DNA of 64,000 bases from Anas platyrhynchos (lineage: Eukaryota; Chordata; Aves; Anseriformes; Anatidae), in contig NC_092607.1 of the NCBI RefSeq assembly GCF_047663525.1, forward strand, positions 3,257,001-3,321,000. The letters run 5' to 3'. The notes below the pieces were generated by a model. The model saw only the letters and a program-made list of their open reading frames with translations. It was not told the DNA's origin and ran no database searches. Every line of letters starts with the position of its first letter. The stretch's first letter is position 1. The translations under genes and the position numbers were made by a program. This document shows positions 1 through 64,000 of this stretch, in pieces.

Positions 1-3000
1 TGAGCAGTGGGACTTGCAAAGGAGGACAAGACTGGGGCAGGGAACAGGGGTAAACCTGGTACACATAAATATGTATATCATAGTATCTACAGCCTATGGG
101 CTAGTGCTAGGGGAGCACACAGCAGAGAAAGTGGGAAGAGAATGAGAGCAGGCACCAAGCATGGGAATTGACAGCACAGTTCTTGTGGAAGAGGCAGGGT
201 CGCTGCGGCCATAAACATCGTCAGCTTTTGGGACTTCATTGGGATGCTCTGGATGCGCATACCTGGCTGTGGGACACAGAGACTCTGGGGATCAAGGAGC
301 TGGTACTTCCAAAAAACAATGAATTTCCAACTGATTGGCATGGCTTGGCACTGGGAGCTTCAAACCAAGATCACCTCCTTTACATTTCTTTTTCCCATAC
401 AGCTTCTAGAAAATAAGTCTGAAAAGATTTGCTAGGGTTCACAGCTCCCCAGCTATGGCGCTGACATGCTGACAGAAACTGCATATTAAAGAGTTTCCAT
501 CAAAAAGCCCAAGTGGTGGGGCCTTGGCAGTTGTGCAAAACTTCTAACACCCCCCTGTCCTTGGGGAAACTTCACTGTGAGCTAGCCAGCCACAGGACTT
601 AGTATTTACCCCACTCAACGTGAATCACTGTTGTCTGATTAAAGACGGTCCTCCCAGCTCCCAGCATTTCTCTGCCTCAGTCGTGCTGTTTTGACGTCCT
701 AGTTCAAGAGCTGTCACTTTAATTATAAGAATGAGCACTGATGCAAGGCACCGGTGGTAGCAGAAACAACAACAACAATAAAATTACAAATCTCCAACTC
801 ATAAAAACAGAGCTTTAATGAGATTAGTGGAGACGGCTGGAAGGGATTGCACGTTGTATACACAGGGTGAAATGAGTGTGCTGCCTGCATCCAGGGCACC
901 TTGCTGAGGAACCCCTTCACAAAAATGGCAAAGATTGTAACCCTTCATATACCCCCTGGCTGAAAAGCTGAAGCAGGGAGGAGCAGAGCTGCAGCAGGAG
1001 CCAGGAGCTGAACTTGGGGTCCAGCTCCCAGCCCTGCCATAGCTGGGAACATTCATGAGACATCCAAGTGCTGAGGCAGCTGTCAAATTATTGCTATTTC
1101 CAGCAAAGGTAACAGATAATCAAGATTTGCTACTCAAAATTTGGGAGGGGCAGTTTCTTTTCAATGAAAATGGCTTTTTGCTAGAAATAAGCTTTAAATC
1201 TCTATTTAGTCTTCAAATTGTTCACACTTTTAATAAAGACTTTGCAGAAACCAAAGCTACCCAGTTTGTGCAATACCTTTCAAGTTGACCCAAATTTGTG
1301 CATTCAGGTTGAAGAAAAAGCAAAAAGAAACAAACAAACAACAAAGCCTTGGTTTTGAGAATTGCATTTAGCAGGAAATGAAAAACATTAATTCTCACCA
1401 ACCATTCTCACTTAGAAATGTGTCCTCAACTGCTTCTATCCAGTCCCACTTCCTAAAAAAGAGGTGAGAAACAGAAACTCTCAGCTTCGCCCCACAAAGC
1501 CCTCGGTTTTCATAGCCCACTTCTCATTAGGACCATGACTTGGTTTTTGTGATTCCTGTGACTTCAGGCAGTGAGCACCCAACCAAAACTGCTGCCCAGG
1601 GACTCCACAGCGAAACCACTGCCCGAGCTGGTGAACTGGAGAAAAAACAGCAGGGGCCTAGCAGCAGTGGGGAAGCAACGGGTTTGTGGTGACAGGGACA
1701 GGAGCAGCTCAGCGATGGGGCTTTCAAACCCTCTGCACCTTTAGGATAAATCCCAAGGCACTTTACGATCCAGACATCCTATTTTCCCAATCTTATTTAC
1801 TACAGCAATAAGAAATTGCACTTCCCATGGCACCCCGGGCACGTTATTATACTGTGTAATTTCCTCCTGCAAAAACCCAATTAACTGTGCATGTCTGCAC
1901 CCATTCTGCCAACTATACCGTTTCATAATTTTAGAACAACAGTGCAAAACTGCTGGGGAGTTATCAGTAAGAACTGCTCCACAATAATTAATAGACTCAA
2001 AGATTAAAAAAAGGAGCAAAATAGGCACAGAGATTAACAGAGTCAATTATAACGCAGCTATCTACAGGCCCAGGATCTTGTCTAAAAGTAATTTGCTTAT
2101 TAACCTTTACCATCTCATGCCAGAGGGCAAGATGGAGACTGAACGTGAGTTGCTTGGAGAACTGTTTTGGATTCCCATCCCTTTGTTCTCAAGTGGTGCA
2201 AGCACATGTCATTGCAGTTTGGGAATCCTAAATCACCTCTGAGCCCCTTCTCATTCACTTCTGATCAACAGGCGATAAAGTCACATCAACAAAACCATTC
2301 CCTAAGTCACATTTCTCTCTAATCCTAGGCACATACAGCTTTGTTGTGGATCTAGCCGTGTTATATCCCTCCAGACCCCTTGTGAATCCAGGGTGGACAG
2401 AGCTGACCCCACTGTGCAGCTGCCTCCATGTCCAGGAGGTGACAACCTTTGCAATTCAGCCCATGGCCAGCCACAGCCCCCGGGGAGAGCAGTGCCTCTC
2501 TCTGGGGTCCTGTCTGCACAGCGCTGGGCTGCTCAAAGCACTGAACACAACAAAATGCTCAGCTTAGCCTGATCTGCCTCAAAGCCTTTGGGCACCTTTG
2601 GAAAATCCACTCCCAAGCAATTTGCTCCAAGCAATTTGGATTCTTCTGAGAATGGTGGGATTTGGTCTAAAATGGAAATCCACAGCAGAACACAGAGCAT
2701 GGAAGAAGAAATTGCTCCATTCTAGAGACCTCTGCAGCTAATAAGGAATTTGAACATTACTTGTCAATTCCACACAAGACATTTTTCCTCCCTTATCTTA
2801 GGTAAAAACTGCTTCTCCTAATCATCTCCCCTCAAGCTTCCCTCAGAGCCCCTAAACACACTGAAGCTTTTTCATCAAATCCTGAAGACAGCAAATGAGA
2901 AGAGCCCAAGAGACAAACAAACGAGGTGCCTCTTCTGCAGCAGTCTGTCTCACCCATGTTTTCCCTTCCAGCACCACAGAAGCTGCTGAGCCCATGCAAC

Positions 3001-3767
3001 TGCCCTGCAGTTTGGCCCCAGGATGTGCATTTGTGGAGAGGGTTAAAAAATTTGGGTGGTTTTAAAGAAACCTAAACCTCTCACACATCTTTGCTTATAA
3101 GTGAAGTTACTTTCTGGGCTGAAGACAGGGAGAACTGCTTTTGCATATCCATGAGCTAGAAGGAGAATGCTGTATTTATGCTGCATCTATTCACTTCTTA
3201 GCAAAGGTACACAGGAGTGAATGAATCCATTGTAGGCATACTGAGTATACAGGAAAAAAAAAAAAAAAGATCATAATCCTGGAAAATGCATTTGCTTAAT
3301 TGCATGGCTTCCACATTTCCCAGTGAAGGACTCCAATACACTCACTAAGCCATTTTTACTGCAATGTGCTACCATAAAGCAAACATATTTGCCATTGCAT
3401 TTGCACAATTACAGCTGTTTAATAAACCATTCCAAACACATAAATGTAGCAACCAACCTGCATTGTTGCTTTGGAAGCCATTTCTGGCTGTTGGAAATGC
3501 CAAATGGAAATGCATTTGGAAATATACCATATTCAAGTGCAGTTCTCATTGTCCCTATTAGCAGGACACTTCCTGCCCTGCCCTTCCCTGCCTGCCTGTT
3601 CCACCAGGTATCCTCCCTGCCCGGCCACCCAACAGGACAGTGCCCAAATCTCCTGGGGCACTACAGTGCCCTGCTGAGCTCAGGGCTCATGTGGCTGTTC
3701 CATGGTGAAGAACCCTGAACCCTGCTTCTCCCCTCGTTGTGCTCCCTTCTCTTCTGAGCAGGCAGGT

Positions 3768-3811
3768 GACATGCAGGTAACATGCAGATGACATGCAGGT
3801 GGCATTCAGGT
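3768..3811. repeat. Short minisatellite, 11-bp period, four units
   Basis: Four adjacent 11-bp units start at 3768, 3779, 3790 and 3801. The first and third are identical (GACATGCAGGT); the second and fourth differ by two bases each. Confidence 0.8.
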
Positions 3812-6800
3812 CTGCTGGCACTACACTGCTTTTTGCAAACTCCAGCTGAGGGCAGATGCAGTGCACCACAACATGTCAATCATTGTCGTTTTTATGTGAG
3901 GACCATCAATGACTGACTCCAGTTATGGTAAACACTCCCCTTCCTCTGACACCCACAACCATATCAATTTTATTGTACTGTGATGTTTAATTGTCATCTC
4001 TGTTTCCAGGAAACGTCATGATCCACCATTAATAATGCAGGTCTGAATGTAAAAAAAAAAAAACCAACAAACTTAATGGAGCTGACTGAATCCTCAGCCC
4101 CAAAGTTCCCATCTGCCACCAGTCAGTTGCTGTGTCATAAAGCAAACGGAGCCACACAGCTGGCATGCTGGAGAAATACCCACACCTGCCCTGTGAACCT
4201 GCACCGAAGGCCTGGTTATGATTTTACAGAGGTAGGACCGTTGTTCATGAGGAATAGTATCAAACCATTTGAAGAAAATGCATTTTAAGGAGAAAAAAAA
4301 AAAAAAAAAAAAAGCTCACCTACATGAGCCCCCCCAGGGCTCACATGCAGCCTTTCCTCTGCCATGTGCTGCATCTCAACCAGGAGACATATCTCCTGGA
4401 TCCATCTTTCAAGTCTGCCACTGACTTGCAGACTACCTGTGAGATGAGAAGCACACAGCAAGTTCTACCCATACACTGTGGATTTAGGGTAATATAAATA
4501 TTGAATAACTGATGGTCATTAGAGACTGCCCAACCTGACCTTCAAACACATCCACCTCCTGTCCCTGCTGCTGCTAGCTTGATACACAGTCAGCTTTACC
4601 AACATGGGCAAGAGGACTACTTTTCAGAGTAGCTAGAAATTCCTTAGAGTTTTGAGGCCCTACTCATTTGCACTGAGACCTTCAAAAATGAAAAATGGGG
4701 AAAGAGCTACAGCATTGTTAAAGCGAGGAGTGGAGCAGCAACGCAAGGGCAAGCATTGTATTATAGGACACAGAGCTGATCTCCTGCTTGTTCTCCAAGT
4801 ACATTGTATTTTCAAAGAAAATGATCATATAAGGCAAGAGTGTAAGTAGGTAACAAAGACGCAGTGACGCACGCAGAGGCACTGCGAGAGCTGCCTGTGC
4901 TACCATATACACTTACTTCCCTGCTTTGACGTTCTCTGCTTGATGGCAAAAGATTAACCAGTTTTTGGAAGCCGGGATGTTTACGTTCGCCGAGTCCTGC
5001 AGCTCCCACTCCACTCTTCCATGGCAGAAGGTGGAAATTTTGCAGATTCTTTTCCATGCCATTTGTTTTCTGCCTTCTTCTCTTTGAACCATGCCTCACA
5101 CAGCAGGGGCTTGCTGGGGAGGTTTGCTCTGGCCAGCCAGCAGCTCCGCACCTCTGGCAGGGCACAGGGGCGGTTTCACGCGTCCTCCCAGCAGCCTGGC
5201 ACCTCCGAACACAACAAGTAACGGTGACTGATAGACACCAGCAGCATGATTATTTCACAGCCCCTTGCTGGCAGCAGCCGTGCGGCTGTAAGGGGTCATT
5301 CTGTGCCAGCAGTCCAAGCGACACTGAAGCAGCATGGAAATCTGCAGCTCATTTTGGCAACCTCCCAGACAGTTACAACTTCATTTCCAGGGGAACCTAT
5401 TCCTGCGTCAAGCCCTGATATTCCCCCCAGTACCCAGGGAGCTCTCCCTTTCTCACAACAAGGTTTGTTCTCTTGTTAAAGGTAAGAAGAGGCAGCTTTT
5501 GTGCTGCACTTGTCCCCTGCCATACAAGTATGTCACCACGGGTGGTGGCAGTGCTCCGTGGGCTCACGTCCATGTGCTTACGTCCTTTTGGGTTGTCTGT
5601 CAGTCCTCAGGACACTGTGTAGCTAAAACTTTCCCTTCTACCCAGCATAATAAACAGTGGTGCTTTTCTTGGAAGTACTTAGGCTTTTTTTCTGGTTTTG
5701 GAAAATGAATGCCTCATGACTTGGTTCCTATATTGAGCAGATATTATTAATTTTGGGAGGGCAGCATGCAGAGAGCACACAGAGCCACGTACCTGTCAGG
5801 ATTCACTCTCAGACAGATAAACAGAGCAGGAAAAGGCAGGCAGGACACAAGCTCCATGGCTTTTACAACTCCACGTGACCAGCTCTTCCACCTGTGCTTT
5901 CAGGCTGAGTTTTCACACTGCTGTGCCCAAATGAGCCCTGTCAATGCCCGCAGCGGGGAGCTGAGTGGGAGAAGTAACTCACGGGCCTCAGAACTGTGCC
6001 TGAGCACCATTTGTGAAACTACTCACTCATTTATCCCCTTGAATTGCAACCGAGCCTTAAGCTACCCTTCTTGTTAAAGCACTTCAGAGATCTGTTTCTG
6101 TATTACATCCAGCTGCTAGGCAGTGTTAAAACAGAGAGGCAAAAAAAATCACAAACAATAACAGCATCCTGTTGACACCCCAGAGAAACCCAGTGTTTCT
6201 CCGGCTAGCATCCTTCTAACACAATCAGCGATTGTTCCTGGAAATGCTCTCCCATCAGACCGCTCATCCCAGCACCCACAATGCAGACATGGGTAACAGA
6301 CTCTGTTTCAGGAGGGCCCATGACAGCTGCAGACACACGTGCACCCTGAGGGGAGGACGTCCAGATGTGCTCTGTGCTCTCCGACACAAGCTCTAATGCT
6401 CACAGAACAGCCTCAGCTCACAAATAAGCAGAAAAGCAGAGGATTAGAGGAGCCGGAGAAGCATCAGCTTTCCCTGCCAGCAGGAGGGGCTGAGCAATTC
6501 CTGTTTTTCAGACAGGTTCTGCTCTGTCTGTAAAGGGTTAATGGGTGAAGCAAGCACAAGGAATAACCCAGGAGTTGGTTCATTAGTCTGGGGACTGGTA
6601 TGAAGCAGAGGAATGTTGAAGCCTGTAGCAGTGGCACCTCCCTACATCCTTCCAGCAATTCAGGAGCACACGGCTGTTGGCACAGAGGGGCTAGGACAGG
6701 CCTCACGTAGAGCGAGCTCAGAGCACGTCCAGGAACAGCAAGAAAACAACACACAGAAACAGGGCCATGTTCAAGGGCAGCTTGTCAGCCTGAGGATGAG

Positions 6801-9729
6801 GGAAGGGGGATAAAGAGAAACCTCGTGCCCCATTTCCAGCATGGGCCGAGGTGTGGAAGTCATGGCTTAGGGAGAGCATGGGGTCAGATGCTGTGTGTGA
6901 GCTTACAAAAAAAGAGCAATACTGTGATATTTACTACCAGATGTGCACAAATTGCACCATGGTTCCAGCTTTCTCTCTTTTCAATATCCACCTGACACGT
7001 TTACAAGATGAGGCCATGCCCATCCCTCCCTGAACATGTCTTGGTCCCAACTAATGCTACAGTGACTGAGTACGGCCTTCACAGGACAACAAAACGGGTA
7101 CCACAGACTGGCAGCTGGAGGCCCTCCAAATCCTTCTGGATTTAAAAAGGTGGGGACCCACAGAACAGCCTGTATAAGTGAATGTTTTTCACCCAGCCTG
7201 AAATGGGAGAACCGGTGTTTAAAATGACAAAAACAACCCAGAAAGCACCCTCTTGCTAGTACTTCGTTTTCATGGTTTGAAGCTGCAGCAAGCATATTTA
7301 CAGAACAGAATCACCTCCGCTGGTTCAGAACCTGCTCTCCTTTCTCACCTCTCCTCCTCCGCTTGCAGTATCACACAGTCACCAAGTAATTAATGTATCT
7401 GGAGAGGACTCTGGGGAAGTTTCCTCCAAAACAATTAAAAAGAAGAACAAAAATAAATAAGTAAAACAGAGAAGTCCGTGATTTAACTACTCAAAATATT
7501 CCAAATGAAGGACAAAAAGAAAAAGGCTCTGAAAAGCTAAAGCTAACAGACTCATTTATGGAAAAGCATTGCTAACTGCTACCATTCAAGCAGAACATGC
7601 TCCACTGCTCTGGCCACTGAGCAAAATTAAAAAAACAACTTTATCTTTAGAGCAAAAAGGATATTTTAATAAAATTAATATTTTTATTGCTGGTGGCACT
7701 CTTTACCTTGGACTCCTGAACTTTCTGGGCACATTTTATATCTTTTTTTCCAAAAGCCCAAGGGCATTTTCCTTAAAAATGAAGCAGATCCTCATACATT
7801 CAGATAACTGCAGATGCTGGGCCCCACATATCACGCCACTCAGGGAGCCGACAAGCCCGCTGAACATGACATGGTGAAAAATGTTTTTTTACCATCTTCT
7901 GCTTCAAATGCAGAAGAAAACTGGTTGAGTCAGAAGCTGGACACTACAGGATTAGGGTGAAGAAAAGCAGAATTCTCCCAGGGCGTCCCTCTATCTCCAT
8001 CCCAAGACAATGAGAGATTTCCCTGCAAACGAGTCAAATCAGGTGGCTTCTTCAATGGTCTTCTTAAACAATTTGTAAAATGTCCGGGATTTTTTGCTTG
8101 GTTTTTCATCGTTAAAATTGAAATCCCTCAGCTGGAGAGCAGAGGGGCCTCTAGCAACATTAGTAGAGGTTAATTTTCCTTTTACAGAAATGCAGCTCAC
8201 TGGTGCTTGGAATTTGTTTGCTCTTCCTTTTATCCGAAGCCAGGCTGGAGCCAGGAAGGTGGGCTGCACATGCACAACTGGCAGTTCCTAACCCACGGTG
8301 TCCAGCAGGATGATTTGAGAGATGAAGACTGAGCTCCTGGCTTCGTGTACTTGCCATGGGAGATGTTCTCCTGCTGGTGCCCGCTGGTGAGAGGTTTTTG
8401 GCGTTGTCATGGGAACAGCTGTCATCCTCGGGGAACAGCCTCACTGTGCGAGGCTGCCTTTCTGGTTTGCTGTAGAAAGCCATTTTCAGGAGTATTTTGC
8501 CTTGGGTTTCCATTAGTCTTATCTTTCCCAAAACCCAGGCTGTAGAAATTACAGAGATTATAATGATGGATGGTGACAAAGTCCCCAGGCAGTGCTCAGT
8601 ATTTGTCTACACCGTGAACTAATTTTCACTTGCCTGGAAAGTGACCTGATAGCTTCATTACCTTCTACTTAAAAGGCTTACTCTTACTCTCTCTCACACA
8701 CACTTGCATCTTTCCTTTCTTCCTCCAGGAACTCAGTAATAGGATTTGTTTGCTGTTACCCGAGGTGTGGAGGGGAAGCCAGCACACTGCACTGCCCTTT
8801 TTAGGATGTGCTGATGCACCAAGACATCTGCAATGTCTTGTTTCACCAAGTGAGGTAGAAATAGAGCTGCTACAAGGGTCTCTCACGGGCTAATTCTTTC
8901 ATGCGCCTGCATGCCTAGGCTACAGTGACAGAAGCAGAAGACTGGAAGCTCCACCATGCCACCATCACTGGCTCTTGTTAGGTCCTCCTTTACCCAGCTC
9001 TCAGGGATGAGGCGATAGCAAGGGAAGCCCTGACCAACAAGTCACTGACCATAGCAACAGACGATTTTATGCGTAAGCATAGATGTAGTGTCATGGGTGT
9101 CTCACAAGCAGCATACAAAAAAACCACTATTGATTCTCTTCATAATGGTAGGAACAGCTTTCAGATATTTCAGACCTAGCCACATATGAGCCCAGTTGTC
9201 CAAATAACTCACCTTTGATTTAAGAATAAAATGGGTGGTCAATTCAAAATGATTTTTTTCCTCCAGTATTTTCCCTGAAACGATAACTTGAAAATAATGA
9301 AGGGGGGTTGAATTAATTATTTTGACTCAGATTGTTTCAACACGGAAATAAAGATCCAAAATCAGAAATCAATACATTTCACTTAGGAAATTTTAAACAT
9401 TTTAGCATTCTAAATCCCTCTCTTTTCTCTGTGTCCATCTATGAAGACAAATCAGCAAAATGCATGAATTCAAAGCAACTTCAGTCAACTTAAAATGCAT
9501 TTTAGCAAACCAACTCTGAACCTTAAAAAATATAATCGAGATCAGATCCTGTAGCAATCTGACCCAAAACATTACTTCTGAGCAGTCTATCCTCAAACTT
9601 CTCAACTCTCCATACCTTGTTCCACTCTCTTAAGAGACTGAGTCTGCAAACTTTTTACATGTCAAATTTATACTGAAACCAGCTAGAGTTTCCTACAGCT
9701 TCTGCTGGAATAGAACAAAGCATTACAGG

Positions 9730-9893
9730 AAGGAAGGGAGGAAGGGAAGAAGGGTGGAAGGGAGGGAGGAAGGAACAGGGGAGAAAAAAGGAAGGAAGGA
9801 AGGAAGGAAGGAAGGAAGGAAGGAAGGAAGGAAGGAAGGAAGGAAGGAAGGAAGGAAGGAAGGAAGGAAGGAAGGAAGGAAGGAAGGAAGGAC
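9730..9893. repeat. (AAGG)n purine microsatellite
   Basis: About 26 uninterrupted AAGG units run from about 9788 to 9893. They are preceded by about 55 bp of degenerate GGAA/GGGA repeats from about 9730. One strand is wholly purine. This is ordinary slipped-strand simple sequence; the Phe-Leu-Pro-Ser and Glu-Gly-Arg-Lys open frames across it are by-products. Confidence 0.97.
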
Positions 9894-11422
9894 CTTTTAT
9901 AGCTCACTTATTCTCAAGACACTGAAGCAGGAGCATACTCTTCAGTTTCAGCAAGGGTTGGGGTCAAGGAGGCTGTTTCATACCATTTACATGTGGCAGA
10001 TGCCAATCATCATTTCCTAAAAGATCCACAACCAAATGGTTTAATGTCAATACTAAACATTTGGCAGCAAGTGTTATGACAAAAGTCTTATACACAAATA
10101 TAGTACAGTGTCGCTTAAGTACTCAATAGAAGAAAGGGATTGCAATTAAGGTGCTTTAAGGTACCACATAATTTCATTGATTATAATAAATGCTTCTCCC
10201 ACTTGACAATATCATGTATTGTCCAGTACAGACTCTTCCCACCTGGTTGGTTCTGTTATTATAGGAGAGGGGCACCAGGGTGAACACTACATTTGGAACA
10301 CTGATTTTTTAAGCCTTACTAAACAGAAATTACATCCTTTAGTGATTCAGTATTCATTTCTGAAAGCATGTGATATGAGAAGGGGTTCATGTTGTCAAAA
10401 GTTGAGTTGATTTTGAAAGTGAAAAATGTTTCCAATAGCAGGCTTCATTCTGCTGCTGAAATGAGCGGCTGCCTCCTTAGGTTCTTGTGGCCCAATACAG
10501 AGTTTCTGCAGGATAAAGAAAGCCTTCCAGTGACTAAATGCTACTATGATTATGTATCTCTGGCAAGAAAAAAAACCTGACTTCCAGCTTGATAGACATT
10601 CCTCGTTGCAAAAAAAAAAATATGCTGCACTCTATTTATTAATTCATAAGCCATTCCTCAGCGGATCACATCCCTCTGTTCACAAGCCAGTGAGTTTTCC
10701 TGAGCAGACCACAAAGGCAGATTATGTCAGACAGTGAAGCACAAGCTTTTTTTTTTGTTAATCCAGTTACTCTGGGATGAGATCACCCCACCGTGAGTCA
10801 TTAATTCACACAGACAACTTGTAACACACAATAAGAAGCGAAGCCTTGTCCTAGAATCCCTACTGCACTGCCCAGGAGGCATCAAGAGCTTTTAGGCCTC
10901 AGCACCATAGTACACATCTATCTATCCATCTGAAGCACTTATCCTCAGTGCCCCGTAAGCTTTTCACAAAAGCCAACATAGACTCTAGGTGGGTTTCAAG
11001 ACCCAAAGAACAGGCCTAGACTACAGATGGACTTGAGCATCAAAACTTTCTTCTGAACCCACCTCCAGCCACTCAGCTGGGTTTTGATGAATGTAATCAC
11101 CTAGATGCTTGCCACTGCAGCACTCTGCCACAAGCCTTTTCTGTGCCTGGCCTTCAGGTTATAATTCTTTTAAGGAGATTCAAAGTTATGTGTACATTAA
11201 AAGAAATATATGCTCTTCTGCATACTGGTAGGTCATGTTGATCGACTTCCTTCTGCAAATCCTCAATGGTTATGGAACTGAACAGCAGTGACTTCTCTTA
11301 CCTGCTGGAGCACAGGAGTGGACAGCAAAATTGGCTGGAACAAATTAAGTAGGGTCAGAAACTAAAGAGATGGCACTACACAGGTTAATCAATTTCACAC
11401 TGGGAGAACATCTCCAGTCTCT

Positions 11423-11428
11423 TTTATT
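11423..11428 (-). promoter_or_regulatory. SBSPON: Candidate SBSPON poly(A) signal
   Basis: AATAAA on the minus strand, about 825 nt downstream of the SBSPON stop codon. It is the first good hexamer I noticed in that direction and would give a 3' UTR of about 0.85 kb (12,252 down to about 11,405). The hexamer is seen; its use is inferred. Confidence 0.4.
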
Positions 11429-12252
11429 TCCATTTATAGAAAAGTGTGAACATAAATCATCAGACTATAAAGAAAATATTTCAAATAATTTCCAGTTAAA
11501 AATACAAGGCTACAGCCGACCTCTCCAGGTACACCTGGGATAACTTGCTATTGGGATGAGTTCCAGAACAGCACTGCATTTTGGGGCAACTCCAAGATGC
11601 TCCTTGAAACCTGAAGTCAAGGACCCATTTATCCCTGGTACCTTCTATTCTCACAGATTTGAACAGGCTCATTTCTAAGTTTTTCCATTATCTCAGCAGC
11701 ACAAGATCAGCCCTCTGTAAGAGTGAGGATCAATATGGAAGGAGGATCAATATGAAATGATGAGACCGGGGGCAGGAGGAGGGAGGCAAACAAAAGGGAA
11801 AGATATATAAGCACTAGCATCCATGAAGAAATACTATTGCCATGAAAAGAAGGCACTTGAGTTAAATCATTCTGCTGTTGATTTTTTTTACTAGGACTTT
11901 AGAAAACAATCATTAAACTTGGGTTTATGTGGACTTTTTTGTCTGCTTTCTTATGTGAGGATGGGGAGGGTTAATTTTAAAGACAGCAGGGTCAGAAAGA
12001 CCTCTGTCAGGCAGAAGAGGCTACAGGAATGGATATACAGAAAGAGGCTGGCACTTCACTGCCAGCCTGATTTCTTTGGAAATTGAAGAGTACACACAGA
12101 CAGAGATGACCCAGTGCAGACAGCAACCTCTTGAACGTAAGCAGCATAGCCTCTGACATGGAGAAGTCATTGTTTTGGCTGTGATTATTCTTGCTGCTCC
12201 ATGCTTGTGCCAGACAATTGTCACACCACTTGCTTGCTGAGACTGTCAGGGG

Positions 12253-12370
12253 TTAGATGAACAAGAAGCTGTGAACAGAAGGACAGGAGCAAGTGTCCAG
12301 CTGGCGAATTCTCTTCCAGGTTCCCCTGCATCGAGGGTTCCCTACTGCTTGCCAGTGCAACAGCTGATTC
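12253..12370 (-). CDS. SBSPON: SBSPON coding exon 5 (C-terminal, stop codon)
   Basis: Encodes residues 223-261, starting after the TTTCAG acceptor and ending at TAA (12255-12253). The peptide contains HWQAVGNPRCRGTWKRIR and CSCPSVHSFLFI, the signature C-terminus of the family. The first base completes the AA left by exon 4 to give Lys. Confidence 0.96.
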
Positions 12371-15300
12371 CTGAAACACAAGCATAAGAGGGAGAAAATC
12401 ACCACGCTGCACTGCTGCTGCAGGAAGTCACTTGTACAAGCAGGGCTTAAATCACTGAGTCAGTCCCGTTCAGTTTCCTAACATCAGTTTTCACTCCATA
12501 GACCCAATTCTTCCTTTCTGCTGCTGTGAAGTGGCACCAGGCAGTGATCCCCACAGGATTACAATAGTGTGAAGCAGTCCTCGCAGGAACACTGGACTGA
12601 AAGAAGCCAGAGCAGCACATACTGCAGATGCTAAGTCCAAAATGATTCACAGAAACCTTCCTTCTAAGGTGTTCATCGTTGCATGCAACAACTCACGAAA
12701 TGCTCCCACATCCCCGTAGCTCCTGTACTGAAACACTTGACAGGCTGCATGGTGGGCAAAATCTCTGTGTGTTTCCCTTTCTGTGCTCCCCCTCAGCAGG
12801 CGGAGCTCTGTTGCCATCCAAGGCCACTGAGATGCTGAGTACACAGCACACACAATCCACAGCACACTTCCATGTGAGCAGGTGCAGGGATGTGAGCATC
12901 TCTCTCTGTACAACCACGTCAGTGGACCATCTGCTAAAGTTATTCTACCTTGCTAAGAGCTGCATGCTCACACAGCTTCTTGATTGCAGCTGGCTAGAGG
13001 TACCAGACCTTCCTTTGTTGGAACAAGGCTACTGACAGGTCTCTTAAGAAGATAAAAAACAAACAAACAAAAAACCCCACAACGCTGTTCCCTCAGGCAG
13101 TCCATCAATTCATTGACCAGAACTGAACAGACAGATATCCTATTAAAACAACCAAGCTCTATAGGCTGTTTTTCACAATCAGTGGCTGCAGAAGAAATGC
13201 TGGCCAAAGAGCCACAGAAACTAAAAATCTGCTATAGCAAAGGATCACTGCAGGCAGTAGCAGCACAGGCTTTGATATAGATACTCCCTCATGAGCACAT
13301 AAACCTGGGCTTGAACAGGAGACTTATAAAACCCATCTCCACAAGCAGCTGGAGTACAAGAAACAAGATGCGGAGTGTGTTCCTTTCCAGAAATCATCGT
13401 TTACTAGCTTAAGGGAGTTCTTCACATCAGTGTGTCTCAGACCTGTCCTTTGGAGAAGCACAGATATCACGATCTCCAGATACCCTCTTGCCCTGTGCAG
13501 AGGGCTGTCAGCAGAACAGCCCAACAGATCCCTAACTTCTGCTTGTTTTATAGTTCCGTGGAAACTGGAATTAGTGCTCTAGCTCCATGAAGGTAACTCT
13601 GCCCTTAGTTTAATGAGATGTCATGCTCCAGAGCAGGGTTTTATGCGTCACACATGGTTGGAAGAAGACTCACTGTATTTTTCTTCTGGCTTCAGGTCAT
13701 CTCAAAATACCAGAATCTACACAGGGAGGATTAAGATCCCAGATAAAGCAGGCTGCACAGATCAATCCCATCCCCTTCAAAACTTGGGCTGCAGCTTTAC
13801 CTTTAAAAGGCTTTACTCCTTAAACACATAAGCTAAACTTGCCAACTCCAGCCTTGCTGGTGGGGAAGGCAAATACTGACTTTGCTATAAATCAAGTCCA
13901 TCCATTCTTTTTCTTCCCCCCCCCTGCCATGAGCATAGGCATAAACTACTGCAGTCTGGACATTTATGTGCTACAACCGCTACAGCTTGCTCCAGATGAT
14001 GAAGAGCAGCGGATCCTTCTAGACACAGGCTGAGTAACAGTTTCACTGATGTCAAGTTTGCTGCATTGTGCTTTATTTGTAGATCTTTCAGAAGATGATC
14101 CAAAATTAACAGATCAATTTCCTTGCTCAATGCTCTGCATTGTTTATCTCTTAACCTTCTAGAAGGAGGAAGCCGATCCAAGCAATTGAATTAACCCTGA
14201 TGGCCACAGAGACCTGGAAATAAATCAAATATTTTGGGAAACCTCCTGAGCTTGCACACATTTCACAACAGGGGTTAAAATGAACTAGCATCTTCTACAG
14301 AGTGGGAGACAGGTGGAAGGCAAAGATAACAAGCATCTCCAACTTGACGCATTTATAAGCCAGACTCCACTTAGACATTAGATGATAATTAGGAAATACT
14401 CATCAAAATATACCAGCATTGCTGAGTTTATTTTAAACTCTGTCAGATGTTTTCCTTCCTGAGAGTCACTCTTGGAACAATATCTCAGGGAGCTTAATGC
14501 TGGCACAAGCTGCCGAACTGACAGCACGAGAGAAGCAAAGCACAGGCACGGCGTGGGTGTGACGGAGCAGCAGCTGTGCATGCTTCCCCGCACAGCCTCA
14601 GCCAGGCAGACCCAGGGCAGCACGATAGCACAGGGCAGCTGGTGTAACCACTGCTCTAAGGTCACCAGCAAACCACCCACAGCTCCCCAGCAGGGTGGCT
14701 GGCAGGGTTACACAGGTGAAAATTCAAAATGAGAGCGAGTTGAGTATGCAGCCAGACTCATGAGCAGATCTGGGTGTACTCACCCAGGCTGCATCCTAGG
14801 CTCTGGCATTAGCTTTGGCCTTCCACTGTCCTTTATCTCAGGGCAGCAGTTGCCCTCCCATCTTCTTCCACTGTTCTTTCTAAGCATCACATTTATGCTC
14901 TCCACATCTGGCCAGCAAATCCCAGCCTGAACAGCTCGCCACACATTCCTCTCACAGCACTGCTCCATTCCAACACTGCACGCTCAGATACATCCACTGA
15001 CTGACAGAAGGCAGAAGCCTTTTCACAGACATTCCCCTCACCCTACTCAACGGTTATCCCCACCAAGAGTCCTTTCCTCCACGTAACCTGGTTGAAAAAA
15101 GGTGTATTATTTCTGGAAACTCTAATTATAGTTAGGGAATAGCTCTGTTCATATAAAGAATACCTGTATTAAATATTCAGGATGTTGATATCACACAAAT
15201 CAAGCAAGGTATCCAGCCCTAGACAAGAATCAACTTGATCCACCACTGTCAGGTCACAGTGTTGAGCACCAGACCACGCCATGAAGGTTCTCTAGTGGAC

Positions 15301-18300
15301 ATGTGGGGGTCATCTACAAATCCATGTGAAACGTAAGGGAAATTTTCTCACACACACACAGGAGGAAGCTGCAGGCCAGACATCATTCATGTTCCACCAG
15401 CCATTTGCCTGCTCATCTCTGCCAAAGCTGCCCAGCACTGCTAGTTCAAGGAGGCATAAAGTGTGTCTCCATCGTCCTGCAGATAAGAGCTTTGCTCAGG
15501 CCAGCCCAGGCTCAGCGCTGCAAGCCTACATTGCTACCCTGGTAATGAACTCAAGTGAACACACACGGTACTTCAGCTTGGCACACGCAGAGAGCTCATA
15601 CCTGCCCAGAAAAATGCCACAGGCATGACTTCATTTGATATTATAGGCAGTAACACTGGAGGGGTGAAAGCTTACTGTGTTAAAAGTTGTTTTCCCTGCT
15701 GGTTCTCACATGCCTGATATGAAACGGACCCACCAATTTATCTTCCAGACCTACAGCAAGTCTCTGGGAACAATTCCTAGGCTCTGCTCAGTTCCAGTGG
15801 ATTCAAACTCGCTGCTGAGACACGGGCTGAGTCCTAGTTCACTGAAGTCAGTGAACCAGTCACCATCCGCTCTAATTCCTTTATGACTACCCATGTTGGC
15901 AGGCTGAAGGCTGGAGATGGATCAGATCATCATTCCTGAGGGACACAATCATATTTAATTTGCGCTTCTATTCCACATACAGTGTTGTTCACCCAATAGC
16001 TAGGCAAATGAAAATGCCCTCTTCCTTTTTATGCAGTCCTGTGAGGAAACCAATTTCTGAATATACTTTTTATTTTGCTTAATCTGATGTTCCTGTCTGG
16101 CTCCAATGTTTTTGTAAAATAACATTATTGTAAGCTTTTAAAATTATTTACATATTGAACACAAGAAAGAGTTTATCCTTGCCACCCAAGTAAGATTTTT
16201 TCCTCTTTATATAAAAGCCTTTTGAAACCTTTGTACATAACAGGCTGAGGCAAGGAAGGAAAAGAACCTTACATGATTTCCTCTTACTAAAAGCCTGAGA
16301 CAAACCCTGATAAAAGGACCAGTATTGGCCATCTTGCTAGTGCAATACTTTGTGTGCTTAAAGCCTAATAAACCTAGTTTAGAGTTCCTAAGCCAAACAA
16401 TCATGCTTATTTCAACCTTTATACGTGTTTTTAAAATATTCCTCCCCACCACTGACAGACAATGACTTTCCCAGCCAAGGCTGTTTTGCAGTTTCATAGG
16501 ATGCCTTTAATAAAGCAACCACAGGGTTAAATTCCAAGAGTATCAGGATAAAAGCAATGCACAAGCTGTGCCTCCAATGACTACAGCAGAGGTTTGGGAG
16601 CCAGGACTCCTCTGTTGCTGGCTCTGCCACAGATGTGTTTCACAGCTTCAAGCCATTCCCTTCATCTTCCATCTTCACTAGAGTCTACCCAACCTGTACA
16701 ACTAGGGTGGTCTCCATCAATCGCCCCAAAGCATTTTCAGCTTTCCAGGGAAAGGATGCTGAAAGTGCAAGGAGTTAACAGTATTTCCATCCAACCTCAG
16801 GTGCCAGCACTTACCCCAAGTCCCTAAGCCAGCTACCACTTGCCAGGAATATTCATAAATGGTCACTTGTAGGGAAAAAAAAATCCCCAGTGCTTAACAA
16901 TTTGTTTTATTTGACATCTGACAGAATTGTTAACTTTGGACGTATGGTTGAAGTTGTCTTTAAAACACCAGCAAAAAAAAACCACACAACTGTTCCACTT
17001 AAAAGTCAGTGAGATTTAGCAGACTAAGTGCAGGGACTCCCACGCTCTAGACCTCTCTCTGCCACTACCTTCACCAGGATATTTCATCTCTGCAAGAAAG
17101 TAATTAGAATATTTCCAGTGTAACTCATGGTATGCAACAAGGATCACCACTTAATATATGTACAGCACTTCAGCGAGCTGAGTGTAGCGCATTATGAAAC
17201 TGGGACAAGCAGATCAAGGAACTAAAACAAAAAATCCAACATGAAAAAAGAATCCAGAACTCTTACTTTTTGCTTCCGCTGCCATCCCCGTAGCAATGTA
17301 GACTCTTGGAGTCTAAAGCTGGGTGCTGACACTCCACGCAGACGGTGTGGCCCTCCCTGAGATACTGCATCCAGTGAGTGTATGAGTGGTGACTGTGCAA
17401 GCAGGCCGGCGTGATGGCCACAAGCTGGAATTCGACACAGTATCTGCAAGCAAAATAACCAACTAGGTTAGCACCTTCTGCGGGACTATAAGAACAAGAT
17501 TAAATTCAGTGACTACAGATCACTAATTAGAAACAAACCAAATCCATCACCCAAGGCTATGAAAAACAGAACACGTGAAGTACCTGTATTCTGACAAGCT
17601 TAAATGGGGAGTAAAGCTACTCTGTGATGCTTTCAACTCACATACCAAATAATAGCAGGTATTACCAACACCTCTTTTACAAAGGAGATGCAAATAGGTC
17701 AAGCATTTGACTAAAGCCAAAAACCAATAGGGCCAGATCTTCTGATTCCATGCCTGGTATTCATTTGCTCAGCCATGCTTCTCCATCATCTCAATGACTT
17801 ACAATGAATTTTGTAGAGTGATTTGTGATGGGAGCTAATATTTGGTCCGTAAAGGTTTTCCTTGCAATGATCTCCCTCCTAAGAGACAGTGAGGTTGTCG
17901 TGTCTTGTTACAAAGACTGACATGGCACTTCTGCTCTGCTCAGACTGCTCTGTGCTTCTGCTACGAACCAAATCTGGCAGAAAAGCTGAAAAGAACTGGC
18001 CTTGTTTGAAGGGGAAAACCAAGGAAGTTCAGTAACTGTCTACAAACACAGCAAAGGATTGGGTTCCAGTCTAGACTGGTTGTATATCAGTTATCATGGG
18101 GATTTCCAAACACCTTCAAGTGAACTGTGCAAGCTGCATGCTTCCATGCCTTATCTGAAAGGGAGCATTAACAAATGCGTGCAGTAGACCTGTGCTGACA
18201 TTTCCAAATTCTACAGGAAGAAGACTCAACAAACTATGAGTGCAAGGGAGGCTCAGGGTCAACAGATGCTCTTTCCTTCAGATACTTAAGTGAGGGGACT

Positions 18301-21300
18301 GGACACACCCACACACTATGGAAATGCTTACATGTGCAACAGCATGTGGGGAAATAAATTAACAAGTATTTGGCTACTTCATGCTGTAAGCACAGTTCTG
18401 GGAAACTCTACGAGCCATTCACGGGAATGGCAGCTCTCCACAAGAAACAAGTAAACCATCAGAGACTACAATACAATTCTGTGGAGAACAACCACACTGC
18501 AAAGCTGTTCGAGAGGGCTGATAGGATGAAAGATAACCTTTCGTATCAGCACTGTGTTGCTGCAACTAACGACCCCAACTGGGAAAGAAGAGGACTGGGA
18601 AGGTCAATGCCAGCCCTCTGTGTTTGGGGCATCAGCCTGGAGGCAGTTCAGCATACACAAAGGCAGCTGTGTCTCAGTGGGTAAAAGGCAACAGATAGTT
18701 TTCTGCACAATCCTGTCTGTACCTGTGCTGTGCAACTGTACTACAGAAGAAAATGGGCAGCATTACAGCCAAAAGGAGCTGAAATAGAAGGAGGAAGAGT
18801 TTCTCAAAATAGCAGATTTTGTCCCCTTAGAATTTATTCCATTTACACAGAACAGTGCAAACAGCACCTGTTTCCACTTCTGATACCAAGGCATTATCCC
18901 TCAGGTCAGCAGCTCTCAGCAACACTTCTGGGGGCTCAGCATTAACCCTCAGAAGCCAACAATAGCCATAACATATTTCTATTCCATGACGCCTGTCTCC
19001 ATTATACAGTTAAAGACTGGTCCTCAATGATATACATAGATAGAAAATAAACCCTGGATCAGGAACACACTGTTCTCTCTCATAGAAACTAGCATGGACC
19101 AAGGCTCCTGTAAGGCTGGTGTTACAAGTTTTCCAGTGAGTCTCTTAAGGAAGAGAGACATGCTGGTCTTAACACTGGTTAAAGAAGTAGCACAGAAGTT
19201 TCATCTGTCAGGATTGCTGAGCAGACACATCACACGCCAGCATCCACAGTCTGACAGCATTAATTCTTATAGAGGGGCCACCAGTCCATCTTATTTGACT
19301 CTTTGTCCTAGCTAAGTCCACTGCTTCTTAACTGTGCAGTATACCACACATGCTTATAGTAAAGATGCATGTATAAATATTAAATATGGTCTGTGGTTAG
19401 GAATCTTTTCAGGAAGCAGTCTAACTAATGACAGCCACAAAACTTTCAAGAGCTCCTTGCCAGACATCCTGCCATGAAGACAAGCACTGAGCACTCCAAC
19501 TGGACATTGAGAAGAGCTGAAGTGACTGGTCTTTGGTCTACTGATCACCCGATCTCAACTCATGGCATCACTACTGTTTAAGATCTGAATTTCAGCCTTG
19601 TACTGGCCTTACATCAAGGCAGTCCAACAACTTTAAAGTCCATTGCAGATACTGCTGTTGCTCAGGGGAGAGCAGCACCCTGCTCTAATGAAGTGCTCTT
19701 GTCCTGATGGTTCTTATCAGCATGATGCTGGGCCCTGAACTGCTACCAGAGAGATGTTCAAGGTAGAATATGACTGTGTCACTGTGCTGCATCTCCAACT
19801 TACCCCACTCTTTCATTGCCATCATCTGCAGCTCTTTTTTTCCTCGCTTTTCCAAACCCTCCTGTTGTTATTAACGCGGGGACTGCATATATCAAAGAGA
19901 AAAAGTACACAGAGTAAGTGATAACAGCACACTGAGGCTGTCAATGTCTGCAAAACAGTGAAGATGGACCTTTAATCTCATATGGTTTTATCTTTGGCAG
20001 GAGAGGAAAACAAATATAACTTTGTATTTTCATATTATCAGTGACCACCAATCATTTCATTGAGAAGAGAATCTGTATAGCTACTATATTTTTGCCTGAG
20101 TAAAACAAACCTTTGCATCTCTGGAGTAAGGCACTCCCAAAAGACAGAGCAGGAGGCAATATTCACTTAATGCCAACTCTCAAGAGGATTGGAAAAGCCA
20201 GTTGTAGCTAGAATCCAGACTGGACAGATTTTGACCCAAAAATAACAGTAAAAAAAATAATGAGCAGTTCTTCTAAAAATCAGCAAATGTATGTCATAAA
20301 AAGTTAACCAGGACAAACTCAAATCAGGTATTTCTCCACAAAGCAGCAGGAGGTTTACTCTGCATGCACTCTGTTCCAGTGCAGAGAAGTCATACCTTGC
20401 CTTTGATGGGTATTGCTCCTTCATGACTTTTTACAGATGACTCATTCATTACAAGAAAAAAAAAAAAGTGCTCAACACTCACTTCCAGAAGTTTTAAACT
20501 AGCATTAATCTACCAACTCTATCGAAAGTGCCAGAGATTTACAGTTGTATAAGTGAGAACACAACAGGTCTGTAATATTTCACTTTTGAAACACACCAGA
20601 CCACAGCAAACGGCAGGTGCTATTTTTAAATATTGTCCCAGGAAGGATATCTCTAAACCCCTGCATGAAGAGCTCAGTTCTCAGTTACACCAGACAGGCC
20701 CAGAGCAAATCTGCTGGTGTCTCAAAACAGCTCTTTTCAAATACAATAAAGACCAAGTCTGCTGGCATAAACAAGAGTCCTACCCCTATCACCAAGACAC
20801 TTACACTTTCAGCGGACTTACTCAGGTACTGTTTGCACTCTGTTCCTTGTTCTGTCCAGTACTCCACGCAGCCAGCCCTCTCCTCCAGAGGAGGGCATAC
20901 CTCTCCTCCATTCCTGGGCTCCTGGATGACATGCCTCCTCCGAACACGGTATGTTGTCTTGCAAGGCTCTGCACAGCCACTCCAGACGCTCCACTGAGAT
21001 ACAACACAGGGCATAACTGGAAGAAGAGTAAGAAACAGGAGTGTAAAACGTTACAGAAATGAGGCAAGCAATGCACCTTCTCCAGAAAAGACACTTATTG
21101 ACACAGCTCTGTACAACCTTCCTTTCTTCACAATTGTCCCAAAGTTGTGCCAGGCACTTCCCAGTAGCTCTGTTCCCAGGAGTTATCTGGCCAGAAGTTC
21201 CAGCCAACCAACCCAGTCCAAACTACATGGGGCCACTCACCTCCCTCTAGCTATGCTGCTGCAAGCTTCCAATGCAAACTGGCACCTGCACTGAATGAAC

Positions 21301-24300
21301 TGTCACACAGAAAATGACAACCAGCCATGGAGTATGGACCACTGCATGGCTGGCTGGAGTTGATGGCAGAGTTCTAGAAGTGAAATACAATACAATAGCT
21401 TCCAACTTGTACATGTTGGTACCAATTTCAAGACATTTATCCATGACTTTAAGTTTTGGGAATCTTTAGTAAGTAATGCATCAAAAACCTTCATGTCCTT
21501 GAGCATCCCTACCTGTTCTCACACAGTATCTTTGGTGCCAAAGTCCAAAGCTTCGGCTTACAAGCAGCTGCAGAAACGTCTCCCCTTAGCGTTTAATATC
21601 CCATTCATTCACTCTAAAACACACCGATATCATTCCCTATGTCACATATCCCCTTTTGTGATCTCTTCCCCGTGAGCGTGCCCATAGTTGAGCTTCATAG
21701 GACTGCACGTCTGGAGAGAGCTATCCAAAATAACAGAGGAAGTGCTTGAGAGCACAACAGCATTCACCTGCTGGCCTCTCTCAATGGCAACCTAGTACAA
21801 TAGCTCATGATATACTACATCAATTGTACGTAACCAACACAACCTAAACATGAAAAACAACACATCCAGGAAAAAAACACTTGCAGGTAAGCCCAGTCAA
21901 AAAATTCTACATCCTTTGGATCTACATAAGAAATACAACTTGAGGAACTCATGCTTTGCTCAGATATGCCACCAGCAGGACTATTCACTCAGCTCACTTC
22001 TGATCACATTCTGCCTATTCCTTCATAGCCTAAGTGACTGGACAAAGAACTGTACCTTTTCTTGGTATTATCCACAGAAGAATTTTAGATTTTAAGCAAA
22101 CACCTTGGCAGGAAAAAAAAAAAAAAAGGGAAATTTGTATCGTTACTCCCAGGTCATTGTTGCTGATGTGGTAGGTCTGATACAGCCACACAGGGTACCA
22201 TAGGTGGGTTTAGCATGCGTGTATTCACATTTTCCACTGATTCCAGTAACTACTGCTTTTGCAAATATTTAGGCAGAAGTGCAATTCCTGTCCTCCCTGA
22301 GCCTTTCATCTTCTTGGGTGGCGCTTTCAACTAGCAAACAGAATTTGGAATGAGCACAAAACTCTTATGAGGACCAAGTGAATGCAGCGAGCCTTCCGCT
22401 GGCAAAGGGAGAGCAGGGGGACATCAAGGAGCACCGTCTAGCTTCACTGTCCCTGCAGCACTCCTGAGAAAGAATTCTGTGATGCTAAGCCATACATTTA
22501 TTATCACAGCATAGGAAGACTACGTGCACACAACTGCCGAAACATTTTACTGCTTCTGTGTCCACTCTGTGTCTGTGAACCACACCATCTGACCTGACTT
22601 AGCAGAAGGCCACCAGTATTCCAGCCTTGGCTACTCTGGCATCTCTTTCTCCCGGCAGGACACTGGCTGGCCTCCACTGTAATTGTGCCTGGCTAGCCCT
22701 TCTGCTCAGGAACTCCTGACAGGTATCAGTGGGAACAGAGCCTCACATGCCTTTTGTAATTAACTGTGCCTCACAATTCAATCTTCCTTGCCTGGCTGAA
22801 ACAGTAACAGGAGCACACAGGCACAGAGAAGCTGGGATGTCACTGTTTTGATTGCATCCCTTCTTCCCTCATGTCTTCAGAAACTTTAGGAAGATTTTTC
22901 AAATGCTCTTCTTTTTTGTCCAATGGCACCACACACAGTTTTTAAACCTATTCAAAGATTTATCAATTATCTGAGACATTTCATATTTGCAGCAATGTAC
23001 CACAAGAAAAGCCTGTGCATCAGCTTGTATGCTGTACATTAAAATCCTTTTGTGCATCACATTTATTTTGAATCTTCTGCTCTTTTCAGTTTCATTTGGC
23101 CTCAGATATTAATGTCTTTGCCTTCATATTTTGCTTTAAAGTTAGTTTGATAAAGTAGCTCTGTAGCGATTGGACAAAAAGAAAACTACAGAAGAAAGGC
23201 CAGGCTACAAAGACAGAAGTCAAAGCAGAGTTGGGTCCCTTCCATGCAGCACAGAGGGACCACAGGCAGCAGGGCAGCAGTATCATGCCATGCACAGAGC
23301 CAGTCCCCCAGGAACCATCCGAGCCGGCAGGATGCTGCCGTACCGCCGGCATGCCACAGGACGGCACCGCCGAGCACCGTGCGACACCAGGGACACCACG
23401 GGACTGGAGCCGTGACTGCCCTTTGCCATTTCCTCATGAGGTGTAAGCACCTGCAAACACATTTCTCTTAGCACCCTGCTGTAACACGAACGGGGGGCGT
23501 GAGGGGTTCCTACTGATGCCAGCTATCCCGGCGGACTGCCGAAAGCAGCGGGAGCTGAGGAGAACAGCCAGCAGGGCCGGGGCACTGCTGTGACAGCCTG
23601 GGGCCAGGCCGGCATGCTGCAGGAGGGTCCCATCGCTGTCACGCTCAACGCTGCCAGCTGTGCCCGGCGGCTGGCAGTGGTCTCCTTGTTCACAGTTTGT
23701 CTAAAGTGCATCGGGATGATCTGATTTCCTTCCAGCTTCGGGATATCTCCTACCTGCCTTCCAGCTCTTTTTTGAAAGGAAAAAGGCAACTGAATCACAG
23801 GAACATCAGCCTGAAGCAAAACCGTGCAAAAAGGCACAGCCATGCAGGCTGGAAAATAAAAAAGCCATTATGTGGGGGGATAAGTCTCCTCGAGGATTCT
23901 ATTTGTGGGGAAGGGATATGGGATTGCACCACTCACTAAAATAACTGATCTCCCTAATACACACCTGTACTTTACCAGCAGACATTTACAAAGGCTCAGC
24001 AGCACGGGCTCTGCAGGGCTGCACGGATAAGCAGGAGCAGTGGGTTTGATCCCATCCATCATCATCAGCCCCCAAAGGCACTGGGACGGGACATCTGAGT
24101 TGGGAAACGTCCCATTTCACATGTGTAAACCCGTCAAGTCACTTAAGCTCCCCTTCACCACTCGGAACAGCCGAGTGAACTTCTCTCTTCAGGGTTATTT
24201 TGGGGCTCTGCTCCCACTCCAGCTCGCCAAGGCAGGCACGCCCATCCCTTCCACCATTCCCACACCCATCATGACGCCCCCAGCCCATGGCACCTGGGCA

Positions 24301-24662
24301 CCTCCAAGCCTTGGTGTGGAGCAAAGCTCCCCGGTTCAGCCACCCCACATCCCCTCTCACCGTCCCCACACCCGTACCTGAGCCGTGCCCGGTGCGGGAC
24401 ACCTTGAAAGAGGACGGGCAGCGGGGCACCGGGGGCCACACTCACCTGGGCAGGCCCGGGCATAGTCGTGGCAGCAGTCGAGGGTGTGCTCGCACGCCTG
24501 GTCGCAGTAGCAGGGCCCGTAGGAGCCGTCGGGCCGCCAGCCGGTGCCCAGGCAGGACGGGTCTCGGCCGGGGCAGCACAGCCCCAGGGCGGCACAGCCG
24601 GCGGCGGCGCGGCGGGGCAGGGCCAGCAGCGCCAGCACCAGCGCGGCGGCACGGCCCGGCAT
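12253..24662 (-). CDS. SBSPON: SBSPON, somatomedin-B and thrombospondin type-1 domain protein (whole coding span)
   Basis: Five minus-strand exons join into one open frame of 261 codons plus stop: 24446-24662, 20822-21016, 19804-19882, 17267-17443 and 12253-12370. Every internal boundary has GT/AG and the phases match (1, 1, 2, 2). Length is close to the roughly 264 residues I remember for human. Residues 1-21 are a signal peptide (Leu/Ala core), about 22-72 a Cys-rich somatomedin-B domain, about 74-135 a thrombospondin type-1 repeat (WSVWSGC, RVRRR, GGEVCPPLEERAGC), and about 164-261 the conserved Cys-containing C-terminal region ending HSFLFI. The family is secreted extracellular matrix protein; its molecular role is poorly defined. 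The start has a GCCGCC Kozak context and lies in a CpG island. An RKKR basic site falls at residues 151-154. Confidence 0.96.
12371..17266 (-). other. SBSPON intron 4
   Basis: A 4.9-kb intron with GTAAGA donor and TTTCAG acceptor. I see no coding exon, repeat family or structured RNA in it. Short A-rich and CA/AAAC-rich patches are the only simple sequence. Confidence 0.75.
17267..17443 (-). CDS. SBSPON: SBSPON coding exon 4
   Basis: Residues 164-222. After a TTGCAG acceptor the frame reads YCVEFQLVAITPAC, then HWMQYLREGHTVCVECQHPA and LHCYGDGSGSK, a strong match to the Cys-rich C-terminal region of SBSPON. It ends AAAAA followed by GTAAGA. The first base completes the GG carried over from exon 3, giving Gly. 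Confidence 0.96.
17444..19803 (-). other. SBSPON intron 3
   Basis: A 2.36-kb intron (GTAAGT to TTGCAG) with no supported internal feature. Confidence 0.75.
19804..19882 (-). CDS. SBSPON: SBSPON coding exon 3 (79-nt small exon)
   Basis: A short linker exon found by looking for the conserved PALITT motif. The acceptor is ATATGCAG and the donor GTAAGT. It encodes residues 138-163: IPALITTGGFGKARKKR, then an acidic stretch. It restores the frame between exons 2 and 4, which do not join directly; that is strong evidence it is real. It contains an R-K-K-R tetrad, a possible proprotein convertase site. Confidence 0.93.
19883..20821 (-). other. SBSPON intron 2
   Basis: A 939-bp intron (GTAAGT to TGCAG). 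An A-tract at about 20454-20466 is the only repeat-like element. Confidence 0.75.
20822..21016 (-). CDS. SBSPON: SBSPON coding exon 2 (thrombospondin type-1 domain)
   Basis: Residues 73-137. The frame opens after TTCCAG with VMPCVVSQWSVWSGC and carries the TSP1 hallmarks: the WSxWSGC tryptophan/cysteine motif, RVRRR arginine ladder, the conserved CPPLEERAGC block and a final Cys at TEC. The donor is A followed by GTAAGT. A long plus-strand open frame across this exon is an antisense shadow. Confidence 0.97.
   Translation of the reverse strand, partial: LCPVLYLSGASGVAVQSLARQHTVFGGGMSSRSPGMEERYALLWRRGLAAWSTGQNKEQSANST
21017..24445 (-). other. SBSPON intron 1
   Basis: A 3.4-kb intron from GTGAGT (24445) to TTCCAG (21017). 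There is an A-tract near 22112-22127 and a moderately GC-rich patch at 23,280-23,660. I see no exon or known repeat in that patch. Confidence 0.7.
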
Positions 24663-24960
24663 GGCGGCCCGGCACGGCCTGAGGGTACCGAGGGACGGCT
24701 CTGCCCGGCCCCGGTTGCTTTCGTTACTCCCCGGCTGCTGCGGGGGGAAGGAGCCGGCCCGCCTCCCCCGCGCCCCGGCCCCGCCGCTGTGAGGGGAAGG
24801 CACCGGGCAGGGCCCGCCCGGCCTCCCGCGGGGTGCCCCGGGGCCGGGGCGCGGCTCCTGGCCTGGGGCCGTGGGTTCAGAGCCGGCTTCCAGAGCCCTC
24901 GGGCGGCTCTCGGTGCTCCTGCCGGGGCCCGGGGGCTCCCCCGCCTTCGGGGCAGCTCCA
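24440..24960. promoter_or_regulatory. CpG island, SBSPON promoter and 5' UTR
   Basis: About 0.5 kb of very GC- and CpG-rich sequence covers SBSPON exon 1 and its upstream flank, in otherwise AT-balanced DNA. It holds many GC-box-like GGGGCGG/CCCGCC strings and no clear TATA box. This is the expected architecture of a TATA-less vertebrate promoter. The transcription start is not determinable by eye. Confidence 0.85.
24446..24662 (-). CDS. SBSPON: SBSPON coding exon 1 (signal peptide and somatomedin-B domain)
   Basis: Residues 1-72 plus one base. ATG at 24662 is preceded by GCCGCC. A hydrophobic Ala/Leu leader to about residue 21 is followed by a compact Cys-rich module with ten cysteines: GC, LCC, PSC, GPCYC, DQAC, DCC, RAC. 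The spacing fits somatomedin-B domains and SBSPON in particular. The donor is CCAG followed by GTGAGT. The exon is very GC-rich because it lies in the promoter island, so much longer open frames exist in other frames but match nothing. Confidence 0.96.
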
Positions 24961-27900
24961 CGAAGGTGCTGAGGGGTTTTGAAGGGGGTCGCTTCTGCAC
25001 TGACTGCCAGCCGAATTGCCGCGAGGAGTGTCAGCAAAACCAACCAAAAGAGACTTTTTTATTATTATTATTTATTTTCTTCCCCCCAGATTTGACTCCA
25101 GCATACCTCAGGAGGCATTAAAAACCTGAAACTACTCCTCTCCCACTACAGTACAGCAGCTTGTAAGAAAGCGACCCAGCTGGCTACAGTGCCTTTCTAC
25201 AGAGCTCCTCTGAATTTTCTGCTTACTTTCAAATGCAAGAAGCTCAGTGATTAGAGCCACTCCTGTGAATTATTTAATTATTTAGCTATTCAGTGGGACA
25301 CTAAAGGCTTTACTGTAACTTCTTATCAAACAGACTTGCTTTAAAATATCAATCACAACAGATGTTACACCTTGCTGAATAGTGTACTGGGGTTTATAAA
25401 GCCCACCCACTGAATTTTTGCGATTCATTATGCTATTGTACTAATGGTGGGTATGGACAGTGTTCCCACTTCAGGGAGATTGCAGAAAAGATGCTTCTAG
25501 AAAAAAATAATAATAATAATAAAAACACGAATACTGCTGGACAGGCTAACACCTTCATCATGCGCAGTGCTGGAGGTATGGGAACAGAGGAGACCTGGCA
25601 TCATACCAAACCAGGCATAACATGGTAAAATCTTCCAAAAAGATAAGGAATAAAAGGAACTTCAGCTTCTTTGTATGTCCCTAGATACCTGTATCAAGGA
25701 AATGATGTCTCATTTTCTTGGCAGTGGTCAGATATCGCCTCCTTGGAAATCAGAGACATAACAAATCCTACAGTGGGTATGAGACAAAAAAAAAAACATG
25801 AGAGGAAAGAGAAGAGCACTAAAAATTAGAGGCCATAGGGTCTAGGCAGAAATTTAAAGATACCAGGTGTTAATTCCTGCCTCTGCCAATGAGTCACTCA
25901 CTATGTGACCAAAAGTCATTTAATCAATGTATGCATCATTCTTGATCTAGAACAGGAAGAACATTCAAAAGGAGACTGCATTACTCAACTAATTAGTCAA
26001 CGCAAACAGAGGATTGTACAGCTTTTGCACAATTAACCGAAGGCAGTAATAGAGAACACTTCCCAGGTGTTTCTGTTTCCAGCACTGATACTACCATGCT
26101 CCAAGTTGGGGTAGGAGGAATACAACCATATTATTCTGAGACACACAAAACTGACTGAATAAAAATTAGTTTTAGAAAGCAATGTTCTCATATTAAGACT
26201 GCAATTTTAACTGTTCCTGTGCTATTAGGAAAATCAGATCTGGGTTCAGATATCTCACGGGGTTTCCATTCAATACATCCCCCACCCTAAAGCTTTTGGG
26301 AGAAAACTTTGTTGCTTATCTCATGTTCCTGGTCTGAAAGCAAAAGTTCTTCCTTGTGGTTTGACATAATCCTAGGGGATTTTTTTTAAGGTTTGTGTCT
26401 TTTTTTCCCTGACATGCTCCAAAGATAATAATATTAAAGAAGCCAGGGAAAGCATGGCCCAAGCCCTGGACCATGGCAGCCCAGCAAGAGGTCTGTTGCA
26501 AAAGAATTGCCGATTCTAAAAGTGGGACTGTTGGCCCTATGAGGAATACTGGAGCCAAGCGAGTGTGCTTTATAGAAAGGAACTGTGGCTAGCCCGTGTT
26601 ACAAGACATCTTCAGCAGCAGAACAGCTTGCAGGGCTGTCCTTGGCAGTGGAACTTGTGTCTTCCAACCTACAGGGAACATCAAGCAGCAGCTCACCAGG
26701 GCAGGTGGAAAAGCTGCTTTATCTGCTTGTTCAAACACAGCTGCTTTCCCTGCTGGCCATGAGGGGCTCCTTCCCTCCTGCTCGTTTTCCCTTGCTTAAT
26801 TAAGTTGCACTGTGATGGAGCTGCTGCTGACCCAGTTCCCAGAGGCCCTCCTGCTCCCTTCGTTAACGCTGATGGACAGAGGATGTCAACAGATGCAATG
26901 TCCCTCCCAAGCGACCAAGGAAAGGAAGCTTATTCTCACTTCTACTCTGGGTAGTGTCTGGGATAGTTCATCACTGTCCATTACCATCTCTGACAAAGGC
27001 TGAGCCAACCAGCTGTGGTATGGGGAATTCTGTCCAGTGCCAGCCCCTTCTTAAACTTTATTTTGCCATAAGCCCCCTCTCCTCCTGACAAAATAAAAAA
27101 AATTAAAATAAAATAAAATAAAATAAAATAAAATAAAATAAAATAAATCATTATGTAGTCTGGATAGTATTTACCACATTCTAAAACAGGATTTACCCTA
27201 CTCCCTATATGTATCCATCTCTGTATCCATCTGTCTGTCACCTGATGATTTACATGTACACTGTAAATGCATAAGGAGAGAGGTATTTTCTTTGTTCTGT
27301 GTTTGTACAGCCTCTTGCACATTACAACCCTTGTGCAGGACCTGGATTCTTGTGCATTGCAGCAATAAGGGCATCAGCAGAGCTATCAGTACACAGGCCA
27401 AAAAAAAAAAAAAAAGGGTTCTGGTTTAGAGCATCTGATTTTAGCCTCCATTGTGACAGCCAAGTCTGTAAAAGCATAAAAGGAAAGTAGCCAACCAAGT
27501 GATTTGATTTCTTGGAGCTGATTTCTATAGATATGTGAAGGCCACAGGAGAGCTGGCTGCCAACTCATTCAAACCCTTCTTAGAAGCTATCTCATGGGAT
27601 GCTCTGCTTGTTTTGTTCTGTTTCAGCAAGTACCACCAATTCACTTGAGCCTTCCGGAGTATGACACAAATCAACAGACATGACAATGCTTGTCCAAAAG
27701 CAAAGGTCAGTGTTTCCACGTACGCTGTTGCTGCAATGAGCAGGTACCAACTTGAGTAATTCCAGGCGCACATATCAGCTTTGTTCTCAGCTTTTAAATA
27801 CCAGCAGAGAAACCCTCAGAAACTTGAATGTTTTCAAAGAAAAGCTGGGACAAATAATTCAGCTTCCTACTACAAACAAATCCAGTAGATGCAGCAAAAC

Positions 27901-29190
27901 TCCAAGACCAAGAAGCCCAGTGAGAGGTTGAGGCCTTTTGGGATAGGTGATAATCAGACTCGACCCTAAGCACAGATGGTATTTAAACAAACCAAATCTG
28001 TGTGCCAACTCCTGTCACCCCTTTGCTCTTTGGAATCTGAGCTCTCAACTAGTAGCTACATTAAAATCTTTAAGCCCTTTCTTCCTGTCTGATCACCCTG
28101 TTTCTGGGGATACCCTCCTTTATGAAATGATGCTGTAGCATCCTTTGAAACAGAGTGTTTCATTTTCAGTAGTAGGTGCAAGCCCTAAATTTCCTCCCTT
28201 TCAGGTTGCTGCTCTGGCAGGGCAGCAGCACTTGCTCCTAAGCCCTGCGGGCCTGACCCAGACACAGTACAGCAGAGGAGAGGAAGGCCAACACAAAACC
28301 AAAGAGACCGACGTGCCCCGTGCTATTCTTAACTAACTCTCCCTTTCAAACTGTCCATTATGCTTGTGCCTCACTGATCAGGCAGAATAGGGGCAAGCTG
28401 GCCACATGCCAAGGCCGAAGCAACTGCTGTGTTTTTGTGTTCAGGGCACTTAGCTGATCCTGTAGTTTGCTGAGTGTTTTCCCATCCCAGATCCTTCCCA
28501 CTGTGTGGCATATAGAAAAAAAAAAAAAAAAGCCTCCAACACAAGAAAAGCAGGAACACGTGCAAGAAAAACGTGGCAATCTCTAATGATTTACCCTACC
28601 TGGATATTCCACTGAAGCCATTCAGTGGAGCCTGAGAAGAATTTATTTCTTGTTTCATTCAGTTGTTTAACTCCCTTCCCCTTGTGCTGGCAGCGGGAGA
28701 TATCTGAAGCATCTCAGCCCTTCATCACACCCGAGGCCCTGGGGATGCTGCTTTCCCAGCCCTGACATTAACTCAGTACACACAGGTCTTCCTTTACACA
28801 GGTCAAAGACATCCTTTGCACAAGCTGGTTAGTGTCCTGCTTCTCAGAGCTGCTCTAACCAGAGCAGAGACTGGGATCTGATCTCAGACTGCTGCTGATA
28901 AAAAGCTGAGCACTCATCTATCCACTAGAAAAGCTGCATTAGGCCAAAACAAAGACCTATCTTCCCCCACATCTGTGTTCAATAGTGGCCAATACCCGAT
29001 GCCCAGGAGGGAGTAAAAGTTGTCTGGTGGTATTTCACCACAATGCTTTCAGACCTTCTGGTAAATCACCTCCAGGATTACCTAATAGCTGGTGCCTATG
29101 CCTCAGCCAGGGTGTTTTATACAAATCCTCTCCCCTCTCACTTCAGACCAACGTAAGCTTTTAGCCCCTGCAGCCTCTCACAGAAGAATG
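24961..29190. other. Intergenic region upstream of SBSPON
   Basis: AT-rich non-coding DNA with ATT/ATA-rich patches (25,060-25,080; 25,505-25,525), an AAAAT microsatellite (27,093-27,147) and A-tracts. No exon, CpG island or structured RNA was recognised. Confidence 0.6.
27093..27147. repeat. (AAAAT)n microsatellite
   Basis: About nine near-perfect AAAAT units after a looser A/T-rich lead-in. It has the look of an expanded A-rich tail, but no retrotransposon body is visible on its flank. Confidence 0.93.
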
Positions 29191-29194
29191 CCAT

Positions 29195-29400
29195 GCTGCA
29201 CGGGGCACAAAGTTATTCTGAACCTGGCATCAGTTGATTTAATTGGAATTCCTGGGTCCTGTATTGGAAGAGACGGGGAACAATCAATTCTCATTTACTT
29301 TCTCAAGGCCACTTAGGATTCTATAGATCGCCACTGAGTTCTCCCTTAATCATCTCTCTTGCAGGCTGAAGAAGGAGCTGAAGGGGCTGCCTGGGCAGCG
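29195..29400 (-). mobile_element. Old CR1-like LINE fragment
   Basis: Plus-strand sequence includes the phrases CAAGGCCACTTAGGATT, then TTATAGA-like and TCTCCC...GTCTCTT...CAGGCTGAAG-like text. These recall the reverse complement of older CR1 3' regions. It is diverged and truncated on both sides, and the boundaries are approximate. Confidence 0.4.
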
Positions 29401-31439
29401 GTTTGAGTCGGGAGAGAGGTGCCACCAGCCCAGGCTCTGCCTCAGCAGCTCTGCCACTGCGGTTTCCCTGCCACTAGTTGTGTTTACAGCATCCAGTTCC
29501 TCCCTGCTTACCTCACAGGCCCTGGCTCTCTCGAGTCTTTCTTTAGGTTAGCTAGACCTTAATGACAAAAGAAATCACTGCTGCAGACGTGGTCTTGCTT
29601 TCCCATGCACCCACTCACAATACGAATTCAAACAGTTAAGGTCAAGATGAAAACAAATTGACACAGACAGATCATAAGGGCTGAGGGAGAAAAAGAAAAA
29701 GAAAAAAATCTGATGTGTGAAAATATCCTAATGCAAGAATTAAGGTGTGTTTTTTTTTCTTCTTTCTTTCAGAAACTCAAAATAACAATTGTAAAAACTA
29801 CAGGAGCTGGGCAATTTACTTTCACACCTGCTCCTGCTTTCTTAAAATGCCTGCCTGCATACTTATCCCAGGCACCCTGTACAGAAAGCTGCAATTAAAA
29901 AAGTGTTGGGGGGTCAGGAAAGGGAGGAGGACTAAGCGCTGCATCTAAAAAAAAGGCTTATTTGAGAAAAGATTCAGGTGGAATTTTCTTTTATCAAGAC
30001 CCGTAAGCAAAGAATACACCTGCAGGGATCCTAACGCCACTTTACTTGGAGGAGATTCAAGTTCTGTGCTGTGATTCTCTCCTTTGCAGCATCCTTTGAG
30101 ATCTAAGAATAGAAGTGAAAAGACCTTTGAGAGGCATTCTCCTTCTCCCTTTCTGTATGCATCTGCTATTTTTTAGCACGTAGAAACATGGGTTAAGAGT
30201 TGCTACCAAGCACAATTCAGAGATCTTGTTGGCTGACATCTGAAGAAAGCAGGCTATAGACCCGTGAGACCTGAGATACTAGCTCTTGCTGTAGTGGAGA
30301 AGAGCATCAGACCAAACAGTCCTCAACTCCACCTGCAAACAAAGCCCAGCCAGCAGCAGTCCTACATCCTGACAAAGGGATGGGATCTGTTTAGGACTGA
30401 AGGGCATTTTGATCATCACACCTGAACTGGGCTGCTGACCCAGAACCATCTCAACCAGAAAAAAATCCTTTTTTGTCAGACCTGGGCTTTTCTGTGTGCT
30501 TAGGAGACAGGCAACTGCTGCACACCTCTCCAGACATGCCTTTGCTACCTGTGTAAAGCTCACGGTCATCTGCAGAGAGGAGAACCACATCTGGACAGAG
30601 TGTGCAGAGGGCAGCAGTCTTCCCCAGAGTTCCCCATATGACCACCTAGGTCCACAGTCTCTGTTTCTCAGCTCACAAATTTTGTCCCCAGGACCCAGAC
30701 TCCCAAGGTACTACCGAGAGAATCCCCATCATGGCAGAGCAGTTATGGCTGGGCCTCTGTCGCAGCAGCAAACACCTTCTTGGGTTTAAACCTCAAGAGT
30801 ATTTGCCCTTGATAAATGCAGCATCTCAGCACAGTCCCACAGCTCAGACTGCAGCCCATGGGAGGTGTGAGCTGCTCATTCTGCCTTCTCCTCTCTCATA
30901 CACAATGCTGCATTATAAGACCATGAGGGGAAGTCGGGATGGAAAAGAAGCAGAGGTGTCACTCCTCACTCAGGTGTGGCTGTGGGCACAGAGACCAGGC
31001 GTGGAAGCCATCCCCTGTCCTCTGCCCAGACCCATTCCACAACCCCATCACATACAGAGCGGGGCTATGACTCACCAGGGCATAAAGGAAACAAACTCAT
31101 TGTCATTAAAAAGCTATTATCTTTAATGAAAGCTGGAGGAGGTTCAAAGTGGCCAAGACTCTTATTTAGAAAACAGAAAAGACAAATACTTTAATAAAAA
31201 GCTTTTAGTGGTTTTCTCTCTAGTTCTTCTGCTTCCCTGAAGAAAACAAAAGGAAACCAGCCAACTTTTCTGAATCCAGTACTTTCAGTTTGGATGGGCT
31301 TTCTTTTCCTAAAAGAAAGTGAAAGAACAACTTGAGAGTCTGAGCCATAAGAGACACCTTTTTGAACAAGGCAAGCTATACTTCTAAGTAGAAGAAAAGC
31401 CCTAAATGGGTCTGCATTCAAGTCAAAGCTGGATTTTTT

Positions 31440-31535
31440 CCCTAGCCTGTGAACGCCCAGGGTGGACCTAACTCCACAAAGCATCACTGGGAATCTTTTA
31501 AATCCAAAATAATCCTATGATTCTATGGCAAGACA
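31440..31535 (+). mobile_element. Possible CR1 3' tail
   Basis: Ends in CCTATGATTCTATGG, which resembles the 3'-terminal octamer repeat of CR1. Only the tail is recognisable; the body is too diverged to align by eye. Confidence 0.35.
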
Positions 31536-32699
31536 TGCTCTCTAGAAGGAATGCAATGCCTAAAATCCCCCATCAGTTCCCCAAGCTACATGACCCCCTC
31601 CCACATTAAGTCAAAAGCAGTGCCTGACTTCTCAGATTCCTCCCAAACTGGTTCCACTCTCCTGCTTTCACCAGTTGCCTCCACACACAGCCACCTCCTC
31701 CTTGAACCCCTGCACCTCTGCATCCTCCTCCGACACTGCTTCTCTGGCAGCCCCACCATGCTGGGAGATCCCTCCAGGCAGGAGCAGCCTTCCCCTCCTT
31801 CCCTGACTTGCACTATGGCTCAGTGGGCTACAGAAATAGCCAGTGGGATTTTGTTGCTGGTGTTTAAGGATGGAAGAGATCCCCAGGGACATGTTCCACA
31901 CACCAGTCTTCTTCAGCACAGAGCATTTCATTCCTTTACTACAAGAAACCTCCAAGTACACAGGAGATACTAGAGCTCTGGAAATGAAGCAAGAAATACA
32001 TGTAATACCCCAAGAACAGCAGTCCTGTTCAAACCCCACAAGATCATTCTTCCCAGTCAACACCAGATGACCCCATCTCATGCTAAGTTAACCACTTTAA
32101 CTGATGTTCTCAATTTAAGGGCCTAGGATTGCAGGCCCCCATTCCTCCTTCCCTGCACACAGTCGCCAAGCTGCAACTTGGCATAGGCCAGAACACAGGT
32201 CCCTTTGCTTTTCACAGGTGGCTGTCTGTTAGATTAAGACCAAAGAAAAGCTAATGTCTTCCTTTTCTGAAACTGATAAATGTAAGACAAATATCAGTGT
32301 TTTTTTTATGTGTGGTTTTATTTCAATGATTTTCTTAAGAGACGATAAAAAATGGATATGGGATTTAAAGTGGTACCCTTCTGTATCTGAGGTTAAATGA
32401 ATCCACCCACAGCTTAAAAAAAAAACAAACACAAAAACATTTAGTTATAACTGGAAATGTCAGGTCAGTTGAGCTGGCTTGTGAGGCAGCAAGTACAAAA
32501 GTACAAATGGGCCACGTACAAGTTGCAGGATCAGGCTCCAGTGTGCCACGACATTACCTGTCCCCTGGGAGCCTATATGATACAGGACCACTTAGGGATA
32601 GTCTTCAGTACAGTTTCTTCAATGCAGTTGTCACACAGGCCCTGCATTTCACTCTTTTAAATCTCTCAAATCAAAAGCAAACAGAAAGAAAACACACAG

Positions 32700-33085
32700 C
32701 ATCACACACAGAATTTCTAGGTTGGAAGAGACCTCAAGATCATCGAGTCCAACCTCTGACCTAACACTAGCAGTCCCCAGTAAACCATATCCCTAAGTTC
32801 TACATCTAAACGTCTTTTAAAGACTTCCAGGGATGGTGACTCCACCACCTCCCTGGGCAGCCTGTTCCAATGTCTAACAACCCTCTCAGTAAAGAAGTTC
32901 TTCCTAAGATCCAACCTAAAACTCCCCTGGCGCAACTTAAGCCCATTCCCCCTCGTCCTGTCACCAGGCACGTGGGAGAACAGGCCAACCCCCACCTTGC
33001 TACAGCCTCCTTTAAGGTACATGTAGAGAGCGATAAGGTCGCCCCTGAGCCTCCTTTTCTCCAGGAGAATCCTTAAGTGGTACAG
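32700..33085 (-). mobile_element. CR1 LINE, 5'-truncated 3' end
   Basis: Classic avian CR1. Read in reverse complement it has the 3' tail with ATTCTGTG-type repeats at the low-coordinate end, the GGTTGGAAGAGACCT and CATCGAGTCCAACC blocks, and the TCCAGGGATGG...CAGCCTGTTCCAA block. The minus strand still encodes the end of ORF2 (reverse transcriptase protein), with the motif [20 protein letters not shown] and RRLD. It is truncated at about 33,085 on the 5' side and moderately young. It is not a host gene. Confidence 0.93.
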
Positions 33086-33089
33086 ACGC

Positions 33090-36000
33090 TGCTTAAATAG
33101 AACATGGAGGTTTCATTTATATTAAGAAGTGTACTTAAATACTGTATTTGAAATATTACGCTGCACACAGACATAGCTGTTCCAATTAACCAGGCTCTGT
33201 AATGATGTGTAAAAGCTACAGAAGACAGCAAATATACTTAACTACCACTAGTCCTGTTTTTAAGTTGCCATTTGATTGCACATCCAGAAAAACCTTGGTT
33301 TTAAATAAATCTCTCCAGTAAGCAGCAGATATGTTAGTGTTTGACTGAGATAAGCGAAGTTTCAAAGACAAATGGTCTCATATCTAAGTAAGGTTCAGAA
33401 ATTTAAAATGCCCATTTCAAAAGTGGGTTGAGCATTGCCAACATTAGCCAAGCTTTTAGCTGACATTTTTGACTACCTTAACAAAAATAAATAAATAAAA
33501 TGATTTCTGATTATATCATCAGGATTAAACTTATCTGAACACACTCTCGATCTCTGCAGTCCAGGTGCTGCCCGTGTCACAGTCACACTGCCTTTTTTTT
33601 TATACATCATGCTGTCAGGAAGCCAAAGAGGTCAGAGAACAGGACCCAGCTTAATCTCTGCCATGCAGAGTTCCTGGAGGAGTCCATGGAGGGAAGAGTC
33701 CTGGTCTGATCCACGCCTGCTTGCCTGCCAAAGATAATCTGAATGCCTCTCATGAATGTGGTGAGTCAGACACATCTGGTGCAATCTGCCTACCAAGTGG
33801 AAATTAACTGCTTCAATGTTGTAAACAAAGCCTGATCGTGCTGGCTCTTATTGACCAAACGGGCCTCATTCATGCTGGCAGTTCCTTGTCTTCACTGCAT
33901 CTTTTTCACTTGACCAAACATTTGTAGAACAAGACCTAGAACAGACAAGTCCACATTTCTAGACTCGTCATTGGCCTTGGAGCCATACTGCCTCTTGAAA
34001 TGTATCCATTTCCCCTTGTTTGAAAAACAAACAAAAACCGCAGCAAGTTGGCCCTTGTAAATTAATAAAGTTACAGCTAGTCTACAAAGCAGCAGATACT
34101 CATTTGCAGTAAGGTGTCACTTAGGTGATGAAACCAGTGCCTTATCTTCAAGAAATGTATTTCCACAGGAGGTTCTCTGCACAAATTCAGTCTCTGCAGA
34201 TGATAGCTAAACATTTCACAGAACATCATGAAGCCAGAAAGAAGTATGTGAATTAGAGCTATTAGAGCTAAAAACCAAAGCACTGACTCAAACTCACAGA
34301 AGTCTCTCACCAGCATTTCTGAGTGCAACAGTGAAAGATCATACAGTACTACCTGTATTAAAATAAACAAACCCTCTAATACTAGATCATCTATTTAATA
34401 GTTTTATTCAATTAATACAATTTACACAGTCATTTTTATTTTCTAAGATGCAAGCAGAAACTATCATGGGCATAGGAAGGCACTGATCAGGCAAGCCTAC
34501 ACTTTCCTCAGGCAAAATCAAGTCCCCAAGGCATAAGGCTTTCTGCACTTTGTAATTTAGTAAACAGAAAGTGAAAGAGCTTTTGTGTTGTTTAACCTGG
34601 AACAGGGAGCACTGTGTCTTATTTTCCTCTCACGTTTTTTTTGTTGTTGTTGTTGTTAATTTCACACTATTTCATCTATACCCAGATTTGAATTCTAGAA
34701 CTCTGGGAGGAACTTAAGAAGTTCCTCAAAGAACATGCTTCTTTTCAATGCCCAGGCTCCTCCTCTGATCCATTAAAAACAATGCCATAAATTACCACAT
34801 GAAGAAAAATCCTTAATCATTAAAGTAATGACATTTTTAAAAGGACTTTTAAATAATACTCCTAATGAGTCAGAAAATGGCATTATAAACCCAAATTGCC
34901 TTTACTCCTAGTAAAAGGAAACCAAAGATGAAGAAACCCTGCAAGATTCTCCTAACACTTCTATCACTACAGTTCTCCCCACAGAGCTAACCCCACCATC
35001 TCTCAGGGACCTGTATAGGTTTATGGCTTAGGTAAACCTACAGCAAACCACAGCTCACTGACAAGCCTGTCGCCCACAGCTGAAGGCTGTGATGCATTCA
35101 TGAAGGCCTGAGAGCTCCTGTCTTCTCTTAGCCTCAGAGACCTCCCATACAGCTTTACATCTCCCAACTCCTGAGCAAGAGTAGAGGGAACAATGCAATC
35201 TCTGTCATGGACAGAGAGACTCCATCAGGCACTGGGAATATCTGACAACAGTTATCGGTGAGCTTTCCTCTTCAGTGTGAGGGAAAATCGTTCGCCTCTT
35301 TCCTGGATAGGTGCCTCTTTTTTTTTTGTTGTTTGTTTGTTTTTGAAAGGGGCACTGGAGGGCAGCAGGGAGAACCTATTGATGTGACTTCCAGCAACAG
35401 AGCGAGAGGCACCCACTTAGAAAGAAATAGCAGCATCACATCCCTCAGGCAAGAGGCTCTGACATCCTTTGTGCCCATCATGTCCACTTCATGTAGCACA
35501 GTGAACCCTGCACCCAGCATTTGTTGTGCAGGCGTGGCAGTCACAGCCCTGATTCTGCCTGCTTTCCTTCGCTGAGGAAATCCATCTGTGCTTTCCCTCT
35601 GCTCTGCTTTATTCTTGCAAGTACTTTTCTCCAGAGGAATAAAAAAAAAAAAAAAGACAGACAAGAAAAGAACAGTAAGGGGCAGGTTTCTATCTGTTTA
35701 AACTAACATGACGACTCAGAAGCTGACCCTCCTCACCAAGCCTTCTACTTGCCAAAAGGCTACGTAACAGGAGGTCTACCTGGTCAGCTGTGCTAGAGGA
35801 AAAATCAAACAGGTGTGTGCACACAGAGACATTCACCAGGTCACTGTAACTTAGTCTGAGACATGAGACCGCATCGGCCTCTCTCTCATCCCCACTGGTG
35901 CTGCTACTTGCCTTTACAGTTGGCAATCTGACATTCGAGGACTCAGACACTGCTTTGGTCCCCAGCGCACCATCCACAATCAGAGGACAGCCTGGCAGGG

Positions 36001-38800
36001 AGAATGTCAGAGTTCAGAGGAGTGACAGAGAGGATTTGCAGCTGGAAATCATGACCAGCAGCACAAAACGTGGGTCACCCTCATGATACAACAGCAGCCA
36101 TGGAGAAGCATGAGCCCACTGTCCAGGTAGGTAAGCTAGGAACCAGCCAGAGATGCAAACTGCTGTTAGCACCTTTGGCAGCCACCATTTTCTCCAGGCA
36201 GTTTTCCCAAGCTCTAAGGCGTTTCCACAGCAACATAAATTGCTGACTAACAAAACTTCTCAGGCACTTCCAGTCCTCCTCTGCAGATTTCCAAGAAAAT
36301 TGCACCTACAGATATCCTGCTGTAAAACACTGACAGTGAATACTCAAAGGGAAAGAGTGCTCTGAACTGGTGGTGTCAAGGGCCTGATCCACAACTGTTA
36401 GAAAAACAGATTTTCCTCAAAACAGATCTTCCCTCATGAATACTTTATCTCAGGAGAATAAAATATTTTCTCTCTTGGTAGACAAAATTCTTGCAAACAT
36501 GAATGGAGAATAAGCCTGGGTAACAATTACAGCAACACTTCTTTATCTGGGGACCATTAAATTCCCCACCAAGGTTTGGGAAAATTGCTGGGGCTAATGT
36601 AATGTCTACAGTTGCCGCAGTAGCACAGCACAGAGTGCACATCCTCGCAGCCACTAAACAAGGGCAGAGGTGTATATATATTTCTTCCAAGAAATGGTAT
36701 CCAGAAGTCAGCTGCTGCCTAAGGGCCCGGCTCTATCCTGGACCGATGCGCAAGCATTCCAGTATCTGTGGGAGGATCAAAAGCAAAAACCTCACCCTTT
36801 CAATTAAAGAGAAGTTCTGAACCAAAAGCAGAAGGCTCTTGAAGACATTGCCACCCACAGCAGGAAATGTGAGCACGTGTGGAGAGGAAAGTGCGTGTCC
36901 TACTTCAGACCAGCCCCTGGGTGCTGACATACTGCCCCACCTTCAGAGAGCAGCCTTCAGGAACGGGCTCCAGGGAATCCATCTGGGCAGGCAGCACCAT
37001 GTGGAGCTGCATCTGCTTTCCTGCCCCCCCGCTGGAAGGATACCTTCCACCTGATGAACAACATGCCTTGCTTCTTTATGCAGTCATGCTGACATCACAT
37101 CTGCCAAAGTCTCTCTGGCTCTGGACATCCTTGCTGGGGAAGCTTACAAGAACCCAACAGAGTCTCCGTGAAGCAGAGAAATGAGGACAACCCCTAGCTT
37201 TTATATCTGGCTTGGAAAAGGTTACAGAAGCCAAACACATTGTCAGCAATGGATGGAAGACTTCAAGGTGACCCAGCCGGAGCATTCAAAACCAAACAGA
37301 GCAAGTGAACTGAACTCTCCAGTGGATGGATGCTTTCTAAAAGCAACAGGCAAAAAGGGTAGAAGGACAGGAAGGTCTATAGCTGCAGAACATTTAAAAA
37401 AATGCTCTAAAAGAAACACTTTGCTTAAAAAATAATAAAAATCTTCCCCTTACTGCCTGTGGGACACTTTGAATGTCCTGAAAACTGGATCTTCCCACAG
37501 CAACCACAAAACCAGGTTGTGCTTCATTGCTCTCCATGATAGCGTCTAGCCTGTCAACATAGATTAAATAATTTTAGATTGAATAATTTTATCTATCACT
37601 GAGCAGAGGTGCAGACAGAGGCAACAATACAAACAGCAAATAGTACAAGCAGCAATGAGGAAATGGTCTGTGCTATCCCATAAGCCACTTAACAGATAGG
37701 TCTAAAAAGACTATAATAATCAACAAGCAGTCAAGTCACAAAGATGCCTGGGTCTTAGGGAATATAAATGTTAAACCTCTCACTGTGTATGAAAACACAT
37801 CTATTAAAAGCAGCAGCCAGAGAAATAATCTGTGCTATTTTCCTCTCAAATGCTCATGGCACCAAGAAACAGAGCTGTTGGAGAAAAGTAAACATTTGCT
37901 TAAACATACCAGCCTAGTGAGTGACTCCAGATTTCAGTTTTAGAAAGTTACCCAAGCACACACAACATTGCCTGTTTCTGCTGTAATTGATGAAGCTGAC
38001 AAATCTGTCTTTGTCCTTACTGCCCCGTTCAACCACTTCACAGCAGCAGAGTAAGAGCTCTGGACATGCTGTGATTTTCCTTTGCCCATCTGAGAGCTAC
38101 TCAGGAGCACTGTGCAGAGACACAATCGGAACAAGCTGTAAGTCTGCCTTGGTTCAGAACATGCCTCTTTGCCTTCATCACTTCATTCAAAAAAACCCAG
38201 CAGCCACAGTCAGGGTCTGACTAGTGCCTGCAGAAGTCAGGCAACAAACACTAGGTGCAAACTGCTTTAAATCCTGAGGTAACACCCCCCCCCCCATTTT
38301 TTATCAAAGGCCTATATTAAGTGATTTTCAAACAGGGTGATCTTACCTGTATTGCTACAGCCAATAAAGTCCATTTGATGGTTTCTCTGTTATCTGGGAA
38401 ACCTGCTGCACTACACAGCTATACATTGAAGTACTGCAAAGTCCACTGCAGCTCAAATTTATTAATAGCTTATGGTTACACATAGTACAATTACCTGAGC
38501 TCAGAGCATACCAAGCTGCTGAGAGCCCATAGCAGGCCACAATCAAGCTCAGCCAGTTCTCCACTACCAGAGTACCAGAGGGGTTGAGAACACCTACAGG
38601 AGAAGGTAGGGTATGAAGTGTAACAGGGAAAAGATGTTACTATACTAAAAAATATGTAAAAAAAATGTACTAAAAGATGTTCCTGTACTGAATGTGACCC
38701 CTGTACTGTATTTACCAGCTAGGCGTTCCACATATTCTCATTTTCCTGAAGCCATGTCCAGGCAGACTTTTGGTAAAGGCAGTCATGCTCCCATTTTCAA
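33090..38800. other. Intergenic region without supported genes
   Basis: AT-balanced non-coding sequence. It contains GTT repeats (34,640-34,660), an A-tract (35,640-35,654) and scattered short tandem bits. No family-level coding match was seen on either strand, and there is no CpG island. Confidence 0.55.
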
Positions 38801-38829
38801 GCAGCCTTGGGTAGGTTCAGTTGGAAGGG

Positions 38830-39290
38830 TCCTACAAATATTATTGATCGCAACTGCCTGACCACCTAAGAGCTATCCAAAAGTTAGAACATATTATTAA
38901 GGACACTATCCAAATGTCTCCTGAACACTTACAGGCATAGGGCACCAACTGCTTCTAGGAAGCCTGTTCCAGTGTCTGACCACCCTCATAGCAAACAAAT
39001 TCTTCCCGACATCCAGTCCAAGCCTCCACTAGCACAGCTTTGTGCCATCGCCTTGCATTTTATCATCAATTATCGGAGGGCAGAGACCAGCACATCCCTC
39101 TCTGCTTCCCCTCCTCAGGAAGCTGTTGAGCTCACCTCTTAGGCTTCCTTTCTCCAGCACAGACAACCCAAGTGCCCTCCAGCTCTCCTCACAGGTGCAT
39201 GGGAATTTGGAGCACAGGTCTGGAAGGAGCATGAGGGGAGGCCCTCTAGTTCCAGATGGATCATGGCAGATGTAAAATGAAGGCATTCCT
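38830..39290 (-). mobile_element. CR1 LINE copy, older
   Basis: Plus-strand text carries successive CR1 reverse-complement blocks: TTGGAAGGGTCC, GAACACTTACAGGCA, AGGAAGCCTGTTCCAGTGTCTGACCACCCTC (with changes), the ...AGCTTTGTGCC... block, CTCAGGAAGCTGTTGAG and CACCTCTTAGGCTTCC...TCTCCAG. Many substitutions indicate an older insertion than the one at 32.7 kb. The 3' end is at the low-coordinate side. Confidence 0.82.
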
Positions 39291-39299
39291 AAGGCATGC

Positions 39300-41390
39300 T
39301 CCTGTTTATAGGCATATCAGAAACCCCAGAAGAAAGCTTTGAAACAAAAGCCTGTCAGAGCGCAGATCTCTTCCACCTCTGCTCCTCTAAACAGAACCTG
39401 GGACAAGTTCAGGCTTACTCACACCTTACTTTCAAGATTTCTCCCCGCTGTCATTCTTTGTGTTTTTACAGAAGAATCTCCAATACTGGCCCACTGTTAT
39501 TACAGCAGTGACAAACTGCTGTAATAACTGCTACAGTGACAAAGGGAAAGCATCCTGACTACATGTATAAACACACACAAATGGACAGTTGATGTAGAAA
39601 ACCCATCTGGCTCTTAGCTAAGCTTTGAGAAACGCATGCACACAGCACCCTCTACAGCTGCCGGTCAGAGACTTCCAGGCTCAGCTCAAGTGCACACATT
39701 CAGCTCCTCCATCTCACTTTCCTGCATCCAGAGTGCTCCAGAGTCATTTATATAGCACATCAATTATCTTCAGACAGTTTTGTCATCCACCCCATACATA
39801 TGAACAGCAGCACCAGTGCTTGAATCCTGACCTGGTCTCCTGGTGAGAGATAAAACTTGTAAAAAAAAAAAAAAAAAAGTGTAATTCAGGTACGTATGTC
39901 CTCACAGCTCCCACTGGACAACCAGCAGTCTCTCCTCCCTAATCTAAAGTATGCTTGCTGTCAGATATGCTCATTAGATTATTCAAGTAATTATATGAGC
40001 AGTTCTAATCCCTCATCAATATGAGGTTTAGAGAGATTATGCTGCTTACAGTAATTGAGAAAAATATCTGCCCAGTTTAATGGAAGAGTGATTTACATGC
40101 TGATTAATAGCTAATTTTCCATCATTGAAGCTTCCTATTGAACATACATGCCAAAGCCCACTTATCTCAGGTACTGAGTCCACTCCCATAAGCACTGAAA
40201 CTTATTTATGGTTTTTGGTAGCAGAAATGCCCTCCAGAAATCATAGGTGCTGTAAATAACTACCAAGCCATTACAGTATCAATTAAGCTGTTTCTAACAG
40301 GTAGTAAAAAAAAAAAAAAAAACACACACTCCAGTACTTTAAATGCTGCAGGAAATCTTTCCTTAAAGCCTTCCTTAGCCTGTTATCCACTCTTTACTTC
40401 TGCCCTACATCTACTTCGAGCAGAATTGTGGCCGCTAGCTCACTGCAGCCCTGCACATAAATACCCAGCTACTTTTCTCACTTGTCATTTAGCATATGTG
40501 ACCCATCAAGATCAGGCCAGGACTAGCAACACATGCTGCCACGTGGCCCTGCTCCTCAGGATCTGAGGCAGTAGGATTGGTTTTAAACCCCATTCCTAAT
40601 GCACATACTGGCTGTGCTCATGGGGAACAGCTACTTCCATCATGAGACATGAGGTCTGAATCTGAACCTGCTGTTTGAGATGCTGCAAGGTAATATAGAT
40701 CCCAGGTCTTCATGTCAGCTTGAATTGAAGAGACCATTTACCTCATTTGCATTGCCAGCGGGGTGTACAAATGCTACCAGACCAGGACCTGCATGAGACA
40801 TCTGCCAAAGCCTGTTTGAATGTGCACCATGCAGATACCACTTGATTGCCAGGCTAATAGGCACAACAGATGGAGAATGCTTTCTCCTCCCATTCAGAAG
40901 ACTCACCAGTAATTCAACCCCTCTATGAGAGGACACTGCACAGTACAGGTGCATTTATACTATACAAGTTTTAGCTCCTGCTGAGCCCAATGGTATATAT
41001 TCTGCAAAGCTGTAACATGGAAGTCTGAAGGTGCAGGAAGCAGTACATCCTAGCACTCCTCAACTACTTTCCTCTGGTATTAGGGAAGCCTTTAGCTTCA
41101 ACTTGCATAGCGTCTCCCTACTTCAGCACATATGTAGATGCAGATTTCATATTTAATTCTCTTGCTCTACAGACTGGGAAGATTGCCAAACAGCTTCCAG
41201 GGGAAAGCTACAGGATCTGAACCAACATCTGCCACTAGTATCTCTAGCCAGAAGCAGTCCATTCCTGCTAGCCGAACACATTGCATGAGGGAAACATCCA
41301 AATCCTTCCAGAAGCTGACATCAGCTATCTTCTGTCCTGGACTGCTGTCACCTCTCTAAAGGACTCATGTAGGAAAGAATTTGCAAAGCC
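39300..41390. other. Non-coding stretch between CR1 copy and candidate exon
   Basis: There are A-tracts at about 39,859-39,877 and 40,307-40,322, and a 79-codon minus-strand open frame (40,715-40,954) with no recognised domain. Nothing else is supported. Confidence 0.5.
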
Positions 41391-41402
41391 ACTGCAACTT
41401 AC

Positions 41403-41467
41403 CTGGAACATGATTGCTTGTATCTTTCACCAGGCTAGCTAAACCTCCCAGCGTCCTTCTGTTGTTT
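41403..41467 (-). other. Candidate exon of unknown gene (possibly downstream exon of the snoRNA host)
   Basis: The minus strand shows a perfect donor (CAG followed by GTAAGT, 41405-41398) and a plausible acceptor (ATTCCCCAG, ending 41468). The 65-nt candidate and its upstream flank are open in one frame (about 50 codons, including TLGGLASLVKDTSNHVP). I recognise no protein family. It may be a non-coding exon, a repeat remnant or chance. Confidence 0.25.
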
Positions 41468-43310
41468 CTGGGGAATATCAGCAGGTACAAGTCCCAGCTA
41501 AACACCTTTTGCTTGAGGATATGTGAAGAGTAGCTAGACTGCCACGAGATTGAGACCCTTTCTCCTCACTTGAAGCAGCAGGCAGCTCCACACAGTGACC
41601 ACACAGAAGCACTGTTGCAATCCAGCTCCAAACCCAACAGTTAGGAGATCCAGGAATTGGGTGTTAAAAGGTATGGAAGACAACTCACTCAGCTGAGTTC
41701 AGAGTACTCAGGTTTTATTAAAAATAGGCCCTAAAGAGTACAGAAACAGACCGCACTGCAGCATCCAAATGCACCTTCCTTGCTTCACATGCAGATGATA
41801 CTTTACTAAAGCTTTCAGAGTGACAGGGGAGAACCAAGACTTGAATTCCCTCCTTACACACAAGGCCATCATCCCATACATGAGAATAGCTCTTTAAGGC
41901 TTCTATACTTTGCACGATACTGACAAGGTAACATTAGTTGCCAGGTGAACACAGACATCCCTCACAGACAAAAGCACCAAATTATGTTAAACATACAAGT
42001 TCCAGAATCCATTCCGATTAAATGTCTCATACAAAGGAAAAAATATAACACCCTCCATCTGTGAGTTGGCAAGACACCAATTTATCATTCCCTGCTAGCT
42101 CTGAGAAAAGACCAAAGAGCTGTTGCAGGATGATGTGGATGCTGTAGCTTGAACAAGGGATCACAGGCAGCAGCATGGAGAGTAAGTAACATCATTAGCA
42201 GGAGACAGCTTTCACCTAGAACACTGAAATCACAGCAGGTCCTGGGACAACTTCTGACAGATCTTAACCTGCCAAGAAAACACCCAACATTTTGTCAGTT
42301 GACTCTATATCAAGCAGCAAAAACACAGCTTTTAAATTCCAACCCCACCTCCCCCCCCCCAAAAAAAAAAAATTAGACAAAGGCTATTCTGCAAGCAACC
42401 ATAAGAACCCCTGCACTGTTAAGACACTCCAAATAGAATGCACTTGTAGAACTGCATTTTGGGGGCTTTCAGAGTTGTTCTTGAACAAAGTCTAGGGGAA
42501 CTCACTGAGAAGAGGGTGCCAGAGTAACAGATTTGGTCAGCTCTACCAGCTTCACCACCTGACACAGGCCAATCATGCTGCTGTTCAATTTGAGTGTGCC
42601 ATATAGAATGGTCACATCTGTGCTCTCCACAGACTACTGAGGAGACTTCAGCCATATTAAAACTATGAACAGCTGAACACCAAGTACCTAAAGAGCAAGA
42701 CCAAGCTGTAACTGAATGAAGCCAGTAACAATAGCTGCTTATTTAATGAAGCAAGATTGTTAAGCACATTTTATAGAGCATTAGTGAAATCCTAACCAAA
42801 TAGCCAAGTTTTCAGTAGACAGTTGATCCTTTGTAGAAAGTGAAGAAAAAATACCAAAAGGAATCCCCCTCCCCCAGCCACATTTGCTGAAAACTGACTT
42901 ATCAAGACTTCTAAAGCATGGAGAACTTCTCATTGACAGAGAAAAATCTAGGAGAACAAAGATTCCCTGACTTTATATGAAGCACTTAATTTTATCACTG
43001 CTGAAGTAGGGCAAAACAACAAAAAAACTATGTTTATGTCATTTATGTTAAACTGAAACCTGCCAGAAATCTCAGCCATTTTTGTTACTGAAGATCTTCT
43101 AAGAGCAAGAATTCTTTCACTTTTGATCTTCAAGTCTTTTATGCATATCAGATAGTGTTACACAATAAGTGTTACTAAGGTATGTGCAGACAGCACCCTC
43201 CAGTGCTGCCTGCCCTAAAAGCATGCAGCATGCACAAGGATTCCCTGCCCACAGGGGTGCAAGGACAGGTAGCCTCAATACAGAGCCAGGTGACAAACTG
43301 AGTTTTGCAT

Positions 43311-43402
43311 CTGTGGCATCAGACAAACTGGCTAAAACAGAAGTTCGAATCAGCTCTGCTGATCTGATGGGGAAAAAAGTTTGAAGTTATCATATACCAC
43401 AG
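43311..43402 (-). ncRNA. C/D-box snoRNA, diverged fifth copy (E)
   Basis: Same length (92 nt) and order as the four identical copies, but with many changes. Terminal stem CUGUGG/CCACAG (43402-43397 with 43316-43311), C box AUGAUAA (43393-43387, a variant of RUGAUGA), D box CUGA (43322-43319). It keeps the ACUUUUUUCCCCAUCAGA block. The variable middle forms a different short hairpin (AUCAG/CUGAU, 43363-43349). It ends 66 nt before the exon 6 acceptor. Stem pairing is kept with changed sequence, as expected for a functional paralogue. Confidence 0.68.
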
Positions 43403-43959
43403 ACAGAGAGAGACTCTTCAGTTTATTATCAAGGCACTCCATTACATTCGGAAAAATATTTCAGGCCCATAAAAACTGACAAGGCATATTACTCTCCGCA
43501 GGCAAGATGATAAAAGAAACAGTATTTTAACAGGTGTAATTCTCAGGTCAATAACTAAGAAGTATTTTCTATTCTCCTGAGCAATTGTCTTTAAGAGATC
43601 ACATCACCACAGCTTCTAGGCTGCTGCTGACTCACAGCTCGATGCTGTTCATTACCCTCACTTGCCACCTCAAACACGCTGTAAGAAGGCAAACATGAGG
43701 CAAAGGGCTCCTGCTACAACACTCAGATCTATGTATCAGTCAAAATTTCAGGGCAACAACTTACCATTCTCTTCTGCCAAAGGAAAAAGTAAACAGTGAA
43801 GCAAACCAGGCCAACTCGCCGCACTGCTGGCTCCAGCTATCACTTCAGCTCTGCAGCAGGCCCAGCAGCCCCCTGCCATCACACAGGCCTAGGAGTGAAA
43901 CCAAAGGAGCAGTCAGCACCCAGCCCCACGAGGCCAGCACACACAACAGCTCTGCCCTT

Positions 43960-44051
43960 GCTGGTGCATCAGACAAGGCCTGGCTAGAGCAGTGACAACT
44001 CAACACTGTCGCTCTGATGGGGAAAAAAGTTCAGTCATCACCTACACCAGC
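43960..44051 (-). ncRNA. C/D-box snoRNA, copy A (intron 4)
   Basis: A 92-nt element closed by a perfect 7-bp terminal stem (GCUGGUG 44051-44045 with CACCAGC 43966-43960). C box GUGAUGA is at 44041-44035 and D box CUGA at 43972-43969, both set just inside the stem. An internal hairpin (CAGUG/CACUG extended by GAG/CUC) separates the two halves. Its 3' end lies 71 nt upstream of the exon 5 acceptor, the spacing typical of intronic C/D snoRNAs. Target unknown. Confidence 0.82.
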
Positions 44052-44594
44052 GAGTCCCTGGGGTGTGATATGGCCAAGCTCCCACCCCCCACCGTGCACA
44101 GACATAGGGAACAGTAAGCTAACTGCAACGGAAGTGGCAAAGCCACATACATGCAGCCTACGATGAACACTTCAGCAGTGACACAGTGCACAAAGGGCTT
44201 TGGTACAATGCTTCTGCAGGAGGAAACCCTCTGTGCTCTCAGCTCTGCAATGCCTAGGCTAACACTTGGATTATACACAGCAGTCTCCAAAGACACAAAC
44301 TTGCCAAAGCACTTCTGAAGCAGCTCCCTGGCAGGAAGGAGTTTGGTTTTTCTAAATTTACATTAGTGATCAACAAGAAGGACTTAAAGACTCACCTGCT
44401 CAAGGTTCAGGCACTGTGAAGCAAACCAGGCAACTGCCCTCATCACACATCTGATCCACAGCTGGTTCCAGCCATCGCTTCAGCTCTGCAGCAGGCCCAG
44501 CAGCCCCCTGCCATCACACAGGCCTAGGAGTGAATCCAAAGGAGCAGTCAGCACCCAGCCCCACGAGGCCAGCACACACAACAGCTCTGCCCTT

Positions 44595-44686
44595 GCTGGT
44601 GCATCAGACAAGGCCTGGCTAGAGCAGTGACAACTCAACACTGTCGCTCTGATGGGGAAAAAAGTTCAGTCATCACCTACACCAGC
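44595..44686 (-). ncRNA. C/D-box snoRNA, copy B (intron 3)
   Basis: Identical over all 92 nt to copy A. C box is at 44676-44670 and D box at 44607-44604. It lies 71 nt upstream of the exon 4 acceptor. The 5' flank differs from copies A, C and D at two nearby positions (GGCAATATCACAG in place of GGCCATATCACAC), while the snoRNA body does not. Confidence 0.82.
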
Positions 44687-45287
44687 GAGTCCCTGGGCTG
44701 TGATATTGCCAAGCTCCCACCTTCCCACACAAATCTGTGGGGAAATTCATGCAAATCCTTCCCCACAAAGAACTGCCTGGCTGGACTGCTCAACAGGCAC
44801 AGGGGCTAACACTGCGGGAGCCCAGAGGAAAACACAAACAGGGTTTCTGCAGCACAGCAAGAGACTGCTAAATGCAGACCCAACAGAAAAGGGAGGCAGG
44901 GATAAGAGCTCATACGCTTTTTCAGGTCCAACTTTCATGGCCACATGAAGTTTCCTGCCTTCACACTGCAGAGACAGAAGATTGTGCATGCAGCACAAAG
45001 TGCTGTACAGTCGCCAAACCCCAGGCAGAGGAACTAGCCCAGGCAGGACCACAGCATGCCCCATCCTGTGACCGCTGCTGCATACCTACCAGCAAGGGGC
45101 AGAGCAGAAGAGCAGCACCAGCCTGTTCCTCTCAGCAGGCAACATTTGCTACTAACTCATACATAGACCTATCATTTTCCACAAAGCTCATCTCCTTTCC
45201 CTGAAATCACTAATATATCCATGAACACACCAAACATTTGCAAAACATTTGAGGAAGGGTCCATTTGAGTAATCCAGCAACTCCCTT

Positions 45288-45317
45288 TTATATATATATA
45301 TATATATATACACACAC
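45288..45317. repeat. (TA)n(CA)n microsatellite
   Basis: About eleven TA units followed by about three CA units, inside intron 3 of the snoRNA host. Confidence 0.95.
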
Positions 45318-45577
45318 TTTTTTTTAATCCAGTAACAGATACAGTCAACTTAAGGACTTACCATTCACACCCATCAGGGGTATCAGGGGTTCAGGCACAA
45401 CAGAGCAAACCAGGCAACTGCCCTCAGTGTAAGGCTGATCCCAGCCATCTACCACCATCGCTTCAGCTCTGCAGCAGGCCCAGCAGCCCCCTGCCATCAC
45501 ACAGGCCTAGGAGTGAAACCAAAGGAGCAGTCAGCACCCAGCCCCACGAGGCCAGCACACACAACAGCTCTGCCCTT

Positions 45578-45669
45578 GCTGGTGCATCAGACAAGGCCTG
45601 GCTAGAGCAGTGACAACTCAACACTGTCGCTCTGATGGGGAAAAAAGTTCAGTCATCACCTACACCAGC
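45578..45669 (-). ncRNA. C/D-box snoRNA, copy C (intron 2)
   Basis: Identical over 92 nt to copies A, B and D. C box is at 45659-45653 and D box at 45590-45587. It lies 71 nt upstream of the exon 3 acceptor. Similarity to the copy A unit extends a further 200 bp on the 5' side. Confidence 0.82.
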
Positions 45670-45889
45670 GAGTCCCTGGGGTGTGATATGGCCAAGCTCC
45701 CACCCCCCACCGTGCACAGACATAGGGAACAGTAAGCTAACTGCAACGGAAGCGGCAAAGCCACATACATGCAGCAGCCCCCTGTGAACGGTCCAGCAAT
45801 GATGCAGGTACAATGCTCTGGAGGAGGAAACTCTTTGTGTGCTCAGCTCTGCAATGCCTAGCCTAATGATTAGATTATACATAGTGACA

Positions 45890-46388
45890 TGGTGAAAACT
45901 CAATAACCAAAGTTATTATGCAGGTATTCTTTATTACTGTGCAGAGCATGTGGGGGATCACTCTGCCTAAGATACACACCAAGAGTTATAAGCAGTGTGC
46001 TTGTATTCATGGAATAGATACATATTCACTTAATTTCTGAGTCTCTTGCATATTCATTAGGTTTCTAAAGAACCAGTAACATAGGTTCCTGCCCCTATTC
46101 ACATGTGTACTAGAGTCCTTGGGTAGTCACCCAAAGTATGCTACTCTGGATAGCTTTTGATGAAGACCAGTAGTCTTCCTCACTGCTAAACTTCTGACCC
46201 TTCCTTTCTTTGGCAGACCTCAGCAGTCCAAGCCAGTTCTTGCTGGTTCTATCATTTATGTGCAGTCTTTTCATTCCTTATCTTTAGGATTGTCCTGTCC
46301 TTTTAGTTGATATACAACATACAACTGCGTTAGCTAAAATTTGCAAAATAACATCCTGTATCTTGTTCCCTGTCTCACTCTCAGCTCT
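45890..46388 (-). mobile_element. Probable LTR fragment in host intron 2
   Basis: About 0.5 kb interrupts the similarity between duplicated units. On the minus strand it ends with an AATAAAGAATACCTGCAT run and a short T-rich 3' part, the layout of an avian retroviral-type LTR (U3 long, poly(A) signal near the 3' end). I could not define clean TG/CA ends or target-site repeats, and no internal viral genes are present. Confidence 0.4.
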
Positions 46389-46736
46389 GCAAAGCCTAGG
46401 CTAACACTTAGATTATATGCAAAGTCTCTAAAGACACAAACTTGCCAAAGCACTTCTGAAGCTGCTCCCTGGCAGGAAGGAGTTTGTTTTTTCTAAATTT
46501 AAACCAGTGATCAACAAAAAGGACTTAAAGACTCTCACCTGCTCAAGGTTCAGGCACTGTGAAGGAAGCCAGGCAACTGCACTCAGTGTAAGGCTGATCC
46601 CAGCCAGCTCCATGCGCTGCTCCAGCTCTGCAGCATGCCCAGCAGCCCCCTGCCATCACACAGGCCTAGGAGTGAATCCAAAGGAGCAGTCAGCACCCAG
46701 CCCCACGAGGCCAGCACACACAACAGCTCTACCCTT

Positions 46737-46828
46737 GCTGGTGCATCAGACAAGGCCTGGCTAGAGCAGTGACAACTCAACACTGTCGCTCTGATGGGGA
46801 AAAAAGTTCAGTCATCACCTACACCAGC
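46737..46828 (-). ncRNA. C/D-box snoRNA, copy D (intron 1)
   Basis: Identical over 92 nt to copies A-C and located in the first intron, about 290 nt after the 5'TOP exon. C box is at 46818-46812 and D box at 46749-46746. It lies 71 nt upstream of the exon 2 acceptor. Confidence 0.82.
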
Positions 46829-46859
46829 GAGTCCCTGGGGTGTGATATGGCCAAGCTCC

Positions 46860-47480
46860 CACCTCCCCAGGGAGCTCCACGGGGACCAGAGGAGCCCAGG
46901 CCGGGACCCCCAGCACGGAGACGGGGACACCAGACGGGGAAGCGATCCGAGAGGAAACCCCTCAGGGACGGGGTCGGGAAAGGGCGGCCATGCCGCCACC
47001 TCAGCGGGGGGCAGCGAGGCGGCACGAGCAGGAGCCCGGCCGAGCAGGGGGCATACAGCTGAGCGAGAAACCCCCCCTCACCGCTCACCCCTCAGGATCC
47101 AAGAACCCACCTTACCTCAGCCACGCGGGAGCAAGAGGGCGGCCAGCCCCGCGCACCCGGCTTTATGGGGCCGCCGGGGCCCGCCCCGGGCCCGCCCGCA
47201 CGGAGGCGGGAAGGCGGGAAGGGGGAGCCGCCGCCATGTCGGGAGGTGTTGCCCGGGCCTGTCGCTTTCAGGGCCGTGCCTCTGCTTCCAGAAGTCGCCT
47301 CGGATTGGCCGTGGGTCCTGCTTGCGGCCTGGCGAGGCGCAGGGGAAGCGATCGCTTGTTCCCCGCTCCGGGGTGGTAAGAGGCAGAGGATGGAGGTGGC
47401 GTGAAGGGGCCTGGCCGCCATTTCGCGCTGCAGCCAGCGCCGGGTGTGCAGTGACTTGCCCGTAGGTACGTGCAAGCGGA
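46860..47480. promoter_or_regulatory. CpG island, possibly bidirectional
   Basis: About 0.6 kb of GC- and CpG-dense sequence. The minus side carries the snoRNA host start. The plus side shows a CCAAT motif in reverse (GATTGG near 47,302), an ATG in GCCGCC context at 47,236 opening only 47 codons, and a GTAAGA donor near 47,377. A divergent transcript is possible but not established. Confidence 0.7.
47116..47240 (-). promoter_or_regulatory. TATA-like, 5'TOP promoter of the snoRNA host within a CpG island
   Basis: On the minus strand CCATAAAG (47168-47161) lies about 25-30 nt upstream of a pyrimidine run CCCTCTTGC (47139-47131), the expected start of a 5' terminal oligopyrimidine transcript. 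The donor CTGAG/GTAAGG follows 24 nt later. A GCCGCCATG element (YY1-like in promoters of translation-machinery genes) sits at 47,230-47,238. Known snoRNA host and ribosomal protein genes share this design. Confidence 0.65.
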
Positions 47481-47749
47481 GAGGCAACATCAAACCTGCC
47501 GGCAAGTCTGAATTCGGAACAGGAGCTCCCAAACTGTATTGTGCTTGTGTTAAATCCAAGTACTGTGCTTACACCACCTCAGGTCCCTTGCCCGCTCTGC
47601 CAGGTTCCTGCTCAGCAGTGGCACTGAGAGTTGTACCACAGCTTGGGGAGTGCGTGGCGTAGCAGTTAGTTTGCCTTTAGGTGGCTGTAGATAGACAAGA
47701 TAGTTTCCGTTAAATATTTTGCTACTGAATAATGTATTGAAAGGAGAGA

Positions 47750-47774
47750 AAAAAAAAAAAAAAAAAAAAAAAAA
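47750..47774 (+). repeat. A25 tract
   Basis: About 25 consecutive A residues. It could be the end of a retrotransposed sequence, but I see no recognisable element body upstream. Confidence 0.9.
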
Positions 47775-48211
47775 GGATGTGTGTTGAATGAAAGCAGCCT
47801 GGCTTTCTAACCCAGGCACTGCTGTGTACATTGATCTTAAATCTCTAACTTTACTTTGGTAATGAGCTGTGAATCCAGTTATCCATATCTAGTGGGTATG
47901 TGCCACATGGCATCCCTGCTTATACATTAAAGGCATTTTTTAGCAACCTACACTCTTACAGAGTGTATGCGTCTATTTGTGGTCAGAAGGTTCACCCAAG
48001 CAGTGTTTTGTCCCCCACCAATGGTCACTGTAGAGCAGGGGGTGCCACCAGGTCACTCCAAAATGTTCCACAGCTTCCACCTGCCTCACAGCACCTCCTT
48101 GGGAAGATGGGAATTTGTTGCTCAAATGAGAGCAACAAAGAAGAGGAGATTGAAATGGAGTCAAAAGTTTGAGGCAGAGGGGACAGGCAGGGGGAGGCAC
48201 AAATCCATATG

Positions 48212-48591
48212 TGTTGCGGGAAGCACGGCTGAAAGCACGACAGACACCAGTAGAGTCAGATCATGCTCCCTTTTATTGCCCGAATAGCCTAACTTTTATA
48301 GTGAACTTAACAGGGGCGGACAGTGTTTCACACAAGATTATTGGTCAAAAGCACTCAGACAAACAACTACAAGAAAACAACCTCACCTGCAAGAAAACAA
48401 CCCCCTTGTGATTAGCAGTCACATAGACCTTGTCCTTGAAGCCAGCTACTGGTAACAATATTTTTCTGAATTCCTCAATTGGGCGATGTGGGAACACTGT
48501 CATGGGAACTTCTCATAGTTGCCCTGGTAGCTTGGTTTGCTCAGCTACAGCAAGCCATGGGATTTTTGCTGTTTCAAAAAATCCCTCAACA
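48212..48591 (-). mobile_element. Solo LTR of an endogenous retrovirus
   Basis: A 380-bp element bounded by TGTTG...CAACA inverted ends and flanked by near-identical 6-bp direct repeats (CATATG at 48206-48211, CATATA at 48592-48597). Read on the minus strand it has a TATA box (CTATAAAAG, 48301-48293) and a poly(A) signal AATAAA (48277-48272), giving a U3-R-U5 order. There is no internal proviral sequence, so it is the product of LTR-LTR recombination. It lies about 1 kb from the CpG island. Confidence 0.8.
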
Positions 48592-48599
48592 CATATACT

Positions 48600-51105
48600 T
48601 CTTACATCTGCAGGGTAGTCTTTTGAGCTAAATATAAGAGTTGAACAATCAATTCTGCAATACCGAGCTCTTGGCAAGACTAGCTCTAAATCATGCTCCG
48701 TGACTAATTTTTTTTTTCTGTTTGTAAAATACACATTGGTTACAACAAGATACGAGGCAGAGCTGTTCAGTCACACACTCTAAATTGTATTTAGTGTTAA
48801 TCCTGTGTGACTTTTAATATCCTTGCTTAAGCAAACTGTTAATTTGATATCAAACTTCTGCTAACTGAAAAGGGATTCTGTGGCAAGGGAACCAGATCAA
48901 ACTTACTGCATGATAAATATGTCTTCTGGGATCAGTGGAAGGGGTAGTTTAAGGATGGTGCTTGAAATGTGATGAAAACAAGAAAAGATATGTAGTAAAT
49001 TGGTCAGCTAATTTGCAAGCATGTCCAAGGCTCTGCAATTCTGCTTCAAAAAGCCATACGAGATACTTTAAACATTCTGAAACAAGTAAGCCTGTATTGT
49101 TTTATTAATCTTGTCTAGTAGTATCTACAGGCATTCATACTGTGCATACATTTGTAGGTATTATATAGCACATTTGGCATAACAATGTGTAATTCAGCTG
49201 CCACAAAAATGCTCTTTCCAAATGAAATGTGTTCGTAGACAACTAATTCTAGAAAACAGCTTATCAAACAGGACTTGTGGAATAAATTTCAATCTCATTA
49301 ATCCAAGTTCCAGAACACCAGGAGATGAAAAGACAATCATGGGATGGATATTTTAAGAAGATTACTGGGAAAACTAATCTTGTTATAGTATAGTGCAAGC
49401 CCACATCACATGTACAATTCAAAAGGAACTGTAAATGTGATTTGCGTTCCCTAGCTTGGCAGGGAAGGAAAAGTGGGAAGGTCTGGGCTGTTAAGCAGCT
49501 GAAATCAAGCTTAGTGTCAAATTTATTTGATGTCACTGTTTTTTATTCCCTTTGGCAGAAAAATGTCAAAAAAACTCATTAGCTAGATGAATTCTTTAAT
49601 TCAGGGCTCTTTGTATCCAAGACTCATGAAAGTTCCTCAACTGGTGGCAAAAAAAAAAAAAGTCATAATATAAATCACAATTCTCCTTGTGTTTTACCTG
49701 CACAGGAATCACTTCCATAGCCCACTGTTGGCCAGAGCAGCCAGCCTGTGGAAGCTTTGCTTCACAGACTTTGGCTAACGAGACACATCTCCCAAAGGAC
49801 AGCACACACTGCTCTCACGCAGGGTGCTTGCTCATTGCATCCAAAGGCAACAGTTGTGCCTCTGTAGTCTTGTGTCCTGTTTGCCTTTCAATTATTTCAA
49901 CGCCACCAGTAAGACTCATGCAGGAGCAATTGCATTGTCAAACCTTACTAGGAGCGGCCAAAACTAAAGTGATGGTTAAAAAGCAGTTAGTCACATGCTT
50001 TTTTTCCTTTTATTTATTTTTAAACAGTACTTGACTTCTGAAGAACACTTTTATATCATATGGCAGCCTTCACAGGCATGTCTTTGACTTCTACACAGAA
50101 CACTGAGTAATGGCATGCACACAGTCATTGTTTTCTTTAGTGTCCAGAGGAGGGAAAACTTGATGAATAAAAAAATACTTCTGAATTGCTAAAAAAAACT
50201 TTATTAATCTAATGGAATTATCTAAATATTTAATATGCCAGTATCTGCTACTGCTACATTGTTATGTTCTGCTTTTTAAATCTGAACTGGATATGAAAAA
50301 AAAAAAAAAAACAAATTTTAATTGGGATGCAACCTCTGACTTCCCAACCTAATAACCTACACTAAAATGCTAGCACCAGATGCCTTTGATATTCACAAAA
50401 TTTCTGATAAATTATTATTTTCCAGCATGAAATGTTGTGGTAGAAAAAAAAAAGAAAAAAAGCATCAAGAATTTCATGAAAACTCCATTGGGTCAGCAAC
50501 TTCCCTGTTCAGCACTATGAAAATCAAAATATAACAGTCAGCACACTGACAGGGTATTGAAAAAATCTGAGCATCTGCCAAGTCATACACACTGGCCTTT
50601 TGGAAATATGAAAAAATCCAAACACACAAAATTAATAGAACGTATAAAGGGTCAGTATGAAAGAGACCACCATAGTTTTGATTGTGGAGCCAGACAATTT
50701 CTAGCCTGTAGCTAAAACTAGAAATAAATGAAGACCAGGAGTAGCCCAACTGAATTTCAGCAAGAGACCCAAAAATGAGACACACTGAGATTTGCCAGTT
50801 TAATAGAAATCTTTTCAACATAAATGAAGTTTATTTTTTTTTTCCTATAGATTGTCAACAGTTTCCTTCCCAAAATGATAGAAATGGATCACAACCCCAT
50901 TGTGACTGTAGTAGGAACCTCAGACCTGTTTGTGGTAGCAGATTAAAAGGTCAGCAGCTATTGATCACCAGGGACACAAAACACTTACATGGAGAAATGC
51001 CAACCTTGATTTTCTGATGACCACAAATCTTCCCAAAGACGCTGTGGTATTTTAGGGTATAACTGTTACAGCAAGTCTTAGAGTAAGCCTGAGCACTCCG
51101 CCTTG
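48600..51105. other. Intergenic, AT-rich, no gene supported
   Basis: A-tracts lie near 49,650-49,661, 50,296-50,311 and 50,443-50,460. Minus-strand open frames of 90-115 codons have no domain. Nothing else was recognised. Confidence 0.55.
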
Positions 51106-51200
51106 CAAGACTGGGTTTAACGCTGATCTAATTCATTTATGATCTTTAAGGATGATCCTTACAGGTCCCTTCCAACTTGGGATACTCTATTATTTGTTCA
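51105..51200 (+). mobile_element. CR1 3' tail fragment
   Basis: Plus strand reads ...GATCTTTAAGGATGATCC...GGTCCCTTCCAACTTGGG followed by ATACTCTATTATTTG, matching the sense 3' end of CR1. It is short and diverged. Confidence 0.6.
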
Positions 51201-52637
51201 GGTTCAGCCCTAAAATTGATCAAAACATTTTAATTTTTCCAAGCTCAGAGAAACCATTTAAAGAGTGGAAACAGTAAATGCCTGTTAGATGAGCAGCTGC
51301 CTTGTTAACAGCTTTGCACTGAGGACACAGCAATTTCTAATGATACTAGTAATATTTTTGGCTAAAGGAATAATTTTTTGAGAAAAATGTAGCTTTGATG
51401 GCTCTTTTATTATTAGCAAATAAATTTTACATAGGCATTGATGAAAAAGACTGCTCTGTCAAAGAGATGGAGCAAAAAAAAAAAAAAAAGGAAATTATGG
51501 AGCAATATGGTGTTAACTTGAAAGTGACTTTAGAGAAGAGTGTGAACACTTTCATCTTGCAAAAATTGAACTGAGTGTTGCTGGTCCATTTACATGGGAC
51601 AGGTTTTTCAACTGCAATGTTGAAAGAGTGTACAAGAACACATTACAAGACTATTCAACTTACACAGTACAAGAGAAAGCACAACACAGTTATTGCTAAT
51701 AATGCTTAGAAGAGGCAATTATTTAAATGTATTTAGCCTTTGTGAATTTGTAGTAGCACATTTTCAAATTTTTATCCACTTTCATAATTAAAATAACTTT
51801 GTGACTTAACATTTTAATACATAAGCTCTTCAGTATCTACTTAGCTTTAAAAGGACTAGACAAACATTTTATGCAAACACAGTGTGTAGGACTGTTTCAC
51901 TGAATCCCCCTTACCAAAAACTACTGATTTATTTATTTATTTATTTTTGCAATGATACCTTTGTTTCCCAATTGTTTTTTCTTGGCAAGAGCTAAATAGT
52001 CTTCTCTCCATTAAAACCAAGCTGCTGTGTGAAAGCAACAATGGGCGCTAATTAGCAGTATATCCTTACTGTGACGTACTTTGTTGCAATTTTAAGTACA
52101 GCAACTTGGGAAATTGCACCCGTGATAAAATACGGAGTAGGAGCTGGTGTCTGTTGTGATGCCCAGTCATACCCAAATGGCTTTTGCATTTGGACTTGGA
52201 CATGAAAAATACCAGAGGTTTTGTCCCTTTAACATGTGGCTAGGATTGCCTCTTTAAGGAGCATTTGATCTGCCTTCTCTTAAAAAAAATAAAAGAGAAG
52301 GAGGGAAAAAAGGCATTTAAACATTGAAACCTATTTTCTGGTTAGAAATAGTGAAGAATGAAAGAATGGTAGCTTAGAATGGTACTACTGAAAGCATACT
52401 CTGTCGAGGATATTTTTTGGTGTCGTTAACATTGGATATTCAAAAATTTAAACACCTTATAGCAGGTTGCTAAAACACTGAAATTCAAAATGGGAGAAGG
52501 AATACAGTTTAAAAACACTATTTTTTTCATTTCTAGTTGAATACAATTTATTATGTTAGAATACTGCTAGTGGTACACAAAATCATTTGTCTGAGAATAA
52601 AATAAACTCTTGGATAAGTATTCACCATCTGTATGAT

Positions 52638-52643
52638 TTTATT
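52638..52643 (-). promoter_or_regulatory. AATAAA poly(A) signal after small membrane-protein frame
   Basis: The minus-strand hexamer lies 57 nt past the stop codon of the 52.7-kb open frame, a natural distance for a terminal exon. Use is inferred. Confidence 0.4.
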
Positions 52644-52700
52644 CAGTTCTAATCCAGAGATTAAATTAATATCCTAGAGATTTTAATTTGCTTTAACAAC

Positions 52701-52877
52701 TTAATTTTCCCCAGCCTCCTTCCATGGGATGTTCAGGTTCTTGCTCAGAAGTTCCTGGTTATTAAAGAAGTATATGAATCCGATCAGCAGATAAAAGGTA
52801 GCAATACAGCATGTCACAGCCACAAAGATGAAGTTGAGTATTTCCAGATTGGTAACTACCTCTGGAGCAGTATTTCT
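52701..52877 (-). CDS. Possible terminal coding exon of a small membrane protein, unidentified
   Basis: The minus strand is open for 58 codons to TAA (52703-52701). It has one strongly hydrophobic segment of about 22 residues (FIFVAVTCCIATFYLLIGFI), preceded by VVTNLEILN and followed by a polar tail with NNQELLSKNLNIPWKE. Codon choice (CTG for Leu, ATC, AAC, AAG, TTC) looks like real vertebrate coding sequence in AT-rich surroundings. A poly(A) signal follows. There is no in-frame Met, so upstream exons would be needed. Acceptor-like sites exist (TTCAG at 52882; AAG and CCAG just inside), but the strongest one brings an in-frame TGA. I do not recognise the family; a processed pseudogene fragment is an alternative. 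Confidence 0.35.
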   Translation of the reverse strand, partial: RNTAPEVVTNLEILNFIFVAVTCCIATFYLLIGFIYFFNNQELLSKNLNIPWKEAGEN

Positions 52878-52899
52878 TCATCTGAACTTAAACAGAGGA

Positions 52900-55800
52900 A
52901 TCATCTATATAAAACTACTTAAATATAGAAGCCCTTAAGGAAGCTATTACATTGATTCACGCTTGTTCTGTTGGTTTCTATCTGCAGACAAACCAAACAA
53001 TTATGTGGTCACTTCACAAAACAAGAAGATTATGTGAAGTGATACATACACATCGTATCCCTTTCCTGCAGTTAGGCACTTCTGGAACCTCTACCATTTG
53101 TCTTTATACATTGAATCAGAATAAAAATCCTATTTTAAACTTTGGCCAGTAAGTTAAAACACTATTTTTATTTGATCCTCAGGTAATAGAATAATTGCAG
53201 TAGATTTCTACATACAGCTACATTTAACCCTGATGTATGTTACTAAAATTAATGTTCTCAATTCTCCAGCCAAACAGCTACCTTGCTAACTGCAGATTCC
53301 CCAGCTGAGTCAGACAGGATTTATCTCAAGGAAATACCAGCTGTCTAATCAAAAAAAAAAAAAAAAAAAAAGTCTATTTGACACAAGGTGAGCCAGTATA
53401 AGAGCTTCAGCAACAGCACTGTCATTACAATTAGAACCGACTGCAAAACAAAATTCAATTTTAAATGCAATTCAAGGTATGGGAATGTATTTTAGTATCA
53501 TGGAACAAACATGTATCACAGTGAATCTGGGCTGCTGCTCATTCTGTAGGCACATTTTAGGTATCCTACAGGTCAGCATTCCCAAAAATAAATTTTGCAC
53601 AGATACTTCTTTTCTTTAAGATCCATCGTTCTTAGTTTCAGGATGGAGATCATGAAAAATCATGTTTCTTCCTTTGGGAAGTCAGGATTTCCTACTAACA
53701 AATATTTTGCTTAAAATATTCCCTGACCAATTTTTATTATTCACCTTTAAGTGTTGCAGTTTTTCATCTCAAGCATAACAAACTGACCCATTCAAGAAAG
53801 CACATAAAAGTCCAAAATCCTTGAATAAACATGGACTACCCAGCTACCCTTCTTCTTATACATCATCTTTAGCATGCAACCTGTTACTTAAAATAGAAAA
53901 CTTATGCAGCAGTTGTTAAGCTTGATAACACAGCACTGGAAAAGGTTTCATTTGTTAAAGTTTTATATGCAGCACATCTACAAAGCCACTTCTTGGGATC
54001 TTATACACGGCATTGAAATGGGACATTTGACTGCATCCTTTCAAAAAAAATTGTGGCACGGTATTGCTCTTTTTACAAGAGCCATTAATAAGTGCAGCTG
54101 TATGTATACTAGTAATAATAAGAAAAGGCTTTAAGAAAAGCAATGCAAAAGCTGCTAGAATTTAGACACTGGCTTAAGGCTTTAAAATTTTAGAAAGCAG
54201 TAATGAATGCTTTCCTTTGAATACCAGAGAATACCAGAGAATAAGAACCTAATGACCAGAGTCCGTCAAAGTGAGGGAGTACAGGCAGATAGGACATTTT
54301 CTTTGGTGAAGGAAAATATACTGCCTACACTCTCTTTGCTGATTTTATTTACAAGCTGAACTACTGGAAATTTAACAAAAATATTTCCAGGATCTGTTTT
54401 CCAGAGTTTTGAGCTGCTACTTTGGAGCTTGGTATGCTCTGCATGTTTTTGAAGTAGGATGGATAGGCTTTAAAAAAGGTCCAAATGAACTAGACTGAAA
54501 TGGACTGAAATTCAGTGGCTTATTCTGCCACATGACCTCTCCTATCATCCAGTAGTCTCTCTCCTCAGGAATCACCCTCAATTATAGAAGTTACTGGAAA
54601 CCCCTCAGAATTAAACCTCCTTCCTCTGCACTTGGAGACAGTGGCTTAGGGGCAGCTCTCTATTTGCAAAACGCTGGCTATATGATTTAAGAGGCTGAAA
54701 TGACATGGTAAATTCTGAGAAGAAATAAGGTCACTATCTCAATAATTAGCAAAACAGTTACAAGTCTGATGTATCCTACTAACCACTTGGTCATCCTTAT
54801 TCCCATTTAAACGTAATTTTAAAGGGATGTTCTCTGTAGCTGAACTGAATTATGAGTGCAAAATTTCACAATTTATTTAATATACAGTAGATTCTGGAAC
54901 ACTCAGATTAGTAGTGTCATGTTGCCAAATGTTTTCATAGAAACATAGGGGGAAACGCATTCATTTACTAAAGTTTGTGGCAACTTAAGCAGAATCAAAT
55001 AAGGTAACAGGAAGTACACTGAGGGGAACGAGGGAAAACAACCCTAACCAATGAAAATCTGATTACAAAGTCATTTTAGAACAAACCTTATATTTTTTGT
55101 TTTTATAATGGGATCATTTCTGAACAGTAAGACTGCAAGTGCATACATAGAAGCCAAGCTAATGTACACATTCAGAAACTCCAGCAAATTCTGTTGCAGT
55201 CAAAAGGTTTCTTAAAGATCCCAAACTGAAAGTAAAAAGTTCAAAGAAATAATCTAAAAAGGTGAGGTGTCTTGCAGACAGCACTTTGCTAGTACTCAGA
55301 AATGTAATCTTTATACCAGTACTAGCCTGCTAGATTACTGCAGTCAGGGTTTTTCACATTTGCCTCAGTTTTCTTATACTCCTTTGTGGAACACTCTAGT
55401 ATCAGTTGAACTAAAGCATAATACAAAACCTTTAGGTGATTACATATAGTATGTAATCATTCTTCCTAGTCTTTGCTGCACAAAGCACAGAGGAGCCAAA
55501 AGAAACAACACAAAACAATAATAAAAATGATTGTAGTGCTCTAGAGAAAACACACTTATCTAGAACTCACTTTGGGTTACCTAGAATCCACAGAGACTTG
55601 AAGTCTTCCATCATGTGGCTCTTATTTCAAGGTCTTTGACAAAAGAACCTTCTCTTACATAGCACCTCAAAGATGAAGAATGCATTTAAGAGCATAGAAA
55701 CAGAAGCATCTATTGCAAAGTACCTTAATGTTCACATGAAATGTAGCATTATCAGCAAATTAATGCTGCAAAAAAGCTAGAAGTTCCATTCAAAGAGAAA

Positions 55801-56700
55801 ACTCTAAGTTGCAGCAGCTAAACACAGGCAGACCATTTACACTACTACCAATGTGATAGCTGTTTTCCAATGTTAATTGGTAAGTAGTTTCTAAGTTGTA
55901 AGAATTTGCAATACAAAGCCTCAGCCTAGCAAGTTTGTTTTAATTTTTAAATGTACAGCATTTTAGTTCTACAAATGTAAAAAAAAAAAAAAAAAAAAAA
56001 AAACAACTTTACAATGTTTTTTGCAGTTAAAATGAGCAAACCCAACTTGATTCAATAAAAATTGGTATGCAGTTAGTGTGGCCCAATTGCTTTCGATAAT
56101 GCAAATAAAATGGCCAAGACATTTAGCTTTAAGACATAGCATGTGCAGTAACAGCTTTTTATGACAAGAGTTACTACACGCACTGCAAATAAGTGTTTAG
56201 GAAGTGTTGCTACAGATTACCAGTTAAGTACACACTGAATGTAGTTCACATCCAAATGACACACTGCCATGGGTCAGTCTACAGTGCCAGTTTTTGTTGC
56301 TAGAAGGAAAGTTTTGTTTCACTTTTAAAGTACTACCTCCCAAAAATTACTAGGTGCAAGGCAAGGTTATGACTCAAATTACAAGCAAACAAGGAAACTT
56401 AAAAGTAGAGACTTAAACTTTGAAATCATTCCAACCTGTTGTGCCAGGTTTCTTTTCATGATCATAACATTAGTTTAAGCTCCCATTAATACAGCTGCAC
56501 TAACACACTGTGGCACAAATAACAAAATGTACCCACGTTACTTTTGAATTTCCTTGACCTTGCCAATTTTTCACATTCTCCACATTACTAAATAGTAATT
56601 ATTTATATGTAGTTGATAACCATTGTACAGTTACTCCATAGCTTTACAATACCGCCCGTACTATATCACAAGCATTACAAATCCTATAAAAAAGCAGCCC
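52900..56700. other. AT-rich non-coding region between the small frame and STAU2
   Basis: A-tracts lie at about 53,350-53,371 and 55,980-56,003. An imperfect 10-bp duplication lies near 54,220-54,242. It may include extended STAU2 3' UTR on the minus strand. No coding exon was supported. Confidence 0.5.
55980..56003 (+). repeat. A-tract of about 24 nt
   Basis: A long A run; on the STAU2 strand this is a T tract. No retroelement body was recognised. Confidence 0.9.
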
Positions 56701-56743
56701 CTGTAGTGGCATACAAGAATAAATTAACCAAAAAATTTAGTAT

Positions 56744-57635
56744 TACCATTTATTGGTGACAAACACTACGTTTTACTTACATTCCATGGGGAGAAAAAAT
56801 TCCAGCGTAAACAATGAACTGAAGCAGTACTTAACTTGCAAGGCTATCGTGCTTTACCTGGACCATATGCAAAAACTTTATTGCGCACAGTTCAGTGCGC
56901 AATAACACAACATCAAAAGCAACACAGTTTATATATAAACATAGGTAATTTTTTTCAGCCCTACATGGAGATGTAATTAAACAGTATAAAGCACTCAAGG
57001 AAAATCAATCTGCGGTTTTATATGCACTACATTGAGATCATATCCTGTAACGTAGTGAGCTGTGTGCCATCTATACACATAATCTTTAAAACATAGATCA
57101 GAGATCATTTAAAGTCATGTTGCATTCAAGTTCCCATACCCCCACTCAGGAAAACTAGAAATTAACCAAAATGATCAAAGTTTAAAATTCCTAAAGTGTT
57201 TTAATTCACTCAACCGTTGGATGATTAAGCTAGGTTTGCAAAAACATTGGACTTTTAAAAAATGGTGGGCACACAATTTGTTTCTAGTGAAACTTGCTAT
57301 TTCAATAAAAACAAAATAACCACATACATGGATATGATCTTCCCAAGTTAGTTCACAGATAACATGTCAGTCTCAGAAGACAAAGTTTCTAAACTGTGCT
57401 ATTGTTCTAGATACAATTAAGAAACTTTTAAATGAAAAATTTATAGTGTCATTTCAATCAAAACAACATAATGAAACTAAAAATTTATCACTGTTTGAAG
57501 AAAAAGCAACGGTTATGATTTAGACACTACAGTAGGTTGTAAAGACTGTAGCACTCTAAAACAGTTAGGTTACATTAATAGGAAGCATTTGATTTTCTCT
57601 GGTGCTTTCAGGTTTGGGTCCAGTCAAAAGCCTTT
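56744..57635 (-). other. STAU2: STAU2 3' UTR (minimum extent)
   Basis: Sequence directly after the STAU2 stop codon, AT-rich and free of recognisable repeats. Two AATAAA hexamers on the minus strand (56882-56877 and about 56750-56745) give 3' UTRs of about 0.75-0.9 kb. Neither has an obvious GU-rich downstream element, so a longer UTR reaching toward 55.9 kb is possible. Confidence 0.5.
56877..56903 (-). promoter_or_regulatory. STAU2: Poly(A) signal embedded in a 9-bp hairpin
   Basis: On the minus strand a perfect inverted repeat, ATTGCGCAC (56903-56895) and GTGCGCAAT (56888-56880), with a 6-nt loop, runs into AATAAAG. The AAT of the hexamer is part of the stem. The hexamer itself is 56882-56877. 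Confidence 0.6.
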
Positions 57636-57723
57636 TTAGGCAGTGCTGTCCAGTGTTTGTCCCAAAGTGTTTGAGTTAGCCGGTTTGAGAAGAGGGTCAC
57701 TTTCCATTTCTTGTTTCACACAT
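57636..57723 (-). CDS. STAU2: STAU2 terminal coding exon
   Basis: After the acceptor CATTTGTAG the frame reads [19 protein letters not shown] and ends LDSTA with TAA (57638-57636). It joins the previous exon at GT/A, forming Val. The mammalian isoform I remember ends a few residues after GPMSV with a different tail, so this is either a bird-specific or an alternative C-terminus. VKQE fits a SUMO consensus, seen only as a motif. Confidence 0.75.
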
Positions 57724-60700
57724 CTACAAATGAGGAAACACCTGTTACATGTGGGATAAAACACCACTTCCACAAACAAGACACTTCTAAAATCTATTGC
57801 AAAGGATTTGCTGTTCAGATGTCAGTCTGCTTACATGTAACTGACCTCTATTTTTAATCAGTTAGCACTTTGCTAATCCCACCATTTTGGTTATCTAAAT
57901 GATGAACAATTTATTTATTTTTCTGGTCAAAAATAATAATTTGCAACCCCCCACATTTACTCTGAGAGCAAGCTGTGAAACCTATACATTGTTTACACTT
58001 TACATGCAGGAGATTTCCAGAGGCTACTGTAACACTCAAACACACTGAAAAAAGTCATGTTATTTATAAATATATGTAACTAGTTTAAGCAGAGGAATCA
58101 AAGTCAGAATTCCTCTGCATCACAGCCATTACATTTTATCCACTTGCTCTCGGCATTAAGTTTAGTAACTTGCATATGACACATGAAAATTATAAACTTG
58201 ATCATAAAACCTACCCTCTCATCCTTCTGATGAAGGTAACAGCCCTTGGCATTTTAACTTCTCTGGCAAAGAAAAAAACCCTCATATTTTATTTGTTTAT
58301 AATACATCTTAGGGTTACAGGTTTCCATTAATGCAAGGGTAAGTCAATGGGTCACACTCACACAGACATTGGTCCATTTCCTGTTCTTGGCATCTCTGTG
58401 GTTTGTTGGTCCAACTCAGACAGCAACTTCAAAATGTTCAATGCAGCCTAAACGAAAGAAACAGCATTCAACCATTCAACTTGAGTCCATTTCATTTATT
58501 CAGTGAAACCAAGAGTGGGACCCACATGAAACAAAATAAGTATTCTAATTTTGGTAATATATATATTTTAAGATGCATAATTACGGTGGAAAAAATTCAG
58601 TGGTGATCTTGCCAACAAACAGCAAAATGGTACTGTGACTAGGGGATTCCCATAGCATTTATTCTAGCAATGGGGAAAAAATAATTAAGTGATACTACTG
58701 CTATAATGGAGAAAGAAACTAAATTAATAATGGCTCCAACTGTACAGAGCTTAGGTAAAGGACATTAAAATACACAGAACCAAGAAGTCCTTTGCAGAAA
58801 AAGACAGAAAAAAATAAAAAATGCAGTACAGATAGGGCACATGTAAATCCTTAAAGAAAATATATTTTGTCAATGCGGCATTGCTAATGCGAAAGTCACC
58901 TCCTTTGAGAACCGAAGAGACCTTTCAGTTTTATTCAGATCAATTTCATGTGTACGTCTTCAAAATATCCCTGATTAGGTATTCATCTTTCACTAATGCA
59001 TGCGCCATATCTGAACACAGGAAGGTTTCTCACATCAGCTGAATAACAATGTTTAAATTCCTCAGAGGCTGTCCTTTTCCTTTCCTCTACCACACTGACT
59101 TGTGTGTGTATTCTTCCAGGAGCTCTTTACAGCAGGGTGTAGAGATAGGTATGAAAATGTCAAAAATTAAGTGATGAAGATCAAAGAAATCTCAATTGAA
59201 ACACAGCCATTATAAAATTATTGCAAAATTTGTAAAAGTCAGTAAAAAAACAGTTTTTAAGTGTACGTATTAAGAACTCTTTAGTGTGTGGTCTGTACAC
59301 TGGTCACCAGTGTTATAGCTCTTTCCAAGTTATAGTAGTCTGTGTACTAGGAATGTGCTACAAATATCTAATGCCTTTTATAGAGAGAGCAGAAGACAAG
59401 GTCCCTTACAGTTTACAGACTAGAAGACTCACTCTTTCACAAAGAAATATTTCAGCTACTGTGAATAAAAAGATCTTATTTATAAGGGAGCTTAACAGAT
59501 TTAGACATCTCCTATTTAACAATTCATTGCATTTCTTCCCTTTTGGATTCCACTTCAGCAGAAAATCTGGTAACGTGAACCCAAGTATTGCAGTTCCCGA
59601 TGAGATATCAACTCGTTCCGTTGAAGAGAAAGAAAAGCGATATGCTCTTGTGTTTTAGAAGTTCCCCTTTAAACGTTTTCTTTAATATGTGTTCAGACAC
59701 ATAATATTGAGATAAAACAAATTACACTTTTTGTAGACACAAAATCATGAGCATATATCAAGTGTGTTAAAAGTTAGATTAGTGTGTTAAAAGTTAGATT
59801 AGATTCTGAAACTATTTCTCAGTTATTTCAGTAACCCATGATACCTTTAACAAAACATAGTCATGGAATTGTACAGCATTTAATTGTTATCCAGCAGTAA
59901 TATGAAATCTTGGTCTATCTGCTGCACCTCTTAGAGCTCACTGAAGACAAAAAGAAAGCATTTCAGCAATATTCATCATACCATATCGTGGCAAGATTCT
60001 ACGTCCTTTCCAATTCCATGGCTGATCAGTGGTGGCTGAGCGGAACAGTTTATAAGAGATACAAACTCATTCTTGTTATTTTTTGGAAAGTCTTTATATT
60101 CAACCTAAAGGAAACAGAATGATTTAGTTCTTTTCAGTTAACCAGGTACAGGAAATACACCACATTTTCTAAAGATTATTTCCCCATATACACAGCCAAA
60201 CCTTACTTTTATTGATTCTCTGGCAGCCAGGAAGAACCATTTACTTTGAAGTTTGAATGCAATTGCAATTGTTTTGAGTAATCACAAGAACTCTGCAAGC
60301 CTTCTGAATAACAGTTGCTACATAGTAATGATTGTTTCTGAAATCTTTATTCTGATCATAGCTACCTGCATTTATTTTTTTTCCTATTTGACTTCTTATT
60401 CCATGGAGTTCTTACTGAGAGTAATATTCATAATGTATCAATATAGAAAAGTAAATGCAATTCTAATTAAAGGGACCAAACACAACATTTGTTGTAAGCC
60501 TTGCATTTTCTTAATGTATCAAGGATTTTTCAAAAAATGATTTCAGATCAACCAAGTACACATTGTGTTCCCACATCACGACAATTTGCAGAAAATACTA
60601 TTTTCAATTTCATTCTTCAATGAGACCTAGAGATTAGTGCTGAATTAAGTCTGGGCATGTAGTGCATAAATGCATATTTAAAAACCAAATAAAAGAGCTG

Positions 60701-63700
60701 TAAAACTCAGTACACTTTGTAGGTAAAGTAAAATGTTTACATGAACTTCAGCTTAACAAACAGCTTCAGAGTACAGTGCTAAAAAAAAAAATTAAACATA
60801 CAAGACATACTAGTTTGGATAGCTTTGGAAGAACTATTGTAGATCTGTACATTTACCTGGATTCCTTGAACATTGGAAAGATAGTCCAGCTGCTCAGAGG
60901 GCCTAGTAAGTGGTCCGTGGGGTACGTGGCCTGATGAGTTGTTATTTTTTAATATGGTCTCAGCAGTAGGAGAAGTACCACCATACAATAGCTCTCTAGC
61001 AATCATTGCTGTTACGGTAGCCTTGGCAGGATTTGGGGCTGCCCTATTGAATTCTTTGGTGTGGTGTCCTTGATTGGCTCCTACAGCTTGTGCAACCTCA
61101 GGGACCATGGGAAGAATTCCAGCGGGAAGCTGCTGGTGACTGAGATAAGGCATCCTAAATTCGTCTTCTTTATTACCTGCAGAAAGGAGAGGTACCATCA
61201 ATACAGAGTTTGCTAACTGCGTAAATGATTCAGTGCAACACCTGCTTTTGCCAAAAGGAGCACATTGACATCCGGGAGCAATTTCTCCACATTAGTCAAG
61301 CTTACAGACATCTCAGACAGTTGCAACCACATTCTAGATGTATCTTTTGGTTTCAGAATCATTTATTGCATGATTTAAATGGTAGGAGCAAATAATAACA
61401 CCACAGAATGGCTGGAGCCATGGTTAAATATTGTAAAGACAGTAACAATGTAGCCCACAAAGTTTATACCATATATAATGAGAATGTAAACAGGTAGGTA
61501 AGATTAAATGTAAACTTAGCACAGCATGAAGCAGCAAGAAAATATCCAACCACCATCAACTGATACCAATTCATTGATCTTACAGCCTAAATTAGTTTTA
61601 AGAGGGATATCAGCAGCTTTTTCTGGGAAACTCATACATAGAACTGTGGCAAAAAGTTAGAGGTGTGCTCAAGAAAGATGGCAAAGACAATGCCACCAAA
61701 ATAAACAGGAGTCAGTATTAGGGCTGAATAGATAAGTGAAGTTCAACAGGACTGAGCTGCCGCAAGACTAAGAATGAAAGACAAAACTGGTAGATGGAAG
61801 AAACGAAGAAAAACAGGAGTGATAGCAAAGTTTGAGTAAGGACTCAGGAATTTTACCTAAGATTTTATGAATGCATGAAAACATTACTAACATCCAAGTC
61901 AGTCAATCCCATTTGTTTATAATGTGAACAACAAAATTATACTAAAAGAAACACAGCATCTGAAGTATACTATCCAAGACAGAATTATTTTGTCATTGAC
62001 AAACTTGCTATGACTCCTTTCAAGTTTACATTAGAGAAATCAAACTCCTCTATGCTTGGTGGCCAGGATTTTTTATTTGTTTCTTTCCAGCCAATTATCT
62101 GTAGATCCAATCACTGTAACAATCAACTGTCTGAAATAAATGCAGGCACAGATCCCTGATTTCAGGCATTACAGGCCAAGCACAGATGAAGAGGCTGTTC
62201 TGTACTAAAAGGCCATTCCTTCCCTCTAACTCTACTTTAGGAAGACCAACTTCAATCAGCAGTGACAACCTTTCCCATTTTCATCCCAGGAATAGTCTTC
62301 AACACAGTGCAGTTATTCCCTCAATTCCTGTAAGGTGATGCAACCAAATGTAACACAGCTAACTACCAAATTCAGCAACATCCTCCTCCCATTGCTACTC
62401 TTCTTCAGACAGGGAGTAGCATTTCTGGGGCATTCTTCCAAGCCGCAACCGTTCTTCCAAACCTGGAAGGCTGTTCCCAGGTTGCAGAAACACCAATCCT
62501 TTTCCATAGAATCTGCTTCCATCCTCATTTAGACCCTACACCAGAGAAACTTTCTCTTGAGTCAAAGAGGCTGATCTCTCCTCCTCCCCTTACCTTTTCC
62601 TCTCACAGAAATTGCCTCAACTTCATTTCTGCTTTTAACAGGAGAAGCTGCTTCCCTGGACAAGAGTAATGCCTGGTCCTGAACATTCTTGCACTAGAAA
62701 GCCCTAGACATCAATTAAAGCTTGCCCCAAGACTCTCCCACTCACGGTGAGAGAAGCCCAGACACTACAGGTAGGAGCAGCCGCACTGCCACCAACTGCT
62801 TGACTGACACATTAGCACACACAGGCTTCTGGATCAGCCAAAAGCTGAGCAGGAGACCAAGCAAGCCAAATACTGTACTACTTGGGAGAAATAAGCACTT
62901 TGGTATTTCAGCTAAACCCTGGCATGGTATAGATTTAGTTTGCAGGCCAGCAGTTGCACACCTCTGCTCATTATAGTATGTTAAATGACACTACTGAAGG
63001 GACTGAGAAACATGTCTTACATGCCAACAGGGCCATGCTTCTTTCAGGAAGGTTACTTACTAGTTGAAGTTTCTTCAGAGCCTGGCTCAAAGAAGGTTAC
63101 TTTTCTTCCATCACCTGGTTTCTTCACTGGTGTCTTGAAAATAAAGAAGAGAGACCAAACAACATCCCTTAAAAAAGCTTTTCCCAAGTTTTCAAGATGT
63201 AGGTGATCTATCAAAATTTTACTTAAGAATTTATTATTCAAAAACCTCAACTATTACATAGCCATCAAAAAAACAAGTTCAGTGATCCTTATTCACTGAA
63301 TGAATAAAACTGTCTACAGACTATCGCAGTGTTATTAGGAACACAGATGTTGAGAACTTGAAAAAGTTACTTAAGCTAACTTTAACATTGCTGATAACAG
63401 CATGCATTGGACACATACATAAAAAGGAGAAAATTAAACCAGACTTGGTATTTTAACTCCACAGTAATATCTGCCGAACCAACAGATGAAGAAAGAATGC
63501 AAGGCTTTTTCATGCTAAGGACCCACCAAAGAAAGAGACCTGTAACAAGCTTTTGTCTGCAAATATTCATAAGGCTATCTGAAACTATTGCTACCACAAA
63601 ACCCTATACAGCTTACATGTTCTCAAGTTTCTAAGACCAAATACATCAGTTATTCACAGGTTGAGCCATTCTGTGAAGAATACATTCATTTAGCCTTCTG

Positions 63701-64000
63701 ATGTGACTTTGATTTTTTCTTGCAAAATTGAAATTCTTGATGTATCCAAAATGTACTGTTATTTAGAGAACAGTCACCTCAATACAATAGTCTTCTGACT
63801 AGTGCAGACTATGAATTTACTGTCTTCAAAGCTGCTGTTGTTTAAACTCATCAAACAGTGACTGATACTCAAAGAATATTACCTTCTCTTCTGTCTTTAA
63901 TGCTGGCTTTGGAGGCTGAGGTTGAGGAATTTTGAAACCTAAAATTTCCAACATATTTTCAGCTGCATTGCGTTTAGCAACTTTTTTGTTCGTGCCCATT
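57636..64000 (-). CDS. STAU2: STAU2, double-stranded RNA-binding protein Staufen homolog 2 (3' part, continues beyond window)
   Basis: Six exons join in frame: 63883 to beyond 64000, 63061-63133, 60857-61176, 59982-60104, 58362-58447 and 57636-57723, giving 268 codons of the C-terminal half. Staufen-2 binds structured RNA through several dsRNA-binding domains and works in mRNA transport, decay and localisation, notably in neuronal dendrites. Visible parts: the end of a dsRBD with the [10 protein letters not shown] basic helix, a linker with [16 protein letters not shown] and the tubulin-binding-type region ([16 protein letters not shown]), the [15 protein letters not shown] block, and the last dsRBD ([19 protein letters not shown] to [15 protein letters not shown]). 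All splice sites are GT/AG and phases agree. The C-terminus has an extra 29-codon exon. Confidence 0.97.
58362..58447 (-). CDS. STAU2: STAU2 exon, end of last dsRNA-binding domain
   Basis: Acceptor TTTCGTTTAG, donor GTGAGT. Encodes [20 protein letters not shown] and RTGNGPMSV: the C-terminal helix of the last dsRBD and the conserved tail. If the intron is retained, TGA follows immediately after Val, giving a shorter protein. Confidence 0.95.
59761..59800. repeat. Perfect 20-bp tandem duplication
   Basis: AGTGTGTTAAAAGTTAGATT is repeated twice exactly, inside a STAU2 intron. Confidence 0.95.
59982..60104 (-). CDS. STAU2: STAU2 exon, core of last dsRNA-binding domain
   Basis: Acceptor TTTCCTTTAG, donor GTATGA. 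The 41 codons read [20 protein letters not shown], then [21 protein letters not shown], the beta strands of the C-terminal dsRBD. Symmetric phase 0. Confidence 0.97.
60857..61176 (-). CDS. STAU2: STAU2 exon, linker/tubulin-binding region
   Basis: 320 nt, acceptor TTTCTGCAG, donor GTAAAT. Encodes (S)[19 protein letters not shown] through [20 protein letters not shown] and [15 protein letters not shown]. It covers the region between the last two dsRBDs, which in Staufen proteins includes tubulin-binding sequence. Confidence 0.97.
61177..63060 (-). other. STAU2 intron
   Basis: A 1.9-kb intron without recognised repeats or RNA genes; the 60-85-codon open frames inside it match nothing. Confidence 0.7.
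63061..63133 (-). CDS. STAU2: STAU2 exon, 73 nt
   Basis: Acceptor ATTTTCAAG, donor GTAAGT. Encodes [20 protein letters not shown] and ETST plus one base, which completes Ser with the GT of the next exon. The [16 protein letters not shown] phrase is diagnostic of STAU2. Confidence 0.96.
63883..64000 (-). CDS. STAU2: STAU2 exon, partial at window edge
   Basis: The open exon runs off the right end. It encodes [20 protein letters not shown], then [19 protein letters not shown], ending AAG before GTAATA. The first part is the C-terminal helix of a dsRBD with the RNA-contacting KKVAKR cluster. The Met is internal, not a start. Confidence 0.95.

Follow-up and report, generated by a model that had tools for sequence, protein, structure and literature searches.

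We found that five minus-strand elements in a 64-kb stretch of the duck (Anas platyrhynchos) genome, hereafter the window (C21:3257001-3321000), very probably form an array of SNORD12 C/D snoRNAs, with one copy per intron of a single host gene. All five matched Rfam family RF00581 (SNORD12/SNORD106) above its curated gathering score of 43 bits and were the only matches above a curated cut-off in the window. Copies 1–4 scored 83.9 bits each (E = 6.2e-17) and copy 5 scored 62.5 bits (E = 5.1e-11). A preliminary description of this stretch had called the elements C/D snoRNAs, as the Rfam scan confirms, but did not recognize which; they belong to a known family, SNORD12/HBII-99. It had also described five 92-nt elements with matching closing stems, C boxes, and D boxes. 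Copies 1–4 are indeed 92 nt each and identical in sequence, and all four have an unbroken closing stem, a UGAUGA C box, a CUGA D box, and, preceding D′, element 1. Copy 5, in contrast, is a divergent 94-nt element whose C box (AUGAUAA) departs from the consensus UGAUGA, although it retains the stem, the D box, element 1, and a UAGCCAG core. The RF00581 alignment places both conserved elements of all five copies in register, along with their D boxes and closing stems. Family identity, copy number, splice signals, and spacing are direct observations.

The host gene model comprises six predicted exons separated by five introns, each with one SNORD12 copy (Table 1). The distance from the snoRNA end to a plausible 3′ splice site was 71 nt for copies 1–4, within the 70–80 nt given in the preliminary description, but 65 nt for copy 5 (from 43310, the snoRNA end, to 43245, the intron end). 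The predicted start of exon 1 is pyrimidine-rich and TOP-like (CTCTTGCTCCC, with one interrupting G; CCCTCTTG if the start is placed at 47139, as originally proposed), and a TATA-like CATAAA lies nearby at 47167-47162. Transcripts of 5′TOP host genes begin with a C and then a stretch of pyrimidines, and the sequence here would suit such a gene, in agreement with the initial proposal. Between 43244 and 42300, there was no AATAAA; a single ATTAAA (42747-42742) was present, as were several variants of the TATAAA/CATAAA type. The joined exon model contains open frames of 43, 50, 87, and 99 codons, and the host is presumably transcribed and spliced as a gene without coding function.

Table 1. Predicted host exons and SNORD12 copies (positions within the window)
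Feature	Position	Strand	Basis
Predicted host exon 1	47116..47137	-	Sequence; putative start site
SNORD12 copy 1	46737..46828	-	RF00581 83.9 bits; in predicted intron 1, 47115-46666
Predicted host exon 2	46539..46665	-	Splice signals CTCCTAG/ and CAG/GTGAG
SNORD12 copy 2	45578..45669	-	RF00581 83.9 bits; in predicted intron 2, 46538-45507
Predicted host exon 3	45362..45506	-	Splice signals CTCCTAG/ and ATG/GTAAG
SNORD12 copy 3	44595..44686	-	RF00581 83.9 bits; in predicted intron 3, 45361-44524
Predicted host exon 4	44396..44523	-	Splice signals CTCCTAG/ and CAG/GTGAG
SNORD12 copy 4	43960..44051	-	RF00581 83.9 bits; in predicted intron 4, 44395-43889
Predicted host exon 5	43765..43888	-	Splice signals CTCCTAG/ and ATG/GTAAG
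SNORD12 copy 5 (divergent; AUGAUAA as C box)	43310..43403	-	RF00581 62.5 bits; in predicted intron 5, 43764-43245
Predicted last exon	42742..43244	-	End guessed at ATTAAA

The view that each snoRNA sits in its own intron of a gene built from duplicated exon–intron units stands for the placement of all five copies in predicted introns, whereas duplication is confined to four units. A 300-nt unit occurs four times with 85–99% identity to the reference copy; the unit of the fifth copy stands apart, joined to the others by the repeat finder only over a 32-nt core (84%). The array would have grown by in-place duplication of exon–intron units; copies 1–2 and 3–4 look like a duplicated pair, and the core around the four near copies appears to have stayed alike. 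Genome-wide, the RF00581 search returned, beyond these five copies, one sub-threshold element in an intron of BRD2, a lower bound given that 57 of 109287 candidates were scored. Our literature search found no paper on SNORD12 together with BRD2.

After splicing, debranching, and trimming, each intron would yield a C/D snoRNP of 92–94 nt. Antisense element 1 (preceding D′) is predicted to base-pair with 28S rRNA in the region of human G3878 (G3388 in chicken) and guide 2′-O-methylation there; antisense element 2 (preceding D) is predicted to bind the neighboring 28S stretch, where it may chaperone folding, a role also put forward for yeast snR190. Against an assumed 51-nt 28S fragment, the duplex energy of element 1 was −17.7 in copies 1–4 and −17.5 in copy 5 (reached by 11/500 and 4/500 mononucleotide shuffles, respectively). 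With the same fragment, element 2 gave −23.0 in copies 1–4 (8/500 shuffles) and an unremarkable −16.5 in copy 5 (61/500). At the G3878 site (human numbering), the pairing to this fragment spans 11 bp with one G-U.

The gene beside the array is STAU1, not STAU2 as first described: it scored 110 bits to solved human STAU1, whereas the Staufen gene on contig C2 scored far lower (45 bits), and the latter is probably STAU2 (STAU2-like). In the other neighbor, one exon matches the spondin-type TSP1 domain (57 bits, above cut-off), and there is a weak Somatomedin_B match (19.4 bits vs. a cut-off of 23.1, with the threshold loosened to 0.1), a domain pair that fits SBSPON or a paralogue. By definition, ZFAS1 lies head to head with ZNFX1 and antisense to it; human ZFAS1 is near STAU1 on chromosome 20, in a STAU1–ZNFX1–ZFAS1 neighborhood, and shares a chromosome segment with STAU1, DDX27, and KCNB1. 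The duck array is neither antisense to nor head to head with ZNFX1, which lies on the same contig (C21:18540454) approximately 15.2 Mb from the window. No SNORD12 was found in 20 kb at the 5′ side of ZNFX1 or in stretch L035, Rfam at E up to 0.1 gave no matches on the ZNFX1 stretches L035–L037, and when the guide pattern was relaxed, 20 kb at ZNFX1 yielded three matches, none in a snoRNA-like setting. Given this distance and that no SNORD12 was found beside ZNFX1, the ZNFX1-antisense arrangement is absent here.

Related arrays have been described in other species. A 2009 paper lists chicken GGgCD57, equated with human HBII-99 (SNORD12), with four copies in introns 1–4 of EST BU281079, a 12-nt guide at D′, and 28S-G-3388 as the target, and attributes nearly every snoRNA paralogue in chicken to duplication inside a single gene (PMC2653536). 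The duck array resembles this entry in family and in its placement in successive introns of one transcript, EST-defined in chicken, but has five copies in introns 1–5. In human, SNORD12, SNORD12B, and SNORD12C are placed in consecutive introns of ZFAS1 (PMC11971394), so that a human host is on record that the preliminary description had not recognized; the three expressed members are reported to share one common host (PMC8178906), and ZFAS1 variant 4 is reported to carry a 5′TOP (PMC5117590). The duck locus likewise has one SNORD12 per consecutive predicted intron, in five copies. ZFAS1, however, has three copies and is ZNFX1-antisense by name and by map position, whereas ZNFX1 is remote from the duck array. 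SNORD12C has been linked to 28S Gm3878 (PMC11971394, PMC5117590, PMC7243338), and the three human members have been aligned with snR190 and snR107, which have the same two antisense elements (PMC11971394). Fission yeast snR107 is reported to guide the equivalent methylation, and yeast snR190 is said to act as a chaperone for pre-60S particles (PMC8536666, PMC11971394). The duck copies share two antisense elements of the same kind, but the yeast genes are described as lying beside U14 and not, as here, in several introns of one vertebrate host gene. As far as these accounts go, the chicken four-copy array and the human ZFAS1 introns are already published, so most of the novelty is gone, and the duck array is an ordinary, slightly larger SNORD12 cluster. 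What our analysis adds is the missing name, SNORD12, the corrected place beside STAU1, and a bird–mammal comparison for ZFAS1, a snoRNA-hosting lncRNA that has drawn interest in cancer research.

We consider the duck host probably the bird counterpart (orthologue) of mammalian ZFAS1, in which case antisense placement to ZNFX1 is not essential for hosting SNORD12. Beyond the GGgCD57 table, we noticed no bird ZFAS1 counterpart among the papers listed in our literature searches. Alternatively, SNORD12 copies may have relocated, in the lineage of birds, to a TOP-like gene close to STAU1 that is unrelated to ZFAS1, the mammalian site being separate. The remoteness of ZNFX1 and the lack of SNORD12 at its 5′ side would suit such a move, as would the BRD2-intron element, which, if real, is a copy in a new host. 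We nevertheless regard it as unlikely: snoRNA family, one-per-intron layout, TOP-like start, the contig shared with ZNFX1, and the adjoining STAU1 all argue for orthology, as does the human STAU1–ZNFX1–ZFAS1 neighborhood. Within-gene duplication as the reported source of almost all chicken snoRNA paralogues points the same way (PMC2653536). More tentatively than orthology itself, we suggest a bird ZFAS1 counterpart that stands apart from ZNFX1, has grown to five SNORD12 copies with a homogenized core, and is accompanied by a sixth SNORD12-like gene in the BRD2 intron; if true, the ZNFX1-antisense arrangement would be dispensable for the host, and SNORD12 dosage in birds would be under separate selection.

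A further reading, that stable RNA comes from only one to four copies and that the rest, copy 5 foremost, are pseudogenes in decay, is somewhat doubtful. The C box and lower score of copy 5 would agree with decay, as would its element 2 pairing, matched by 61 of 500 shuffles against the assumed 28S fragment, but its element 1, UAGCCAG core, D box, closing stem, and 65-nt gap to a 3′ splice site speak against it. That the units are a dispersed repeat with a chance snoRNA-like core is very improbable: the 300-nt unit does recur four times, but the genome-wide search, which covers the snoRNA part of the unit and is a lower bound, gave no sign of dispersal, with five copies and the single BRD2-intron element. 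An ohnologous, STAU2-side copy of ZFAS1 was rejected on the identity of the window gene as STAU1 (110 bits, vs. 45 bits for the C2 Staufen gene). In 200 kb around the C2 gene, the guide pattern (up to two mismatches) had no match in any of the 20 stretches (209 N), and Rfam gave none in the 15 of these 20 that were scanned.

Relics of two protein-coding genes were also considered as the host, using RPL7 and RDH10 protein queries. For RPL7, the best tblastn match in the window had E = 1.4, and nothing was convincing; for RDH10, the best match had E = 0.006 over 28 residues, and both were set aside. One of the two RPL7 matches falls in host intron 3 (45030-44926), and the RDH10 match (50857-50940, plus strand) does not overlap the host gene.

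The SNORD12 array in the window is real. The Rfam comparison proposed in the preliminary description placed all five elements above the curated cut-off of RF00581 (the SNORD12/SNORD106 family; 43 bits), which was the sole family above curated cut-offs in a scan of the whole window, with five matches, all on the minus strand. We number the copies from the 5' end of their host. The elements had been described as uniformly 92 nt long, each with a closing stem, a C box and a D box; this length applies to copies 1–4, which are mutually identical, whereas the divergent copy 5 measures 94 nt. Aligned to RF00581, every copy retains the closing stem, the D box and the two conserved antisense elements; the C box is of consensus form in copies 1–4 and reads AUGAUAA in copy 5.

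Positions of the SNORD12 copies, the predicted host exons (window coordinates) and the element in BRD2 (contig coordinates)
Feature	Position	Strand	Basis
SNORD12 copy 1	46828-46737	-	RF00581, 83.9 bits
SNORD12 copy 2	45669-45578	-	RF00581, 83.9 bits
SNORD12 copy 3	44686-44595	-	RF00581, 83.9 bits
SNORD12 copy 4	44051-43960	-	RF00581, 83.9 bits
SNORD12 copy 5	43403-43310	-	RF00581, 62.5 bits
Predicted host exons	47137-47116, 46665-46539, 45506-45362, 44523-44396, 43888-43765, 43244 onward	-	splice signals
SNORD12-like C/D element	C17:2149800-2149887	+	RF00581, 39 bits (cut-off 43)

The six-exon host model was built from splice signals, by eye and by pattern. One snoRNA lies in each predicted intron (introns 1–5: 450, 1032, 838, 507 and 520 nt), ending 71 nt (copies 1–4) or 65 nt (copy 5) before the predicted 3' splice site. 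At the predicted start the sequence is rich in pyrimidines, and a TATA-like CATAAA lies 25–30 nt upstream of it. The joined exons, with the last cut at 42600, contain four ATG-begun open frames (43, 50, 87 and 99 codons). Separately, a Pfam comparison of four open frames from the host region returned no match. In birds, this host is probably what ZFAS1 is in mammals. Human SNORD12/B/C occupy consecutive ZFAS1 introns and are aligned with snR190 and snR107 (PMC11971394), ZFAS1 variant 4 has a 5'TOP (PMC5117590), and SNORD12C is tied to Gm3878 (PMC7243338). Chicken GGgCD57 (28S-G-3388, 12-nt guide at D'), listed with yeast snR190 and human HBII-99 as counterparts, is described with four copies in introns 1–4 of EST BU281079 (PMC2653536), one fewer than the five in duck. 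The duck array is of a known type and holds little surprise. Yeast snR190 is presented as a chaperone without a methylation-guide role (PMC8536666). PMC3349704 reports that C/D copy numbers tend to be lower in placental mammals, which a reply printed alongside disputes.

The preliminary description had also placed the array beside STAU2. This label is wrong, because human STAU1 (4dkk) is matched at 110 bits by the window's Staufen exon (60782-61291), versus 45 bits for the Staufen gene on contig C2, which we take to be STAU2. On C2, a 234-codon open frame (33200561-33201262) resembles a portion of the reverse transcriptase of avian CR1 elements, as would be expected in a bird genome. The left neighbour (20688-24662, minus strand) is SBSPON-like, with a TSP1_spondin exon and a weak, below-cut-off Somatomedin_B exon. 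Since human SBSPON lies near STAU2, and the SBSPON-like gene here shares the window with STAU1, the latter gene pair may include a paralogue of SBSPON that mammals have lost. The window occupies 3257001-3321000 of contig C21, which also carries ZNFX1, at 18.54 Mb; SNORD12 was found neither in 20 kb at the 5' side of ZNFX1 nor in a further stretch at that gene (L035). At about 9700-9900 of the window, one strand has open frames of repeated KEGR and the other of repeated PSFL, pointing to a short purine-rich tandem repeat.

Duplicated exon–intron units, as earlier proposed, were recovered for four copies: a 300-nt unit recurs four times with 85–99% identity to the reference copy, and copy 5 falls outside these. 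Among copies 1–4, pairwise identity was 100% in the snoRNAs, 97–100% from snoRNA to 3' splice site, 82–100% in the 44 nt upstream and 79–93% in the exon's first 68 nt; outer stretches ranged over 11–79% upstream and 36–79% downstream. Either gene conversion or recent duplication with selection would fit this alike core. Intron sequence upstream of the snoRNA is shared between copies 2 and 4 (79%), and the first 112 nt of introns 2 and 4 are similar (94%), which suggests duplication of a pair of units.

We searched RF00581 over the 1.26-Gb assembly (42 contigs). With 57 of 109287 first-look candidates scored, there were at least six matches, namely the five window copies and one sub-cut-off element, which sits in a BRD2 intron and is separated by 95 nt from the 3' splice site downstream; the following exon carries a BET domain and has its best match in solved human BRD2 (178 bits; BRD3, 158). 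Sub-cut-off matches say little about family membership, because the same search also gave one in 1 of 14 well-known control genomes (Sulfolobus acidocaldarius). No paper linking SNORD12, BRD2 and snoRNA was found in the literature searched. The BRD2 element may represent SNORD12 in a new host gene.

Pairing was predicted for the antisense elements upstream of D' (element 1) and D (element 2) against a provisional 51-nt 28S fragment, with 500 mononucleotide shuffles as background. On this provisional fragment, element 1 formed an 11-pair block including one G-U, with energies of -17.7 in copies 1–4 (reached by 11/500 shuffles) and -17.5 in copy 5 (4/500); element 2 gave -23.0 (8/500) and -16.5 (61/500), respectively. 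These values support putative 28S pairing of copies 1–4. Support is mixed for copy 5 and for the BRD2 element, whose energies on the same fragment were -18.3 (40/500) and -15.4 (11/500), and whose guide CCUUUCCCCG would form 10 pairs with the provisional 28S site, equalled by 40 of the 500 shuffles.
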